A stretch of DNA of 64,000 bases, taken from Paenibacillus sp. FSL R5-0766 (lineage in GTDB: Bacteria; Bacillota; Bacilli; Paenibacillales; Paenibacillaceae). The DNA lies in NCBI RefSeq assembly GCF_037971845.1, contig NZ_CP150227.1, positions 62,001 to 126,000 on the forward strand, given 5' to 3'. The translations under genes were made by a program, and so were the position numbers. The notes beneath the pieces were generated by a model. The model did not search any database. It worked only from the letters and a program-made list of their open reading frames with translations, and had not been told where the DNA came from. Positions 1 through 64,000 of the stretch are shown piece after piece (position 1 is the stretch's first letter; every line of letters starts with the position of its first letter).

Positions 1-4
1 AGGT

Positions 5-1444
5 ATGGAGGCTTTACGCTGGAACATGCTGGTGAAGAACGTGCTGGATGCAGCGGAAGAGCATCAGTTATGGGTTCCCGGGGATCGGATTGTCGTCGCA
101 GTATCGGGCGGGCCGGACTCGGTAGCTTTTTTGCATATCATGCACGAGATCAGCAAGCGGCATGTGCCACTTGAATTGATCTGTGCCCACGTGCATCATG
201 GCTTCCGGAGTGAATCTGATGATGAAGCCGAGAAAATGATGGAACTGGCACAGCAGCTTGGTATTACATTTGAATGGACCAAGGCCGATGTACCTTCATA
301 TATGGAGCTGACGGGTCAAGGACCACAGGAAGCAGCCCGCAACAAGCGATATGCCTTTTTGCACGAAGTGGCTTCCAAATATAATGCGGCAAGCATCGCT
401 TTGGCACATCATGCCGATGATCAGGCGGAGACGGTCATGCTTCATTTGCTTCGTGGAACCGGCTTGTCGGGACTCTCAGGAATGAAGTTTAAAAGACGAG
501 AAAAAAATGTGGAACTTATTCGTCCATGCCTTCGTATAAACAAGACAGACCTTGTAGAAGCTTGTAATACCCAGGGTTTTATGTATTTCAATGATGAGAG
601 CAACGCCCTGCGTAAATATCGGCGTAATGCCATTCGCTTGGATGTGCTTCCTTTTTTGGGGCAGTATAATGGACAACTCACGCCGTCATTGAATCGGCTT
701 GCCGAAATTGTGGGTGATGAAGACGATTTCATGGAGCAGAGTGCATATGACACATACAGGTGTCTAGTGCAGGTGAACGGCGGAAGGCAAACCTTTGAGG
801 TGCCTTCCTTCTTGAAGTTACATGTCGCTTTACAACGAAGGTTGATTAAACTAATATTGAATTATCTGCCTTTGGACAGTGATTTTGTCGACTTTACCCG
901 TATAGAAACCATTCGGCGCAAGGTCATGGAGACCCATGTGACGACCTGGAGCCTGGATATAGGACAGACACTCGCCTGCACTCGGGAGTATAATCTGATT
1001 TCTTTTGGCATACGGACGGACGTACAGGATCAATCTTACGAGTATCGTCTTGCGCAATGGAGTGGAACTTATGAGCTTTCACTCACCCCAATTAACCGGT
1101 ATATTCGGTTGATGACGGTGAGTCCCGAGGACTATCATGTACCGGAATCGGCGGATCAAGCCGCGTTTGATGCGGATCAACTGCTTATGCCGCTGGTTGT
1201 GCGTTCACGGTTACCTGGAGATACCATGAAAGTGATGGGATTAAACGGAAGCAAAAAGGTGAAAAATATTTTCATCGATGAGAAAATCCCCCCATCTGTC
1301 CGTCCACGTATTCCTGTGGTATGTGATGGAGCAGGTCATATTATCTGGTTACCGGGTGTTCGACGGTCCAATGTGGCTCCTGTCAGGGAGGGCACTTCCG
1401 CAATCCTGTACATGACTGTAGGCGATTCAGCGATTCAGGGGTAG
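5..1444 (+). CDS. tilS: tRNA(Ile)-lysidine synthase TilS
   Basis: Cytosolic ATP-dependent ligase that attaches lysine to the wobble cytidine of tRNA-Ile(CAU), changing its decoding from AUG to AUA; essential in bacteria. The PP-loop signature SGGPDS lies at residues 34-39, and the catalytic N-terminal domain is followed by the substrate-binding and C-terminal TilS domains, which gives 479 residues, normal for Bacillales. The window starts 4 bases before this ATG, so its Shine-Dalgarno site cannot be judged; a second in-frame ATG at 26 has GGAGG at 7-11, a rather long spacing. It is followed by hpt, as in B. subtilis. Identity is secure; the exact start is not. Confidence 0.93.
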   Translation: MEALRWNMLVKNVLDAAEEHQLWVPGDRIVVAVSGGPDSVAFLHIMHEISKRHVPLELICAHVHHGFRSESDDEAEKMMELAQQLGITFEWTKADVPSYMELTGQGPQEAARNKRYAFLHEVASKYNAASIALAHHADDQAETVMLHLLRGTGLSGLSGMKFKRREKNVELIRPCLRINKTDLVEACNTQGFMYFNDESNALRKYRRNAIRLDVLPFLGQYNGQLTPSLNRLAEIVGDEDDFMEQSAYDTYRCLVQVNGGRQTFEVPSFLKLHVALQRRLIKLILNYLPLDSDFVDFTRIETIRRKVMETHVTTWSLDIGQTLACTREYNLISFGIRTDVQDQSYEYRLAQWSGTYELSLTPINRYIRLMTVSPEDYHVPESADQAAFDADQLLMPLVVRSRLPGDTMKVMGLNGSKKVKNIFIDEKIPPSVRPRIPVVCDGAGHIIWLPGVRRSNVAPVREGTSAILYMTVGDSAIQG

Positions 1445-1496
1445 TGGTTATGGTTCAGGTAAGGCTTTCATAGTATAACTTAGGAGGTTCGCACAG

Positions 1497-2036
1497 TTGC
1501 AGAACGACATTCAGGAAGTATTGATCAGTGAAGAAGAAATTCAGAGTAAAGTCAAGGAATTAGGCGCAACACTAAGTGCCGAATATGCAAATCGCAATCC
1601 TTTGGTCATTTGTGTGCTCAAGGGTGCGTTTATATTTATGGCTGATTTGGTTAAAAACATAACGGTACCTGTTGAAATGGATTTTATGGCAGTATCCAGT
1701 TACGGCGCTTCCACCAAGTCATCAGGTGTTGTCAAAATCATTAAGGATCTGGATGTATCCGTTGAAGGACGGGAAGTTCTGATTGTCGAAGATATTATCG
1801 ACAGCGGACTTACACTCAGCTATCTGATTGAACTGCTAGAAAACCGCGGTGCCGAGTCGGTGCGTGTGGTTACGCTGTTCGACAAGCCTTCAGGCCGTAA
1901 AGTTGAGTTGGAAGCTCATTACACAGGCTTTGACATTCCTGACGCGTTCATCGTTGGTTACGGTTTGGATTTTGCGGAGAAGTACCGGAACCTGCCCTAT
2001 ATCGGGATTTTGAAGCCGGAAGTCTATAGTAGCTAA
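1497..2036 (+). CDS. hpt: hypoxanthine phosphoribosyltransferase
   Basis: Purine salvage enzyme that converts hypoxanthine or guanine plus PRPP to IMP or GMP in the cytosol. The PRPP-binding motif VEDIIDSG is at residues 97-104, and the 179-residue length is typical. The start is a TTG at 1497, chosen because AGGAGG sits at 1482-1487 with 9 nt spacing and no ATG is better placed. It lies between tilS and ftsH, the conserved Bacillales order. In B. subtilis HprT and TilS also act together as activators of ftsH; that is family knowledge and is not visible here. Confidence 0.95.
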
Positions 2037-2042
2037 TATCCT

Positions 2043-2096
2043 GCCCGACCCAAGCCTTGAGCTGTTCTTGGCTTCTGTTGAGAAGCCATGTCGGGC
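2043..2096 (+). other. two-part hairpin in hpt-ftsH gap
   Basis: An outer 7-bp stem (GCCCGAC at 2043-2049 with GTCGGGC at 2090-2096) encloses an inner 7-bp stem (TGGCTTC at 2069-2075 with GAAGCCA at 2082-2088). No T-run follows, so it is not a standard terminator. It overlaps the -35 element of the candidate ftsH promoter. Confidence 0.45.
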
Positions 2097-2107
2097 TATG
2101 TTAAAAT
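2078..2107 (+). promoter_or_regulatory. candidate ftsH promoter
   Basis: TTGAGA (2078-2083), an 18-nt spacer and TAAAAT (2102-2107) with an extended TG one base upstream of the -10. This fits a vegetative sigma-A promoter about 25 nt ahead of the ftsH ribosome binding site. Confidence 0.5.
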
Positions 2108-2136
2108 AATTAAAGTGTCTCGAGAGGAGGTAGGGG

Positions 2137-4182
2137 ATGAATCGGTTCATCCGGAATTCTGGTTTTTATTTGATTCTTTTTTTAGTTGTGGTGGGGATAG
2201 TCCAGTTCGTCAGCAATGGCGGCGAAGCCACCGATAATCCTAGATATGATCAGTTGCGTGCAGCGATCAAAGCCAACAATGTCTCTGAATTGACGGTTCA
2301 ATTCAACGGTCAAACGTATCTCGTGACCGGTCAATACAAGAAGGCACCTGATGGCGCCAAATCAGAAAATTTCTCAACGTATATTCCTCCTACGGATGAG
2401 GCAATTAGTGAGCTTGTAGCTGCAAGTGAAACTAACAATTTCCAATATCATCAGGAGCCAATGAAAGGTGACAGCATTTGGTTGACGTTGCTGACTTCCT
2501 TTATTCCTTTGATCATTATGTTCCTGCTGTTCTTCTTCCTGTTTAATCAGGCTCAAGGCGGCGGCGGTAAAGTAATGAACTTTGGTAAAAGCCGTGCTCG
2601 TCTCTACAACGAAGAGAAGAAGCGGGTTACATTTGAAGATGTTGCGGGTGCTGACGAAGAGAAACAGGAACTTGTTGAGGTTGTAGACTTCCTCAAGGAC
2701 CCTCGTAAATTCGCAGCAGTAGGTGCGCGGATTCCTAAGGGCGTATTGCTCGTAGGGCCTCCAGGTACCGGTAAAACATTGCTCGCTCGTGCCGTAGCCG
2801 GTGAAGCGGGTGTACCATTCTTCACTATTTCAGGTTCCGACTTCGTGGAAATGTTTGTCGGTGTCGGTGCATCACGTGTACGTGATTTGTTTGAAAATGC
2901 GAAGAAAAATGCCCCATGTATCATCTTTATCGATGAGATTGATGCTGTAGGACGTCAGCGTGGTGCTGGTCTCGGTGGTGGTCACGATGAACGTGAACAG
3001 ACACTCAACCAGTTGCTCGTTGAGATGGACGGATTCGGAGTTAACGAAGGTATTATCATCATAGCTGCAACGAACCGTGCAGATATTTTGGACCCTGCCT
3101 TGCTGCGTCCTGGACGTTTTGACCGTCAAATTACGGTTGACCGCCCTGATGTAAGAGGTCGTGAAGCTGTCCTGAAAGTACATTCCCGTAATAAACCACT
3201 GACCAAAGATGTGAAGATGGATATTATCGCGAAGCGTACAACAGGTTTCTCTGGTGCAGATCTGGAAAATCTCTTGAACGAAGCGGCATTGCTTGCAGCG
3301 CGTCGTAACCGTAAAGATATTTCCATGAAGGAAGTTGACGAAGCGATTGACCGTGTCATCGTTGGTACGGAGAAGAAAAGCCGTGTCATCAGTGATCGCG
3401 AGAAACGAATCGTTGCTTATCACGAAGCAGGTCATACCATTGTAGGTTACTTCCTCGAACATGCTGATATGGTACATAAAGTGACCATTATTCCGCGCGG
3501 ACGTGCGGGTGGATATGTAATCATGTTGCCAAAAGAAGACCGTATGCTGGTTACCAAGCAGGAATTGCTGGATAAAGTAACCGGGCTTCTCGGGGGTCGT
3601 GTAGCTGAAGAATTGTTCATCGGAGAAATTGGTACTGGTGCATACAGTGACTTCCAGCAAGCGACAGGTATTGTTCGCAGCATGGTTATGGAATACGGTA
3701 TGAGTGAGAAATTGGGACCTATGCAATTCGGAAGTTCACAAGGACAGGTATTCCTTGGTCGGGATATCGGTCATGAACAGAATTACTCGGATTCCATTGC
3801 TTACGAGATTGATCAGGAAATGCAACGCTTTATCAATGACTGTTATGAGAAGTGTAAGGACTTGCTTGTTAAACATTCAAAAGAGATGCACCTGATCGCT
3901 CAAACTTTGCTTGAGGTTGAGACATTGGAAATGGATCAGATCAAGCAATTGATCGAAACAGGTTCTTTGACTCCAAAAGCAGAGAATGACAATGATGGTG
4001 AAGGCACACCAACTGAAGGCGGAGAGCCAATCATCGATACCATCGGTGATGTGCGTGTTCGTATTCAAGGTAAAGATGAAACGCCTGAGCCACCAGCAGG
4101 AGATATTCCAAACGAAGCTCCGAATCTGGAAAAGGGTAATAACAATAACCCGGATGATGGCGGAACGAAGCCAACGTCTTAA
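2137..4182 (+). CDS. ftsH: ATP-dependent zinc metalloprotease FtsH
   Basis: Hexameric membrane-bound AAA+ protease that degrades misfolded membrane proteins and short-lived regulators. The 681 residues contain a first transmembrane segment (about 8-27), an extracytoplasmic domain, a second transmembrane segment (about 112-136), Walker A GPPGTGKT at 207-214, Walker B with FIDEIDA near 264-270, the second region of homology with the arginine finger near 324-330, and the zinc site HEAGH at 429-433. The last 60 or so residues are acidic, low-complexity and Gly/Asn/Pro-rich, as in other Paenibacillus FtsH proteins. The ATG has AGAGGAGG upstream. A strong terminator follows, so this gene ends its transcript. 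Confidence 0.98.
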
Positions 4183-4220
4183 TGCACAATACATCTGGCT
4201 ATGATAGCAGGTGAAATCAA

Positions 4221-4246
4221 GAGAGCCCTCGAGGCTCTCTTTTTTT
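4221..4246 (+). terminator. ftsH terminator
   Basis: GAGAGCC (4221-4227) pairs with GGCTCTC (4233-4239) across a 5-nt loop, followed directly by seven T. Confidence 0.92.
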
Positions 4247-4349
4247 ATCCATTATTTTAAAAGAGGATAGATAAAGATAAACGGGAGTTAGATGGCGAAC
4301 CAGTTAGCAAACAGGTGGTTACAGCGCTGTTCCGGGCCTTTTTCATTTA

Positions 4350-4378
4350 TTGACAGAGTCGTGAACGTTGTGTAAATT
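4350..4378 (+). promoter_or_regulatory. nadA promoter
   Basis: TTGACA (4350-4355), 17-nt spacer and TAAATT (4373-4378) with TG directly upstream of the -10. It lies about 100 nt before nadA and after the ftsH terminator, so it probably drives nadA-nadB-nadC-coaX. The remaining 4247-4349 and 4379-4465 stretches show no recognisable riboswitch; a transcription factor site (for example for a NiaR-type repressor) could not be confirmed. Confidence 0.7.
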
Positions 4379-4481
4379 AGTTGTTAAACCGCTTGTGATT
4401 CGTTTCTCAAGCGAAGATAACGACTTAGGTTAGCCCACGAAACAGCGCATGACGCTGTCCCGATAAAGGAGAGGATCACAG

Positions 4482-5420
4482 GTGGAAGCTCTGGCTTTAG
4501 AGCGCAAGGCTGAGATGAACCGCGAGCTGCGTGAGCGGCTTATGGTGTTGAAGAAGGAACGTAATGCTATTATTCTTGCCCATTATTATCAACGTGACGA
4601 AGTACAGGAGGTTGCAGACTTCCGTGGAGATTCGTTTCTATTAGCCCAGAAGGCAGCCCAAACAGATGCAGATGTGATCGTTTTCTGTGGTGTTCATTTT
4701 ATGGGTGAAAGCGCTAAAATTCTTGCGCCAAATAAAACAGTTATTATCCCGGACGAACGTGCGGGCTGCCCAATGGCAGATATGGTGAATGTGGATGGAC
4801 TACGCAAATTGAAAGCACAACATCCTAATGCCAAGGTGGTTACGTATATCAATTCCTCGGCTGAGATCAAAGCAGAGACTGACATCTGTTGTACATCAGC
4901 GAACGCAGTCCGGGTTATTCAATCGGTGGATTCCGACGAAATTATCTGGGTACCGGATAAAAACCTGGGACATTATGTGCAGCAGCATACAGACAAGAAA
5001 ATGATTATCTGGGAAGGTTACTGCAACACTCACGATATGCTTACAGTCAAAGATGTGGTAGAGATGAGAGCCAAACACCCAAATGCAGAGTTTGTTGTCC
5101 ATCCAGAGTGTCGCCCTGAGGTTGTAGAAATGGGTGATTTTGTAGGCAGCACAACAGCTATTCTGGAGTATTGCAAAAATTCATCAGCGAAGGAATTTAT
5201 CGTAGGTACCGAAGATGGTACAGGATATCAGCTTCGTCTGGATAGTCCGGATAAACAGTTCCACTTCGCTACCAAGTTCCTTGTATGTCCCAACATGAAG
5301 GTAAACAACTTGAAGAAACTGGTAAAATGCCTGGAAACGATGAAGCCGCAAATCTACGTGCCACCGGCCGTTGCCGACAAAGCCAGAGAATCACTAGAGC
5401 GCATGTTGTTGGTAAAGTAG
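4482..5420 (+). CDS. nadA: quinolinate synthase NadA
   Basis: [4Fe-4S] enzyme that condenses iminoaspartate with dihydroxyacetone phosphate to quinolinate, the second step of de novo NAD synthesis. The three cluster ligands of the family are visible: C96 in AGCPMAD, C181 in EGYCNTH and C269 in FLVCPNM. With 312 residues it belongs to the short NadA form, unlike the longer B. subtilis enzyme. The start is GTG at 4482 with AAAGGAGAGG upstream. It is first in a run with nadB, nadC and coaX. In B. subtilis the nad operon lies elsewhere, next to nifS and the regulator nadR, neither of which is present here. Confidence 0.96.
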   Translation: MEALALERKAEMNRELRERLMVLKKERNAIILAHYYQRDEVQEVADFRGDSFLLAQKAAQTDADVIVFCGVHFMGESAKILAPNKTVIIPDERAGCPMADMVNVDGLRKLKAQHPNAKVVTYINSSAEIKAETDICCTSANAVRVIQSVDSDEIIWVPDKNLGHYVQQHTDKKMIIWEGYCNTHDMLTVKDVVEMRAKHPNAEFVVHPECRPEVVEMGDFVGSTTAILEYCKNSSAKEFIVGTEDGTGYQLRLDSPDKQFHFATKFLVCPNMKVNNLKKLVKCLETMKPQIYVPPAVADKARESLERMLLVK

Positions 5421-5455
5421 GATGCGCTACTCTTGCTCCAAGACAGGTGAATAAC

Positions 5456-7096
5456 ATGATACCGCAATATTTAGTTGATTTTGATCTGTCTGCGCTACCC
5501 ATGGTAGAGACGGATGTACTGGTTATAGGCTCTGGGATTGCTGGTTTGTTTACTGCCATTAAGGCAAGTGAACAACAACGTGTATTAATGATCACGAAGA
5601 AGTCATTACTTGAAAGTAACACCAGATATGCGCAGGGAGGCATCGCTGCGGTTATTGCTGAGGATGATTCACCTGCTTACCACTTGCAGGATACACTTGT
5701 AGCAGGAGCGGGCTTATGCCGCTCCGAAGCGGTAGAGGTATTGGTGAATGAGGGTCCGGACGGAGTGAAGGAACTGATTCGTTTGGGTACTTTATTTGAT
5801 CTGGAGAACGGCGAGTTGGCGTTGACGCAGGAAGGTGCGCATAGCCACCGCCGTATTTTGCATGCCAACGGAGATGCAACAGGATATGAGATTGTGCGTG
5901 CGCTTGCTGTTGAAGTGAATGAGCATCCCGGGATTGAAGTATGGGATGAGCATTTTGTTGTTGACCTGATTACAGATCGAGATCGAGGGGAATGCATTGG
6001 TGCTCTGGTTCAGAAGGATGACGGATCTCAAGTGTTCGTAAAGGCACAGGCAACTGTTCTTTGCTCTGGTGGAGCAGGGCAGCTGTACCGATACACGACG
6101 AATCCGGATGTAGCTACTGCCGATGGTGTAGCCATGGCCTATCGGGCTGGGGCTATTGTTCGTGACATGGAATTTATCCAATTTCACCCCACCTCTCTTT
6201 GTTACCCGGGAGCCCCGCGTTTCCTGGTGTCAGAAGCCGTACGCGGCGAAGGGGCATATTTGCGCAATGTGAAGGGCGAGCGCTTCATGGATCGTTATCA
6301 TGCCCAGCTTGAACTGGCCCCACGCGATATTGTGGCAAGAGCGATTGTTAGTGAGATGGAGTCCACCAACAGTACCTTTGTGTATCTGGACATTACGCAT
6401 GAACAGCCAGAGATGATCAAGCATCGGTTCCCTACCATATATGAGACTTGTATGCGTTATGGATTGGATATGACAACCGACTGGATTCCCGTTGCACCTG
6501 CTGCCCATTACATGATGGGTGGAGTGAAAACGGATCTTAGTGGAGAGAGCAGTATCTCCCGTTTATTTGCTTGTGGCGAGGTGTCTTCTACAGGAGTGCA
6601 TGGAGCTAACCGCCTGGCAAGCAACTCATTATCAGAAGCGATTGTATTTGGGCGGAGAATTGTTGATCGTATTCAATCTCTCCCTCCACTTGGCTTATTA
6701 CAAGCAAGAGGGGTTGCGCCTTCATCTGAGGGCATGAATAACAAGATCAACAAGATCACGGAAGAGCAAAGGCCAGTATCCGAACGACGCTTACGACTAC
6801 AGAAAATGATGGTTCGTCAGGTAGGCTTGCGTCGGAATGGTGAGGACCTGCAGAAGGCTATGGACAAGCTGCAACAGGAATTGCAATTTTTTGATCAGAC
6901 ACTCACGCATAAAGAAGAGCTAGAGTATGCCAACCTTCTGACCTGTGCCTGGTTAGTTACCAGCGGAGCATTACACCGCGAGGAGAGTCGGGGGGCTCAC
7001 TATCGTGAGGATTTCCCGGCGCGTGATGATATCGTGTGGCAGAAGCATAGTCTGCAGCAGCGAGAACAAGCGATTGTGGAGGAATTGATGTCATGA
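5456..7096 (+). CDS. nadB: L-aspartate oxidase NadB
   Basis: FAD flavoprotein that oxidises L-aspartate to iminoaspartate, feeding NadA. An N-terminal dinucleotide-binding motif (VIGSGIAGL) lies near residue 23, followed by the family motifs RYAQGGIAA and HRRILHANGDATG and, later, EVSSTGVHGANRLASNSL. The C-terminal helical domain of the succinate dehydrogenase/fumarate reductase family ends the protein. The frame is open back to 5285 inside nadA, but the ATG at 5456, preceded by AGGTGA, gives a 546-residue protein beginning just before the FAD domain and is the likely start. nadC overlaps its stop codon by 4 nt. Confidence 0.96.
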   Translation: MIPQYLVDFDLSALPMVETDVLVIGSGIAGLFTAIKASEQQRVLMITKKSLLESNTRYAQGGIAAVIAEDDSPAYHLQDTLVAGAGLCRSEAVEVLVNEGPDGVKELIRLGTLFDLENGELALTQEGAHSHRRILHANGDATGYEIVRALAVEVNEHPGIEVWDEHFVVDLITDRDRGECIGALVQKDDGSQVFVKAQATVLCSGGAGQLYRYTTNPDVATADGVAMAYRAGAIVRDMEFIQFHPTSLCYPGAPRFLVSEAVRGEGAYLRNVKGERFMDRYHAQLELAPRDIVARAIVSEMESTNSTFVYLDITHEQPEMIKHRFPTIYETCMRYGLDMTTDWIPVAPAAHYMMGGVKTDLSGESSISRLFACGEVSSTGVHGANRLASNSLSEAIVFGRRIVDRIQSLPPLGLLQARGVAPSSEGMNNKINKITEEQRPVSERRLRLQKMMVRQVGLRRNGEDLQKAMDKLQQELQFFDQTLTHKEELEYANLLTCAWLVTSGALHREESRGAHYREDFPARDDIVWQKHSLQQREQAIVEELMS

Positions 7097-7959
7097 TACT
7101 GAATGGATATAATGAAGGGCTTATCGAATCAATCAAAAACTGGCTTCGTGAAGATGTTGGTGCAGGTGACATTACAACAAGTGTGACGATCCCGGCAGGC
7201 AACCAATCCAAGGCCATTATACACGCCAAAGACAATGGTATTATTGCAGGCATGACCGTAGCTGAACTTGTATTTCAGGTCGTTGATCCTGATCTTGTAT
7301 TTACACCGAAGGTAACAGACGGAGACCAGGTCACCCATGGCACGGTTTTGGCCGAGGTAGAGGGAAGTACACATTCACTGCTTACGGGGGAACGACTGGC
7401 ACTTAACTTGCTGCAACGTATGTCCGGAATAGCTACGCGTACGCGTGCCTACGTGGATGTGCTGGATGGTCTTGAGACCAGGCTCGTGGATACACGTAAG
7501 ACAACGCCGGGCCACCGATTACTTGAGAAATATGCAGTGCGCGTGGGTGGCGGAGCGAATCATCGATTTGGACTGTACGATGCCGTTATGATTAAGGATA
7601 ACCACATCAAGGGTGCAGGCGGAATCACTGAGGCGGTACAGCGTGCGCGAACCGTTATCCCACATACGATGACGATTGAAGTGGAGACTGAAAATCTGGA
7701 GCAGGTGAGAGAAGCCTTGCAAGCCGGGGCAGATATCATTATGCTGGATAACATGCATCCAGAGCGGATGCGTGAAGCGGTTGAACTTATTCGTGAACAG
7801 GCTCCTCATGTGAAGGTTGAAGCATCCGGTAACGTTTCTCTTCAGACCATTCGTGGTATTGCAGAGAGTGGTGTGGATGTAATTTCGGTTGGCAGGTTAA
7901 CCTATTCCTTTGAGAGCCTGGATATTAGTCTGGATTTAAATGAAAAGAAAGAGGGGTGA
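7093..7959 (+). CDS. nadC: nicotinate-nucleotide pyrophosphorylase NadC
   Basis: Quinolinate phosphoribosyltransferase: quinolinate plus PRPP gives nicotinate mononucleotide, CO2 and PPi. The 288 residues contain the N-terminal hybrid-barrel domain (LREDVGAGDITT) and family motifs DTRKTTPGHR, HRFGLYDAVMIKDNH and IMLDNM. The ATG overlaps the nadB stop (ATGA) and has GGAGG about 10 nt upstream, so the two are translationally coupled. This completes the aspartate-to-NaMN route in one operon. Confidence 0.97.
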   Translation: MILNGYNEGLIESIKNWLREDVGAGDITTSVTIPAGNQSKAIIHAKDNGIIAGMTVAELVFQVVDPDLVFTPKVTDGDQVTHGTVLAEVEGSTHSLLTGERLALNLLQRMSGIATRTRAYVDVLDGLETRLVDTRKTTPGHRLLEKYAVRVGGGANHRFGLYDAVMIKDNHIKGAGGITEAVQRARTVIPHTMTIEVETENLEQVREALQAGADIIMLDNMHPERMREAVELIREQAPHVKVEASGNVSLQTIRGIAESGVDVISVGRLTYSFESLDISLDLNEKKEG

Positions 7960-7967
7960 ACCTCTTT
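7948..7967 (+). promoter_or_regulatory. hairpin over the coaX ribosome binding site and start
   Basis: AAAGAGG (7948-7954) pairs perfectly with CCTCTTT (7961-7967) around loop GGTGAA. The stem covers the last codons of nadC, the Shine-Dalgarno bases of coaX and the first two bases of its TTG start, so it could lower coaX initiation unless ribosomes leaving nadC melt it. Confidence 0.5.
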
Positions 7968-8736
7968 GATTCTAGTTGTAGACGTGGGGAACAGCAATAT
8001 GGTGCTCGGCGTATATCAAGGCCGTGAATTGCTGCACCACTTTCGTCTGAGTACATCACGTCAGTCAACAGTGGATGAATACGGCGTATTGATTTATAAT
8101 TTATTTCATATGTCCGGCATCAGGGCAAGTGACATCGAAGGTGTCATCATCTCATCTGTGGTCCCGCCACTGGTGAATGTAATCGAAGCGATGTGTGAGA
8201 AGTATGTAGGCAAAAAAGCTTTGCTCGTTGGGCCTGGTATCAAAACTGGCTTGAACCTGCGATACGAGAACCCTCGTGAAGTGGGTGCAGATCGTATTGT
8301 TAATGCAGTGGCAGCCGTTGAGAAGTATGGCGGCCCTCTCGTCGTGGTTGATTTCGGTACCGCAACGACCTTTGACTGTATTGACGAGAAAGGTCACTAC
8401 CTGGGGGGAGCTATTGTACCTGGCATTCAGATCGCCACTGAAGCGCTCTATGAGCGGGCATCCAAGTTGCCTCGTATTGAGCTTGAGAAACCCAAAAAGG
8501 TCATTGGCCGTAATACTATTCATGCCATGCAAGCGGGTATTATATTTGGCTATGCAGGCCAGGTAGATGGTATTGTAGAACGTATTCGCGAGGAGATGGG
8601 AGCGAAGCCCCGAGTTATCGCGACGGGTGGTCTCGCTACACTTATCGCAGAAGAAACCCGTAGTATAGAGGAAGTTGATCCTCTGCTTACGCTTGAAGGG
8701 CTGCGTATTATATATGAGCGGAACCGGGAAAGGTGA
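7966..8736 (+). CDS. coaX: type III pantothenate kinase CoaX
   Basis: Phosphorylates pantothenate, the first committed step of coenzyme A synthesis; it is the ASKHA-fold, feedback-insensitive form. The N-terminal phosphate loop [12 protein letters not shown], the mid-protein [11 protein letters not shown] and DFGTATTFD motifs, and a C-terminal ATGGLA motif identify it. It has 256 residues. The start is a TTG 6 nt after nadC within a small hairpin. In B. subtilis coaX lies directly between ftsH and hslO; here nadA-nadB-nadC is inserted ahead of it and coaX probably shares their transcript. A terminator follows. Confidence 0.96.
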
Positions 8737-8743
8737 GCATAGA

Positions 8744-8793
8744 GACGGCATACAGCGGGCTGAGATTACAGCTTAAGTGTTGTGCCGTTTTTT
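8744..8793 (+). terminator. terminator after coaX
   Basis: ACGGCA (8745-8750) pairs with TGCCGT (8783-8788), with inner AGC/GCT pairing, followed by six T. It is moderately strong. Confidence 0.7.
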
Positions 8794-8839
8794 CTGTGTT
8801 AATACTATTATGGCGATACGCCAAAGGAGGCTGAATGAC

Positions 8840-9730
8840 TTGGAAAACAACAACAAGCATGACCGGTTAATTCGTGGTACAGCAATGAATGGAAAGGTAA
8901 GAGCCTTTGCTATCCAGACTACGGAACTGGTTGAGGAACTACGCAGAAGACACGATACGTTTCCCACGGCTACAGCTGCCATGGGGCGTACGGTTACAAC
9001 AGCAGCCATTATGGGTGCAATGCTCAAAGGTGAAGAGAAGTTAACGGTACAAGTCAACGGTGATGGTCCCATTGGACAGATTGTAGCTGATGCCAATGCG
9101 AAAGGCGAAGTACGAGGATATGTTTCTAATCCGCATGTACATTTGCCAAGCAATAGTGTGGGTAAACTGGACGTTGCAGGCGCGGTTGGAACGGAAGGGT
9201 TCATCAACATAACGAAGGATTTGGGACTGAAAGAACCATATCGTGGCAGTGTGCCTATTGTTTCAGGAGAACTGGGCGAAGACTTCACGTACTACTTTGC
9301 GCAATCGGAGCAAACACCTTCTGCTGTAGGCGTTGGTGTGCTCGTTGATACGGATAATTCCGTTATTGTCTCAGGTGGATTCATTATGCAACTGTTGCCG
9401 GGATTGACAGATCCAGAGATCACGGCGATCGAAAACGCCATTAGTACGTTGCCGCCAGTGACGACGTTGCTGGAGCAGGGGCTTGAATTGGAAGAGTTGC
9501 TTCGCCGATTGTTGCCAGATGTACAAGTGATGGAAGGATTGGATATACATTTTAGCTGTGAGTGTTCACGTGAGCGAGTAGAGAAGACTCTTATCAGCCT
9601 GGGCCAAACGGAGATGGAGCAATTAATTGAAGAAGAGGGCCAGGCTGAAGTGGTCTGCCAATTCTGTAATGAAGCCTATGACTTTAACAAAGAACAACTT
9701 GAGACCATCCTAGAGCAAGCCAAGAACTGA
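8840..9730 (+). CDS. hslO: redox-regulated chaperone Hsp33
   Basis: Cytosolic holdase activated by oxidative unfolding. The C-terminal zinc redox switch is clear: CEC followed about 30 residues later by CQFC. The frame is open from 8777, but the TTG at 8840 is preceded by AAAGGAGG at 8823-8830 (9 nt spacing) and gives 296 residues, the normal family length, with the characteristic GKVRAFAIQTTELVEE start of the Hsp33 domain. It sits between coaX and the foldase gene, exactly as in B. subtilis. Confidence 0.95.
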   Translation: MENNNKHDRLIRGTAMNGKVRAFAIQTTELVEELRRRHDTFPTATAAMGRTVTTAAIMGAMLKGEEKLTVQVNGDGPIGQIVADANAKGEVRGYVSNPHVHLPSNSVGKLDVAGAVGTEGFINITKDLGLKEPYRGSVPIVSGELGEDFTYYFAQSEQTPSAVGVGVLVDTDNSVIVSGGFIMQLLPGLTDPEITAIENAISTLPPVTTLLEQGLELEELLRRLLPDVQVMEGLDIHFSCECSRERVEKTLISLGQTEMEQLIEEEGQAEVVCQFCNEAYDFNKEQLETILEQAKN

Positions 9731-9753
9731 TCTATGCGGGGACGGGATGCGGA

Positions 9754-10704
9754 ATGACAAGACAGGAAAAAGGGTTGTGGACGGCTGTAATTGTCTTGAC
9801 GTTAGGTATGCTGGTCATGGGTAGTGTGATGGCTATGCATGGTCTCAGACAGGGCAAAGACGAGGCAGATGTATCCCATGATACCAATACGGAAGAAGGA
9901 AGCACCGTCGCGACGATCAACGGAGAAGTCATCACGGACAAAGAGTGGACCGATGCGCTGAAAAGACGCTATGGCAGCGAGTTATTACTCCAGATGTTAA
10001 ACCGTAAAGCAGTATATGCCGAAGCAATTGAACGCAAGCTGATCGTCACTCCCCAAGAGATTGCAAGGGAACTTGCCGCCGCGATGGATGGGTACGATTC
10101 AGAGAAATCATATTTTGACGAAATGAAGTCTCAATTGGGCCTGTCGAAACAGGAACTTGAATTGGAAGCCGGCTACAGGCTGCTGCTTGAGAAAATCGCA
10201 ACGATCGGTATACAGATCAAGGATGCAGATATTGAGCATTACTGGACCGAACACCGTGAGGATTACGTCTCCCCCGAGAAATATGACTTGTCCATCATCG
10301 TAGTGAAGGAAGAAGAGGAAGCCGATTCCTTACTGGATGCGTTGGAGAAGGGGGAGGACTTTGAAGAAGCTGCTCGCAGTCAATCGACAGACAGCTTCTC
10401 TCGTGATGCTGGTGGGAGGCTGGGATGGATTGAGCGGAATGATCCATTCCAGTCAGAAGAAATCCTTCAACTTGCTGCCGGGCTGGATGTAGGCGATATT
10501 GCCGGACCGCTTCGAGTGGAAGAAGGTTATGTTATTATCAGACTTAATGATAAAGAAGAACGCCAGGTGCAGTCGGCCGAAGAGGTCCGTGAGGAGATTC
10601 GAATGCAGCTGGCTCTGAGTCAGGCTGATCCGTTGCCGCAGGTAGAGCAAATGCTGCGTAACAAGTATGAAGCCGTCATCCTGTCCGAGATTCCTGCCTC
10701 CTGA
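9754..10704 (+). CDS. membrane-anchored PpiC-type peptidyl-prolyl isomerase (YacD-like)
   Basis: Predicted extracytoplasmic foldase. An N-terminal membrane anchor (about residues 9-28) is followed by an acidic linker, a SurA/PrsA-type helical N-domain (about 45-150) and a parvulin domain (about 175-275; note the GGRLGWI and GPLRVEEGYVIIRL motifs). There is no lipobox cysteine, so unlike PrsA it should stay attached by its transmembrane helix. Length is 316 residues. Gene position between hslO and cysK matches B. subtilis yacD. The substrate is unknown. A strong terminator follows. Confidence 0.88.
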   Translation: MTRQEKGLWTAVIVLTLGMLVMGSVMAMHGLRQGKDEADVSHDTNTEEGSTVATINGEVITDKEWTDALKRRYGSELLLQMLNRKAVYAEAIERKLIVTPQEIARELAAAMDGYDSEKSYFDEMKSQLGLSKQELELEAGYRLLLEKIATIGIQIKDADIEHYWTEHREDYVSPEKYDLSIIVVKEEEEADSLLDALEKGEDFEEAARSQSTDSFSRDAGGRLGWIERNDPFQSEEILQLAAGLDVGDIAGPLRVEEGYVIIRLNDKEERQVQSAEEVREEIRMQLALSQADPLPQVEQMLRNKYEAVILSEIPAS

Positions 10705-10745
10705 ATTCAATGGAGAAGATTGTATAGTACTGCTGCATCTTGATA

Positions 10746-10791
10746 AAAATACTCTGTCTGCGGTCTTAGGGCCAAAGGCAGAGTATTTTTT
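10746..10791 (+). terminator. terminator after the PpiC gene
   Basis: A long stem (AATACTCTG at 10748-10756 with CAGAGTATT at 10779-10787) has flanking A and T runs that extend the helix. Confidence 0.9.
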
Positions 10792-10803
10792 TGAGTACTC
10801 ATA

Positions 10804-10832
10804 TTGACAATAAGGGTTAACGTTGATAAGAT
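10804..10832 (+). promoter_or_regulatory. cysK promoter
   Basis: TTGACA (10804-10809), 17-nt spacer and TAAGAT (10827-10832). It lies just after a terminator and starts a leader of about 200 nt. Confidence 0.75.
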
Positions 10833-10842
10833 GAAAATAATA

Positions 10843-10869
10843 AATACCTACTCGTTTACTCGGATATAA
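10843..10869 (+). promoter_or_regulatory. candidate sulfur-regulator operator (CymR-like)
   Basis: Just downstream of the cysK promoter lies an AT-rich block with the direct repeat TACTCG-TT-TACTCG flanked by ATACC and GGATAT. Position and general form suit an Rrf2-type repressor such as CymR, which controls cysK in Bacillales. The exact consensus match could not be tested here. The rest of the leader to 11033 holds no riboswitch that I recognise. Confidence 0.35.
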
Positions 10870-11048
10870 AAGATTTATTTATGAACAAAGAAACTTTCGG
10901 AAACCTCCGCCCTGTCTAGAAATCTTAGCAGTAAGGGGTAGGATCAACAGGATTTCCGCAGTTCTTCTATAACAGCTAGAGGCTATCGGCCGCACAGTAT
11001 AGGTTAACAGGACTCAAGTTTTATTCATCCACTAAGGAGGGCATTCAT

Positions 11049-11987
11049 ATGGCTAAAGTAGTTAATAACGTAACAGAACTCATCGGAGGTACTCCGCTTG
11101 TTCGTCTGAACCGTATCGTACCAGAAGGCAGTGCTGAAGTATTCGTGAAGCTGGAGTACCAGAATCCAGGTTCAAGCGTGAAAGACCGTATCGCAATTAG
11201 CATTGTGGAAGAAGCGGAAAAAGAAGGCAAGCTGAAACCGGGTGATACCATTATTGAAGCAACAAGTGGTAACACGGGAATTGGACTCGCGATGGTGGCT
11301 GCAGCTAAAGGCTACAAGTCCGTTATTGTAATGCCTGAGACGATGAGCTTGGAGCGTCGCAACTTGCTTCGTGCGTATGGTGCTGAGCTTGTGCTTACAC
11401 CTGGAGCTGAAGGTATGAATGGTGCTGTTAAAAAAGCCGAAGAGCTGCTTAAGGAAAACCCATCCTATTTCATGGCTGAGCAATTTAAAAATAAAGCCAA
11501 CGTGAAGATCCACCGTGAAACGACTGGCCCTGAGATTGTTGAAGCAATTCAATCTGTGGGCGGTACGTTGGATGCTTTCGTTGCGGGAATTGGTACAGGC
11601 GGAACAATTACAGGTACAGGCGAAGTGCTGAAAGAAGCTTTCGCTGGTATTAAAATTGTTGCGGTTGAGCCAGCAGCTTCGCCAATTCTGGCGGGCGGCA
11701 AACCAGGACCACATAAGATCCAGGGGATTGGTGCCAACTTTATCCCTGAGATTCTGGATCAGGAAATCTATGATGAGATCATTCACATTGAGAATGATGA
11801 TGCATTCGAGACGGCTCGTCAGGTAGCGAAGGAAGAGGGCATTCTGTCCGGGATCTCTTCCGGTGCGGCGATCCGTGCAGGTCTTCAGGTTGCGAAACAG
11901 TTGGGTGAAGGCAAGCGCGTTGTCGTAATCGTGCCAAGTAACGGCGAACGTTATCTCAGCACACCTCTTTACAATTTCGAAGGCTAA
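11049..11987 (+). CDS. cysK: cysteine synthase CysK
   Basis: O-acetylserine (thiol)-lyase: O-acetylserine plus sulfide gives L-cysteine, using PLP. The PLP lysine is K45 in the PGSSVKDR motif, the substrate loop is TSGNTGIG, the PLP-phosphate loop is [10 protein letters not shown], and the C-terminal motif is SSGAAI. Length 312 residues. AAGGAGG at 11034-11040 precedes the ATG. It has its own promoter and terminator, so it is probably monocistronic, separating yacD from the folate operon as in B. subtilis. Confidence 0.97.
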
Positions 11988-12005
11988 GTCTACAAATGAC
12001 AAAAC

Positions 12006-12045
12006 CAATCCTCCTTGCCCTTATGACGGGTATGGAGGATTTTTG
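12006..12045 (+). terminator. cysK terminator
   Basis: ATCCTCC (12008-12014) pairs with GGAGGAT (12034-12040), with inner GCCC/GGG pairing and a T-run after. It lies inside the long open frame upstream of pabB, which argues against a pabB start at 11996. Confidence 0.88.
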
Positions 12046-12127
12046 GTGTAATGCTTTTAAAAGGGGCGGCGCTTTAGTATACTATCAGACAATAGAACTA
12101 GCGACAGATGGAGGGCGGCACACCGCA

Positions 12128-13741
12128 ATGACACACCTGATGACAACATACGCCGACTGGATGGAGTGGGCTGAACAAGGCTGGACCATGATGCCCTATA
12201 TCACGAAGTCGGATGAGGGACCGTATCATGGCGGTTTACCGTTATCGTGGGAGGCAGCCTGGGAGCAGGCGTCACCCTACGCAATTGTGCTGGAGAATGG
12301 CAAAGGCGGGAGATATACATTTCTGGGGTTAGACCCCGTATCCGTAATTTCAGGTAAAGGTCAAGAAGCGGTTATTCATGATGTGACGCAAGAAACCACC
12401 TCGACGGACAGCGGCAAGCCACTTGATGTATTGAAGAGATGGACTGCCCCGTATAGCGCACCCAAGGTTAATGGGGCTCCAGACTTTGGGGGTGGATACG
12501 CAGGTTATCTCAGCTACGATGTAGCAAGATCATTGGAGAAGCTTCCAGTCTTGGCTGAAGATAACCCGGCTCTGCCGGATTATTGGTGGATGCGCTTTGA
12601 AGAAATATGGGCGTATGACCATGAGCAGCAGGCGCTTTTCTGCATGGTTCATCTGGCTTTAGAGCCTAACCGGAACGAAACTGATATCCGTAGCCTATAT
12701 GCAACGGCCGAAGCACGAGCGACAGCGATGCAGCAAAGATGGCTTCATATTATGGGGGCTGCACAGGCTGAGGATCAACAACAGGCACTGGAACGCCGCA
12801 ACAAGCAGGTCAATCGTACCCCGCAGCCTGAAGATGCGGAAAGGGAATCGGAAGGATGGGAAACCTCCTTTCCCCAGGAGGACTTTGAACAGGCTGTACG
12901 TACGGTACAGGAATATATCAGGCAGGGCGATGTGTTCCAGGTGAATCTGTCCTTGAGACAGGAGAAGCGGCTTCATTCGAGCGCTGAGCATATTTATGAA
13001 TGGCTGCGCCTTGTGAATCCATCACCGTATATGGGAATGCTGCGTAGTCCAGACTTTCAACTGGTAAGCGGATCTCCCGAACTTCTGGTCAAAGTGGAGA
13101 ATGGCAAAGTCAGTGCACGTCCCATTGCAGGGACCCGAAGAAGGGGCCGTGATGCAGCAGAAGATAATGCTATGGCGAATGAACTGCTCAGCAGTGAGAA
13201 GGAAAAGGCGGAGCATATTATGCTCGTTGATCTGGAACGTAATGATATCGGACGGATTGCGGCCTATGGTTCGGTTCATGTGCCTGAATTGATGACCATC
13301 GAGAAGTATTCCCATGTCATGCATCTCGTTTCCCAGGTGGAAGGCAGGCTGGCAGAAGGGTTATCCGTATTTGATGTGATCGCTGCGACATTCCCGGGTG
13401 GAACGATTACCGGAGCGCCGAAAGTCCGCACCATGGAGATTATCGAGGAGCTGGAGCCTGTTCGTCGTGGGCCTTATACGGGTTCCATCGGGTGGATGGA
13501 TTACAGTGGAAATATGGAATTGAACATCGTCATTCGTACACTTGCCATTAAGGACGGTATTGGTTATGTACAGGCCGGGGCAGGGATTGTTATTGATTCC
13601 GATCCATATCGGGAATACAAGGAATGCCGCAACAAGGCAAGAGCCATGATGAGAGCTGTGAATTACAGCGAAGAGGCTGAAGCAAGCAGAGCTATTGAAC
13701 AAGAACAAGCGGAGCGAACAGAAGCTGTTAAACTAAAATAA
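12128..13741 (+). CDS. pabB: aminodeoxychorismate synthase component I
   Basis: Chorismate-binding subunit that, with PabA, converts chorismate and glutamine to 4-amino-4-deoxychorismate for folate. Domain order: an N-terminal anthranilate-synthase-I-like domain (about 30-170), a charged linker (about 215-260) and the chorismate-binding domain (about 265-525) with ARPIAGTRRRG, HIMLVDLERND, FPGGTITGAPK and AGAGIV. The frame is open from 11996, but that would put the cysK terminator inside it; ATG at 12128 with GGAGGG at 12110-12115 gives 537 residues and is preferred. It heads the folate operon. Confidence 0.93.
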   Translation: MTHLMTTYADWMEWAEQGWTMMPYITKSDEGPYHGGLPLSWEAAWEQASPYAIVLENGKGGRYTFLGLDPVSVISGKGQEAVIHDVTQETTSTDSGKPLDVLKRWTAPYSAPKVNGAPDFGGGYAGYLSYDVARSLEKLPVLAEDNPALPDYWWMRFEEIWAYDHEQQALFCMVHLALEPNRNETDIRSLYATAEARATAMQQRWLHIMGAAQAEDQQQALERRNKQVNRTPQPEDAERESEGWETSFPQEDFEQAVRTVQEYIRQGDVFQVNLSLRQEKRLHSSAEHIYEWLRLVNPSPYMGMLRSPDFQLVSGSPELLVKVENGKVSARPIAGTRRRGRDAAEDNAMANELLSSEKEKAEHIMLVDLERNDIGRIAAYGSVHVPELMTIEKYSHVMHLVSQVEGRLAEGLSVFDVIAATFPGGTITGAPKVRTMEIIEELEPVRRGPYTGSIGWMDYSGNMELNIVIRTLAIKDGIGYVQAGAGIVIDSDPYREYKECRNKARAMMRAVNYSEEAEASRAIEQEQAERTEAVKLK

Positions 13742-13791
13742 AACGAAGCAACCGTCACTTGCATTGACGGAAGATGAGGAGGAGCAGGCAT

Positions 13792-14367
13792 ATGATACTG
13801 GTTATCGATAATTACGATTCCTTCACGTACAACCTGGTTCAATATTTGGGTGAACTGGGTGAGACGGTGGAAGTTCGCCGCAACGACGAGATTGATCTGG
13901 CAGGCATAGAGGCACTGGCACCTGATCATATTCTGATCTCTCCGGGCCCGTGTACACCGAATGAAGCAGGCATTAGCTTGGCAGTCATTGATCATTTCAA
14001 GGGAAGCATTCCGATCTTTGGTGTTTGTCTGGGGCATCAGTCCATTGGACAAGCGTTTGGTGGCAATGTCATTCGTGCGGAGCGCATGATGCACGGCAAA
14101 ACATCTGAGATGCACCACAACGGGGCATCGGTATTTGCCGGATTGCCATCTCCATTCACAGCTACCCGTTATCACTCCCTGATTGTCGAGCGCAGTAGCT
14201 TGCCTGACTGTCTGGAGATTACAGCGGAGACAGCTGAAGGTGAAATTATGGGTCTGCGCCACAAAGAATATGCGATTGAAGGTGTTCAGTTCCACCCGGA
14301 ATCCATTATTACAGACCATGGTCATCAGATGCTTCGTAACTTTTTATCCCAACAAGTGAAGGTATAA
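13792..14367 (+). CDS. pabA: aminodeoxychorismate/anthranilate synthase component II
   Basis: Class I glutamine amidotransferase that supplies ammonia to PabB. The catalytic cysteine is C79 in GVCLGHQS, with the His-Glu pair in FHPES near the C-terminus. In B. subtilis the same protein also serves TrpE; no other trpG-like gene is in this window, so a dual role is possible. ATG at 13792 is chosen because GAGGAGGA lies just upstream, giving 191 residues; six extra codons upstream would include the ribosome site itself. Confidence 0.95.
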
Positions 14368-14368
14368 C

Positions 14369-15253
14369 ATGCAATATGCCGCGATAAACGGAGAGTTGGT
14401 CAATATGGCGGCGGCCGTGGTTCCTGTAACGGATCACGGCTTTTTGTACGGACTGGGACTGTTTGAGACGTTCCGGACGTATCGAGGTGTCCCATATCTT
14501 TTGGAACGGCATCTGGAGCGCATGGCCTCGGGGTGTAAGGAGCTTGGCATTCCTTTTACAACGACCGCGGCAGAGGTGACAGATTGGATTCAACGTTTGA
14601 TGGATGCGAACGGACTTATGGATGCGTATGTGCGATACACGGTATCAGCGGGCGAAGCACCGCTAGGATTACCTTCTGGTGATTATTCGAAGCCAAATCA
14701 TATCGTACTGGCAAAAGCATTACCTGAACCTTCTCCCTCTTTATATGAGAATGGCAAAATGCTCCAACGGTTATCTACACCTCGCAACACGCCCGAAGGA
14801 GCAGTTCGGTTCAAGTCGCTACATTACATGAACAGCATTCTGGCGAGAAGGGAGCTTAATGGATACGGGCAGCATGTGCAGGGTGCGGAAGGGTTACAAT
14901 TAACCCGGGATGGTCATATAGCAGAAGGGATCGTCAGCAATGTGTTTTGGGTACGGGAAAAAGTAATCTACACGCCAGCACTCTCAACCGGTATTCTGCC
15001 GGGCATCACTAGAGCTTTGGTACTGGAAATTGCCTCGCAGCAAGGAATCCCCTGTATAGAAACGTTAGATGCCTGGGAGGATCTCCTGCAAGCAGATGAA
15101 ATATTTCTAACAGGCTCGGTGGCTGAACTGGTTCCGGTGACAACTCTGCGGGATCAGGACGGAGCCGAAACGATAATTAGCAACGGACATATTGGCCCGG
15201 TTACAGCAGTCCTTCTGGGTATGTACCGGCAGAAAGCGGGGTATACTTCATGA
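14369..15253 (+). CDS. pabC: aminodeoxychorismate lyase
   Basis: PLP enzyme of fold type IV that releases pyruvate from aminodeoxychorismate to give p-aminobenzoate. The family motifs are present: DHGFLYG near the N-terminus, the catalytic lysine in RFKSLHYMNSILA, an EGIVSNVF block and a GILPGITR block. Length 294 residues. The ATG follows the pabA stop by one base and the stop overlaps the folP start, so translation is coupled on both sides. Confidence 0.93.
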   Translation: MQYAAINGELVNMAAAVVPVTDHGFLYGLGLFETFRTYRGVPYLLERHLERMASGCKELGIPFTTTAAEVTDWIQRLMDANGLMDAYVRYTVSAGEAPLGLPSGDYSKPNHIVLAKALPEPSPSLYENGKMLQRLSTPRNTPEGAVRFKSLHYMNSILARRELNGYGQHVQGAEGLQLTRDGHIAEGIVSNVFWVREKVIYTPALSTGILPGITRALVLEIASQQGIPCIETLDAWEDLLQADEIFLTGSVAELVPVTTLRDQDGAETIISNGHIGPVTAVLLGMYRQKAGYTS

Positions 15254-16113
15254 CACTTACACCTGTCATCTATGAACGGAACTATGCATGGGGGCCAGCT
15301 GCATTGAAGCTGGGTACAAGAACACAGATTATGGGCATTCTTAACGTCACGCCTGACTCATTCTCGGATGGTGGACGTTATACCAACGTGGAGCGGGCGG
15401 TTGCTCATGCCAAACAGATGATGGAGGACGGGGCGGACCTGATTGATATCGGCGGGGAGTCTACCCGGCCAGGTTCAGATGTCGTGAGCGCCGATGAAGA
15501 GCTTAGCCGGATTATTCCGGTTATTGAAGCATTGCATCAGCGAGCCCCACACATTCCGATATCGGTAGACACGTATAAAGCCGATGTTGCACGTCAGGCT
15601 ATTCTGGCAGGTGCTCATATTATTAATGATGTGTGGGGTGCCGAGGCAGATCCAAATATGGCCCGCACGGCAGCAGAGCTGGGGTGTCCCATCATTCTGA
15701 TGCATAATCGGCAGAAGCGAAACTATACCGATTATCTGAATGATGTCGTCAGTGATTTGCAGGAGAGCATACAGATTGCATTAACAGCCGGCGTGAAAGC
15801 AGAGCAAATTATCCTGGACCCGGGCATTGGTTTTGTGAAGGATCTCGGAGAAAATCTGAAGCTCATGTCATCGCTCGGTTTGCTCAATGAAATGGGGTAT
15901 CCCGTTCTGCTAGCCACCTCACGCAAAAGATTCATCCAGAACACCCTGAATGTCGGGGCGGATGATGCGTTGGAAGGAACGGCTGCCACCGTTGCATTTG
16001 GCATTGCCCAGGGCTGCCAGATGGTTCGGGTTCATGATGTGAAGCCGATTCGGCGGACGGCAGACATGTGTGATGCCATGTTGTATGCTTCTCCGGGTCT
16101 ACGGAGGAAATAA
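15250..16113 (+). CDS. folP: dihydropteroate synthase
   Basis: Joins p-aminobenzoate to dihydropterin pyrophosphate; the target of sulfonamides. A TIM barrel with the two family signatures MGILNVTPDSFSDGG (about residues 27-41) and DLIDIGGESTRPG, then SVDTYKA, INDVWG and PGIGFVKD loops. Length 287 residues. The ATG overlaps the pabC stop by 4 nt. It is the sul gene of the B. subtilis folate operon order. Confidence 0.97.
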   Translation: MTLTPVIYERNYAWGPAALKLGTRTQIMGILNVTPDSFSDGGRYTNVERAVAHAKQMMEDGADLIDIGGESTRPGSDVVSADEELSRIIPVIEALHQRAPHIPISVDTYKADVARQAILAGAHIINDVWGAEADPNMARTAAELGCPIILMHNRQKRNYTDYLNDVVSDLQESIQIALTAGVKAEQIILDPGIGFVKDLGENLKLMSSLGLLNEMGYPVLLATSRKRFIQNTLNVGADDALEGTAATVAFGIAQGCQMVRVHDVKPIRRTADMCDAMLYASPGLRRK

Positions 16114-16182
16114 TGCTGGGGGGTCCGAGTGACCCGTCCAGTGAAAGCGAAGCGTTTTTCAAAGGCGAAGCTAAGGGATGAC

Positions 16183-16210
16183 TTCAAATAGATTAAAATT
16201 TCAATATATA
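16183..16210 (+). promoter_or_regulatory. weak internal promoter before folB
   Basis: TTCAAA (16183-16188), 16-nt spacer and TATATA (16205-16210) in the 115-nt gap between folP and folB. A small GGGTC/GACCC hairpin lies at about 16122-16136. This is the only sizeable gap inside the folate operon. Confidence 0.35.
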
Positions 16211-16228
16211 TAGAGGGCAGGCGGACGT

Positions 16229-16591
16229 ATGGATAGAATGGTATTGCATCGTATGGAGTATTATGGATATCATGGTGTTTTTGCAGAAGAACGGAAGCTG
16301 GGGCAGCGGTACTATATTGATCTGGAGATTGATATGGACCTGGGTGAAGCTGGACGTAACGACGATCTGACCAAAACGATTAATTATGCGGAGATCCATG
16401 AGTTGGTAAAACAGATTGTTGAGAATAAATCGTTCCAGTTAATTGAAGCTTTGGGCGAACATATTGCATCTTCTTTACTAGACACTTATACTATTATCAA
16501 TGCATTGACAGTCAAGGTGACGAAGCCACATCCGCCATTCGATATTCATTTTGAGGGCGTAACGGTAGAGCTTCGCCGCACAAGAAAGTGA
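16229..16591 (+). CDS. folB: dihydroneopterin aldolase
   Basis: Cleaves 7,8-dihydroneopterin to 6-hydroxymethyl-dihydropterin and glycolaldehyde. 120 residues forming the T-fold; YYGYHGVFAEER near the N-terminus, TINYAEIHELVK in the middle and VKVTKPHPP with the catalytic lysine near the C-terminus are family motifs. It lies between folP and folK as in B. subtilis; the start ATG has AGAGGGCAGG upstream. Confidence 0.95.
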   Translation: MDRMVLHRMEYYGYHGVFAEERKLGQRYYIDLEIDMDLGEAGRNDDLTKTINYAEIHELVKQIVENKSFQLIEALGEHIASSLLDTYTIINALTVKVTKPHPPFDIHFEGVTVELRRTRK

Positions 16592-16600
16592 GAACCGATC

Positions 16601-17149
16601 ATGATTGCACATTCGACCTCTGAATCTTCAGAGGCTTATATTGCTTTAGGGGCCAATTTGGGTGACCGGGAACAGACGCTGTTTGAAGCATTGTCTTTGC
16701 TGGATGAACACCCTCATATATCCGTTCTGCGTTGTTCTGCACTATATGAGACGGAGCCTGTAGGATATGTAGATCAGCCTGCGTTTCTGAATATGGCAGT
16801 CGCCGTACAGGTGATGCTGACACCAGAGCAATTGCTCACGGAATTACTGGATATTGAGAACCGGCTTGGACGTGTTCGTGATATTCGCTGGGGACCGCGC
16901 ACCGTTGATCTGGATCTGCTCTGGATGCAGGGTGAGACGCGAGATACCGAATTGCTTCAATTGCCTCATCCTCGTATGGGAGAACGGGCTTTTGTACTGG
17001 TGCCACTGTCGGATATCGTACCGGAGGGCGAGATTTCAGGTTTGTATACCTTTGTACACTCATCGTTGTCTGTACTGGATGGAAAGGATGGAATACAGCT
17101 TTGGAAAACATGCAACTGGCCAATCGAATCCGGGCATTCCGGAAGCTGA
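16601..17149 (+). CDS. folK: hydroxymethyldihydropterin pyrophosphokinase
   Basis: Transfers pyrophosphate from ATP to 6-hydroxymethyl-dihydropterin, the step before FolP. The motifs IALGANLGDRE (about 12-22), ALYETEPVGY, and RWGPRTVDLDLL with the metal-binding Asp pair are present. 182 residues. The last 49 bases overlap the start of the downstream XRE regulator in another frame. Confidence 0.95.
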   Translation: MIAHSTSESSEAYIALGANLGDREQTLFEALSLLDEHPHISVLRCSALYETEPVGYVDQPAFLNMAVAVQVMLTPEQLLTELLDIENRLGRVRDIRWGPRTVDLDLLWMQGETRDTELLQLPHPRMGERAFVLVPLSDIVPEGEISGLYTFVHSSLSVLDGKDGIQLWKTCNWPIESGHSGS

Positions 17150-17304
17150 AAGGTTTAACACAACATGAACTTGCGGCCGAGACCGGCATTTCGCTGGCCA
17201 TTCTGGGAACCATTGAGCGGGGAAACCGTAAGGTATCACAGCAAGAGCTCGATCGAATTGCTGGTGTGCTGGCAATCAGTATCGAGGAGTTGCGGGGCAA
17301 CTAG
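17101..17304 (+). CDS. small XRE-family regulator (YazB-like)
   Basis: A 67-residue protein that is almost entirely one Cro/C1-type helix-turn-helix domain: LTQHELAAETGIS and LGTIERGNRKVSQQ are the recognition region. It lacks a sensing domain. Its position between folK and dusB matches B. subtilis yazB, whose target is not known to me. TTG at 17101 is chosen for AAAGGATGG 9 nt upstream; an ATG at 17110 is an alternative. The overlap with folK suggests translational coupling and a possible autoregulator of the folate operon (inference). Confidence 0.85.
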   Translation: MENMQLANRIRAFRKLKGLTQHELAAETGISLAILGTIERGNRKVSQQELDRIAGVLAISIEELRGN

Positions 17305-17402
17305 GACCGTTTCGGTTTCGCCATGTTACAACAACCAAGACACACCGATGGAACTTAATATCGTGATATATACAGAATTAAAAAAGGGGTGGAACGACTA
17401 CC

Positions 17403-18422
17403 GTGCTTAACATTGGTGGCATTGAAATGAAAAACCAGGTCGTACTTGCGCCGATGGCTGGCGTATGTAATCCGGCTTTTCGTTTGATCGCAAAAGAATT
17501 CGGAACAGGCCTCGTATGCGCGGAGATGGTGAGTGGCAAAGCCATTGTCCATGGCAACCAGCGTACACGTGAGATGTTGTTTGTAGATGAGCGTGAGAAA
17601 CCGCTGAGCCTTCAGATTTTTGGGGGAGATCGTGATTCCCTCGTAGAAGCAGCCAAAATCGTGGACCAAGAAACCAATGCAGACATCATCGACATTAACA
17701 TGGGATGCCCTGTGCCAAAGGTAACGAAATGTGATGCAGGTGCACGTTGGTTACTTGATCCGAAAAAAATCTATGAGATGGTATCGGCTGTTGTGGACGC
17801 GGTTGAGAAGCCGGTGACGGTCAAGATGCGTATCGGCTGGGATAACGAGCATATCTTCGCGGTGGAGAATGCGCTCGCGGTTGAACGTGCGGGTGGGCAG
17901 GCGGTAAGTGTGCACGGCCGTACGCGTGAGCAACTCTATACAGGCACAGCTGACTGGTCACACATCAAAGATGTAAAAGAGGCTGTCTCTATTCCCGTGA
18001 TCGGCAATGGTGATGTCCATACACCAGAGGATGCACGCCGTATGCTGGATGAAACGGGTTGTGACGGAGTTATGATCGGTCGTGCCGCCCTGGGTAACCC
18101 CTGGATGCTGTATCGTACCATTCAATACTTAAGCACGGGTGAATTGCTTCCTGACCCGAATGGCGAAGAGAAGATCCGTGTTGCCATCCTGCATATGGAT
18201 CGACTGATCGCATTGAAGAATGAGACGGTTGCTGTACGCGAGATGCGTAAACACCTGGCTTGGTATTTGAAAGGCTTGAAAGGATCTGCTCGCATCAAGG
18301 ACGTTATTATGGAAGGTACCAAGCGTGACGAGATGGTACAGATTCTGGAGAACTTTGTGAGTCAGCTGAAAAGCGAAGGCAATTTGGAGTCAGAACCGGT
18401 AATTGCCGGAAGTGCATCGTAA
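17403..18422 (+). CDS. dusB: tRNA-dihydrouridine synthase DusB
   Basis: FMN enzyme that reduces uridines in the tRNA D-loop. The N-terminal FMN-binding segment [15 protein letters not shown], the catalytic cysteine in [14 protein letters not shown] and the VHGRTREQ and GNGDV motifs of the barrel are clear; the C-terminal helical domain follows. 339 residues. GTG at 17403 is preceded by AAAAAGGGGTGG. In B. subtilis this gene (yacF) also follows yazB and precedes lysS. Confidence 0.95.
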
Positions 18423-18462
18423 TTAAGACTGTAAAACGTTTACAGCTATAGAGGACGTAACA

Positions 18463-18491
18463 TTGACTTTTCGAGATCGTTCCCCTATACT
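18463..18491 (+). promoter_or_regulatory. greA promoter
   Basis: TTGACT (18463-18468), exact 17-nt spacer and TATACT (18486-18491). It is one of the best promoter matches in the window and starts a leader of about 170 nt. Confidence 0.8.
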
Positions 18492-18536
18492 TTCACAGTA
18501 TAAATTCGCCATGTGCGTTAATTAAAGGCTAGTCAT

Positions 18537-18545
18537 CAGGAGGAA
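18537..18545 (+). other. strong Shine-Dalgarno-like site without a gene in the greA leader
   Basis: CAGGAGGAA stands about 125 nt ahead of greA. The nearest in-frame possibilities are an 8-codon frame from ATT at the right distance and a 7-codon ATG frame at 18584 that is too far away. No convincing leader peptide can be named. Confidence 0.4.
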
Positions 18546-18668
18546 TATTCTATTTCTCTGGAGAACTTCATATAGTTTTGAAGATGTATGCGGGCGGAGC
18601 TATGTAATTATCACTGATTCCGTTGCCGTACAATCCAAATTATTCCCATGACAGGAGAATCGGTTGAG

Positions 18669-19148
18669 ATGAGCGACAAGGAAGTTATCCTTACACCAGA
18701 GGGACTTAAGAAGCTGGAAGAAGAACTGGAAACATTGAAATCAGTGAAGCGCCGCGAAGTGGCTGAACGGATTAAGGTAGCCATCGGGTATGGAGATATC
18801 AGTGAGAACTCTGAATACGAAGATGCCAAGAACGAACAGGCTTTCATTGAAGGTCGTATTATTACTTTGGAGAAAATGCTTCGGAACGCACGCATTATTA
18901 ACAGTGATGAGATTGACACCGATGTTGTGAGTGTAGGTGCAACAGTTACTGTGGAAGATTTGGAATTTGGTGATATCACAGAATATACAATTGTAGGTTC
19001 TGCTGAATCTAACCCGCTTCAGAACAAGATCTCAAACGAAAGCCCTGTTGGTAAAGCGATCCTGGGCAAGAAAAATGGTACAGTTGTTGATGTAAGTGTG
19101 CCTGCTGGCGTAATTCAATATAAAATTGTAGATATTAAAAAGCTATAG
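18669..19148 (+). CDS. greA: transcription elongation factor GreA
   Basis: Rescues backtracked RNA polymerase by stimulating transcript cleavage. The N-terminal coiled-coil finger (about 1-75) carries the [13 protein letters not shown] tip with the acidic residues that hold the catalytic metal, followed by the globular FKBP-like domain ([10 protein letters not shown]). ATG at 18669 gives the normal 159 residues; the upstream ATG at 18648 has no ribosome site, whereas CAGGAGA precedes 18669. It sits between dusB and lysS, an insertion compared with B. subtilis. Confidence 0.95.
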
Positions 19149-19174
19149 TAACGAAGCAGTTGGGCACGGTAAAC

Positions 19175-19199
19175 AAAAGCTTCCCTAGGGAAGCTTTTT
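19175..19199 (+). terminator. greA terminator
   Basis: Palindrome AAAAGCTTCCC (19175-19185) with GGGAAGCTTTT (19188-19198), ending in T. Confidence 0.88.
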
Positions 19200-19255
19200 C
19201 AACATTTGAGGAAGAGTGTCCTCACGGGATGCCTGCAATGCAAATAAGGAGATGA

Positions 19256-20776
<1,521 letters not shown>

Positions 20777-20805
20777 ATAAGGAACGTAGGATACGTTCAT
20801 AATAG

Positions 20806-20853
20806 AAGAGGAACCTGCCGTTCAGTATCATGCTGGGGCAAGTTCCTCTTTAG
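20806..20853 (+). terminator. lysS terminator
   Basis: AAGAGGAAC (20806-20814) pairs with GTTCCTCTT (20842-20850), with inner TGCC/GGCA; the T-run is short. Confidence 0.7.
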
Positions 20854-20980
20854 GTTTACATAGACGCTAAAAATAAAGTTTGTCAGATGGCCCTTGCTCT
20901 CAGCACACCATTAGGGTAACACCGCGTCTTGAATTTGTTAGATTAACCTGTTCGTATTTTTGTTAAAAGAGGTGCCCTTC

Positions 20981-22318
20981 ATGAAGTTCAGGCTTCACTT
21001 TGCCAAATTCTTATCTCCTCCGTTAATTCTGGTCGGTGGTTTTCTGCTTATCATTGCGATGGGAACGGTGCTTCTCATGTTGCCAATCTCCAACCAAAGC
21101 GGTATGCATTTGGCGTTTATTGATGCGCTCTTTACATCAACCTCTGCCGCATGTGTGACTGGACTTGTCGTTGTGGATGTAGGGACGACGTTTAATTTGT
21201 TTGGTCAGATCGTCATTATGGTATTAATGCAGCTTGGTGGACTCGGCTTCATGACTATGGCTACTCTCTTTGCGCTAGTGTTGGGCAAACGAATCTCGCT
21301 CAAGGACAGGCTATTACTCAAAGAAGCCATTAATGCAGACAGTATGGAAGGGATAGTACGCATTATCCGCAAAGTGTTGATTTTCTCCTTTACCATTGAA
21401 GGGGTGGCTGCCGTCATACTGGCGCTGCGCTGGGCAACGGAGATGTCAATTGGTCAGGCTATATACTATGGATTATTCCATTCCGTTTCCCTGTTTAATA
21501 ATGGCGGATTTGATCTGTTCGGCAACAGCTTCCAATACTACACCGGAGACTGGCTATTCAATGTGACTGCTTCTGTGCTCGTTATTTCTGGTGGACTTGG
21601 ATTTGTAGTATTGAATGACCTGTTTGAGTATCGCAAACGCCGCCGTCTATCTCTTCAGTCCAAACTGGTGCTGTCTGTATCTGGAGCGCTGATCGGTATA
21701 GGAGCGATTGTGTTGTTTGTTTTCGAATTCACCAATGGACATACACTGGCTTCACTCACCTGGAGCGAGAAGATCTATGCGTCCTTCTTCCAGTCTGTCT
21801 CTACACGTTCGTCGGGAACAAGTACAATCGATATCACGGAGATGAGGCAGGCTACCCAATTTTTCTTCATTCTGCTGATGTTTATCGGGGCCTCCCCGGG
21901 ATCGACCGGGGGCGGGATCAAGACGACTACATTCCTGATCATGATTGGTGCAGTGTATGCCATGATTCGGGGGAATAAGGATATTGTGTTTTTCCGTCAG
22001 CGTGTTCCGAAAGAACTGCTAATGAGGGCGCTAACCATTATTATGGTTTCTCTGATCATATTCGTGATCGTGGTGATGCTTCTGCTTACGACAGAGGATG
22101 CGCCATTCCTTTCACTGATGTTTGAAGCTGCATCCGCAATCGGTACCGTGGGTCTTTCTGTGGGAGTGACTGATGAGTTGACCAATTGGGGCAAAATCAT
22201 TATTACCTTTACCATGTTTGTAGGCCGGATTGGGCCATTAACCATCGCGTATGCCCTTCGTCCTCGCAAAGAGAAGAAACTGTATCGTCATCCGGAAGGC
22301 CGGATCATTATCGGATAA
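20981..22318 (+). CDS. KtrB/TrkH-type potassium translocating subunit
   Basis: Predicted membrane pore of a Ktr potassium uptake system. Four repeated M1-P-M2 units are visible, each with a selectivity-loop segment: TSAACVTGLVVVD (about residue 46), SVSLFNNGGFDLFG, SVSTRSSGTSTID and ASAIGTVGLSVGV. The protein is 445 residues, like KtrB and shorter than TrkH. ATG at 20981 is preceded by AGAGGTG; the longer frame from 20960 has no ribosome site. No ktrA (RCK gating subunit) is adjacent, as for ktrD/ktrC pairs that lie apart in B. subtilis. Confidence 0.9.
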   Translation: MKFRLHFAKFLSPPLILVGGFLLIIAMGTVLLMLPISNQSGMHLAFIDALFTSTSAACVTGLVVVDVGTTFNLFGQIVIMVLMQLGGLGFMTMATLFALVLGKRISLKDRLLLKEAINADSMEGIVRIIRKVLIFSFTIEGVAAVILALRWATEMSIGQAIYYGLFHSVSLFNNGGFDLFGNSFQYYTGDWLFNVTASVLVISGGLGFVVLNDLFEYRKRRRLSLQSKLVLSVSGALIGIGAIVLFVFEFTNGHTLASLTWSEKIYASFFQSVSTRSSGTSTIDITEMRQATQFFFILLMFIGASPGSTGGGIKTTTFLIMIGAVYAMIRGNKDIVFFRQRVPKELLMRALTIIMVSLIIFVIVVMLLLTTEDAPFLSLMFEAASAIGTVGLSVGVTDELTNWGKIIITFTMFVGRIGPLTIAYALRPRKEKKLYRHPEGRIIIG

Positions 22319-22321
22319 AAA

Positions 22322-22400
22322 GAAAAACCGTCAGACATTCAGAACTAACTCCTGTTATCGTAACGGGCCTTAGTCACAACGAATGTGCTGCGGTTTTTTT
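22322..22400. terminator. branched bidirectional terminator between ktrB and tetR
   Basis: AAAAACCG and CGGTTTTTTTT form the outer stem, ACATTC/GAATGT a second helix, and CCTGTTA/TAACGGG an enclosed hairpin. A and T runs at the two ends suit termination of both converging transcripts. Confidence 0.7.
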
Positions 22401-22404
22401 TGGT

Positions 22405-23001
22405 TTAACGACACAAGGAAGCAAGGTGCAAAGTGAGAACATCGTCCATGAGCCTGCCATTCATCTGATCTGGTCTAAGCACGGTATGGATACCCAAGCC
22501 ATCCACCAGTGCATACAATCTCTCGATCTCCAGTTCTTTGTCCAGATCAGGTTTGGAGAGATCGAGTTTAATCAAGTAGGTGATAACAGAACCTACAGCT
22601 TTTCTAAGTTCATCATATACGGTATTAGCAAGTTCTTTGAGTGTAGGATCGGTTTTCGATCTGGCTGTAAAAGCGTACCACACCTCCATTTCGGCCAGTT
22701 TTTCTTCCGTGTTTGGTAAGAATTCGAGCAATAGGCGTTTCATATTGTCCATCGGAGAGCCGGTGAAGGACATTTGTTGGACTCGATGAGACACCCGTTC
22801 AGATACCAAATTCATAGCATATAGTAGTAGTTCCGATTGAGTAGAAAAGTAGTGACGCATCGAACCGACCGAAATTCCAGCTTCTTCAGCGATATTTCGA
22901 ACAGAGGCTTGTTCCATGCCATCTCTCCGTATAATACGCCATGCTGCCTCGGCTACGATCATACGCTGTTTATCGTGATCAACAATTTTAGGCATAGGCA
23001 T
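22405..23001 (-). CDS. TetR/AcrR-family transcriptional regulator
   Basis: 198 residues. The N-terminal TetR helix-turn-helix (about 8-55) contains the diagnostic ASVRNIAEEAGISVGSMRHYF block; the remaining 140 residues are the ligand-binding/dimerisation domain of the BetI-like C-terminal type. The ligand is unknown. It is divergent from a membrane-protein gene 80 nt away, the classic arrangement for local repression. A second ATG two codons later is an equally possible start; no strong ribosome site is seen. Confidence 0.88.
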   Translation of the reverse strand: MPMPKIVDHDKQRMIVAEAAWRIIRRDGMEQASVRNIAEEAGISVGSMRHYFSTQSELLLYAMNLVSERVSHRVQQMSFTGSPMDNMKRLLLEFLPNTEEKLAEMEVWYAFTARSKTDPTLKELANTVYDELRKAVGSVITYLIKLDLSKPDLDKELEIERLYALVDGLGIHTVLRPDQMNGRLMDDVLTLHLASLCR

Positions 23002-23023
23002 ATTATATCACTGTTGATTATTA

Positions 23024-23039
23024 TAGTACAGACGTGCTA
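23024..23039. promoter_or_regulatory. candidate TetR operator
   Basis: Imperfect inverted repeat TAGTAC-AGAC-GTGCTA midway in the 80-nt divergent region, with partial symmetry extending outward. Its position would block both promoters. Confidence 0.4.
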
Positions 23040-23081
23040 AATTATATTTAATACATTTGTATCAAAAAAGGAGAGGCTGAA

Positions 23082-23633
23082 ATGATTGGTTATTTCATTA
23101 TAGGTTGTGAGATCGCATTTTGGGTGTTTGTGTTCACAGGTCTGAGTGTCAGGTATCTCCTTGGCATGAAGCGGTTAGGCATCGGTTTGTTAACGGTCAC
23201 GCCGGTTATTGATCTGTTATTGCTGGTAGCTACAGTTATGGATCTACAGGGAGGAGCTACAGCAAGTATGATTCATGGTATAGCTGCGGTGTATATAGGA
23301 GTAAGCATTGCTTATGGTCATCAGATGATCGCTTGGGCGGATCGATATTTCCTATATTGGTTCAAGGGTGGAGAGAATCCTCGCAGCAGCAAGTTATATG
23401 GTAGAGAACATGCGAGTCGTGAGCGTAGTGGATGGTTTAGACATCTATTGGCTTGGGCTATAGGAAGTGCTTTTTTATTCGCCATGATATGGTGGATTGG
23501 AGATGCTGAACGTACAGCTGCCTTCGATAATCTGATCAGAGTGTGGGGAATAATACTCGGAATCGATTTTCTGATAAGCTTTAGTTATAGTTTATGGCCA
23601 AGAAAGGTTCCTGCTAGGAATGTTAAACATTAA
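23082..23633 (+). CDS. integral membrane protein of unknown function (YmcC-like)
   Basis: 183 residues with four to five predicted transmembrane segments (about 4-24, 33-52, 62-82, 127-146 and 152-172) and a basic loop between residues 95 and 122 containing GREHASRERSGW. The general form resembles B. subtilis YmcC, a membrane protein without known function; this comparison is from memory. AAAGGAGAGG precedes the ATG. The divergent TetR gene is its likely regulator, and the pair may respond to a compound or stress. Confidence 0.75.
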   Translation: MIGYFIIGCEIAFWVFVFTGLSVRYLLGMKRLGIGLLTVTPVIDLLLLVATVMDLQGGATASMIHGIAAVYIGVSIAYGHQMIAWADRYFLYWFKGGENPRSSKLYGREHASRERSGWFRHLLAWAIGSAFLFAMIWWIGDAERTAAFDNLIRVWGIILGIDFLISFSYSLWPRKVPARNVKH

Positions 23634-23645
23634 AAAGCTGGGTGA

Positions 23646-23689
23646 GCGTGCATACGAACTGGCTAAGTTGGGAGAACCCGTATGTACGC
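23646..23689 (+). other. stable hairpin upstream of the rRNA operon
   Basis: GCGTGCATACG (23646-23656) pairs with CGTATGTACGC (23679-23689) with a single G-T wobble. No T-run follows, so it may be a weak terminator or processing site for the preceding transcript. Confidence 0.4.
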
Positions 23690-23735
23690 CCCGTATTAAA
23701 TCAAACCGATTGTTAATATAGATTCAAAAAAAGAC

Positions 23736-23764
23736 TTGCAATGCAAATCTGTACATGGTATATT
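23736..23764 (+). promoter_or_regulatory. rRNA operon promoter P1
   Basis: TTGCAA (23736-23741), 17-nt spacer and TATATT (23759-23764), preceded by an A-tract at about 23726-23732 that resembles an UP element. Confidence 0.75.
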
Positions 23765-23845
23765 CTAATTCCGGCCAAGAAAACACGGTTTACACGGTGC
23801 GGCAAGCAAATGAAATAAGCTTCGAAAGAAACTTAAAAAAAGAGC

Positions 23846-23874
23846 TTGCAAAGTTGGTGCGGATGTGATAAGAT
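23846..23874 (+). promoter_or_regulatory. rRNA operon promoter P2
   Basis: TTGCAA (23846-23851), 17-nt spacer and TAAGAT (23869-23874), also preceded by an A-tract (23835-23841). P1 and P2 lie 110 nt apart and share the same -35 sequence, the usual tandem arrangement. Confidence 0.8.
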
Positions 23875-23916
23875 ATAAAAGTTGCTGAGGAGAACAACGC
23901 TCGGTAACAAAACAAG

Positions 23917-23932
23917 TTTGATCTTTGAAAAC
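23917..23932 (+). promoter_or_regulatory. rRNA leader boxA-like antitermination site
   Basis: TGATCTTTGAAAAC in the leader resembles the Bacillus rrn boxA, bound by NusB-S10. A small CATTCTGC/GCAGAATG hairpin follows at 23952-23969, probably part of the 16S processing stem. Confidence 0.65.
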
Positions 23933-24072
23933 TGAACAACGAGTGAGTAAACATTCTGCTTGCAGAATGAACGCAAAAGTTTGAGACAAGTCTTGGCTTG
24001 GATCGGCTGGAGCACAAATGAGATTTTTAATCTCGTCAGATTCAAAATGAGCTTATCGCTCTTTTCAATATT

Positions 24073-28862
<4,790 letters not shown>

Positions 28863-28937
28863 TAGCAAGTTTAATTCGCATGTTTCGTTTCGAATCTAGT
28901 TTTCAGAGAACAACAACTCTGAAATGTAAGCTACGCG

Positions 28938-29054
28938 TTTGGTGGCGATGGCGGAGGGGTTCCACACGTACCCATCCCGAACACGACCGTTAAGCCCTCT
29001 AGCGCCGATGGTACTTGGACCGCAGGGTCCTGGGAGAGTAGGACGCCGCCAAGC
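28938..29054 (+). rRNA. rrf: 5S ribosomal RNA
   Basis: About 117 nt, from TTTGGTGGCGATGGCG to GGACGCCGCCAAGC; the two ends pair to form helix I, and the CCCATCCCGAACACG loop is conserved. It completes a 16S-23S-5S operon. Confidence 0.96.
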
Positions 29055-29058
29055 AAAG

Positions 29059-29094
29059 AACCACTTCCGATGTTATTCGGTGGTGGTTTTTATT
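29059..29094 (+). terminator. rRNA operon terminator
   Basis: AACCACTTCCGA (29059-29070) pairs with TCGGTGGTGGTT (29077-29088), with one mismatch, and is followed by T. The next 190 nt to the guaB promoter show no gene. Confidence 0.88.
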
Positions 29095-29286
29095 ATATAG
29101 TTTTATTATGCAGTATGGGATTAAAATACAGATTGAATTTGGTAATTTATCAGCACAATAGTATGTATAAAAGTAACGTTATTCGATACGAATTGGCGTT
29201 TTTTTGCGTAATAACTAGACTTGTCCGCTCTGGAAAAACAGTTGTGTTCATCAGGCAATACACCTGCTATAACCAGGTACTTTTCC

Positions 29287-29316
29287 TTGACAGTCTAAAT
29301 ATCGCTTTGCTAAGAT
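29287..29316 (+). promoter_or_regulatory. guaB promoter
   Basis: TTGACA (29287-29292), 18-nt spacer and TAAGAT (29311-29316) with TGC upstream forming an extended -10. Confidence 0.75.
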
Positions 29317-29341
29317 GGCAATAATAAATTTTTCAGAAAAC

Positions 29342-29361
29342 GTATTTTCGGCGTAAAATAC
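29342..29361 (+). promoter_or_regulatory. hairpin in the guaB leader
   Basis: GTATTTT (29342-29348) pairs perfectly with AAAATAC (29355-29361) around CGGCGT, about 25 nt after the predicted transcription start. No purine riboswitch core was found around it. Confidence 0.4.
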
Positions 29362-29397
29362 AGCCTGGAATCTTCGGGTTTTGGACCGTAAAGCTGA

Positions 29398-30879
<1,482 letters not shown>

Positions 30880-30904
30880 TCGGAAGAGAGTTAATCATTT
30901 CCAG

Positions 30905-30943
30905 GACAGGCTCGGTGATTTTCACCGGGTCTGTCTTTTTTTG
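30905..30943 (+). terminator. guaB terminator
   Basis: GACAG-CGGTGA pairs with TCACCG-CTGTC and is followed by seven T. Confidence 0.92.
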
Positions 30944-31295
30944 CAGATACCCCTGTGATAGAATAGAACAAGCGGTGACGATCCATGGATGGATTAAGGC
31001 GTTGCGGCGGCTATTTGACGTGAATCTATGAATATGGTTTTGAAAAGCAAATGCAGTGCCAGAAAAGGCTGCCAGGTAAACAGAAGCGCGGACGTCCTTT
31101 TACATAAGCATTTGCAAAATGCGGACTAAGTGACAATCGATAACGAACTTTAGGAGCAATAATATTGCTCGTTCGATACAGCGCATATAGCACACAACTC
31201 GTACATCAAACACGCAGGTTAGGGAACAAGAAAATCGCAGCATAAGCTGCACTGAAGCAATTAACAATGCTTTGGATCGAAGGGAGTATTCATCA
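30944..31295 (+). other. long structured leader before dacA
   Basis: About 350 nt without a gene. The clearest element is CGAAC-TTTAG-GAGCAAT-AAT-ATTGCTC-GTTCG at 31144-31175, a two-tier hairpin with a one-sided bulge; GCATTT/AAATGC at about 31109-31123 and GCAGC/GCTGC at about 31234-31247 are smaller. No known riboswitch and no clear promoter were identified. Confidence 0.5.
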
Positions 31296-32684
31296 TTGAA
31301 AGCCAAACACATGAATAAAAAGAAACGCCAAATGCTCAAAAAGAGCGTAGCCTCGGTAATGCTAATTAACATGCTTTGCATGTCTGCAGTAATGCCGGTC
31401 ATGGCTGCTGCGGACAACTCCGGTCAGGTTCTGACTGCTGCGGCAACAACAACAAAGACGGAGAAAGCTGTACAGGTGCCTGGGGTAGACTCGCTTGGGC
31501 TTGAGGTTAGATCTGCGGTGCTAATGGAAGCCTCAACGGGACAGATTCTACTAAATGTCGATGCGGATAAAGCGATGCCACCTGCAAGTATGACCAAAAT
31601 GATGACAGAGTACATTGTCGCCGAACAAGTCAAACAAGGTAAATTCGGTTGGGACGATATTGTAACTGTTAAAAAGAATGCTGCACAAAGTATCGGGTCG
31701 CGAATTTTCCTCGCGGAAGGTGACCAGCACACAGTTAAGGATCTCTATATTGCTATGGCTGTTGGCTCTGCCAATGATGCTACGGTTGCTTTGGCTGAAC
31801 ATGTTGCCGGTTCGGAAGAAGCTTTCGTGAAAATGATGAATGATGAAGCGAAGCGTATGGGCATGAAGGATACCTTCTTTATCAACTCTTCCGGTCTCGA
31901 CCGAGCAGATATGCCTGCTGATTTCCGCCCAGCTGAAGACAAGGAAACTGTGATGTCCGCTCTAGATGCTGCAATTCTATGCCGATACATCATTATGGAT
32001 CACCCGGACTACACAGAATTTACAACTATTCAATCCTACAAGTTCCGTCCCAATGATAAAGCTCCAATTATCAATTATAACTGGATGCTGGAAGCGAATA
32101 AAAATATAACCAATTTCAAAAGCTATGCCTATGAAGGTCTGGATGGAATGAAAACAGGCCATACCACGAACGCAGGTAATAACTTTACAGGTACAGCAGA
32201 ACGTAACGGTATGCGTCTAATTAGTGTTGTTATGGGCACAGATTCGGAATCCGCACGTTTCAGAGAAACTAAAAAGGTATTGGACTATGGATTTAACAAC
32301 TTTGAAGTGAAACAGGCTGTTGCAGGCAAGACCAAAGTGACGGGCTGGGAAGCGGTACCTTTGAAAAAAGGGAAAGAAACAACCGTTCCTGTTGTAACTG
32401 ATAATGCGGTAAGTTTTGTTGTTCCCAAAGGTACTCAGAACCTGAATGTGACGTTCAAAGCTAACGTAAATGAGGCTGATAAGCTGGTAGCACCAATCAA
32501 GGCAGGTACGAAAGTGGGTACGGTAACGTACACGTATAAAGCAGATGGAATTGAGCCACAGGAAAAAACAGTGAACTTGATCACTGCTGAAGAGGCTGAA
32601 AAAGGCGGATGGTTCCGTTTGTTCTTCCGTGCCGTGAAGGATTTCTTCGTAGATCTCTTTGACGGGATCAAAAACTTGTTCTAA
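31296..32684 (+). CDS. dacA: D-alanyl-D-alanine carboxypeptidase (PBP5/DacA)
   Basis: Low-molecular-weight penicillin-binding protein that trims the terminal D-alanine of the peptidoglycan pentapeptide. The signal peptide covers about residues 1-38 and ends AAA-like. The active-site triad is clear: SMTK (serine nucleophile), SAN and KTG (in GMKTGHTT). The C-terminal domain ends in an amphipathic helix (FRLFFRAVKDFFVDLF) that should bind the membrane. TTG at 31296 is preferred over 31272, since GGGAG lies 9 nt ahead; 462 residues. It follows guaB as in B. subtilis. Confidence 0.95.
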   Translation: MKAKHMNKKKRQMLKKSVASVMLINMLCMSAVMPVMAAADNSGQVLTAAATTTKTEKAVQVPGVDSLGLEVRSAVLMEASTGQILLNVDADKAMPPASMTKMMTEYIVAEQVKQGKFGWDDIVTVKKNAAQSIGSRIFLAEGDQHTVKDLYIAMAVGSANDATVALAEHVAGSEEAFVKMMNDEAKRMGMKDTFFINSSGLDRADMPADFRPAEDKETVMSALDAAILCRYIIMDHPDYTEFTTIQSYKFRPNDKAPIINYNWMLEANKNITNFKSYAYEGLDGMKTGHTTNAGNNFTGTAERNGMRLISVVMGTDSESARFRETKKVLDYGFNNFEVKQAVAGKTKVTGWEAVPLKKGKETTVPVVTDNAVSFVVPKGTQNLNVTFKANVNEADKLVAPIKAGTKVGTVTYTYKADGIEPQEKTVNLITAEEAEKGGWFRLFFRAVKDFFVDLFDGIKNLF

Positions 32685-32901
32685 CCCTTAGCAAACTTCA
32701 TTAAAAGAGTATGATCATGATTTTGATGTATATGTGATCATATCATTGACAAAATACAAGTTATTCCGACCGGATGGATTGTATATTTACAATTTTTCCG
32801 GTAAAATATCAAGTTAGAATTCACGTATGATGAAGTAAAAAAGTACAATGTTCGTTTACCGTATGCAAGATCGTGGCTGGTAAGAGAAGGGGAATGAGCG
32901 T
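32685..32901 (+). other. dacA-pdxT gap where pdxS would be expected
   Basis: 217 nt without a coding frame. It contains a perfect inverted repeat TATGATCA (32710-32717) and TGATCATA (32735-32742), and a possible promoter TTGTAT (32779-32784), 17 nt, TAAAAT (32802-32807). No remnant of pdxS was recognised. Confidence 0.6.
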
Positions 32902-33492
32902 ATGAAGATCGGCGTTTTAGCACTTCAAGGAGCTGTAACAGAGCATATTCGAAGTATTGAACGTGCTGGAGCAGAAGGTATAGCTATCAAACAGGTTCAG
33001 CAATTGGAGGACTTGGATGGTCTTATCCTCCCTGGCGGGGAAAGCACGACGATCGGTAAACTGATGCGCAAGTATGGGTTTATGGATGCCATTCGCACGT
33101 TTGCTGCTGAAGGCAAACCGGTATTTGGTACCTGTGCTGGCTTGATCGTTATGGCTAAACACATTGCAGGGCAAGAAGAAGCTCATTTGGAGCTAATGGA
33201 TATGACTGTATCCCGAAATGCATTTGGACGGCAGAGAGAAAGTTTTGAGACGGATTTGCCGGTCAAAGGCATTGAGGAAACGGTAAGGGCTGTGTTTATA
33301 CGGGCACCCTTGATCGAGAGTGTCGGAGACCAGGTCGAAGTTCTCTCCACATACAAGGATGAGATTGTTACCGCTCGTCAGGGGCATTTGCTGGCTTGCT
33401 CCTACCATCCGGAATTGACGGATGACTATCGTCTGCATACTTATTTTGTAGACATGGCCAGATCCTACAAACACACGGTAGACTCTAAATAA
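32902..33492 (+). CDS. pdxT: pyridoxal 5'-phosphate synthase glutaminase subunit PdxT
   Basis: Class I glutaminase that makes ammonia for the PLP synthase PdxS, forming a 12+12 complex. The GGESTTIG motif, nucleophile C in GTCAGLIVMA (about residue 79) and the catalytic His-Glu in YHPELTDD (near residue 170) are intact. 196 residues. AAGGGGAATG precedes the ATG. It is useless alone in family terms, because it needs PdxS to be active and to use its ammonia, yet pdxS is not next to it. serS follows. Confidence 0.96.
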   Translation: MKIGVLALQGAVTEHIRSIERAGAEGIAIKQVQQLEDLDGLILPGGESTTIGKLMRKYGFMDAIRTFAAEGKPVFGTCAGLIVMAKHIAGQEEAHLELMDMTVSRNAFGRQRESFETDLPVKGIEETVRAVFIRAPLIESVGDQVEVLSTYKDEIVTARQGHLLACSYHPELTDDYRLHTYFVDMARSYKHTVDSK

Positions 33493-33502
33493 TGCATGAT
33501 GT

Positions 33503-33659
33503 ACAACCTATGATCTCCCGGTCATCGGATCACTTCCCCAGAAGCCTTGTAAGGCCGCTGGATGGCAGTTGCATCTGAACGGATGCCTGATGTTGCCTGT
33601 ATCTGCTTCAAAGCGGGAATCGCAGCGGAGGGTGACACCGGGGATATAGGTTGTTTTTT
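33503..33659 (+). ncRNA. branched RNA element closed by an 18-bp stem, ending in a T-run
   Basis: ACAACCTAT (33503-33511), ATC (33513-33515) and CCCGGT (33517-33522) pair with ACCGGG (33637-33642), GAT (33643-33645) and ATAGGTTGT (33646-33654), giving 18 pairs with two single-base bulges. Six T (33654-33659) follow at once, so the closing stem is itself an intrinsic terminator. Inside are GCCT/AGGC (33544-33555), CCGCTG/CAGCGG (33555-33560 with 33623-33628) and GCATC/GATGC (33571-33586). A competing hairpin TGATC/GATCA (33511-33515 with 33528-33532) would break the 5' arm, as an antiterminator does. I do not recognise the family. Confidence 0.55.
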
Positions 33660-33765
33660 GGGTTACAGGTTCCGATAAGTATATAGTAAGGTATATACAG
33701 TAGAGTTTTGAGAATGGATTTAACATAAGGCTTCACGTTGTGAGGTTATTTAGGAGGGGTATATC

Positions 33766-35049
33766 GTGCTTGATGTGAAAATATTGCGGAATGAGTATGC
33801 ACGTGTAGAAGAAGCATTGACTAAACGTGGCAAATCGCTGGATCTTATCGCTGGATTTACCGAGATGGATGCCAAGCGTCGGGAATTGCTTCAAGAGAGT
33901 GAAACGCTGAAGAGTCGTCGGAATACGGTCTCCGCGGAAGTTGCTAGACTGAAGAAAAATCGTGAGAATGCAGATGATCTGATTGTGGAGATGCGTGAAG
34001 TCTCTGATCGAATCAAAGCCATGGACGAGGAAGTTCGGGAACTGGAAGTGAAGATCAATGATCTCACAATGGCGATTCCAAACATTCCTAACGAAAGTGT
34101 ACCTATTGGAGCTTCTGAAGACGACAATGTTGAGATTCGTCGTTGGGAAGAGCCGAAGTCATTTACTTTTGCACCAAAAGCACACTGGGAAATTGCGCAG
34201 GATCTCGATATTCTTGATTTTGAAGCGGCTGCCAAAGTAACAGGTTCCCGTTTTACCTTTTATAAAGGTCTGGGTGCACGTCTCGAACGTGCATTGATTA
34301 ACTTCATGATGGATCTGCACAGCGATCAACATGGATATGAAGAGATTCTGCCTCCATACATCGTTAATCGGGACAGCTTGTTTGGAACAGGTCAACTGCC
34401 TAAGTTCGAAGAAGATCTGTTCAAGTTGAAAGATACTGAATATTATCTGATTCCTACTGCTGAAGTTCCGGTAACGAACTACCATCGCGAAGAGATTCTG
34501 AATGTAGATCAATTGCCTAAGCACTTTGTGGCATACAGCTCTTGTTTCCGCTCTGAAGCCGGTTCGGCTGGACGGGATACACGCGGCTTGATTCGTCAGC
34601 ATCAATTCAACAAAGTAGAGCTGCTCAAGCTCTCTACTCCAGAGACTTCGTATGAAGAGTTGGAGCAAATGACTCAAAATGCGGAGCGTGTGCTTCAATT
34701 ATTGGGCTTGCCGTATCGCGTTCTGACATTGTGTACCGCAGATATGGGCTTCACTTCAGCTAAAACGTATGATATTGAAGTATGGTTGCCTGAGAGCAAT
34801 ACCTATCGTGAGATTTCTTCTTGCTCTAACTGTGAGGACTTCCAGGCACGTCGTGCCAATATCCGTTTCCGCAGAGAGCCAAAAGCCAAACCGGAATTTG
34901 TTCATACATTGAACGGGTCGGGATTGGCTGTTGGACGGACGGTAGCGGCTATCCTGGAGAACTATCAACAGGAAGATGGTACGGTTGTTATTCCTGAAGC
35001 ACTGCGTCCTTATATGGGCGGCACCAGTGTGATTGCACGTCGCTCTTAA
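33766..35049 (+). CDS. serS: seryl-tRNA synthetase
   Basis: Class II synthetase charging tRNA-Ser. The N-terminal long antiparallel coiled coil (about 30-100), which reads the variable arm of tRNA-Ser, precedes the catalytic domain with motif 2 ([21 protein letters not shown]) and motif 3 ([10 protein letters not shown]). 427 residues. GTG start at 33766 with TAGGAGGGG upstream. Its leader contains the branched terminator-like RNA, and a tRNA-Ser gene follows, as in B. subtilis. Confidence 0.97.
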
Positions 35050-35087
35050 GAGTTAGCTAACCATCCTCATCAAGAGGAATACAAATT

Positions 35088-35125
35088 CAATCCGTCATTT
35101 TGGAATGGCGGATTGGAGTGTTTTG
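35088..35125 (+). terminator. serS terminator
   Basis: CAATCCGTCATT (35088-35099) pairs with AATGGCGGATTG (35104-35115), a 12-bp stem with a 4-nt loop; a short T-run follows after GAGTG. Confidence 0.75.
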
Positions 35126-35176
35126 TATAACGGAGACAGTTGTCTGATTAGAATTATCAATTTTCATATAAAAAGG

Positions 35177-35206
35177 TTGCATTATAATGTCGAGATGTGG
35201 TATGAT
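35177..35206 (+). promoter_or_regulatory. tRNA-Ser promoter
   Basis: TTGCAT (35177-35182), 18-nt spacer and TATGAT (35201-35206) with TGG forming an extended -10. Confidence 0.7.
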
Positions 35207-35242
35207 ACTTTTCGTGGCAAGTTTATAAAAGTTAATTTCCCT

Positions 35243-35331
35243 GGAGAGGTACCGAAGCGGTCATAACGGGGCGGTCTTGAAAACCGTTAGGGGGCAACTC
35301 CACGTGGGTTCGAATCCCACCCTCTCCGCCA
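35243..35331 (+). tRNA. tRNA-Ser (anticodon UGA)
   Basis: 89 nt with an encoded CCA end. The acceptor stem GGAGAGG pairs with CCTCTCC; the anticodon loop CTTGAAA gives UGA; the long variable arm expected of serine tRNA and the T-loop GTTCGAATC are present. It reads UCN codons. It follows serS as in B. subtilis. Confidence 0.97.
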
Positions 35332-35348
35332 TACTATACTTATAACAA

Positions 35349-35380
35349 GGACTCGAGCGATCTCGCTCGGGTCCTTTTTT
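35349..35380 (+). terminator. tRNA-Ser terminator
   Basis: GGACTCGAGCGA (35349-35360) pairs with TCGCTCGGGTCC (35363-35374) and is followed by six T. Confidence 0.93.
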
Positions 35381-35523
35381 GCGTTGTGAGTTTGTTAAAC
35401 GTAGTTAGCATACAGGTTGGCGACCGATGTATACGTTGCACAGTACAACGTTATATTTGGAATAAGGTTAATATGTATAAAAACATCTTCATCGCCGCAC
35501 TTTATAGGAGTGGAGGTGGTAAG

Positions 35524-35862
35524 ATGAACCGCGAGTTAAACATCGATCAGACAGAGCTTGTAGGGGCTTGGCAAGAACGTTTGCCTCAAGTCCTGAATGT
35601 TGGAGACCAGGCTCAGGTAATGGCCGATGAAGCCGATCAGCAGGCGATTCGGATACACATTGCTACAGCAGGGCACGAGATGTACTCTTTTGATTTCAAA
35701 TGTGCATATGTCGATTCCCGTGAAGTCAGCGTACAGCTAATTGATGTGGAACGGGATGGACGAACGACTGATGAGCGTACAGAACCGATTCAGGAACTGG
35801 CTCACGATTATACACGGCACATTCATGAATGCGCCCAGTCGTTACAATCCCAGACGAGATAA
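35524..35862 (+). CDS. small hypothetical protein, 112 residues
   Basis: An acidic, soluble protein with no signal peptide or membrane segment. Predicted mixed alpha/beta with a central segment HEMYSFDFKCAYVDSREVSVQLIDVERDG and an amphipathic C-terminal helix; one cysteine. ATG at 35524 is chosen because GGAGGTGG stands just upstream; the frame is open back to 35386 without a ribosome site. It is followed 29 nt later by a 58-residue gene and then by an sspP-like spore gene, so a sporulation role is possible. I do not recognise the family. Confidence 0.75.
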   Translation: MNRELNIDQTELVGAWQERLPQVLNVGDQAQVMADEADQQAIRIHIATAGHEMYSFDFKCAYVDSREVSVQLIDVERDGRTTDERTEPIQELAHDYTRHIHECAQSLQSQTR

Positions 35863-35891
35863 TAGCCTGAAATTTGAAGGAGTGAACTCAA

Positions 35892-36068
35892 TTGACTAAA
35901 GCCAAAGCGGGAGTAGACAAAAACCTGCAAAATGTAGTCGATGATCTGGAGCAGCCTGCCGTAAACAGTCATCATGCCCAGCAAATTCAGCAAGATATTA
36001 ATGATCGTCGTCATCAGGATGCACTGAATCATGACAAAACGGAAGATAGGGACCCATCCCATTCCTAA
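35892..36068 (+). CDS. small hypothetical hydrophilic protein, 58 residues
   Basis: A TTG start with AAGGAG 9 nt upstream (35877-35882) opens a 58-residue frame beginning MTKAKAGVDKNLQN. It is rich in Gln, Asn, Asp and His, with no hydrophobic stretch, like many spore-core and coat peptides. It lies between the 112-residue gene and the sspP-like gene, in the same orientation and with short gaps (29 and 22 nt), so the three are probably one transcript. The function is unknown; it is not one of the alpha/beta-type SASPs. Confidence 0.65.
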   Translation: MTKAKAGVDKNLQNVVDDLEQPAVNSHHAQQIQQDINDRRHQDALNHDKTEDRDPSHS

Positions 36069-36090
36069 CCAATGATGAGGGGGCAATAAT

Positions 36091-36243
36091 ATGAGCAAAC
36101 CAAAAACAATTCCCGTACCGGAAGCACAAGCATCCGAACAGCATCGTCATTCATCCAAACGCTCTTCCATGCAGGAACCATTATCCGGTTCCAAAAAAGT
36201 AAAAAACCAAAATCATGTGGATCATTTGAATCCCCAAGGTTAA
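36091..36243 (+). CDS. sspP: small acid-soluble spore protein P-like
   Basis: A 50-residue, Lys/His/Ser-rich protein with the diagnostic EPLSGSKKVKNQNH core of the SspP family (CotL in older naming), a minor spore-core protein made late in the forespore. The N- and C-terminal tails differ from those of B. subtilis. The ATG has GATGAGGGGG about 8 nt upstream. In B. subtilis sspP is with sspO; here its neighbours are two unrelated small genes. In that organism expression depends on the forespore factor sigma-G; a promoter of that type was not identified here. Confidence 0.85.
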   Translation: MSKPKTIPVPEAQASEQHRHSSKRSSMQEPLSGSKKVKNQNHVDHLNPQG

Positions 36244-36261
36244 TAGAAGAAACAGATTCAA

Positions 36262-36297
36262 GCAAAAGTCCCTTGTTACCTAACAGGGGGCTTTTGC
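36262..36297. terminator. terminator after the small spore gene
   Basis: GCAAAAGTCCCTTGTTA pairs with TAACAGGGGGCTTTTGC. A very stable stem whose own A and T ends serve as the runs. Confidence 0.8.
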
Positions 36298-36476
36298 GTA
36301 TTCATACATATATAAAGACAGGCACATGGTTATTCCCAAGCTGACATAGGTCTTTGTAGCCATTTTAAAGAGGAAAGATCACATTTTTCCCAAATTAGGT
36401 TTCGGTATCTGACGATATGGTATATCATTGATATTGAATTACTTTTTTTGGGGTTATCACGAGAGGAGAGAAACAA

Positions 36477-37571
36477 ATGACTAAACGTATGGGGGCGCTT
36501 CTTCTTACGTTGCTGTTGACCGTATCTATGGCATTGACAGCATGTAGCAGCAAGCAGGAACCAAAAGAGGCATTGAAGACGGCTGCGGCCAATGCTTCCA
36601 AATTGACTTCGTATGAAATGAGTTCCAACTTTACAATTAATGAATTGAGCTATAAACCTGGGGATGCTTCACAAACGGATCCTACTATGACTCAGTTTAT
36701 GAGCATGCTGAAGGATGCTCAGTTGAATGTAACAGGTGTATACCAAAGTGAGCCAATGCAGACCGAGATGACTCTTGGCATCGAGCTTAAAGGCGATATG
36801 GGTATGACCTTTAACATTCCAATGGTGATGACGGCAGAGAAACTCTATGTGAAAGTGCCGAACATTCCGTTCTTCCCGATTCCGGAGAACGTTGTAGGTA
36901 AATTCCTGGAACTTGACCTGAAAGAACTGGCTGAGCAAGAGGGTACGGAATGGAACCCGGATGCTATGGACGCAGCCAAAACTCAAAAGCTGAGCAACGA
37001 AGTCATGGACGCAGTGCTGAGCGAGTACGATCAAGCTAAATTCTTCAAAAATCTTGACACCAAAGATGCACAACTTCCTGAAGGTGTAGATGCGAAGCAG
37101 GTTGTACAATTCTCGGTGAATAATGACAATGTTAAAGAAGCAGTTACTGTACTGGTAACAAAAGCTATGCCTAAAGTATTGGATATTCTGTCCAAAGAGG
37201 AATATCGTGAAATGCTGCAAATGGATCAGGCTGATATCGACAAAGCTAAAGAAGATCTGAAAATCACTGAGGCAGATCAGGCTGAAATGGCTAAAGACTT
37301 GGATAAATTGAAAGATGTTTTGACAATTAACCAATTCAACATCGATTTCGCATTGGACAAAAACGACTTCCCGGTATATCAAAAGATGGTCGCTGATGTG
37401 CTGATCAAGCCAGAAGATACAAAAGACGAAGTGAAATTGGCATTTACCGGTTCCAATACGTACACCAAGATTAACGAAAAAGCAGCATTCAAAATCAACA
37501 TCCCTACTGGCGATGACGTAATTACTATGCAAGAGTTCGAAGAACTGATGAACGCTTCATACGGATACTAA
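36477..37571 (+). CDS. secreted lipoprotein of unknown function
   Basis: 364 residues with a lipoprotein signal peptide ending in the lipobox LTAC (cysteine at about residue 22). The mature part is acidic, with many Met, Asp and Lys residues, and looks like the LolA/LppX-like beta-sheet lipoproteins of Firmicutes that begin with an EALKTAAANASKLTSYEM-type helix. That segment, then GIELKGDMGMTFNIP, suggests binding of a hydrophobic ligand in a half-barrel, but this is inference. GAGAGGAGAG precedes the ATG. It stands alone between terminators. Confidence 0.8.
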   Translation: MTKRMGALLLTLLLTVSMALTACSSKQEPKEALKTAAANASKLTSYEMSSNFTINELSYKPGDASQTDPTMTQFMSMLKDAQLNVTGVYQSEPMQTEMTLGIELKGDMGMTFNIPMVMTAEKLYVKVPNIPFFPIPENVVGKFLELDLKELAEQEGTEWNPDAMDAAKTQKLSNEVMDAVLSEYDQAKFFKNLDTKDAQLPEGVDAKQVVQFSVNNDNVKEAVTVLVTKAMPKVLDILSKEEYREMLQMDQADIDKAKEDLKITEADQAEMAKDLDKLKDVLTINQFNIDFALDKNDFPVYQKMVADVLIKPEDTKDEVKLAFTGSNTYTKINEKAAFKINIPTGDDVITMQEFEELMNASYGY

Positions 37572-37587
37572 TCTCGCTGAGTTCAAA

Positions 37588-37651
37588 TAAACCGTCTGTG
37601 ATTCAAGTGAGGGATAATCTCCTTCCGCTTGGATACAGGCGGTTTCTTTTT
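37588..37651 (+). terminator. lipoprotein gene terminator
   Basis: Long imperfect hairpin: AAACCGTCTGT with ACAGGCGGTTT, inner pairing between TTCAAGTGAGGG and CTTCCGCTTGGA, then CTTTTTG. Confidence 0.82.
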
Positions 37652-37726
37652 GTTACACAGCGTATGAGGGGAATCCGCAAAATAATTGATCTTTGATTTT
37701 GAATGGTGGCTGGTGATCTATACAAA

Positions 37727-37768
37727 TAAAACCGCACTCTCTCCTACATAGCTAGAGTAGTGCGGTTT
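37727..37768 (-). terminator. terminator for the acetyltransferase gene
   Basis: AAACCGCACT and AGTGCGGTTT form the stem. On the minus strand it is followed by TTTT-A-TTT. It may also act on the plus strand. Confidence 0.8.
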
Positions 37769-37836
37769 GGAATATTAAATTTGTATATTGTTGAATTGGA
37801 AATACAGACAGCTTTGTGGTGGAAATTCTAAATCAG

Positions 37837-38406
37837 TTAATTCGCAAGTTCGTCCAAGTCTTCAGCAAGCACAGCATAGATCTGATGATCCTGATATTTG
37901 CCGTTGATCTTGAGGTATTTGCGAGCAGTACCTTCAAACTGGAATCCGTTCTTCTCCAGTACGCGCTGTGAACCTTTGTTGGAGGGCAATACCGCAGCCT
38001 GAACCCGATTTAACTTCAGCGCACGGAAGCCATAAGCTACGGCCAGTTTAACCGCTGCTGTCATTCGTCCGCCACCCTGATAATCTGGATGGATAAAGTA
38101 ACCCATATCCGCATAATTGGCAACGCCCAGTACGACATTGTTGATACTTACTTGTCCAATCAGCAGGCTGTCTTTAATGGTATAGATTCCAAATTGATAT
38201 CCTGTACCTTCTTCTGCTGCCTTGACCCGATCCTCAATCCGCCGAGTCTGAGCATCCAGTGTATAGAATTCATCGTCTCGCACGGGTTCTACAGACTGGT
38301 AGGGGACGCGTGTGACCTGAATCAGGTCCAGATAGGACTGTGTATCCTGGGGTGTGAGCAACCGAAGGCTTATGCCATTGGCTGTATCATAGAGTGTTAG
38401 TGCCAT
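37837..38406 (-). CDS. GNAT acetyltransferase, RimJ/RimL type
   Basis: 189 residues. The acetyl-CoA loop QGGGRMTAAVKLAVAYGF and the C-terminal VLPSNKGSQRVLEKNGFQFEG block are typical of N-acetyltransferases acting on ribosomal protein N-termini or other amines; the closest well-known relative is B. subtilis YdaF/RimL-like. ATG at 38406 has AAAGGAAG at 9 nt; the 25-codon upstream extension lacks a ribosome site. The true substrate is unknown. Confidence 0.88.
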   Translation of the reverse strand: MALTLYDTANGISLRLLTPQDTQSYLDLIQVTRVPYQSVEPVRDDEFYTLDAQTRRIEDRVKAAEEGTGYQFGIYTIKDSLLIGQVSINNVVLGVANYADMGYFIHPDYQGGGRMTAAVKLAVAYGFRALKLNRVQAAVLPSNKGSQRVLEKNGFQFEGTARKYLKINGKYQDHQIYAVLAEDLDELAN

Positions 38407-38640
38407 TACAGCACACTTCCTTTCTAATTGGGATGTTTGTAGTGCTATATGAATTGAACTAAAGAATATTACACTTGCCACTCCGATGACAGAACAACTT
38501 TCCGATCGCTGTTATCCCCCGATTTTTCGATTCTATATTATAGAGGTGGAAATCTGGGGATAAAGGCGAACGCGTTGCTTCTTCAGGTCATTTCTGTCCT
38601 CTACGTTCTCGTGTAAATGTTTAGTTTCAATTTATATAGT

Positions 38641-39141
38641 TTATTTTTTACGCAGACTTCTGAAAAATTGAGTTAGCATCGTGGAGCATTCAGGCTGGAG
38701 GATATCTGGAATAACCTCGGTGCGATGGTTAAAACGAGGCTCCTGTAGCAGGTTCATCAGTGTACCTGCACAGCCTGCCTTGGGATCAGCCGTACCATAG
38801 ATTACGCGGGGGACCCTTGATTGTACAATTGCACCTGCACACATTGGACAAGGTTCCAATGTGACGTACAGAGAACAATCCAACAAACGCCAAGCTCCGA
38901 TGGTCTCGCTGGCCTGACGAATAGCGACCATCTCTGCATGGGCGGTGGAATCCAGTGTAGTTTCACGCAGATTGTATCCCCGACCAATAATTTGGTTATT
39001 TTGTACGATTACAGCTCCAATCGGCACTTCCCCAAGAGCCTCAGCTTTGTAGGCCTCGGCAATGGCCTCCCGCATCCAGTGCTCATGCTGAGCTTCCTCA
39101 GATAAATGCTCAAGATCGGACTGAAGAAAATGGTCAGTCAT
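38641..39141 (-). CDS. tadA: tRNA-specific adenosine deaminase TadA
   Basis: Deaminates the wobble adenosine of tRNA-Arg(ACG) to inosine. The zinc-dependent deaminase motif HAE (in DSTAHAEMVAI) and PCPMCAGA are intact. 166 residues. AAGGAG lies 9 nt before the ATG. In B. subtilis tadA follows the tRNA-Ser gene in the same direction and precedes scr and dnaX; here it is on the opposite strand and those genes are absent, so this is a rearrangement point. Confidence 0.96.
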   Translation of the reverse strand: MTDHFLQSDLEHLSEEAQHEHWMREAIAEAYKAEALGEVPIGAVIVQNNQIIGRGYNLRETTLDSTAHAEMVAIRQASETIGAWRLLDCSLYVTLEPCPMCAGAIVQSRVPRVIYGTADPKAGCAGTLMNLLQEPRFNHRTEVIPDILQPECSTMLTQFFRSLRKK

Positions 39142-39203
39142 TACTATATAACTCCTTCCAAAATCGTTTATTCAGCGAACAAGTATTCGGGTTGTTAACA
39201 TGT

Positions 39204-39285
39204 TGTGTATAGAATTGTGGATAACCATGTAGTTGCTCACATAGTTATAAACAAACTATCCACAAGCCTGTGGGTATGTGGATAA
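39204..39285. promoter_or_regulatory. DnaA-box cluster in the tadA-kinase divergent region
   Basis: Two perfect DnaA boxes TGTGGATAA (39216-39224 and 39277-39285), one 8/9 box CTATCCACA (39256-39264, opposite orientation) and two 7/9 boxes (TGTGTATAG at 39204-39212 and TGTGGGTAT at 39269-39277) lie in 82 bp. The perfect boxes share orientation. The full divergent gap is 332 nt. Confidence 0.75.
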
Positions 39286-39385
39286 ATATAGTGATTAATT
39301 TCATTGTAGGGTTCGAAAATGCAAAAAACAACGAATTTCGAGCTTTTCAGTCATTCGGTAACTTTTGGACACAGGTCAATTATCC

Positions 39386-39414
39386 TTTTCAAAAAGACAT
39401 ACAAGCGTTATGAT
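39386..39414 (+). promoter_or_regulatory. candidate kinase promoter
   Basis: TTTTCA (39386-39391), 17-nt spacer and TATGAT (39409-39414), 100 nt downstream of the DnaA boxes. Confidence 0.4.
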
Positions 39415-39473
39415 GGAGATAGGTTTTGCCATATATCGCCAGAGGGTACAAGCCGAGAGGTGAACAAAAAAAC

Positions 39474-41813
39474 TTGTCTATTAAAACGAAATTATCCATG
39501 ATTATGTCGTGCTCAGTGCTCGTTATTTTAGTGTTGAATATCGCACTGAGTTATTATACTACAGAAGAGAATCTGAGGCAGGACAGTGAAACCAAGATGG
39601 TGCTCACTGCAAAGCAGATTGCAATTTCTGTCGAACAGAATCAATACAGTTCGGATTATGTAAAACGGCAGATTGGAAACAATCTGTGGCTTGCTGCTGT
39701 CATGGCGGCTGAAGAATTGGACCCGGATATTAATAATATCACAAATGAAGAACTTGTACGCTTGAGCCAAAAGGTCGGCGTCTCACATATTTCGTTAATG
39801 GAGCAGACGGATGATGACATCGTTGTTAGCCGCTCTTCGGATCCGAGAGAAATCGGGCTGTCCACCAAATCCATGACCTATTGGTATCAGGCCTTTAAGC
39901 AGTTGTTTGAAAAACAACAGGTGACGATTCCCCAAGGGCAGAAGTTGGAGCATTTCTGGTCAGATGGATTCGAATATTCAACCTCCAGTCCTTCGGATAT
40001 TGATATCTGGGGTTACTACCATGATGGAAAGAGAAACTACATAATCAATCCTTTCTATAATAATACGGAAGTTGATGACTATGTGAAAATCTCTAGTCCG
40101 GATGAGATTTTGAATAAAATCCGTGAGGTCAATCCCTCCATTCTGGAGATTACAGGCATCAATCCGTTGACTTTTGGCAGCCCGAACATGGGTGATGACG
40201 GAAGAGATTCAAACTTTAGCAAGTTGAATAACAGACCAATTCGTTTTGGTACATACCAGTATGGTTCTACGGATGAGGATCATCGTGCTGTGGTACGCGC
40301 CATTCGAACAGGGCAAAATGTATCTTTTGTCAGTGAAACGCATGAACAGAAGGTACTGAAGAGTTTTATTCCCATTTTCACACCCAATCAGTCTTCCTAT
40401 GTAATCAGTATTGTCATGGACTATAAGCAAATATCCTCCATGGTATCTGAGCAGTTGGTGAGCCATGCCTCCATATCGTTGGTTTTGCTGGAGATCGTGA
40501 TCTTTGGTAGCTATCTACTCGCAGGGTATATTACACGTCCGATCCAATCCATACTGGGAAAAGTGAATGATGTAGCGGATGGGCACTTTGATTTCCGTCT
40601 GAAAGTACGGAGGAAGGATGAACTTGGCCAACTAGCCAATCGTATTAATGCCATGATTCGTAATCTGGGCCATTATACGAGCCGTCTGAAACAGATGTAT
40701 GAAGAGAATCGGGCGGTGAAAGAGCATCTGGAGTCCATTATCAATCAGACAGCGGATGCCATTCACATTACGGATCTTGAAGGAAAAGTGCTGCGGGTTA
40801 ACCGGGCATTTGAACAATTATATGGCTTTCGAAGTCGTGAGGTGGAAGGCCGTAATCTGAAGATCATCCCACCAGAGGCAGAAGAAGAAATGAAACGTCA
40901 GCATGCCCAACTCGTTGAGGGAATGTCCATTACGTCCAACGAAACCACCTGGATGAAGAAAGACGGGACCCGAGTAGAGGTCAGTGTCAGTACGGCTCCG
41001 GTACGAGACGAGGCTGGAGAGATTACCGCGCTGATTAGCGTCTCCAGGGACATTACAAGTCGTAATCGGATGGAAGAGCTGCTCAGACGTTCTGAGAAGC
41101 TAACAACCGTGGGCCAGCTTGCAGCAGGTGTGGCACATGAGATTCGTAATCCACTGACCACGCTGCGCGGATTCCTGCAGTTACAGCAAGAGAGCAACAA
41201 GCTGAATCATCGTCATCTGGATCTGATGTTATCGGAGCTGGATCGCATCAACCTTATCGTTGGTGAATTTCTGATTCTGGCCAAACCGCAGGCGGTTCAT
41301 TTTCAGAATCGGGATATTCGTTTTATTCTTGGCGATGTCATCTCGTTACTGGATAGTCAGGCGCATCTGCATGGTGTAGAATTTGTACTGCGTGCCTCAT
41401 CTGATTCGGCTATGGTACACTGTGAAGAGAACCAATTGAAGCAGGTATTCATCAATTTGCTGAAAAATGGTATGGAGGCCATGCCAAATGGAGGAAGTAT
41501 CCATATCAAGCTCAAGCATGACGAGCAGTCGAAACGCGTCAGAATTGAGATTAGGGATGAAGGTATTGGTATCCCGGAAGAGATGATGCCTAAGCTTGGG
41601 GAGCCTTTCTTTACGAATAAAGAGTCTGGAACAGGGCTTGGCCTGATGGTCAGTCAGCGCATTATTCAATCACATAAGGGCATGATGGATATTAAAAGCG
41701 TCATGAACAAGGGAACAACGGTTATTATTGAACTGCCTGCATCCGAGCAACAATCGGAAGTCATTGAGGTAGATCAGGTAACGGATGAACCACTTACAGA
41801 TGAAGAGAAATAG
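39474..41813 (+). CDS. membrane PAS-containing histidine kinase, sporulation-kinase type
   Basis: 779 residues: transmembrane helix 1 (about 8-28), a large extracellular sensor domain (about 30-325, Cache-like), helix 2 (about 330-352), HAMP (about 355-405), PAS with PAC (about 420-535), HisKA with phospho-acceptor in AAGVAHEIRNPLTTLRGFLQL-like sequence and an HATPase domain (N box NLLKNGMEAM, G1 DEGIGIP, G2 GTGLGL). The GVAHEIRNPLTTLRGF segment is the mark of kinases feeding the Spo0F/Spo0A phosphorelay. TTG at 39474 with GAGAGGTGA is preferred over 39426. No partner response regulator is adjacent, also typical of sporulation kinases. Confidence 0.87.
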   Translation: MSIKTKLSMIMSCSVLVILVLNIALSYYTTEENLRQDSETKMVLTAKQIAISVEQNQYSSDYVKRQIGNNLWLAAVMAAEELDPDINNITNEELVRLSQKVGVSHISLMEQTDDDIVVSRSSDPREIGLSTKSMTYWYQAFKQLFEKQQVTIPQGQKLEHFWSDGFEYSTSSPSDIDIWGYYHDGKRNYIINPFYNNTEVDDYVKISSPDEILNKIREVNPSILEITGINPLTFGSPNMGDDGRDSNFSKLNNRPIRFGTYQYGSTDEDHRAVVRAIRTGQNVSFVSETHEQKVLKSFIPIFTPNQSSYVISIVMDYKQISSMVSEQLVSHASISLVLLEIVIFGSYLLAGYITRPIQSILGKVNDVADGHFDFRLKVRRKDELGQLANRINAMIRNLGHYTSRLKQMYEENRAVKEHLESIINQTADAIHITDLEGKVLRVNRAFEQLYGFRSREVEGRNLKIIPPEAEEEMKRQHAQLVEGMSITSNETTWMKKDGTRVEVSVSTAPVRDEAGEITALISVSRDITSRNRMEELLRRSEKLTTVGQLAAGVAHEIRNPLTTLRGFLQLQQESNKLNHRHLDLMLSELDRINLIVGEFLILAKPQAVHFQNRDIRFILGDVISLLDSQAHLHGVEFVLRASSDSAMVHCEENQLKQVFINLLKNGMEAMPNGGSIHIKLKHDEQSKRVRIEIRDEGIGIPEEMMPKLGEPFFTNKESGTGLGLMVSQRIIQSHKGMMDIKSVMNKGTTVIIELPASEQQSEVIEVDQVTDEPLTDEEK

Positions 41814-41831
41814 ATGAGGTGAGATTACCTT

Positions 41832-42533
41832 TTGCGTATTAATAAATTTATTAGTGAAACAGGTTACTGCTCCCGGCGCGAAGCAGACAAGTTGGTGGAT
41901 AGCGGTCAGGTAACGATTAATGGAACTAAGGCTGAGCTAGGCAGTCAGGCAGAAGAAGGCGACGATGTAAGAATCAATGGCAAACCGATCAAGGAAAAGA
42001 GAAAACACGTATATATCGCGCTGAATAAACCGATCGGGATCACAAGCACAACCGAGCAGCATATTCAGGGGAATATCGTTGATTTTGTCGGGCATGATGA
42101 ACGTATCTTCCCTATTGGACGTCTGGATAAGGACTCGGAAGGTTTGATCCTGATGACCAATGATGGCGATATCGTTAACCGGATTCTTAGAGCAGAAGGA
42201 CGCCATGAGAAAGAGTATATCGTTACTGTTGATCGATCTGTAACCCCGAGTTTCCTTAGAGGTATGAGCACCGGGGTTAAGATTTTGGGTGAAATGACCC
42301 TGCCTTGTACAGTGACCCGGATGACGGATCGAGTATTCCGTATCATCCTGACTGAAGGAAAGAACCGTCAGATTCGGCGGATGTGCAGTGCCTTTGGCTA
42401 CGAGGTTCGTAAGTTGAAGCGTATTCGGATCATGAACATTCATCTTGGAGAAATGGCGACAGGTTCATGGAGAGAGCTTACCGCTGCTGAAAAAGCGGAG
42501 CTGGGCGGTCTGTTGGACTATTCACTGGAATAG
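41832..42533 (+). CDS. rluF: 23S rRNA pseudouridine synthase RluF-type
   Basis: Isomerises a uridine in 23S rRNA helix 75 (U2604 in E. coli). An S4 RNA-binding domain (1-60, with INKFISETGYCSRREADK) precedes the catalytic domain with the active aspartate in GRLDKDSEGL (about residue 99) and QIRRMC. The whole sequence follows E. coli RluF closely. 233 residues. TTG start with GAGGTGA 9 nt upstream, 18 nt after the kinase stop, so probably co-transcribed with it. Confidence 0.92.
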   Translation: MRINKFISETGYCSRREADKLVDSGQVTINGTKAELGSQAEEGDDVRINGKPIKEKRKHVYIALNKPIGITSTTEQHIQGNIVDFVGHDERIFPIGRLDKDSEGLILMTNDGDIVNRILRAEGRHEKEYIVTVDRSVTPSFLRGMSTGVKILGEMTLPCTVTRMTDRVFRIILTEGKNRQIRRMCSAFGYEVRKLKRIRIMNIHLGEMATGSWRELTAAEKAELGGLLDYSLE

Positions 42534-42563
42534 TTGATTCGACTTTGACTAATTAACTGATTG

Positions 42564-42600
42564 AAGCCCTGCTTTCCGAAAAGGAGCGCAGGGCTTTTTG
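42564..42600 (+). terminator. rluF terminator
   Basis: AAGCCCTGC (42564-42572) pairs with GCAGGGCTT (42588-42596), followed by T. Confidence 0.9.
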
Positions 42601-42685
42601 GTATAGGATCAATGACGACAGGTGAATCTTCGCAAATAGTGTGAAAAAATGTAGAGATAAACCAAGCATAAGCTTTATATAAACC

Positions 42686-42725
42686 AAAAAGACCGTTCTC
42701 CTTGTACCTGGAGAACGGTCTTTGG
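42686..42725 (-). terminator. motAB terminator
   Basis: AAAGACCGTTCTCC pairs with GGAGAACGGTCTTT; five T follow on the minus strand. Confidence 0.9.
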
Positions 42726-42746
42726 TTAATGAATCGCTGCAGGCCT

Positions 42747-43565
42747 CTAGTTTCCTTCGCCAACGGCTTTTACATTTGTATTGTTACTTTGATACTTCCG
42801 AATGATAGATACCTCTACACGGCGATTCTGTGCCCGTCCGGTATTGGTGTCATTGCTGGCAATCGGGTGATACTCTCCATAACCACTTGGTGTGAATTTG
42901 GAAGGGTCCAATTGTGTGTTCAGCAACAGGATTTTCAGGAAGTTGAGCGCACGATCCGCACTCAGATCCCAGTTATCCTTATATTGGTTGTTCGAAATGG
43001 GAATATTATCGGTATGCCCGGATACCACCACTTCATATTCAGGGAACTCCTGCAGCATGCTTGAGATCGCTTTGGCGAGGGATCGTGATTCAGGCTTCAC
43101 ATCTGCTCGGCCTGAGGAGAACAGGGCGTTATCACTGATGGTGATCTTCAATTCAGATTGATTCAGCTTGGTGTTCAGCTGGTCGGAAAGCCCGTTCTTC
43201 GAGATATACTGGTCAAGCCGTTTCTTGAGCTTCTCCAGATTCTCTTGCTCTTTCTGAGCCATCTGAGCATCGGTGATCTGATTTGGTGATTTTTTCGTAA
43301 TCTCCTCAGGCTGTTCTTTCTTCTTACCAAGATCAGCACCCGGAGTTTCAGGATTCATGGAGCTATAATCAAGGACACCTGATCCACCATTCAATGCGCT
43401 GCTTAGTGCGGAAGCCATTTGTTCAAACTTACCCGCATCAATGGAACTCATGCCGAACAACACAATAAACAGAGCGAGCAACAAGGTCATCAAGTCGGAA
43501 TAAGGGAGCAACCAACTCTCGTCTGCATGCTCTTCATGTGGCTCATGCTTCTTAGCCTTTTTCAC
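42747..43565 (-). CDS. motB: flagellar motor stator protein MotB
   Basis: Proton-channel and peptidoglycan-anchoring half of the flagellar stator. The single transmembrane helix (about 22-42) contains the essential aspartate in PYSDLMTLLLALF; the C-terminal OmpA-like domain (about 135-255) binds peptidoglycan (VSGHTDNIP, NRRVEVSI). 272 residues. Its start overlaps the motA stop by 14 nt, so the two are coupled. The region between the helix and OmpA domain is Gln/Lys-rich and should form the plug and linker. Confidence 0.95.
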   Translation of the reverse strand: MKKAKKHEPHEEHADESWLLPYSDLMTLLLALFIVLFGMSSIDAGKFEQMASALSSALNGGSGVLDYSSMNPETPGADLGKKKEQPEEITKKSPNQITDAQMAQKEQENLEKLKKRLDQYISKNGLSDQLNTKLNQSELKITISDNALFSSGRADVKPESRSLAKAISSMLQEFPEYEVVVSGHTDNIPISNNQYKDNWDLSADRALNFLKILLLNTQLDPSKFTPSGYGEYHPIASNDTNTGRAQNRRVEVSIIRKYQSNNTNVKAVGEGN

Positions 43566-44352
43566 CTGATGAACCCTCCTTCTCTTCCAGTTGTTTACGT
43601 TCGGAAGGTGTCAGGAATACAGATAATTTCTGATTGATAGCAATGGTGGAAACACCGGATTGAATCGAGAGCAGACCCTCAACCATCATGAGCTTGATTT
43701 CCATCTCTTGCTTGGACATCCGCTTCAACTTGTTGGACATTGGATGCCACAGTACATAACCTGTGAAGATACCCAAGAGGGTAGCGATGAATGCTGCTGC
43801 GATCGCTTGAGAGAGCTTATCCATATCGCTAAGGTCCGCAAGGGCTGCGATCAAACCAACTACGGCTCCAAGAACGCCAAGTGTTGGAGCATACATACCT
43901 GCTTGGGAGAAGATCAGTGCACCACTGCGGTGACGTTCCTCTGTAGTGTGAATATTTTCCATTAGAACATCGCTGACGAAATCTTGATCGTTCCCGTCGA
44001 TAATCATTCGCATGCCGCTGCGAAGGAAATGATCGTCGATTTCTTCAACTTTTGATTCTAGTGCAAGCAAACCTTCACGACGGGTAGTGGAAGCCCAGTC
44101 CATAAATGTGCCGATTAGGGATACGCGATCGATCAATTTTTGCTGTTTGAACAAAATTCCGAAGAGCTTCGGAATTCTCTTGACTTCTGACATAGGGAAT
44201 GCCATAAAAATACTTGCTGCGGTACCAACAAATATAATCATGTAGGCTGCTGGGTTGTTGACCAGATTAATTACGGGAGCATGCTTCAACATCATACCGA
44301 TTACAAGTGAAGCGAGTCCCAAAACAAGTCCAATAATTGTTGAAATGTTCAT
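43552..44352 (-). CDS. motA: flagellar motor stator protein MotA
   Basis: Four-helix inner-membrane stator subunit. Predicted helices near 2-22, 33-51, 140-165 and 172-195, with the large cytoplasmic loop between the second and third that carries charged residues contacting FliG. The last ATG of three close ones (44352) is chosen; GGATGAGG lies 6 nt upstream and the protein then begins MNISTIIG, as in homologues. 266 residues. A sigma-D promoter lies upstream. Confidence 0.94.
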   Translation of the reverse strand: MNISTIIGLVLGLASLVIGMMLKHAPVINLVNNPAAYMIIFVGTAASIFMAFPMSEVKRIPKLFGILFKQQKLIDRVSLIGTFMDWASTTRREGLLALESKVEEIDDHFLRSGMRMIIDGNDQDFVSDVLMENIHTTEERHRSGALIFSQAGMYAPTLGVLGAVVGLIAALADLSDMDKLSQAIAAAFIATLLGIFTGYVLWHPMSNKLKRMSKQEMEIKLMMVEGLLSIQSGVSTIAINQKLSVFLTPSERKQLEEKEGSSGEKG

Positions 44353-44493
44353 CATACACCTCATCCATGAGATAAAATTGAATCCTTTCAAGCGGCTATA
44401 TTCGGGCTTCCGGACGAACGTAGAGCCGCAATTCTCTTAATGCTTGGCACACTTTTGGATTGCCAAAACAGTTAAAACGATCATGTATAGTAT

Positions 44494-44520
44494 TTATCGA
44501 CCAATAGGCCTTTTTTTTTA
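44494..44520 (-). promoter_or_regulatory. sigma-D-type promoter for motAB
   Basis: On the minus strand TAAA (44520-44517), 15 nt and GTCGATAA (44501-44494), close to the sigma-D consensus TAAA-N15-GCCGATAT. It stands about 140 nt before motA. Confidence 0.6.
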
Positions 44521-44586
44521 AGGGCTATTTTCAGGTATAATAAGATCAAATCCGCTCCTTAGGGGCCGAATAGGAGTGAAAAGCCA

Positions 44587-44880
44587 ATGGGCGTAAAGCA
44601 TGGACGGGATTATGAAGGAATTTTGACAGATTTGACAACGGCAATCGGGCGCATACCGGATCGGTATGTTTTCTTTGAAATGGACTCGGAAGAGTGGGAG
44701 AGACTGGCTGCATCTGACCAACTTGAAGTGGATGAGGCGTTGGCGGAGGATTTGTTCTATGCGCTGGGTGAGGAGTCTGTTATTCCGGTTGGAAGTGGCG
44801 TGGTCATCCATGATAAGGAGCAGCACCGCATTCATATTTTGATCGGGGAAGAAGAGTTGACATTTGTACCTTTAATTTAG
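44587..44880 (+). CDS. hypothetical protein, 97 residues
   Basis: A very acidic soluble protein without signal or membrane segment; a short alpha/beta fold ending in beta strands (VVIHDKEQHRIHILIGEEELTF). TAGGAGTG precedes the ATG at about 9 nt. The gene lies between motA (opposite strand) and the carbinolamine dehydratase gene. It seems conserved-looking (balanced codon use and ribosome site) but I do not recognise the family. Confidence 0.72.
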   Translation: MGVKHGRDYEGILTDLTTAIGRIPDRYVFFEMDSEEWERLAASDQLEVDEALAEDLFYALGEESVIPVGSGVVIHDKEQHRIHILIGEEELTFVPLI

Positions 44881-45130
44881 TGTGTTTATATGCATTTTCA
44901 GGGGGATGAATGGAACTGGAATTTCCCCCAAAGCCTTATGGTTAGTGGTTCTATGCCATGTAGGTGATTGGATTTTGAAGCTTGTCCGTGGTAAGATGTT
45001 AGTCGTGAAATGGGCCAACCGCATGGCGGTGAGCCTGGCCTTTGAGGTTGCTGTTGATCGGACCGAAGGTGTCGGTGGTTATACGGACATACGTCTGTAA
45101 TGTACCATCCTATGGGGAGGAAGATAACGC

Positions 45131-45427
45131 ATGGTTTTTTCGCAAGAGGAAGTCGAAGCTCATCTGGGGAGGCTGGAAGGCTGGGAACTGGAAGAGGGAC
45201 GGTGGATTGTACGCAAATTTGTGTTCTCCAACTACATGAAAGGGATTGCATTTGTGGATGAGGTCGCTGCGATCTCGGAAGCGTTCAATCATCATCCTTT
45301 TATTACGATTGACTATACAACGGTTACGCTGCGTCTTACGTCATGGGATGCGGGCGGTATTACATCTGTAGATATTAAGGAAGCAGGGCAGTACAACGAA
45401 GCTTATGACAAAATGAGGTCGGAATAA
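45131..45427 (+). CDS. 4a-hydroxytetrahydrobiopterin dehydratase
   Basis: Pterin-4a-carbinolamine dehydratase (PhhB/DCoH family), 98 residues. The family motif EAFNHHPFITIDY followed by TLRLTSWDAGGIT is complete, including the catalytic histidines. It dehydrates 4a-hydroxy-tetrahydropterins. No phenylalanine hydroxylase is near, and many bacteria use such proteins in folate or molybdopterin-related metabolism instead. GGGGAGGAAG precedes the ATG. Confidence 0.92.
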   Translation: MVFSQEEVEAHLGRLEGWELEEGRWIVRKFVFSNYMKGIAFVDEVAAISEAFNHHPFITIDYTTVTLRLTSWDAGGITSVDIKEAGQYNEAYDKMRSE

Positions 45428-45460
45428 CAAGGTTGGTTATTATCGCACGCCCGAAAGTGA

Positions 45461-46456
45461 GTGAACCCATACATGTCAGACTATAATCAGGAACAACCTC
45501 TTATTGCTGTCGTAGGCAGTCTCAATATGGATCTCGTGGTGAAGACAGATACGATTCCGGAAGAGGGAGAGACAGTGAGCGGGGAGGAACTCCACTATCT
45601 CGCTGGCGGCAAAGGTGCAAATCAAGCTGTCGCTGCTGCGCGTCTGGGTGGACAGACCACAATGATTGGTGCGGTGGGATCGGATGGTTTTGGCGAACGT
45701 CTGCTGCACAGTCTGACGGAAAGTGGTGCAGATGTCTCGCAGGTTCGCAGATTGGAAGACACGGTTACTGGGACGGCTTCCATCTGGCTCTCTCGGGGAG
45801 ACAACCGGATTATCGTTATTCCTGGTGCGAATGGGCAAGTGGTGCCTGAGATGCTGGAAGAGGCGGATACGGTAAAAAGCCTGACTGCAGCCGCAGCGGT
45901 GCTGCTGCAGCTGGAGATCCCGCTGCCAGCGGTTACCCGCGCCGCCCAACTGGCGGCTGAAGGCAGCGCACTGGTGGTGCTCAACCCGGCTCCCGCGGTG
46001 CCGGGTCTACCCCAGGAGCTCCTGCGGTGCGTCGACGTTGTCACGCCGAACCGCAGTGAGCTTGCCGTGCTTACCGGCCGGGATCATCTCCGGCCGGAAG
46101 ACCTGGATGCGGCGGTCGCAGAGCTCGCCGCATCCCTCGGGGCCGCTGTCGTTACGACGCTCGGCCCCGAGGGGGCTGTGTACGCGGCGGCGCCTGGTGG
46201 CCGCGTACAAGCAGGGCGTGCCGGCGCGTGCCGTGCGCCCGGCTACGCCGTAAGCGCCGTCGATACGACCGGCGCTGGCGATTGCTTCAACGGCGCGCTG
46301 GCGGTAGCCCTCGCGCGCGGTGAGACCTTGGACGCGGCCGTAGGCTTCGCCATGGGTGCGGCCGCGTTATCCGTGACAAAGCTCGGTGCCCAGTCCGGGA
46401 TGCCGTCCGCACGTGAAGTTGAGGCCTTTCTGGCCGAGCACGCGCTAGATGCCTAA
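45461..46456 (+). CDS. rbsK: ribokinase
   Basis: PfkB-family kinase that phosphorylates ribose to ribose 5-phosphate. The motif GGKGANQAVAAARLG (about residue 49) and the second signature DTTGAGDCFNGALAVAL with the catalytic aspartate (about residue 272) are intact. 331 residues. GTG at 45461 or ATG at 45473 may be the start; neither has a good ribosome site. The 3' half is far richer in GC than the 5' half (see findings). No ribose transporter genes are next to it. Confidence 0.9.
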   Translation: MNPYMSDYNQEQPLIAVVGSLNMDLVVKTDTIPEEGETVSGEELHYLAGGKGANQAVAAARLGGQTTMIGAVGSDGFGERLLHSLTESGADVSQVRRLEDTVTGTASIWLSRGDNRIIVIPGANGQVVPEMLEEADTVKSLTAAAAVLLQLEIPLPAVTRAAQLAAEGSALVVLNPAPAVPGLPQELLRCVDVVTPNRSELAVLTGRDHLRPEDLDAAVAELAASLGAAVVTTLGPEGAVYAAAPGGRVQAGRAGACRAPGYAVSAVDTTGAGDCFNGALAVALARGETLDAAVGFAMGAAALSVTKLGAQSGMPSAREVEAFLAEHALDA

Positions 46457-46464
46457 TAATTGAT

Positions 46465-46518
46465 ATAACAAAGAGGCTCTTATTCTCCCAAAAGGGGATT
46501 AAAGGGCCTCTTTGTTAT
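46465..46518. terminator. bidirectional terminator between rbsK and cytochrome c
   Basis: ATAACAAAGAGGC (46465-46477) pairs with GCCTCTTTGTTAT (46506-46518), with inner TCTCCC/GGGGA. It serves the two converging genes. Confidence 0.85.
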
Positions 46519-46531
46519 GCGTGTGCAGAGA

Positions 46532-46888
46532 TTATTTCTTCTCTGACAGCCACATGGCGATATTGGCAATCTCTTCATCCTGTAGCTTGCCCTTGAAGGA
46601 AGGCATACCACCTTTACCTTTGACAATCGTAGAATAGATCTTCTCCAGATCATCCTGGCTGCCGATGTTGGCCAGAGCAGGTCCTACGCCACCTTGAAGC
46701 TGATCCCCGTGACAGGAGATACAATTGGCTTTGACCAGTGCTTCAGCTTGTCCGGCATCCAATGTTACTTCCGGCATGGTTGGTTTGGCTTCTTCAGCCA
46801 CTTCTTCTTTCCCTGGAAGCGTAAACATTAAAACAATAGCTAAAGCGCATGCTGCAAAAAATACTCCGCTCATGATCCATTTGTGCAT
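46532..46888 (-). CDS. membrane-anchored small cytochrome c (CccA/CccB-like)
   Basis: 118 residues: an N-terminal membrane anchor (about 6-24), an acidic linker, and a class I cytochrome c domain with the heme site CISCH (about residue 56) and the axial methionine in GGMPSFKG. The anchor has no lipobox at the right place, so it resembles the transmembrane c550 (CccA) more than the lipoprotein c551 (CccB). It probably carries electrons between the bc complex and the terminal oxidase on the outer face of the membrane. GAGGGGAC precedes the ATG. Confidence 0.92.
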   Translation of the reverse strand: MHKWIMSGVFFAACALAIVLMFTLPGKEEVAEEAKPTMPEVTLDAGQAEALVKANCISCHGDQLQGGVGPALANIGSQDDLEKIYSTIVKGKGGMPSFKGKLQDEEIANIAMWLSEKK

Positions 46889-47038
46889 CCCTTATGTCCC
46901 CTCCAGAATGAAAGATCATCTAACCTGAAACTATCCATATCATTATAACGGAACCTGTACTGACATCATAGCATTTTGTGGGAATTTTTTGAACTAATCA
47001 CATAACAAGGGGCGAATTTGGTTGTTTTGCAATGGATT

Positions 47039-47533
47039 CTAACCGCGAGGCCCTTCATAAACCATACAGTGAAAGGGCTTCAGGCCGCTTGGGGTCTGTC
47101 GTTCGTATGTATCCTGGGTGACAAATCCACTCTTCAGATAGACTTGAATGGCACGAGCATTCCAAGTGAGTACTTCCAGATCAATCTCATTCGTGGGATT
47201 TCGGCGAATGGCTTCCTGTACAATAGCAGTGACAAAAGCTGTCCCTTGACCCTGACCACACAGCTCTGGATGCATGCCAAGGCCAATCCGGGTTACCCCT
47301 TCAAGTGGGAAGTATTGAGCAAATCCACATATACGATCGTTCTGATCCAGGACGATCGCATATTGCTCCTGCCGCAGCTGTGCATCTCCGAATTCCACTT
47401 CCAGAGCTTTCATCTGCTCCCAGGGGAGCCAGCTGTAGATATTGTAAGGCGGGTCATACTGCCAACTGCAGATAAGCTCCGCATGTTCTTCTCGCATGGG
47501 TACAACGTGAAACGTCACAGGGGTTTCCTTCAT
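47039..47533 (-). CDS. GNAT acetyltransferase
   Basis: 164 residues. The acetyl-CoA-binding region QGQGTAFVTAIVQEA and the strand MHPELCGQ, then LTWNARAIQVYLKSGF, are typical of the GNAT fold. The N-terminal part contains YDPPYNIYSWLPWEQM, a block seen in aminoglycoside 6'-acetyltransferase-like and RimI-like proteins; resistance activity is not implied by this alone. ATG at 47533 with AAAGGAG 12 nt upstream is preferred over the 21-codon extension. The 240 nt upstream to the next terminator hold no gene. Confidence 0.85.
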   Translation of the reverse strand: MKETPVTFHVVPMREEHAELICSWQYDPPYNIYSWLPWEQMKALEVEFGDAQLRQEQYAIVLDQNDRICGFAQYFPLEGVTRIGLGMHPELCGQGQGTAFVTAIVQEAIRRNPTNEIDLEVLTWNARAIQVYLKSGFVTQDTYERQTPSGLKPFHCMVYEGPRG

Positions 47534-47775
47534 ACACCTGCATGCTCCTTTCCTTGAAACAGAACTCTTTGTCCACTCTACAAAAGAGATGTTCATTTAG
47601 CAAGTCTTCCTTCCCAAGAAAAAAATGAAACAAAAGTTCCGGTAATTTCGTTTATATTATAACGGGATGGGTAAAAACATCATAAGGGCACGGACGAACG
47701 AACGCAAAATGAACCTGTTGATGTCGCAGGATATACCCCGAGTATAACTTGTAACATGAATAAGGATTGAAGCAC

Positions 47776-47821
47776 AAAAAAACCGCCGGATACATTCCTG
47801 CGGAGAATGTACCGGGCGGTT
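47776..47821 (-). terminator. P60 gene terminator
   Basis: On the minus strand AACCGCCCGGTACATTC pairs with GAATGTATCCGGCGGTT and is followed by seven T. Confidence 0.92.
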
Positions 47822-47887
47822 CTGTTATGCTTCTTGCTTCGTTCCAGTATGGTTAATGGTTACAGCATCATGTTGCTCAGCTTGTCC

Positions 47888-48358
47888 CTAGTCAAGGGCC
47901 AGTGATTCATATGCGTCCGTGCTCATAATCCGTTTCGCGCCAACATAACGATTGGCCCAATAGTTTTCACTCAATGCACTGATCGTAACGCCTTTGGAAG
48001 AAGAGGAGTGTGCAAACTTTCCATCTCCTACAAAGATTCCTACATGAGATACGCCTTTACCTGTTGTATTAAAGAACACCAGATCGCCAGCTCTCATTTC
48101 CATGCGGGATACGGAATCGCCCATGTCGAATTGGGAACTGGATTGGCGTGCCAAATCAATACCCAACTTGTCGAATACATACCGTGTAAATCCGGAGCAG
48201 TCAAAGCCGTTAAGCGTTGTTCCCCCACTTTTGTATGTAGTTCCCATTGCTGAATCAATTACTGTGTCCATCTTTGAATCTGCGAATGCGCTACCTGCAC
48301 CAAGTGATAAAGCGAATGTGATGCTAAGTACAGCTGCGGTTAATTTCTTCTTGAACAA
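47888..48358 (-). CDS. secreted NlpC/P60 cell-wall hydrolase
   Basis: Predicted D,L-endopeptidase cleaving peptidoglycan stems. A Sec signal peptide (about 1-26, ending AFA-D) precedes a single NlpC/P60 domain with the catalytic cysteine in GFDCSGFTRYVF and the catalytic histidine in SHVGIFVGDGKFAHSS. No LysM or SH3 binding domain is present, so the protein is a bare catalytic domain of 156 residues. TTG at 48358 with AGGGGAA is preferred to the 6-codon longer frame. Expression is placed under a c-di-AMP riboswitch, which fits cell-wall homeostasis. Confidence 0.93.
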   Translation of the reverse strand: MFKKKLTAAVLSITFALSLGAGSAFADSKMDTVIDSAMGTTYKSGGTTLNGFDCSGFTRYVFDKLGIDLARQSSSQFDMGDSVSRMEMRAGDLVFFNTTGKGVSHVGIFVGDGKFAHSSSSKGVTISALSENYWANRYVGAKRIMSTDAYESLALD

Positions 48359-48373
48359 GAGATATTCCCCTTC

Positions 48374-48515
48374 CAATGCCTGCGAGGTTAGCTTAAGGAT
48401 TCGGTTGAAGGTCCCCTATGATCCCTCTGTAGCAAGATCAATTCACCCATAACTGGTTCCCCCGCTTCCCAGGTGCCAGGAATTTGGCTATGCTAGTTAT
48501 GCACCTGCGAAATCA
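48374..48515 (-). promoter_or_regulatory. c-di-AMP riboswitch (ydaO/yuaA class)
   Basis: On the minus strand the conserved blocks occur in order: CCTGGCACCTGGGAAGCGGG, GGGGGAACCA, GGGTGAATTG, and finally CTTCAACCGAATCC with AGCTAACCTCGCAGGC. These are the signature elements of the ydaO RNA, which turns expression off when c-di-AMP is high. It stands directly before the P60 hydrolase. Confidence 0.9.
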
Positions 48516-48531
48516 AGAAATGACGATTTAA

Positions 48532-48560
48532 TTTTAAGTAGTTACAAATATGAATGTAAA
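48532..48560 (-). promoter_or_regulatory. promoter for the riboswitch-P60 transcript
   Basis: On the minus strand TTTACA (48560-48555), 17-nt spacer and TTAAAA (48537-48532), placing the transcription start just before the riboswitch. Confidence 0.55.
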
Positions 48561-48644
48561 GATTACAAAGTTGTTACTAAAAACTCACTGCGATTATTGT
48601 AACAGAGGAGTACGGCTTTGGCAACGTTTAACAACAAATTTAGC

Positions 48645-48683
48645 AAAAAAACCTCGACCTTTGACGGGGAAAGGTTGAGGTTT
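48645..48683 (-). terminator. terminator of the membrane-protein gene
   Basis: AAACCTCAACCTTT pairs with AAAGGTCGAGGTTT on the minus strand and is followed by seven T. Confidence 0.9.
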
Positions 48684-48744
48684 GCCTATTTATTAAGTAC
48701 ATATTAGGGCAAGAGTTTAACATGTGATGGTAACAATTTTTAAA

Positions 48745-49605
48745 CTATCTGCTCTCACCTTTGGATATTTTGGACTGCCATAATCGGAAATGGCTGCATA
48801 TTTTCCACAGACTCAATAGACATCTGGCAAGTGGATACGTCTGTTGTAGTATAAGTCCGGTAAGTCCCGTTAATAACCATGAGGCTGAAGTGAATGCCCC
48901 AAAGACGAGCAGGTGTACTCCGCCCAGCAGGAGTGCAATGCCGATTACAGCGATGAGATGACGCATTGCAATCCAGAGTGCTCTGAGGGTACCGTGAGCC
49001 CCGCCTTCTCCTTCTGGTGCCGAAACACCGAACTGCATGTAGAGTATGGCGTGGTGGATGATCCAACCATATAAAATCCAGGCAACAACATAAGGGATAC
49101 CAGGCAAAAGTAATTGAAGGGAATGAAATCCGTCCATGAGAATCGAGTAGAGCTTCGGTATGAGCCAGTAGGCGGGCAGAAGTATCAATAAAGTACGTAT
49201 GGTGTGGAGCAGCAGCATCGGTTTCCACAGATTTTTGATTCCGCGGACAAAGGGGATGCGCTCTTCTGTAGAATTAAAGTGCTGAAGTGAGTAGAGCAGT
49301 CCTGCCTGAATGAGGGGGCTGATCAACATCCGAACCAGCAGCATGCCCCCTAGAATCCATAGATAACGATGAACCTCCGGATGGGTAGACAGGTTAAGTT
49401 GACTTTCCATTTTGAACAAAAGTGTACTCAACTCCCCGGCATCAGCATTCGGATAGCGCAGGAGTAGTGGGATGACCGCCGATTGTACCATTCGATAGAA
49501 GAAATATCCCCAAATGAGTTGATAGAGAAATAAGATTGCTGCAATGAACATATGCTGACGGACGAGAAACCAGCCTTCACGTATTTTCGCTTTCACCGTT
49601 TCCAC
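48745..49605 (-). CDS. multi-pass membrane protein of unknown function
   Basis: 286 residues, with about six predicted transmembrane helices (near 17-37, 85-105, 130-152, 166-190, 212-236 and 238-256) and basic ends. It starts with GTG one base after the M1 peptidase stop codon (a GTG three codons later with GAGGTGG upstream is also possible), so it is translated together with it. The family is not recognised. Linked expression suggests it assists, or is regulated with, the peptidase. Confidence 0.8.
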   Translation of the reverse strand: METVKAKIREGWFLVRQHMFIAAILFLYQLIWGYFFYRMVQSAVIPLLLRYPNADAGELSTLLFKMESQLNLSTHPEVHRYLWILGGMLLVRMLISPLIQAGLLYSLQHFNSTEERIPFVRGIKNLWKPMLLLHTIRTLLILLPAYWLIPKLYSILMDGFHSLQLLLPGIPYVVAWILYGWIIHHAILYMQFGVSAPEGEGGAHGTLRALWIAMRHLIAVIGIALLLGGVHLLVFGAFTSASWLLTGLTGLILQQTYPLARCLLSLWKICSHFRLWQSKISKGESR

Positions 49606-49606
49606 C

Positions 49607-51598
49607 TCACCATGACAGACCTCCGAATATGGCTTCTATTAGTTTGGTTACACTCATGCTCCAGCGGGACTTCGCCCGCTCATCCAGTCCGGATTTCAGG
49701 AAATTGTTCATATGGCGGTTCTCCAGCACGATCGTGTACAGGGGATCGGTCATGGCCCAGGATACGGGAGATGTGTGAGTTAATTTATACGTGATGCGAT
49801 CTTCTTTTCCATTCCATTGTTTGGTGAGGATATGCCCATCTTCAAAAGCAATGCGAACAGGAACGGCGCTGTAATCACTCCCTTTTTTTGCGATCGTCAC
49901 GGATGACTCGTACAATGTTTGACCGTCTTTCTGTACGGGCGTAACACGAATCTTCTCTACAGCAAAGTCAGCCATCCCGTCACCAAAGACGTACTGATCA
50001 AAATAATCAGACCAGGAAGTGCGGGTCACTTGTTCCACAACGTTCTGAAAATCAGCCGAAGTGGGATGTTTGAAGCGGTACTTCTTCACATAGGTAGAGA
50101 GAATGCGTTCCATCTTTTTTGCACCGACTTGATGTTCAATACCAAGCAATACAAGCTTGCCACGTGTATAGACATTGGCTGCATACTCATTCTGTGAATC
50201 AAACTTCCAGGATTCTTGTGTTAAGGATGAAGGAGACGTAATCAGTCCCGATTGTACCGGCAGATTCGGAATCAATCCGTATTCCTGCTCCATCAGTTTG
50301 TCTTCTGCATAAGAGGTGAACCCCTCATCCAGCCAGGCCTCCTCGAATTCGTTGCTGGCAACCATGCCGTAGAAGTACTGGTGTCCGATCTCGTGGATTA
50401 CGGTACGTTCCAGGTCATAACCTGGCGTAGTGTCATCGGCTCCAAAGGCCGTAACTAGCGTAGGGTATTCCATACCTCCAGCACCGTTCCCCACTTTGGG
50501 TGGAACTACGATGGATAAGGTAGCGTAAGGATATGGGCCAAACCATTTGCTATAATTGGCTAGAGCCGCCTTCGCAGCATGGAAATAACGTTCTTTCAGA
50601 TCCTGATGAGCTGGGTCCAGATATAACTTGATTCGTACACCAGGCACATTGGGTGCAGAGAATGGTTCCTCGGCGTACACAAAATCGGGTGAGGCTGCCC
50701 AGGCGAAGTCATGCACATCATCGGCATAGAATTGATAGACCTTTTCTCCGTTCTTCACCACGGCTTGCTGCGTTGGAAATCCGGTAGCAGCCACTTTGTA
50801 TGTTTCAGGCACCCGAATACGCACACTATATATACCGAAGTCGGCGTAGAACTCTGAATTGCCATGGTACTGGTGCAGATTCCAGCCTTCCGTTGTTCGT
50901 CCACGCCTGCCTACAGGTTCATAGGCACTTAATTTGGGAAACCATTGACCTGCCATGACAAAGTGATCAGCAGTTCCCATCCGTGCAAAAATCTTTGGCA
51001 GATTCACTTCAAATCGGGTGTGGAGCGTGATGCTTTCCCCGCCTTTGACGGGTTTGGGCAGGCGTACTTTAATGAGGGTGGTGTCCTTGATATTTCCGTC
51101 ATCTGGTTGCACATACTGCATCCGGTGCAGGAGAGAGAGCCCGTCCTCCGTTTTCATTTCGGTAATGTTCATGGAGCCGTAACCATTGGTAGGCATGACA
51201 TCACCCCGAAGCTTTCCGCCGGATTCCCTCATAAAGGTGGTGTCAGCAGAAGAGAAGGCGTTGGGATACATATGAAAGTAAAGCTCGCTGACGGTTTTTT
51301 TGCCTGGATGTGTCCAGGTAATCGTCTGAGTCCCTTCCAATACGTTTCCTTCGACCAGCTTCACATCCATGTGATATTCCACAACACGGTTGCTGTACAC
51401 TTCGGCTGTAGGGGTCTGTACACTTTCTGGAGGTGCTGGAGTTGGAGCTATTGCCTTGGGCTTGCCCGATTCGGGGGCGAGTACTGGCAATTCGGAATGA
51501 GTTGAGCGATTATAACCCAGAGTGATCCATATCCCTCCGGCAAGTACACACAGGGCCAGGGATGCAGTGAGCCAGCTCTTGGCGCGTCGTGGAATCAT
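49607..51598 (-). CDS. membrane-anchored M1-family metallopeptidase
   Basis: 663 residues. An N-terminal signal anchor (about 8-27) and a Pro/Ala-rich linker are followed by the beta-saddle domain and a thermolysin-like catalytic domain with HEIGHQYF plus the downstream EEAWLDEGFTSYAED glutamate, the gluzincin zinc site (HExxH-18-E). GGMEYPT is the exopeptidase-type motif. The active domain should lie outside the membrane. ATG at 51598 with GGGAGGT 10 nt upstream is chosen; the longer frame to 51625 has no ribosome site. The natural substrate is unknown. Confidence 0.92.
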   Translation of the reverse strand: MIPRRAKSWLTASLALCVLAGGIWITLGYNRSTHSELPVLAPESGKPKAIAPTPAPPESVQTPTAEVYSNRVVEYHMDVKLVEGNVLEGTQTITWTHPGKKTVSELYFHMYPNAFSSADTTFMRESGGKLRGDVMPTNGYGSMNITEMKTEDGLSLLHRMQYVQPDDGNIKDTTLIKVRLPKPVKGGESITLHTRFEVNLPKIFARMGTADHFVMAGQWFPKLSAYEPVGRRGRTTEGWNLHQYHGNSEFYADFGIYSVRIRVPETYKVAATGFPTQQAVVKNGEKVYQFYADDVHDFAWAASPDFVYAEEPFSAPNVPGVRIKLYLDPAHQDLKERYFHAAKAALANYSKWFGPYPYATLSIVVPPKVGNGAGGMEYPTLVTAFGADDTTPGYDLERTVIHEIGHQYFYGMVASNEFEEAWLDEGFTSYAEDKLMEQEYGLIPNLPVQSGLITSPSSLTQESWKFDSQNEYAANVYTRGKLVLLGIEHQVGAKKMERILSTYVKKYRFKHPTSADFQNVVEQVTRTSWSDYFDQYVFGDGMADFAVEKIRVTPVQKDGQTLYESSVTIAKKGSDYSAVPVRIAFEDGHILTKQWNGKEDRITYKLTHTSPVSWAMTDPLYTIVLENRHMNNFLKSGLDERAKSRWSMSVTKLIEAIFGGLSW

Positions 51599-51699
51599 CG
51601 TTAAATACCTCCCGTTGACAAGCATCTACAGCATGTATATGTTTGCAATGGGGCAATTATTAGTTAAAATATTTGTATCAACCCTTGGAGGCTATAAAC

Positions 51700-52203
51700 A
51701 TGGACCAAAACGAGCAAAACGGCAAAAAACAGATTGCCTTGAATATCGTTAGTGCAAAAAGCAAGCATAAAGGCTTCGGTGCAGGCTCCATTGATCTGAA
51801 TAACCTTTCCCCGGTCATTATTGATAATGGCGAAGCCAAAATCGATATCGGTGCGATGCATGCGAAGAGCAAAGTGGAACGCAATATCAAGTTCTCTACC
51901 AATCGTGAAGATGTGCCCAACGGACGCCAGGTATGGCTGGTGTGGGTAGCTGTCGATCGCACGGAGGAAGGCCAACTGTATGGTGGAGCAACGGCATGTG
52001 AGATGTGGATTGATACGGAAGCAAGACGCGGATGGAAACTGTTGGCCGAACATGTGAATCGCATGGATTATGCCTTGAAGCGTCGCTTCATGCTGGATGA
52101 GCTTGGACCTGAAGCTCGAGCTGCACTTAAGACACTGCTGATCTCACACAATGAAGAATGGTGGAATGCTTCTCCAGATGTATTGAAGGAAGCACTCGCC
52201 TAA
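51700..52203 (+). CDS. ywhD: YwhD family protein
   Basis: 167 residues, with the block KGFGAGSIDLNNLSPVIID, the IGAMHAKS motif, then VPNGRQVWLVWVAVDR and ACEMWIDT, all recognised from B. subtilis YwhD. The family is cytosolic and of unknown function. ATG at 51700 has TTGGAGG upstream; nine extra codons in frame are not needed. It is next to pbpG, speE and speB, the same set as in B. subtilis (speB-speE-pbpG-ywhD), though strands differ. Confidence 0.92.
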   Translation: MDQNEQNGKKQIALNIVSAKSKHKGFGAGSIDLNNLSPVIIDNGEAKIDIGAMHAKSKVERNIKFSTNREDVPNGRQVWLVWVAVDRTEEGQLYGGATACEMWIDTEARRGWKLLAEHVNRMDYALKRRFMLDELGPEARAALKTLLISHNEEWWNASPDVLKEALA

Positions 52204-52240
52204 GGCAGATCATTTTCAACAAAGTATAAAAGCAAAAAGA

Positions 52241-52286
52241 AGCAAAAGGCCCCTTGACCGGAAAGTTCGGCTGGGGGTCTTTTGCT
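52241..52286 (+). terminator. ywhD terminator
   Basis: AGCAAAAGGCCCC pairs with GGGGGTCTTTTGCT around TTGACCGGAAAGTTCGGCT; it may also end pbpG transcripts from the other side. Confidence 0.85.
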
Positions 52287-52405
52287 TGTGCATTAATCAT
52301 ATTCATCGATCTGAATAATTATGAGTTTCCATTCGAAGTGAATTTCCAATTGTTCAATATAACCAGGGGTTATAGGTGACGCAACTAAGTCATCGCCCAT
52401 TTGCA

Positions 52406-54484
52406 TCATTCTACCCACCAACGTTTGAAATCTCCCCACCAGGAATGTTTTTCTTCCTGTATGCCTTGTTGATTCTGTACCTGGCGGGTCTTCTCATCTT
52501 CTCCAGAATCCGAATCATCCGTCGTACCATGACATACCTCTGTCGGTTCAGTACCATCAATAAAAACTTCCAATCGTTTCTCTTCACAACCGTTGCCTGC
52601 CAGCTTGCCGGATTCCGGGTCAATATAGACACTTACAACATGATCAGGCACGGTGAAAATTTTGGGTGGTACGCTCGCAAGAGCCTGCTCTGTGAATTGG
52701 GCAAAGATCGGCGCCGCCCGGCGACCATCCGAAGTTGAGATGGCTTTGCCTTGGTCGTACCCAACCCATACAGCGGTGGAGAGCTCGGGTGTGAATCCGA
52801 CGAGCCAGGCATCCGTATTGGTCGTTCCCGTCTTTCCGGCAACCGGACGTTTGATCGCCTTAGACACCCGGTTACCCGTTCCCCCATTTTCGAAGACACT
52901 TTCCATTAAACGAGTCAGGACATAAGCTGCTGCAGGTTCCACGACGGTCTCAGCCTTGGTTTGAGGGGATTCATAGAGTACACGTCCTGCGGCATCTGTT
53001 ACTTGCAGAATGGCGACAGGTGGCGTCCGTTGTCCACCAGCAGCAATGACGGAAAAGGCCGACGCCATCTCCAGCGGACTAACAGGTGAGGTTCCCAGTG
53101 CAAGAGAGGGCACGGCGCTCAGGTTGCTTGTAATGCCCAGATTTTTTGCCATACTGACAACCTGCTCAGGACCGATCTGCATAATGGTGTTCACCGCATA
53201 GATATTGTCTGAAGCGGCGATCGCCTGTCTTAGATCAATCTCACCCAGATACTTGTCTCCAAAGTTGCCGGGTTTATAGGTTTTGCGGTCATTGTCATAG
53301 TGAAACAGGGTAGGTTCACTGTTAAATATGGATGCGCTGGTGAGTTGCTTGGATTCCAAGGCTGCCAGATACATAATGGGTTTAAACGCCGAACCTGGCT
53401 GGCGCGTTGTCGCCAGTACATGGTTAATCTGATTGGTGCGGTAATTCTTGCCGCCTACCATGGCTTTGATGTAGCCCGTCCGAGGGTCGATGGACACGAG
53501 GGCCGTCTCCAGCTCACTTTTGGCATCCATACCCTTCGCTATGGCGTCTTCAGCCGCTTTTTGCACACGCAGATCCAGGGTGGTGTAGATATTCAATCCC
53601 CCATGATCCAGCATCGCTTCACTGATTCCCAGCTCTTTGATGGCCAGATTCCGGATATAGTCACGGAAATACGGGGCACTTTCCACCGTTTTACGCTCAC
53701 TTTCCGGTTTGAACGAAAGCATTTTCTCATAGGCCTTATCCGCTTCAGCTTGGGTGATCTTGCCGATATCAGCCATGGCATTCAGCACAATCTTCTGTCG
53801 GTCTTTGGCATTCTTCATATGGTTATAGGGTGAATAGTAGGTAGGTCCTTTCGGGATTCCTGCCAGCATGGCACTCTCTGCAAGATCCAGCTGTTTGGCT
53901 GATTTGCCAAAATACATTCGTGAAGCCGCTTCGATTCCGTACGCACCATGCCCATAATAGATTTCGTTAAGATACATCTGCAAAATTTCATCCTTGCTGT
54001 ATTTCATCTCCAATTGCGCCGTGTACATGGCTTCCTTGGCTTTGCGAGTCCATGTTTTCTCATGAGATAGATACAGGTTACGCGCCAGCTGTTGAGTCAA
54101 TGTACTTGCACCTTGCGACATCTGCATATGTTCGAGGTTAACGAGCACAGCCCGTCCCATCCCTTGCACGTCGAACCCGTAGTGATTATAGAATTTGCGG
54201 TCCTCTACAGCCAGAGTGGCATTGACCAAATCTGGAGCGATATCCTCCAGTTGAACGGGTACAGAGTCTTTGCCACCTGCGGAGAAGGTAGCGATGACTT
54301 CACCCTGACTGTCCAGTAATCTGGAATTCCGATCAGAGTCTGCTAGGGGAAGGCTGGTTGCGTATAGATAGACCAATCCTGCAGCGGTAGCAAGTATGGC
54401 GAGCACAGCGAGCAGAGACAGGTTTTTAAACAATTTACGTACACGGAACCCGCGTTTGCGGGTCTTTTGATTTGGCTTGGTCAT
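52406..54484 (-). CDS. pbpG: class A penicillin-binding protein, PbpG (PBP2d) type
   Basis: Bifunctional peptidoglycan synthase. A short cytosolic basic tail and one transmembrane helix (about 22-43) are followed by the GT51 glycosyltransferase domain (EDRKFYNHYGFD, QGASTLTQQLARN, LNEIYYGHGAYG) and the transpeptidase domain with SAFK in QPGSAFKP, SDN and KTGT. 692 residues from the ATG at 54484, which AGAGGAG precedes. Synteny with ywhD and speE matches the B. subtilis pbpG, a sporulation-linked PBP. The C-terminus is a short Gln/Asp-rich tail with HSWWGDFKRWW. Confidence 0.92.
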   Translation of the reverse strand: MTKPNQKTRKRGFRVRKLFKNLSLLAVLAILATAAGLVYLYATSLPLADSDRNSRLLDSQGEVIATFSAGGKDSVPVQLEDIAPDLVNATLAVEDRKFYNHYGFDVQGMGRAVLVNLEHMQMSQGASTLTQQLARNLYLSHEKTWTRKAKEAMYTAQLEMKYSKDEILQMYLNEIYYGHGAYGIEAASRMYFGKSAKQLDLAESAMLAGIPKGPTYYSPYNHMKNAKDRQKIVLNAMADIGKITQAEADKAYEKMLSFKPESERKTVESAPYFRDYIRNLAIKELGISEAMLDHGGLNIYTTLDLRVQKAAEDAIAKGMDAKSELETALVSIDPRTGYIKAMVGGKNYRTNQINHVLATTRQPGSAFKPIMYLAALESKQLTSASIFNSEPTLFHYDNDRKTYKPGNFGDKYLGEIDLRQAIAASDNIYAVNTIMQIGPEQVVSMAKNLGITSNLSAVPSLALGTSPVSPLEMASAFSVIAAGGQRTPPVAILQVTDAAGRVLYESPQTKAETVVEPAAAYVLTRLMESVFENGGTGNRVSKAIKRPVAGKTGTTNTDAWLVGFTPELSTAVWVGYDQGKAISTSDGRRAAPIFAQFTEQALASVPPKIFTVPDHVVSVYIDPESGKLAGNGCEEKRLEVFIDGTEPTEVCHGTTDDSDSGEDEKTRQVQNQQGIQEEKHSWWGDFKRWWVE

Positions 54485-54589
54485 GGAACGGGCTCCTCTC
54501 TTTTCTTCCAGTATGGGACTTGATTGGCAGGGATATTCAATCGGGTGCATAAGCAAACAAAATGTAGCATTTTCGCCTTAAAAACCGTT

Positions 54590-54618
54590 TTGCAGTATAA
54601 ACGTCAATCGCGTATAAT
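54590..54618 (+). promoter_or_regulatory. speE promoter
   Basis: TTGCAG (54590-54595), 17-nt spacer and a perfect TATAAT (54613-54618); about 200 nt before speE. Confidence 0.7.
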
Positions 54619-54624
54619 GCAAAA

Positions 54625-54815
54625 GGGTAATGAAAAGGTAAGATTCGGTACAAGATATACTATCTATATAATGAAGTGAACCGCGGACCTTTCCCGCAGG
54701 CCAGCAATGATAACGCGATATGGCGCCGAACGCTGGACGTGCTTGGGCGAACCGATTATAGTGCATAGCACTTGGTCGGGTATGGCTGATCATTAACTTT
54801 ACGGAAAGAAGGTAG
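54625..54815 (+). other. structured leader of the speE-speB operon
   Basis: About 190 nt with no gene. CCAGC/GCTGG (54701-54705 with 54732-54736) and CCGA-AGTGC-ATA-GCACT-TCGG (about 54752-54779) are predicted hairpins. No known riboswitch signature is seen. A second -10-like TATAAT at 54667-54672 lacks a -35. Confidence 0.5.
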
Positions 54816-54820
54816 AGATT

Positions 54821-55648
54821 ATGGAATTGTGGTTTACGGAGAAACAGACCCCGGTATTCGGGATCACCGCGAAGATTAAGCAGACCTATGTTACAGAGAA
54901 AACGGATTTTCAAGATTTGGCCATGGTAGAAACCGAAGAATTCGGTAACATGTTGCTTCTTGATGGCATGGTGATGACGACTGTAAAAGACGAATTCGTA
55001 TATCACGAAATGGCGGCACACCCTGCGCTGAACACTCACCCGAATCCGAAAAAAGTTCTGGTTGTCGGTGGCGGCGATGGCGGAGTCATTCGTGAAGTCA
55101 TTAAACATGCAGCTGTAGAAAAAGCAGTTCTCGTCGAAATTGACGGTAAAGTTATTGAATACTCCCAAAAATATTTGCCTGAAATTGCCGGCAAGTTGGA
55201 CGAGCCTAATGTTGAAGTGCTTGTAAACGACGGCTACATGCATATTATTGAACATAAAAATGAATACGATGTGATTATCGTAGACTCCACGGAGCCTGTA
55301 GGCCCGGCTGCCCCATTGTTTGAGCGTGGTTTCTACCAAGGCATCTACGAAGCACTCAAAGAAGACGGAATCTTCGTTGCCCAAACGGACAACCCTTGGT
55401 TCAAGGCGGATCTGATCCAGAAGGTGAACAAAGACGTCAAAGAAATCTTCCCGATCGTACATGTGTACGGCTGTAATATTCCAACCTATCCAAGTGGTTT
55501 GTGGACATTCACCATGGGTAGTAAGAAACATGACCCGCTCGAAGTGGATGAGACTCAAATCCCGGAGATGGATACCAAGTATTACTCTCCGCGTCTGCAC
55601 AAAGCAGCATTTGTACTTCCTAAATTCGTGGAAGATTTAACGAAATAA
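54821..55648 (+). CDS. speE: spermidine synthase
   Basis: Aminopropyltransferase: putrescine plus decarboxylated S-adenosylmethionine gives spermidine. The nucleotide-binding loop VVGGGDGG (about residue 81), the catalytic aspartate in [13 protein letters not shown] and QTDNPW are family marks. 275 residues. GGAAAGAAGG precedes the ATG. It is the first gene of a two-gene polyamine operon with speB 15 nt downstream. Confidence 0.96.
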
Positions 55649-55663
55649 AAGGGGAAATCATTA

Positions 55664-56533
55664 ATGAAACTGGATCAAGCTTATTCAGGAAACGTATTTA
55701 TTTACAGCTCTGAGGATTATGAGAACTCCAAAGCGGTTATCTATGGCATGCCGATGGACTACACCGTCAGCTTCCGTCCGGGTTCCCGTTTCGGCCCATC
55801 TCATATCCGTCAGGCATCGGTTGGACTTGAAGAGTACAGCCCATATCTCGACAAAAGCATTGTAGACATGACATACTTTGACGCTGGAGACCTGCTCTTG
55901 CCTTTTGGTAACGCGGGACGCAGCCTTGAGGTAATTCATGAATACATCGGCAGTCTGCTCGCTGACGACAAATTCCCAGTTGGTCTCGGTGGCGAGCATC
56001 TGGTTACTTGGCCAGTCATCCAACAGATGTACAAGAAATACCCGGATCTTATCCTGATTCATATTGATGCACACGCTGACCTTCGTGAAAACTATGAAGG
56101 CGAGCCATTGTCCCACTCCACACCAGTACGTAAAGCAGCTGAGTTGATGGGTGGCAAAAATATCTATCAGTTCGGTATCCGTTCCGGTTCCCGTGAGGAG
56201 TTCCAGTATGGTCGCGAGAACATCAACTTCTATCCATTTGAAGTGGCAGCTCCGATGAAGGAAGCTCTTCCGAAGATGGGCAACCGTCCGGTGTATGTGA
56301 CCATCGACATCGATGTACTTGATCCGTCAGCAGCACCAGGAACAGGTACAGCAGAAGCGGGCGGCATTACGTCCAAGGAACTGCTGGAAGCCATTCATAT
56401 GATCGCTGGATCTGATGTAAATGTAGTTGGCTGTGACTTGGTTGAAGTTGCACCAATCTATGATCCAACACAACAGACACAGATTGTAGCTGCAAAGCTG
56501 ATTCGTGAAATGCTGCTTGGATTCGTGAAATAA
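55664..56533 (+). CDS. speB: agmatinase
   Basis: Binuclear-manganese ureohydrolase turning agmatine into putrescine and urea. Metal-binding motifs are in place: GGEH (about residue 109), HIDAHADLR (about 131-139) and YVTIDIDVLDPS (about 210). 289 residues. AAAAGGGG precedes the ATG. It provides putrescine for SpeE; arginine decarboxylase is not in this window. Confidence 0.95.
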   Translation: MKLDQAYSGNVFIYSSEDYENSKAVIYGMPMDYTVSFRPGSRFGPSHIRQASVGLEEYSPYLDKSIVDMTYFDAGDLLLPFGNAGRSLEVIHEYIGSLLADDKFPVGLGGEHLVTWPVIQQMYKKYPDLILIHIDAHADLRENYEGEPLSHSTPVRKAAELMGGKNIYQFGIRSGSREEFQYGRENINFYPFEVAAPMKEALPKMGNRPVYVTIDIDVLDPSAAPGTGTAEAGGITSKELLEAIHMIAGSDVNVVGCDLVEVAPIYDPTQQTQIVAAKLIREMLLGFVK

Positions 56534-56555
56534 TTACTGAATAATCGATAAGTAT

Positions 56556-56606
56556 AACGCTCTCTGTCTGCGCGGGTTCAACTTTGCGCAGGGGAGGGCG
56601 TTTTTT
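56556..56606 (+). terminator. speB terminator
   Basis: AACGC-CTC pairs with GAGGGCGTT, inner CTGCGC/GCGCAG; six T follow. Confidence 0.88.
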
Positions 56607-56700
56607 ATTACTAACGTTTATCCCTGTGTCCTCAACTATTCCAGCTTAAGGAACGGACTGGATGATAGAGCCAAAATTATGCTGCCAAACAAACAACGAA

Positions 56701-56737
56701 GTTAAATTTAGTTGAGCTAAATTAACTTAATTTAACT
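56701..56737. promoter_or_regulatory. AT-rich inverted and direct repeats at an opposing promoter
   Basis: GTTAA-ATTTAG and CTAAAT-TAAC form a near-perfect inverted repeat (56701-56726), and a further copy of the half-site (TTAATTTAACTT) overlaps the -35 region. The arrangement looks like a multi-site operator. Confidence 0.4.
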
Positions 56738-56760
56738 TTTATGCAGAGCTGTGCTATACT
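56732..56760 (+). promoter_or_regulatory. promoter of the antisense (antitoxin-like) RNA
   Basis: TTAACT (56732-56737), 17-nt spacer and TATACT (56755-56760) with TGC directly before it (extended -10). No gene follows in this direction before 57317. Confidence 0.65.
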
Positions 56761-56766
56761 GACTAC

Positions 56767-56992
56767 ATAAGTATTCAGTAGTATATTAATTGATATATTA
56801 CATTCGTGAAGTATATGGTGATCGGGTTCGGTCATATACTAAAAAGAGCCTTTACCGCTGCCAACGGTAAAGACTCTTAGGACCCGAAAGGCTGTGGATT
56901 GCCACGGCGTGCATGAACTAAATAATGCTATTCAAGCGAAACCCACCGTCAGGCTTCCGACCTTATGAGGTGGGTTTTCGCTTGCTACGAAA
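56767..56992 (+). ncRNA. putative antisense RNA opposite the small peptide mRNA
   Basis: Predicted RNA from the TTAACT/TATACT promoter. Its first hairpin is AGTATATG (56810-56817) with CATATACT (56833-56840); its likely 3' end is the long hairpin AAGCGAAACCCACC with GGTGGGTTTTCGCTT (about 56935-56984). It would be complementary to the 3' part of the peptide mRNA, including the last 10 or so codons. No convincing coding frame is seen in it (a 21-codon frame at 56815 has no ribosome site). End points are estimates. Confidence 0.45.
56842..56880 (-). terminator. terminator of the small-peptide mRNA
   Basis: On the minus strand AAGAGTCTTTACCG pairs with CGGTAAAGGCTCTT, followed by five T. Confidence 0.8.
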
Positions 56993-57094
56993 CTTTTTGC
57001 GCAACCAACGGTAAAGCTTTCGCCCACTCAGTACAATACTGAGGATCGCAGCAATCCATCGGATTACATCAAGCAACGCTACAAGTTTGACCAT
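56963..57094 (-). CDS. 43-residue membrane peptide, candidate type I toxin
   Basis: Short peptide starting MVKLVALLDVIRWIAA: one hydrophobic helix (about residues 3-23) followed by a strongly basic tail, GRKLYRWLRKKFRSKRK, ending in PTS. ATG at 57094 is set by AAAGGGGGTGA at 5-6 nt; a longer frame to 57154 has no ribosome site. The last codons lie in a stable hairpin and the mRNA continues for about 120 nt to a terminator. A perfect extended -10 promoter lies upstream. The one-helix plus basic-tail form and the opposing RNA are the marks of type I toxins, but the sequence is not a known TxpA, BsrG or Fst family member that I can name. Confidence 0.6.
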   Translation of the reverse strand: MVKLVALLDVIRWIAAILSIVLSGRKLYRWLRKKFRSKRKPTS

Positions 57095-57169
57095 CGACGT
57101 CACCCCCTTTCGGGAAGCTGCGCCGTGGTCTGGAAAACATCCACCGATATTCAAAAGTCCATAACACTA

Positions 57170-57178
57170 ATTATAGCA
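57170..57178 (-). promoter_or_regulatory. extended -10 promoter of the small peptide
   Basis: On the minus strand TGC-TATAAT, a perfect extended -10; the -35 region is poor. The transcript would have a leader of about 70 nt. Confidence 0.6.
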
Positions 57179-57316
57179 CGTATGTTCCCTTGTCTCTACC
57201 ATTTATTTCATGTGTTAGTGTGGACTCTCCTCTTACGCAGATATCGTGCCTTGGTATGACTCTATCTTAATATTTGTGTATAATATGGAAATAGAGGAAG
57301 GGAAAGGTGAATGTGA

Positions 57317-57565
57317 ATGCGTGTGATTCGGACTCAATTGAGTATGTACCCCAAGTGGCTGACTGCAGTTTTTATAGTGTTTGTCATCAATTTTGTATTA
57401 GCAGTGACGATATTTCTCAACTTTACGTTGATGGTGGCTGATCTGGCTATGCTTTTTGCTGCGTATAGTATTCGGGAATATAAATACAACAAAATATATT
57501 TTAGTTTATGCCTTTTATTAAGTATCAGTTTTGTTATCCTTGGTATCAGGACATTTCCCATTTAA
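57317..57565 (+). CDS. small two-to-three-helix membrane protein, 82 residues
   Basis: Three predicted transmembrane segments (about 13-35, 37-50 and 60-78) in 82 residues, with only 6-7 polar residues outside them. Noticeably AT-rich compared with neighbours. GGAAAGG stands before the ATG at 8-10 nt. A terminator follows. No family is recognised; its nearness to the toxin-like locus may be chance. Confidence 0.6.
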   Translation: MRVIRTQLSMYPKWLTAVFIVFVINFVLAVTIFLNFTLMVADLAMLFAAYSIREYKYNKIYFSLCLLLSISFVILGIRTFPI

Positions 57566-57587
57566 TTTAGAGTACACAACGTTTAGT

Positions 57588-57639
57588 AAACAACCACCCT
57601 TTCCTACATGATCTAATCATGGGTAAAGGTGGTTTTTTT
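57588..57639 (+). terminator. terminator after the 82-residue gene
   Basis: AACCACC-TTTCC pairs with GGTAAA-GGTGGTT around CATGATCTAATCATG, itself a small hairpin; seven T follow. Confidence 0.88.
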
Positions 57640-57722
57640 CTTGCGAAATTGTCATCGGGGTTAATCAGATTGTTACGTTAGAACCATCATATTTGGGTAA
57701 AACCATAGAAGGAGGTGTTACG

Positions 57723-58910
57723 ATGACAACCAAGAGTACAATGACATGGAAACGGATTGGTGCATTCGCATTATCGTTAACGCTGGCTTGGGGGATGGGT
57801 CCGGTACATACGCTATCAGGTGCTAACGCCGCATCCTCACAGGCATGTGGAAAGGGAGATCATGGACTATCTGCTACATTGAAAAAGGGCAGCGGTGTGG
57901 AAGAGCAACACCTGCAATTTACTGACATTGATTTTCTTAATGATACGACTGGACGAGCTGGGGGTGAAGGCTTCCTGATCGGTACCTCGAATGCAGGATG
58001 TACGTGGCAGTCCATATATACCGGGCAGTGGCAATTCACACAGCTTGATTTTCCGAATAATGTGAACGGATATGCGCTGGCGCGAGTGAAGGATTCACCT
58101 TCAACCTACCTGATCCGTACCCATGATGGGGGATCGCACTGGACGCGGCTCGATACGCCAGGCATTCAATTCAAGCGAATCGATTTTCGCAATAAAGATG
58201 TAGGTTATGGTTACACCTATAATGGTGCATATCAGACGAAGGATGGCGGGGTAACCTGGAGTAAATTGAATACACCTGCCAACACGCGTGCAGCTGCCTT
58301 TGCAACAGAGAAACAAGGGTATGCCGTCGTGGTTGTACCTGGATCGGGATATCATCTGAAGCAAACGAGTGATGGCGGCAAGAACTGGACAACCTCTCTT
58401 CGAGTTGTCTCAGACACATGGAGCGGAGCAGATCTGTATGCACATGGCCAACAAGTATGGGCCCTTCTGTATGGTGATGCAGGCATGTCCCAACAATCGT
58501 ACTCCCTCTATGCAAGCGGTAATCAAGGCAAGAACTGGACCCAAGTATTTGCGCAATCCACAGCAGGGGGAGGTCCTGCACCGGGTACAAACAGTACGGG
58601 CAAAGGAAGCGGACCAGCCAACCCGGGTGGTCATCCCGGCAACATGGCGTTGATTGGTAATCAGACGGCGTATCTGTCTGCAGGTTCACCCGCAGCTGGC
58701 AAAGTGGGTATTGGACGTTCTTATGATACAGGTTCCACGTGGAAAAATATTGACCTGAAAGATCCGGGATACAGTTCCCGTATCTCGTTCCCATCGGCCA
58801 AGACGGGTTGGCTCGTAGTCACAAGTGATAACTCTCCTGCGATCTATCAGACTACAGATGGTGGAACGACCTGGAAACAAAAAATGTTGTTGCCTTCAGA
58901 GCAGGATTAA
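57723..58910 (+). CDS. secreted Asp-box (BNR) repeat beta-propeller protein
   Basis: 395 residues with a Sec signal peptide (about 1-36). At least six Asp-box turns are seen (for example HDGGSHWT, KDGGVTWS, SDGGKNWT, NQGKNWT, DTGSTWK and TDGGTTWK), spaced by about 45-60 residues, so it should be a propeller related to sialidases and the YCF48/Hcf136 photosystem-type proteins. A Gly/Pro-rich insertion (about 286-315) interrupts one blade. No sialidase RIP motif or catalytic set is visible, so binding rather than hydrolysis is likely. ATG at 57723 with AAGGAGGTG. Confidence 0.85.
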   Translation: MTTKSTMTWKRIGAFALSLTLAWGMGPVHTLSGANAASSQACGKGDHGLSATLKKGSGVEEQHLQFTDIDFLNDTTGRAGGEGFLIGTSNAGCTWQSIYTGQWQFTQLDFPNNVNGYALARVKDSPSTYLIRTHDGGSHWTRLDTPGIQFKRIDFRNKDVGYGYTYNGAYQTKDGGVTWSKLNTPANTRAAAFATEKQGYAVVVVPGSGYHLKQTSDGGKNWTTSLRVVSDTWSGADLYAHGQQVWALLYGDAGMSQQSYSLYASGNQGKNWTQVFAQSTAGGGPAPGTNSTGKGSGPANPGGHPGNMALIGNQTAYLSAGSPAAGKVGIGRSYDTGSTWKNIDLKDPGYSSRISFPSAKTGWLVVTSDNSPAIYQTTDGGTTWKQKMLLPSEQD

Positions 58911-59000
58911 ATAGCCTGTTGTTCTGAAATAACAACGGGGCAAATCCAAATTAGAAATGAATGATAATCAATTTGGTATGTCTCTGTATGAATTTCTATA

Positions 59001-59048
59001 ACAAACAAGCCTCTTCCTAATCAATTACACAGGAAGGGGCTTGTTTGT
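59001..59048 (+). terminator. propeller-gene terminator
   Basis: ACAAACAAGCC-CTTCCT pairs with AGGAAG-GGCTTGTTTGT. Confidence 0.82.
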
Positions 59049-59064
59049 GTAGAAATAAAAACGG

Positions 59065-59093
59065 TTGAAACCTACTCTAAAACGAGTTATTGT
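59065..59093 (+). promoter_or_regulatory. abfA promoter
   Basis: TTGAAA (59065-59070), 17-nt spacer and TATTGT (59088-59093), overlapping the cre site at its -10. Confidence 0.55.
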
Positions 59094-59106
59094 AAGCGAT
59101 AACAAT
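59090..59106 (+). promoter_or_regulatory. catabolite-responsive element (cre) before abfA
   Basis: TTGTAAGCGATAACAAT matches the CcpA-binding consensus WTGNAARCGNWWWCAWW at every position. It overlaps the -10 region, so bound CcpA-HPr-Ser-P would block initiation when glucose is present. Confidence 0.9.
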
Positions 59107-59128
59107 ACATTAAATGGAGGTTGAAATT

Positions 59129-60610
59129 ATGGTTGATGTTATTTTAAAGGCGGATTCAGATCAAGGATTAATAAATCGCAATATATATGGTCACTTTTCC
59201 GAACATTTGGGACGTTGTATTTATGAGGGGCTTTGGGTAGGAGAAGATTCACCCATTCCAAATACGGATGGGATTCGAAATGATGTATTAACGGCCTTGC
59301 AGAAGCTTAATATTCCAGTACTTCGCTGGCCAGGTGGTTGTTTTGCCGATGAATATCACTGGAAAGATGGTGTAGGTCCGAAGAGTGAGCGTGCTCGTAT
59401 GATCAATACACACTGGGGCGGTGTGGAAGAGAACAATCTCTTTGGTACACATGAATTCTTGAGATTATGTGAGCTACTCGGCACGGAGCCATACATCAGT
59501 GGCAATCTGGGTAGCGGTACAGTGCAGGAGATGCAGGAATGGGTGGAGTACATCACATTTGACGGCGAATCCCCGATGGCGAACTGGCGTAAGAGTAATG
59601 GTAGGGAAGAACCGTGGAAAATGAAGTATTTTGGCGTGGGAAATGAGAACTGGGGATGCGGCGGCAATATGCGTCCTGAATATTATGCGGATGAATATCG
59701 CCGGTATGCTACATATGTACGTAACTATTCCGGGAACGAGATTTATAAAATCGCTTGTGGACCGAACGAAGGCAACTATGAATGGATGGAAGTCTTGATG
59801 CGGGAGGCTGCTCGCTTTATGGATGGGATCAGTCTTCATTATTACACTATCCCTACAGGAGAGTGGAATGATAAAGGCGCAGCTACAGGATTTGGTGAGG
59901 CTGAATGGTTCACCACCTTGAAAAAGACGCTCCATATGGATGAATTACTGGTGAAACACTCCGAGATTATGGACAAATATGATCCAGAGGGCAGAGTCGG
60001 CATTATTGTGGATGAATGGGGCACGTGGTATAACGTTGAGCCGGGAACCAATCCAGGGTTCCTGTATCAACAGAACACGATGCGGGACGCTGTGCTTGCA
60101 GGTGTTAACCTGAATATTTTCAACCAACATAATAAACGGGTACACATGGCAAATCTTGCGCAGATCGTCAATGTGCTTCAATCGCTTGTGCTCACGGAAG
60201 GGGACAAAATGCTCCTGACACCTACGTATCATGTATTTGATATGTATCAGGTTCATATGGATGCGCAGCGACTGGATTTGAATTATGAAAGCCCTGGTTA
60301 TACCTTCGGAGAAGAAACCATTCCTCAGCTCAGCTTGTCAGCCTCCCGCAACAAGGATGGGGTCATTCACGTGACGGCTTGTAATCTAAGCCACACGGAT
60401 GAGTTGGAAGTTGTATGCCAGCTGGACGCAGCTCAAGCGGCTAAAGTAACCGGGCAGATTCTGCACCATACTGATTTTGGTGCATTCAATACCTTTGAAC
60501 AGCCGAATCATGTTCAGCCTGTGGCGTGGGAAGGACTCACACTGGAGAATAACACCTTGCGTTTTGTCCTTCCACCAGCATCGGTTGGGGTCATCGCTGT
60601 CGAGGGTTAA
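59129..60610 (+). CDS. alpha-L-arabinofuranosidase, GH51
   Basis: Removes terminal alpha-L-arabinose from arabinan and arabinoxylan oligomers. 493 residues, no signal peptide, so it acts in the cytosol on imported oligomers. The GH51 acid/base glutamate is in [11 protein letters not shown] (about residue 172), the nucleophile glutamate in VDEWGTWY (about residue 292), and [13 protein letters not shown] is the family block. ATG at 59129 is preceded by GGAGGTT; the frame is open 5 codons further, but that would contain the ribosome site. The perfect cre implies catabolite repression. No arabinose transporter is near. Confidence 0.95.
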
Positions 60611-60879
60611 TGATGAAAAGGCAGGAACCTTGCAAGGGCTGTAATGATCAGTACGATGTGAAGATTAGCGATGCCAAAATGGCCAGACTTGTGGAGATTG
60701 CCTCACGTTCGCGTCCGACGGTACAGGATGAGGAATATGAACGTCGGCTATCCATCTGCTCTGCTTGTCCGGGATTGCAATATGGCACAACTTGTCGGCA
60801 TTGTGGTTGTCTCGTACAGGTGCGAGCGAAGCTGAGTGAGTCGACATGTCCTTTTCCTTATGAATCCCAATGGGCCTGA
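60610..60879 (+). CDS. DUF6171 small cysteine-rich protein
   Basis: 89 residues with two CxxC-type sets: CKGC near the N-terminus and CSACPGLQYGTTCRHCGC in the middle, then a VQVRAKLSESTCPFP tail. This tail and the YGTTCRHCGCLVQVRAKL block are characteristic of DUF6171, common in Paenibacillus; the family probably binds zinc, and its role is unknown. Its ATG shares the last base of the abfA stop (TAATGATG), so translation is coupled to abfA. A second ATG directly follows. Confidence 0.82.
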   Translation: MMKRQEPCKGCNDQYDVKISDAKMARLVEIASRSRPTVQDEEYERRLSICSACPGLQYGTTCRHCGCLVQVRAKLSESTCPFPYESQWA

Positions 60880-60911
60880 TCGGAGGAACGAATCTTATTA
60901 TAATGAAGCAA

Positions 60912-60950
60912 AAGGGAGTTGCACTTTACAGGTGCGGCTCTTCTTTTTTG
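60912..60950 (+). terminator. terminator after the DUF6171 gene
   Basis: GAGTTGCAC pairs with GTGCGGCTC (two G-T pairs), then C-TTTTTT. Confidence 0.78.
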
Positions 60951-60981
60951 GCTTGATGAGGAAAAAACTCTGAATTTGGAT

Positions 60982-61010
60982 TTGAATTGAGCGAGGGAAC
61001 TGGATATAGT
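60982..61010 (+). promoter_or_regulatory. ywiB-argS promoter
   Basis: TTGAAT (60982-60987), 17-nt spacer and TATAGT (61005-61010). Confidence 0.6.
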
Positions 61011-61144
61011 TATACAGTAGAGTGTAGGATAGCGAGCTATCCGGGAATATGAGCGCGTATAGCGACACAACAATACGGGAAGGGCTGTTCTCACCAGCCG
61101 TGCCTGATTTTGCGTCGCCTCGAATATAATGGAGGTTAACATTC

Positions 61145-61570
61145 ATGTCGAACATGCGACCGGTACACATCCGGCTGCACAGCCGTTATGAAGGTGAAGA
61201 TGTGCTGCAGGAAATGCAGGGTGAAGCCGTGTTAAAAGGGTCTGTTCTTTATGTTCGTTATGAAGAACCACAGGTTGGACCTGAGGGAGGTACAACCCGT
61301 ACAACATTGAAGCTGGGCGGACAATCCATCAAGATTATACGTCATGGTGAGGTGGAATCGGAGCAGACTTTTGAGTTGAATCGGAAGCTTCCTGGTTTCT
61401 ACCGATCACCATACATGTCGTTTGCCCTGTCCACGCATACACAGAAGCTGGAACTTTCCATTCAGGGATTGAGCGCACGCGCAGCGTGGAGCTACGACTT
61501 TTACCGCTTTGATGAAGAATCTGGACATTTCGCGATTAGTTTGCATTTACAGGAGGAACCAATTTCATGA
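61145..61570 (+). CDS. ywiB: DUF1934 protein YwiB
   Basis: 141 residues forming a predicted calycin-like beta-barrel; [26 protein letters not shown] at the start and an [13 protein letters not shown] segment are typical of DUF1934. It is encoded directly ahead of argS throughout Bacillales and overlaps its start by 4 nt. The function is unknown. AATGGAGGT precedes the ATG. Confidence 0.9.
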
Positions 61571-63246
61571 CACGTAATCCACTAGATACGATTAACGAAC
61601 GGGTAAGTACGGCCATCGGCAACGCCATTGTGACGGCCGGAATTGTTACGCAGGACGAATTGCCAGCCATCACATTGGAAGTGCCGCGTGAGAAGACACA
61701 CGGGGATTTGGCGACCAATGCTGCCATGCAGCTGACCAAGATTGCCAAGCGCAATCCTCGTCAGATTGCTGAAGAGATCATTGCCAATCTGAATCTGGCT
61801 GAAGCCGGAATCGAGAAGGCTGAGATTGCGGGCCCAGGATTCATTAACTTCAAATTGGACAAGAGTTACCTCTATCCAGTACTTGCGCTTGTGCAGGAGC
61901 AGGGTGAAGATTACGGAAGAATTAACATCGGAGAAGGACGCAAAGTCGAGATGGAGTTTGTCAGTGCCAACCCGACAGGCAGCCTGCATCTGGGCCATGC
62001 CCGTGGAGCAGCTGTAGGTGATGCGCTATGTAACATCCTTGACTACGCAGGATATGATGTAACCCGTGAATACTACATTAATGATGCAGGTAATCAGGTG
62101 TTTAATCTGGCTCGTTCCATTGAAGCTCGTTATCTGCAAGAGCTGGGTCAGGATGCTGAGATGCCTGAAGACGGTTATCACGGTGAAGATATTAAAGGAT
62201 TCGCCAAGCAGCTTGTTGCTGAAAAGGGTGACGAATTGCTGTCCATGCATCCGGGTGACCGTGCGGCTTATTTCCGTGACTTTGGTCTGGAGAAGGAACT
62301 GGACAAGATCAAACGTGACTTGAATCGCTTCCGTGTTAACTTTGACATCTGGTTCAGCGAAACTTCACTGTACGACAACGGAGAAGTGCTGCGAGTGCTT
62401 GATGAATTGCGTGACCGCAATGAGATCTATGAGCAAGATGGAGCAACTTGGTTGAAGACGATGCAGTACGGTGACGACAAAGAACGTGTATTGATCAAGA
62501 ACGATGGCACGTATACTTACCTGACGCCAGATATTGCTTATCACCGCGACAAATATGCTCGTGGATACGACACGATGATTAACATCTGGGGTGCCGATCA
62601 CCATGGATATATTCCACGGATGAAAGCCGCGATGCAAGCACTGGGTAATGACCCTGAGAAACTGGTGGTCTTGATTGCACAGATGGTGAGCTTGTTCCAG
62701 AACGGTGAAAAAGTGAAGATGTCCAAGCGTACAGGTAAAGCTGTAACGATGGAAGATCTGATGGATGAAGTCGGCATTGATGCCATCCGTTACTTCTTCA
62801 CAATGCGCAGCATGGACTCCCATCTGGACTTTGACATGGACCTTGCGATTTCGACATCCAATGAGAATCCGGTATTCTATGTACAATACGCGCATGCACG
62901 TGTATGCAGCGTATACCGTCAGGCTGAAGAACAAGGTATTGAACTGCTGCCACTGGCACAGATTGACCTGTCCAAGCTGACAACAGAGCACGAGTATGAC
63001 CTTCTCCGCAAAATGGGAGAGCTGCCTGAGGAAATCTCGGCAGCAGCAACAGGATATGCGCCTCATCGTATCATCCGTTATGTATACGAGCTGGCATCCC
63101 TGTTCCACAGCTACTACCGTGCAGAACGTGTCATTACGGAAGACGCGCAGCAAACTCAAGCACGTCTGGCACTGATCGGTGCTGTACGTACCGTTATCGC
63201 AACAGCGCTTCGTCTGGTAGGCGTAACCGCTCCTGACAAAATGTAA
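61567..63246 (+). CDS. argS: arginyl-tRNA synthetase
   Basis: Class I synthetase. The additional N-terminal domain (1-115) is followed by the Rossmann fold with the HLGH form of the HIGH motif ([10 protein letters not shown], about residue 137), an insertion, the KMSKR motif (VKMSKRTG, about 384) and the C-terminal helical anticodon domain. 559 residues, as in B. subtilis. AGGAGG stands 8-9 nt before the ATG within ywiB. Confidence 0.97.
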
Positions 63247-63284
63247 ATTCCAGGATCGCGGCCTATCCGCCGCTCTGCCTAAGG

Positions 63285-63342
63285 CAAAAAGTCTCCATGT
63301 CCATGTTGAGTGCCTTCAACGTGGTACATGGAGACTTTTTTT
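63285..63342. terminator. argS terminator, possibly bidirectional
   Basis: AAAAAGTCTCCATGT pairs with ACATGGAGACTTTTT, with a second helix CCATGTTGAG/CTTCAACGTGG inside; T-runs on both strands. Confidence 0.9.
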
Positions 63343-63533
63343 GTTCTGTGCCCTAGCTTAAGAAAACGAAATGCCTGACCCATCCAAGGCACACTAGCCT
63401 GCTCTGACATCACAGTGGGCGTAACCTAGAGTTTCAGCCGCTACGTAATACTTCCTCGTGCGTACTGCCTGGGCCGGGCTACTGCGTTTCGCTAAGCCTC
63501 AATCAAATTCTGCTGACGGCTGACAGAGCTGGC
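63343..63533. other. intergenic stretch without a recognised feature
   Basis: About 190 nt between the terminator and the subtilase stop codon. No hairpin with a T-run on the minus strand other than the one shared with argS, and no coding frame was supported. Confidence 0.5.
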
Positions 63534-64000
63534 TCACTCCCCGCCCTCCTGCATTAGCTTCAGGGCATCAATCTCACCACCACGCACCTTGCTCTTTGCT
63601 GTGGTAGTCTTGCGAGCACGCAAAGGGATCGTAGCACGTTTGACGAGTGTCTTGATTTCACTAGGGGATAACCCCGGATGTTTGGAGAGTAGCAAGGCGA
63701 TAGCGCCACTCACATGGGACGTCGCCATGGATGTGCCGCTCATCTCGTGATGCTTTCCTTGTACCCAGGAGGAGACAATTTTATCACCGGGTGCATAGAC
63801 ATCCACATATGCGCCACGATTGCTGAAGGACGCAATACGTCTGTTTTTGTCGGTTGCCCCAACAGATATGGTCTGGGGATACCGTGCAGGGTAATCAATA
63901 CTGCGGCGTTTGCCGTCATTTCCTGACGAAGCAACAATAACGATTCCAGCATGGTATGCACGATTGACAACGTCAAGAAGCGCCTTGCTGCGTGTTTTCA
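63534..64000 (-). CDS. S8 subtilisin-like serine protease, 5' part outside window
   Basis: The C-terminal 155 residues of a subtilase run off the window end without a stop or start. The oxyanion asparagine lies in ASSGNDG, followed by YPARYPQTISVGATD, FSNRG and YVDVYAPG, and the catalytic serine in SGTSMATSHVSGAIALL. The catalytic Asp and His regions would be beyond position 64000. After the peptidase core only a short basic tail remains, so no C-terminal repeat domains exist. The short ATG frame at 63806 is not the start: the homology continues upstream through a GTG valine codon. Confidence 0.93.
   Translation of the reverse strand, partial: KTRSKALLDVVNRAYHAGIVIVASSGNDGKRRSIDYPARYPQTISVGATDKNRRIASFSNRGAYVDVYAPGDKIVSSWVQGKHHEMSGTSMATSHVSGAIALLLSKHPGLSPSEIKTLVKRATIPLRARKTTTAKSKVRGGEIDALKLMQEGGE

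Follow-up and report, generated by a model that had tools for sequence, protein, structure and literature searches.

A so far unnamed candidate type I toxin–antitoxin family in Paenibacillus and Brevibacillus, with competing mRNA structures supported by compensatory changes

A small peptide gene and an antisense unit overlap at their 3′ ends

The stretch of DNA analysed here (the window; 64,000 nucleotides of the soil bacterium Paenibacillus sp. FSL R5-0766) carries on its minus strand an open reading frame (ORF) of 43 codons, with its ATG at 57094-57092 and its stop codon ending at 56963, which encodes the peptide MVKLVALLDVIRWIAAILSIVLSGRKLYRWLRKKFRSKRKPTS (57094-56963) downstream of a strong ribosome site read from the sequence as GGGGGTGA (Table 1). 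Its promoter joins a weak −35 element (TAGAGA, 57198-57193) to the extended −10 element TGC-TATAAT (57178-57170), which most close relatives retain and L036 has lost. Direct reading and scanning of the sequence bore out the extended −10, the ribosome site, the 43-residue ORF and the terminator described in a first-pass annotation. The same annotation credited the peptide with a hydrophobic helix and a basic tail, both of which stand, and with nine basic residues among the last 17, a count that has to be lowered to eight; over residues 25-40, 10 of 16 are basic. Structure prediction from an alignment of 20 sequences returned a single helix spanning residues 2-37 (mean pLDDT 79), and the putative mRNA folded with a z-score of −5.27, beating all 100 shuffles. 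Elsewhere, the window contains a complete rRNA operon (24073-29054, plus strand) and a c-di-AMP riboswitch (48362-48499, minus strand).

On the plus strand, a promoter had been placed at 56732-56760 with no gene behind it. Indeed, no plus-strand ORF of at least 30 amino acids starts between this promoter and 57125, and the two convergent units show the 3′-overlapping layout originally described. The putative antisense RNA folded with a z-score of −5.30, beating all 200 shuffles. Its hairpin end within the last codons of the peptide gene, likewise noted before, is present in the sequence; it is absent from the terminators listed by the scan, because its loop exceeds the limit of the scan and its T tract is interrupted (TTTTCGCTTG). 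Across relatives, 96.6% of cells are paired over the nine pairs of this hairpin, with changes from CG to AU and back. The loop, written on the sense strand, reads GGTTGA or GGTTGG in many relatives and GGTCGG in the window, and is likely to make the first contact with the mRNA. The tail of the peptide reads KPTA, KTHR or KNHR depending on the relative, and the underlying bases (AAACCCACC, or AAAACCACC in the KNHR type) vary little: what is conserved is the nucleotides, whatever the reading frame, which is what the terminator of an antisense RNA would require.

At the level of sequence, the locus therefore holds what characterises a type I pair, a small peptide gene overlapped by an antisense unit, with promoter and hairpin both present and conserved. 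Since the scan reported nine promoter-like sites within 900 bases at the locus as compared to a mean of 2.5 in shuffles, promoters alone are weak evidence, and it is conservation that carries the case.

Table 1. Positions in the window of the genes, signals and pairing segments of the locus
Feature	Position	Strand	Basis
Toxin promoter, TAGAGA-17-TGC-TATAAT, extended −10	57170..57198	−	Read from sequence; promoter scan
Putative toxin mRNA, ~320 nt	56844..57163	−	Start placed from the −10
5′ segment a (TTATGGAC), pairs with a′	57157..57164	−	Alignment, covariation
5′ segment b (GTGGAT), pairs with b′	57139..57144	−	Alignment, covariation
5′ segment c (GACCACGGCG), pairs with start-codon region (H1) or c′	57121..57130	−	Alignment, covariation
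Hairpin H1, GACCACGGCG paired to CGTCGATGGTC; SD enclosed, ATG included	57089..57130	−	Folding, covariation
Peptide ORF, 43 amino acids, one hydrophobic helix and basic tail	56963..57094	−	Sequence, family searches, pN/pS
3′ UTR segment c′ (GCACGCCGTGG)	56902..56912	−	Alignment, covariation
3′ UTR segment b′ (ATCCAC)	56894..56899	−	Alignment, covariation
3′ UTR segment a′ (GTCCTAAG)	56876..56883	−	Alignment, covariation
Toxin mRNA terminator	56844..56878	−	Stem and T run, terminator scan; 45 double changes between standard pairs (rough tree)
Antitoxin promoter, TTAACT-17-TGC-TATACT	56732..56760	+	Sequence, scan; conserved in relatives
Putative antisense RNA (antitoxin), ~220 nt	56767..56985	+	Sequence; covers a′, b′, c′ and the ORF end
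Antisense terminator hairpin, overlaps the last codons	~56936..56981	+	Sequence; arms AAACCCACC/GGTGGGTTT

The peptide belongs to a conserved and partly mobile family

A search with the single peptide sequence gave hits in 49 of the 75 genus genomes, most copies apparently at one chromosomal site, a judgement made from similar contig positions, with flanks checked in part of the genomes. In a sample of 392 genomes from the order, a profile search detected the family in 92, which fall in 14 of 49 genera and carry up to four copies each. The named loci number 34, comprising 29 from Paenibacillus and five from Brevibacillus. Among 58 candidate proteins, 42 belong to the family at E up to 0.1, and the names shown for these 42 include no toxin name. 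Outside the two genera, the family proteins are one from Bacillus horti and one (P0031) filed in the public source under Actinobacillus pleuropneumoniae, a label that is probably due to contamination or mislabelling.

Mobile copies were found on five viral contigs, and the one contig scanned (L104) has neighbours matching tail-tape-measure and virion-structural profiles; one KTHR-type peptide of the family had no counterpart among INPHARED phages. Four Paenibacillus plasmids carry copies among 72,556 plasmid records, and no gene is listed at these matches in a gene table known to be incomplete. One such unlisted copy (L148, 4001-4129) has a hypothetical gene on one side and parA on the other, with parA and repA downstream of it. 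Two loci are tandem, their copies ~710 bases (L109) and ~470 bases (L133) apart. The aligned start position of several distant members (L103, L135, L137, L138, L143 and L144) is CTG instead of ATG, possibly a weak start codon; in the listed peptide translations, the first letter is written M whatever the codon, broken copies included.

The peptide frame is conserved in relatives with a bias toward synonymous change, as the reading of the first-pass annotation requires: pooled pN/pS was 0.24 over 38 near sequences and 0.41 over 57, and by this measure the peptide is under purifying selection.

We found no established identity for the peptide. Scans against Pfam and NCBIfam returned sub-threshold matches to other families only, so that, as far as these two libraries cover them, the peptide was not assigned to TxpA/BsrG, BsrE/BsrH, YonT, Fst or another named type I toxin family. 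PHROGs and PADLOC gave no family name for the peptide locus, and an Rfam covariance search turned up nothing that reached the gathering score, on either strand of the region or at the locus in nine related stretches (four sub-threshold matches, E 1.6-2.9). Membership of a family already described in any of these five libraries was accordingly rejected, as was kinship to a solved structure (best E 0.63). A name for the family was likewise not found in the titles and abstract openings of the open-licence literature searched, which is no proof of its being unpublished. The comparison of sequences strongly supports a type I toxin–antitoxin pair whose family has no name in the libraries searched.

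The opposing promoter is kept with the peptide and can outlive it

To follow the antisense unit across the family, we compared 103 non-identical loci with an open peptide frame, using a home-made promoter score and shuffles. This set excludes nine broken or fragmentary loci (L039, L045, L054, L084, L102, L122, L124, L128 and L139), alternative starts of L018 and L072, and identical repeats, and includes a few open-frame loci with a replaced 5′ or 3′ UTR (L130, L143). The best opposing promoter averaged 16.4, the corresponding means being 13.7 for shuffles and 14.2 for the other strand. At 82 of the 103 loci, at most one of 30 shuffles matched it. The 21 loci at which it did not rise above shuffles are mostly distant, and some may be devoid of the antisense unit; at L143, the 3′ UTR is another sequence.

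Within the genus, all 56 complete peptide loci examined retain the opposing promoter; its loss from most relatives that have the peptide, which would have spoken against an antitoxin, was not seen. Fifty-five of these loci, two of them identical (L049 and L050), score at least 16.2. The 56th (G049:C35:100931, or L200 at 1032-1163) scores 16.1; it is a divergent complete locus with a 44-residue peptide, the promoter TGCTATAAT and a GGTCA/TGACC ribosome-site pairing. The opposing −35 element differs between lineages (TTAACT, TTGAAC, TTGCAT or TTGCCT), so it is a promoter, and more than just a sequence, that is conserved. In a KTHR subgroup that also occurs on viral contigs (L047-L049, L052, L107 and L123), a palindrome of the GGCAAT-NNN-ATTGCC type is spanned by the antitoxin promoter, with mismatches in two members, L047 and L107. 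This palindrome lies downstream of the ORF, its outer part forms the −35 of the antitoxin promoter, and a phage repressor might use it as an operator. This conservation of peptide and opposing promoter, together with that of the RNA structure described below, led us to reject a chance coincidence of promoter and ORF.

When the antisense unit itself served as the query, it was found in 61 of 75 genus genomes. Many of them gave a second match of ~30 bases, which was rejected as an antisense unit: in the two cases inspected, it was a similar terminator-like hairpin, and in the window's own genome (L198, ~1014-1048) this hairpin sits between two genes that by eye resemble zinc transporters. Twenty-four genus genomes have no complete peptide ORF. 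Part of the antisense unit survives in 12 of these; in G071 the peptide gene is broken and the opposing promoter absent, and the searches recovered neither peptide nor antisense unit from the remaining 11. Five of the 12 (G007, G013, G059, G061 and G062) carry the opposing promoter at full strength (score 16.4), as does one site in G018, a genome with complete copies elsewhere. The deletion in these six copies joins a point ~74 to 85 bases upstream of the ATG position with one at about +100, leaving the antisense unit whole in five; the G061 copy has lost part of the 3′ UTR. A different deletion, from about −54 to −63 to +110, is seen in G056, G057, G058 and G066, of which only G066 has a homologous, altered promoter (14.7). 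G006 has a promoter-like site only elsewhere in the stretch (15.0), and the remnants of G042 and G043 have none; in all, five of the 12 remnant genomes are devoid of any promoter-like site. Eight broken copies or fragments, from within the genus and beyond it, were also inspected, and a full-strength promoter was present in L045 alone.

The promoter's presence at 56 of 56 complete loci, set beside five genomes that have no complete peptide gene and retain the unit with a full-strength promoter, is the asymmetry predicted by a toxin and its antitoxin. In the genus, the antisense unit was thus seen to outlive the peptide gene and not the reverse, which is an expectation of such a pair and not its definition. 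Conservation of orphan units slightly exceeds that of the adjoining flanks (0.931 versus 0.896; complete loci, 0.925 versus 0.902), a difference that is not decisive.

Antisense units also occur in other arrangements. In G049 (C35; L054, 779-1526), three antisense units, the third partial, form a tandem array with neither toxin 5′ UTR nor N-terminus, 84-91% identical to the complete locus L017 of that genome, which has complete loci elsewhere. Remnant units lie elsewhere in the genome in L192 (G036:C9), L193 (G054) and L197 (G066:C49), with three in a row in G036, and L192 and L197 have flanking sequence in common.

Two competing pairings of the 5′ UTR are supported by compensatory changes

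For analysis of the mRNA structure, 76 of the 103 loci, picked by shared 8-mers, were aligned. In this alignment, segments a, b and c of the 5′ UTR pair in nested order with c′, b′ and a′ of the 3′ UTR. The resulting open structure, which comprises the long-range helices and both hairpins, has 91.8% of 3172 cells paired as compared to 87.6% in shuffles, and both sides are changed in 25 pairs and 135 cells (shuffled, 15.6 and 40.8; none of 500 as high). Slid partners gave 40-51% pairing, a control that flatters the structure, since the latter was derived from the sequence of the window, itself one of the rows. Hairpin H1, in which segment c pairs instead with the start-codon region and codon 2, has 85.5% of cells paired versus 81.0% in shuffles and 49 double-changed cells versus 14.1 (none of 500 as high); two of its five measures, namely pairs changed on both sides and further pair types, do not rise above shuffles (79 and 91 of 500). 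Segment c and codon 2 covary, as in GACCA/ATGGTC, GTCA/ATGACT, GGCCA/ATGGCC and TGCCA/ATGGCA.

On a rough tree drawn from 110 columns, changes on both sides that lead from one standard pair to another number 8 in helix a, 5 in b, 12 in c-c′, 12 in H1, 8 in the antisense hairpin and 45 in the terminator, and pair-breaking changes 38 (a), 23 (b), 33 (c), 12 (H1), 18 (antisense hairpin) and 43 (terminator). For column 81, which is common to both pairings, a three-way test indicated that the 3′ UTR partner adds nothing beyond the start-region partner (P 0.37). Overall, compensatory changes support both the 5′-3′ helices and H1, and the switch as a structure is well supported by the alignment.

We then folded a set of loci in silico. 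From 21 locus identifiers, L118 being outside the selection and L109 and L133 contributing two copies each, 19 RNAs were folded, L046 and both copies of L133 having no recognised segment c; transcript ends were set by script (267-381 nt), and the probabilities given are the highest of the few pairs tested. H1 formed with a probability of 1.00 in all 19 nascent RNAs and, when the 3′ part was blocked as if bound by antisense RNA, of at least 0.80 in 18 of the 19 (L041, 0.33). Because the script misplaced c′ in L041, L052 and L147, their open-state energies are void, leaving 16 usable loci. In the free full-length RNA of these, the energies of the open and locked states differ by 0.8-6.4 kcal/mol, with the open state winning in eight and the locked state in eight. 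The window belongs to the latter: its full-length fold is locked (c-c′ 0.02), the locked state being 2.7 kcal/mol lower. Predicted access to the ribosome site differed by at least 0.1 between free and blocked RNA in only four of the 16, and in the drawn open structures of the window and L049, the SD is still inside a short local stem.

A model for control of the putative toxin and its alternatives

On these sequence comparisons, the locus is very probably a type I toxin–antitoxin pair with 3′ overlap. The conserved frame, and the opposing promoter kept at every complete locus of the genus, support the earlier suggestion that the plus-strand RNA is the antitoxin; the long-range RNA structure, the competing ribosome-site hairpin and the antitoxin-only remnants are new beyond that annotation.

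In the mechanism we propose, the minus-strand mRNA would encode the toxin, a membrane peptide of 43 residues made up of one helix and a basic tail, and the plus-strand promoter would yield an antisense RNA of ~220 nt covering the ORF end and the whole 3′ UTR. This RNA would bind the 3′ part of the mRNA, probably first at its terminator loop, and the duplex would, by analogy, lead to RNase III cleavage and decay. Segment c would have two alternative partners: the start-codon region, a pairing that hides SD and AUG, and c′, a pairing aided by helices a-a′ and b-b′. A nascent or antisense-bound mRNA would have no free c′, leaving its ribosome site locked, and only the free full-length mRNA would be able to open it. 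We infer the transcripts, toxicity, membrane insertion, decay and translational control by the switch. That the switch controls translation is plausible, and slightly more likely than not.

An account of the txpA/RatA kind would do without a translational switch: the antisense duplex would serve RNase III, and the 5′-3′ pairing would just stabilise the mRNA. We consider it rather unlikely, despite two observations that speak for it, namely that the review PMC6562991 reports no conformational change with RatA or SR5, for all that the 3′ overlap is the same, and that the window's own mRNA is predicted to be locked in every state. Against it, the ribosome-site hairpin and the 5′-3′ helices compete for the same bases, both with compensatory changes, and the bases of codon 2 follow the 5′ UTR. 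Control of the hok/AapA type, with 5′-3′ pairing hiding the SD in the full-length mRNA, appears improbable. PMC6733600 describes such pairing for aapA3, along with transient SD hairpins and compensatory changes, and each nascent RNA folded here is likewise predicted to form a local hairpin that hides its ribosome site; however, the 3′ UTR partner at the present locus is the segment that hides the start codon, not the SD, so that removal of the 3′ end is predicted to lock the ribosome site and not to free it. Finally, a useful, non-toxic small membrane protein under cis antisense RNA control would fit purifying selection and, in most of the genus, the apparently single chromosomal place, but is very improbable, as scattered multi-copy occurrence (up to four per genome), plasmid and viral copies, and antisense-only remnants with no peptide-only locus among 56 in the genus all fit addiction better.

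Returning to the switch, we tentatively suggest that the 3′ UTR is an activator that unlocks the ribosome site and that the antitoxin removes, and that toxin-less alleles are RNA anti-addiction loci. If this were true, translation would be impossible until transcription is complete and would be coupled to the same segment that is the target of the antitoxin, and the antisense-only alleles, in one case a tandem array, would act against plasmids and phages carrying the intact pair. The locus would add a widespread, unnamed type I family of Paenibacillus and Brevibacillus, mobile copies included. A toxin mRNA with two competing, covarying structures makes the question of translation being off during transcription testable, and the antitoxin-only alleles offer a natural test of RNA anti-addiction.

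Comparison with known type I systems

The closest parallels are found in Bacillus subtilis, and according to the review PMC6562991, txpA/bsrG-like systems, which might include the present family, occur in a Paenibacillus species. By that account, the locus resembles bsrG/SR4 in its 3′ overlap, in an SD held in a short stem and in a small toxin, putative here, with a transmembrane domain; the terminator loop of the antisense RNA takes part in the first contact there, and we propose the same here. Binding of SR4 is reported to lengthen the SD stem from 4 to 8 bp. A lengthening of this type in the SD-hiding helix on antisense binding is predicted in silico at the present locus, with compensatory changes in H1, though the helix responsible would be formed by the 5′ UTR together with codons 1-2. 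In apparent contrast to bsrG/SR4, three helices between 5′ UTR and 3′ UTR recur across Paenibacillus and Brevibacillus loci, and the peptide matches no named family profile in the libraries scanned. With txpA/RatA the locus shares, by the same account, a 3′-overlapping convergent pair and an association with mobile elements; it differs in that no conformational change was observed on binding of RatA, and in that the present peptide has no profile match.

Long-distance 5′-3′ pairing and, in aapA3, local SD-hiding hairpins link the locus to hok/Sok and to aapA/IsoA of Helicobacter pylori, as described in PMC6733600. The 5′-3′ pairing is conserved here as well, with a 5′ partner other than the SD: in aapA3 the pairing hides the SD, whereas here it competes with a start-codon-hiding hairpin, so that its predicted sign is opposite. 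Finally, the type I pairs of Clostridioides difficile (RCd8-RCd12 and others), as described in PMC6563280, combine a hydrophobic N-terminus with a lysine-rich C-terminus and reside on prophages and plasmids, a peptide layout and genomic setting that, by description, are similar to those of the family reported here.
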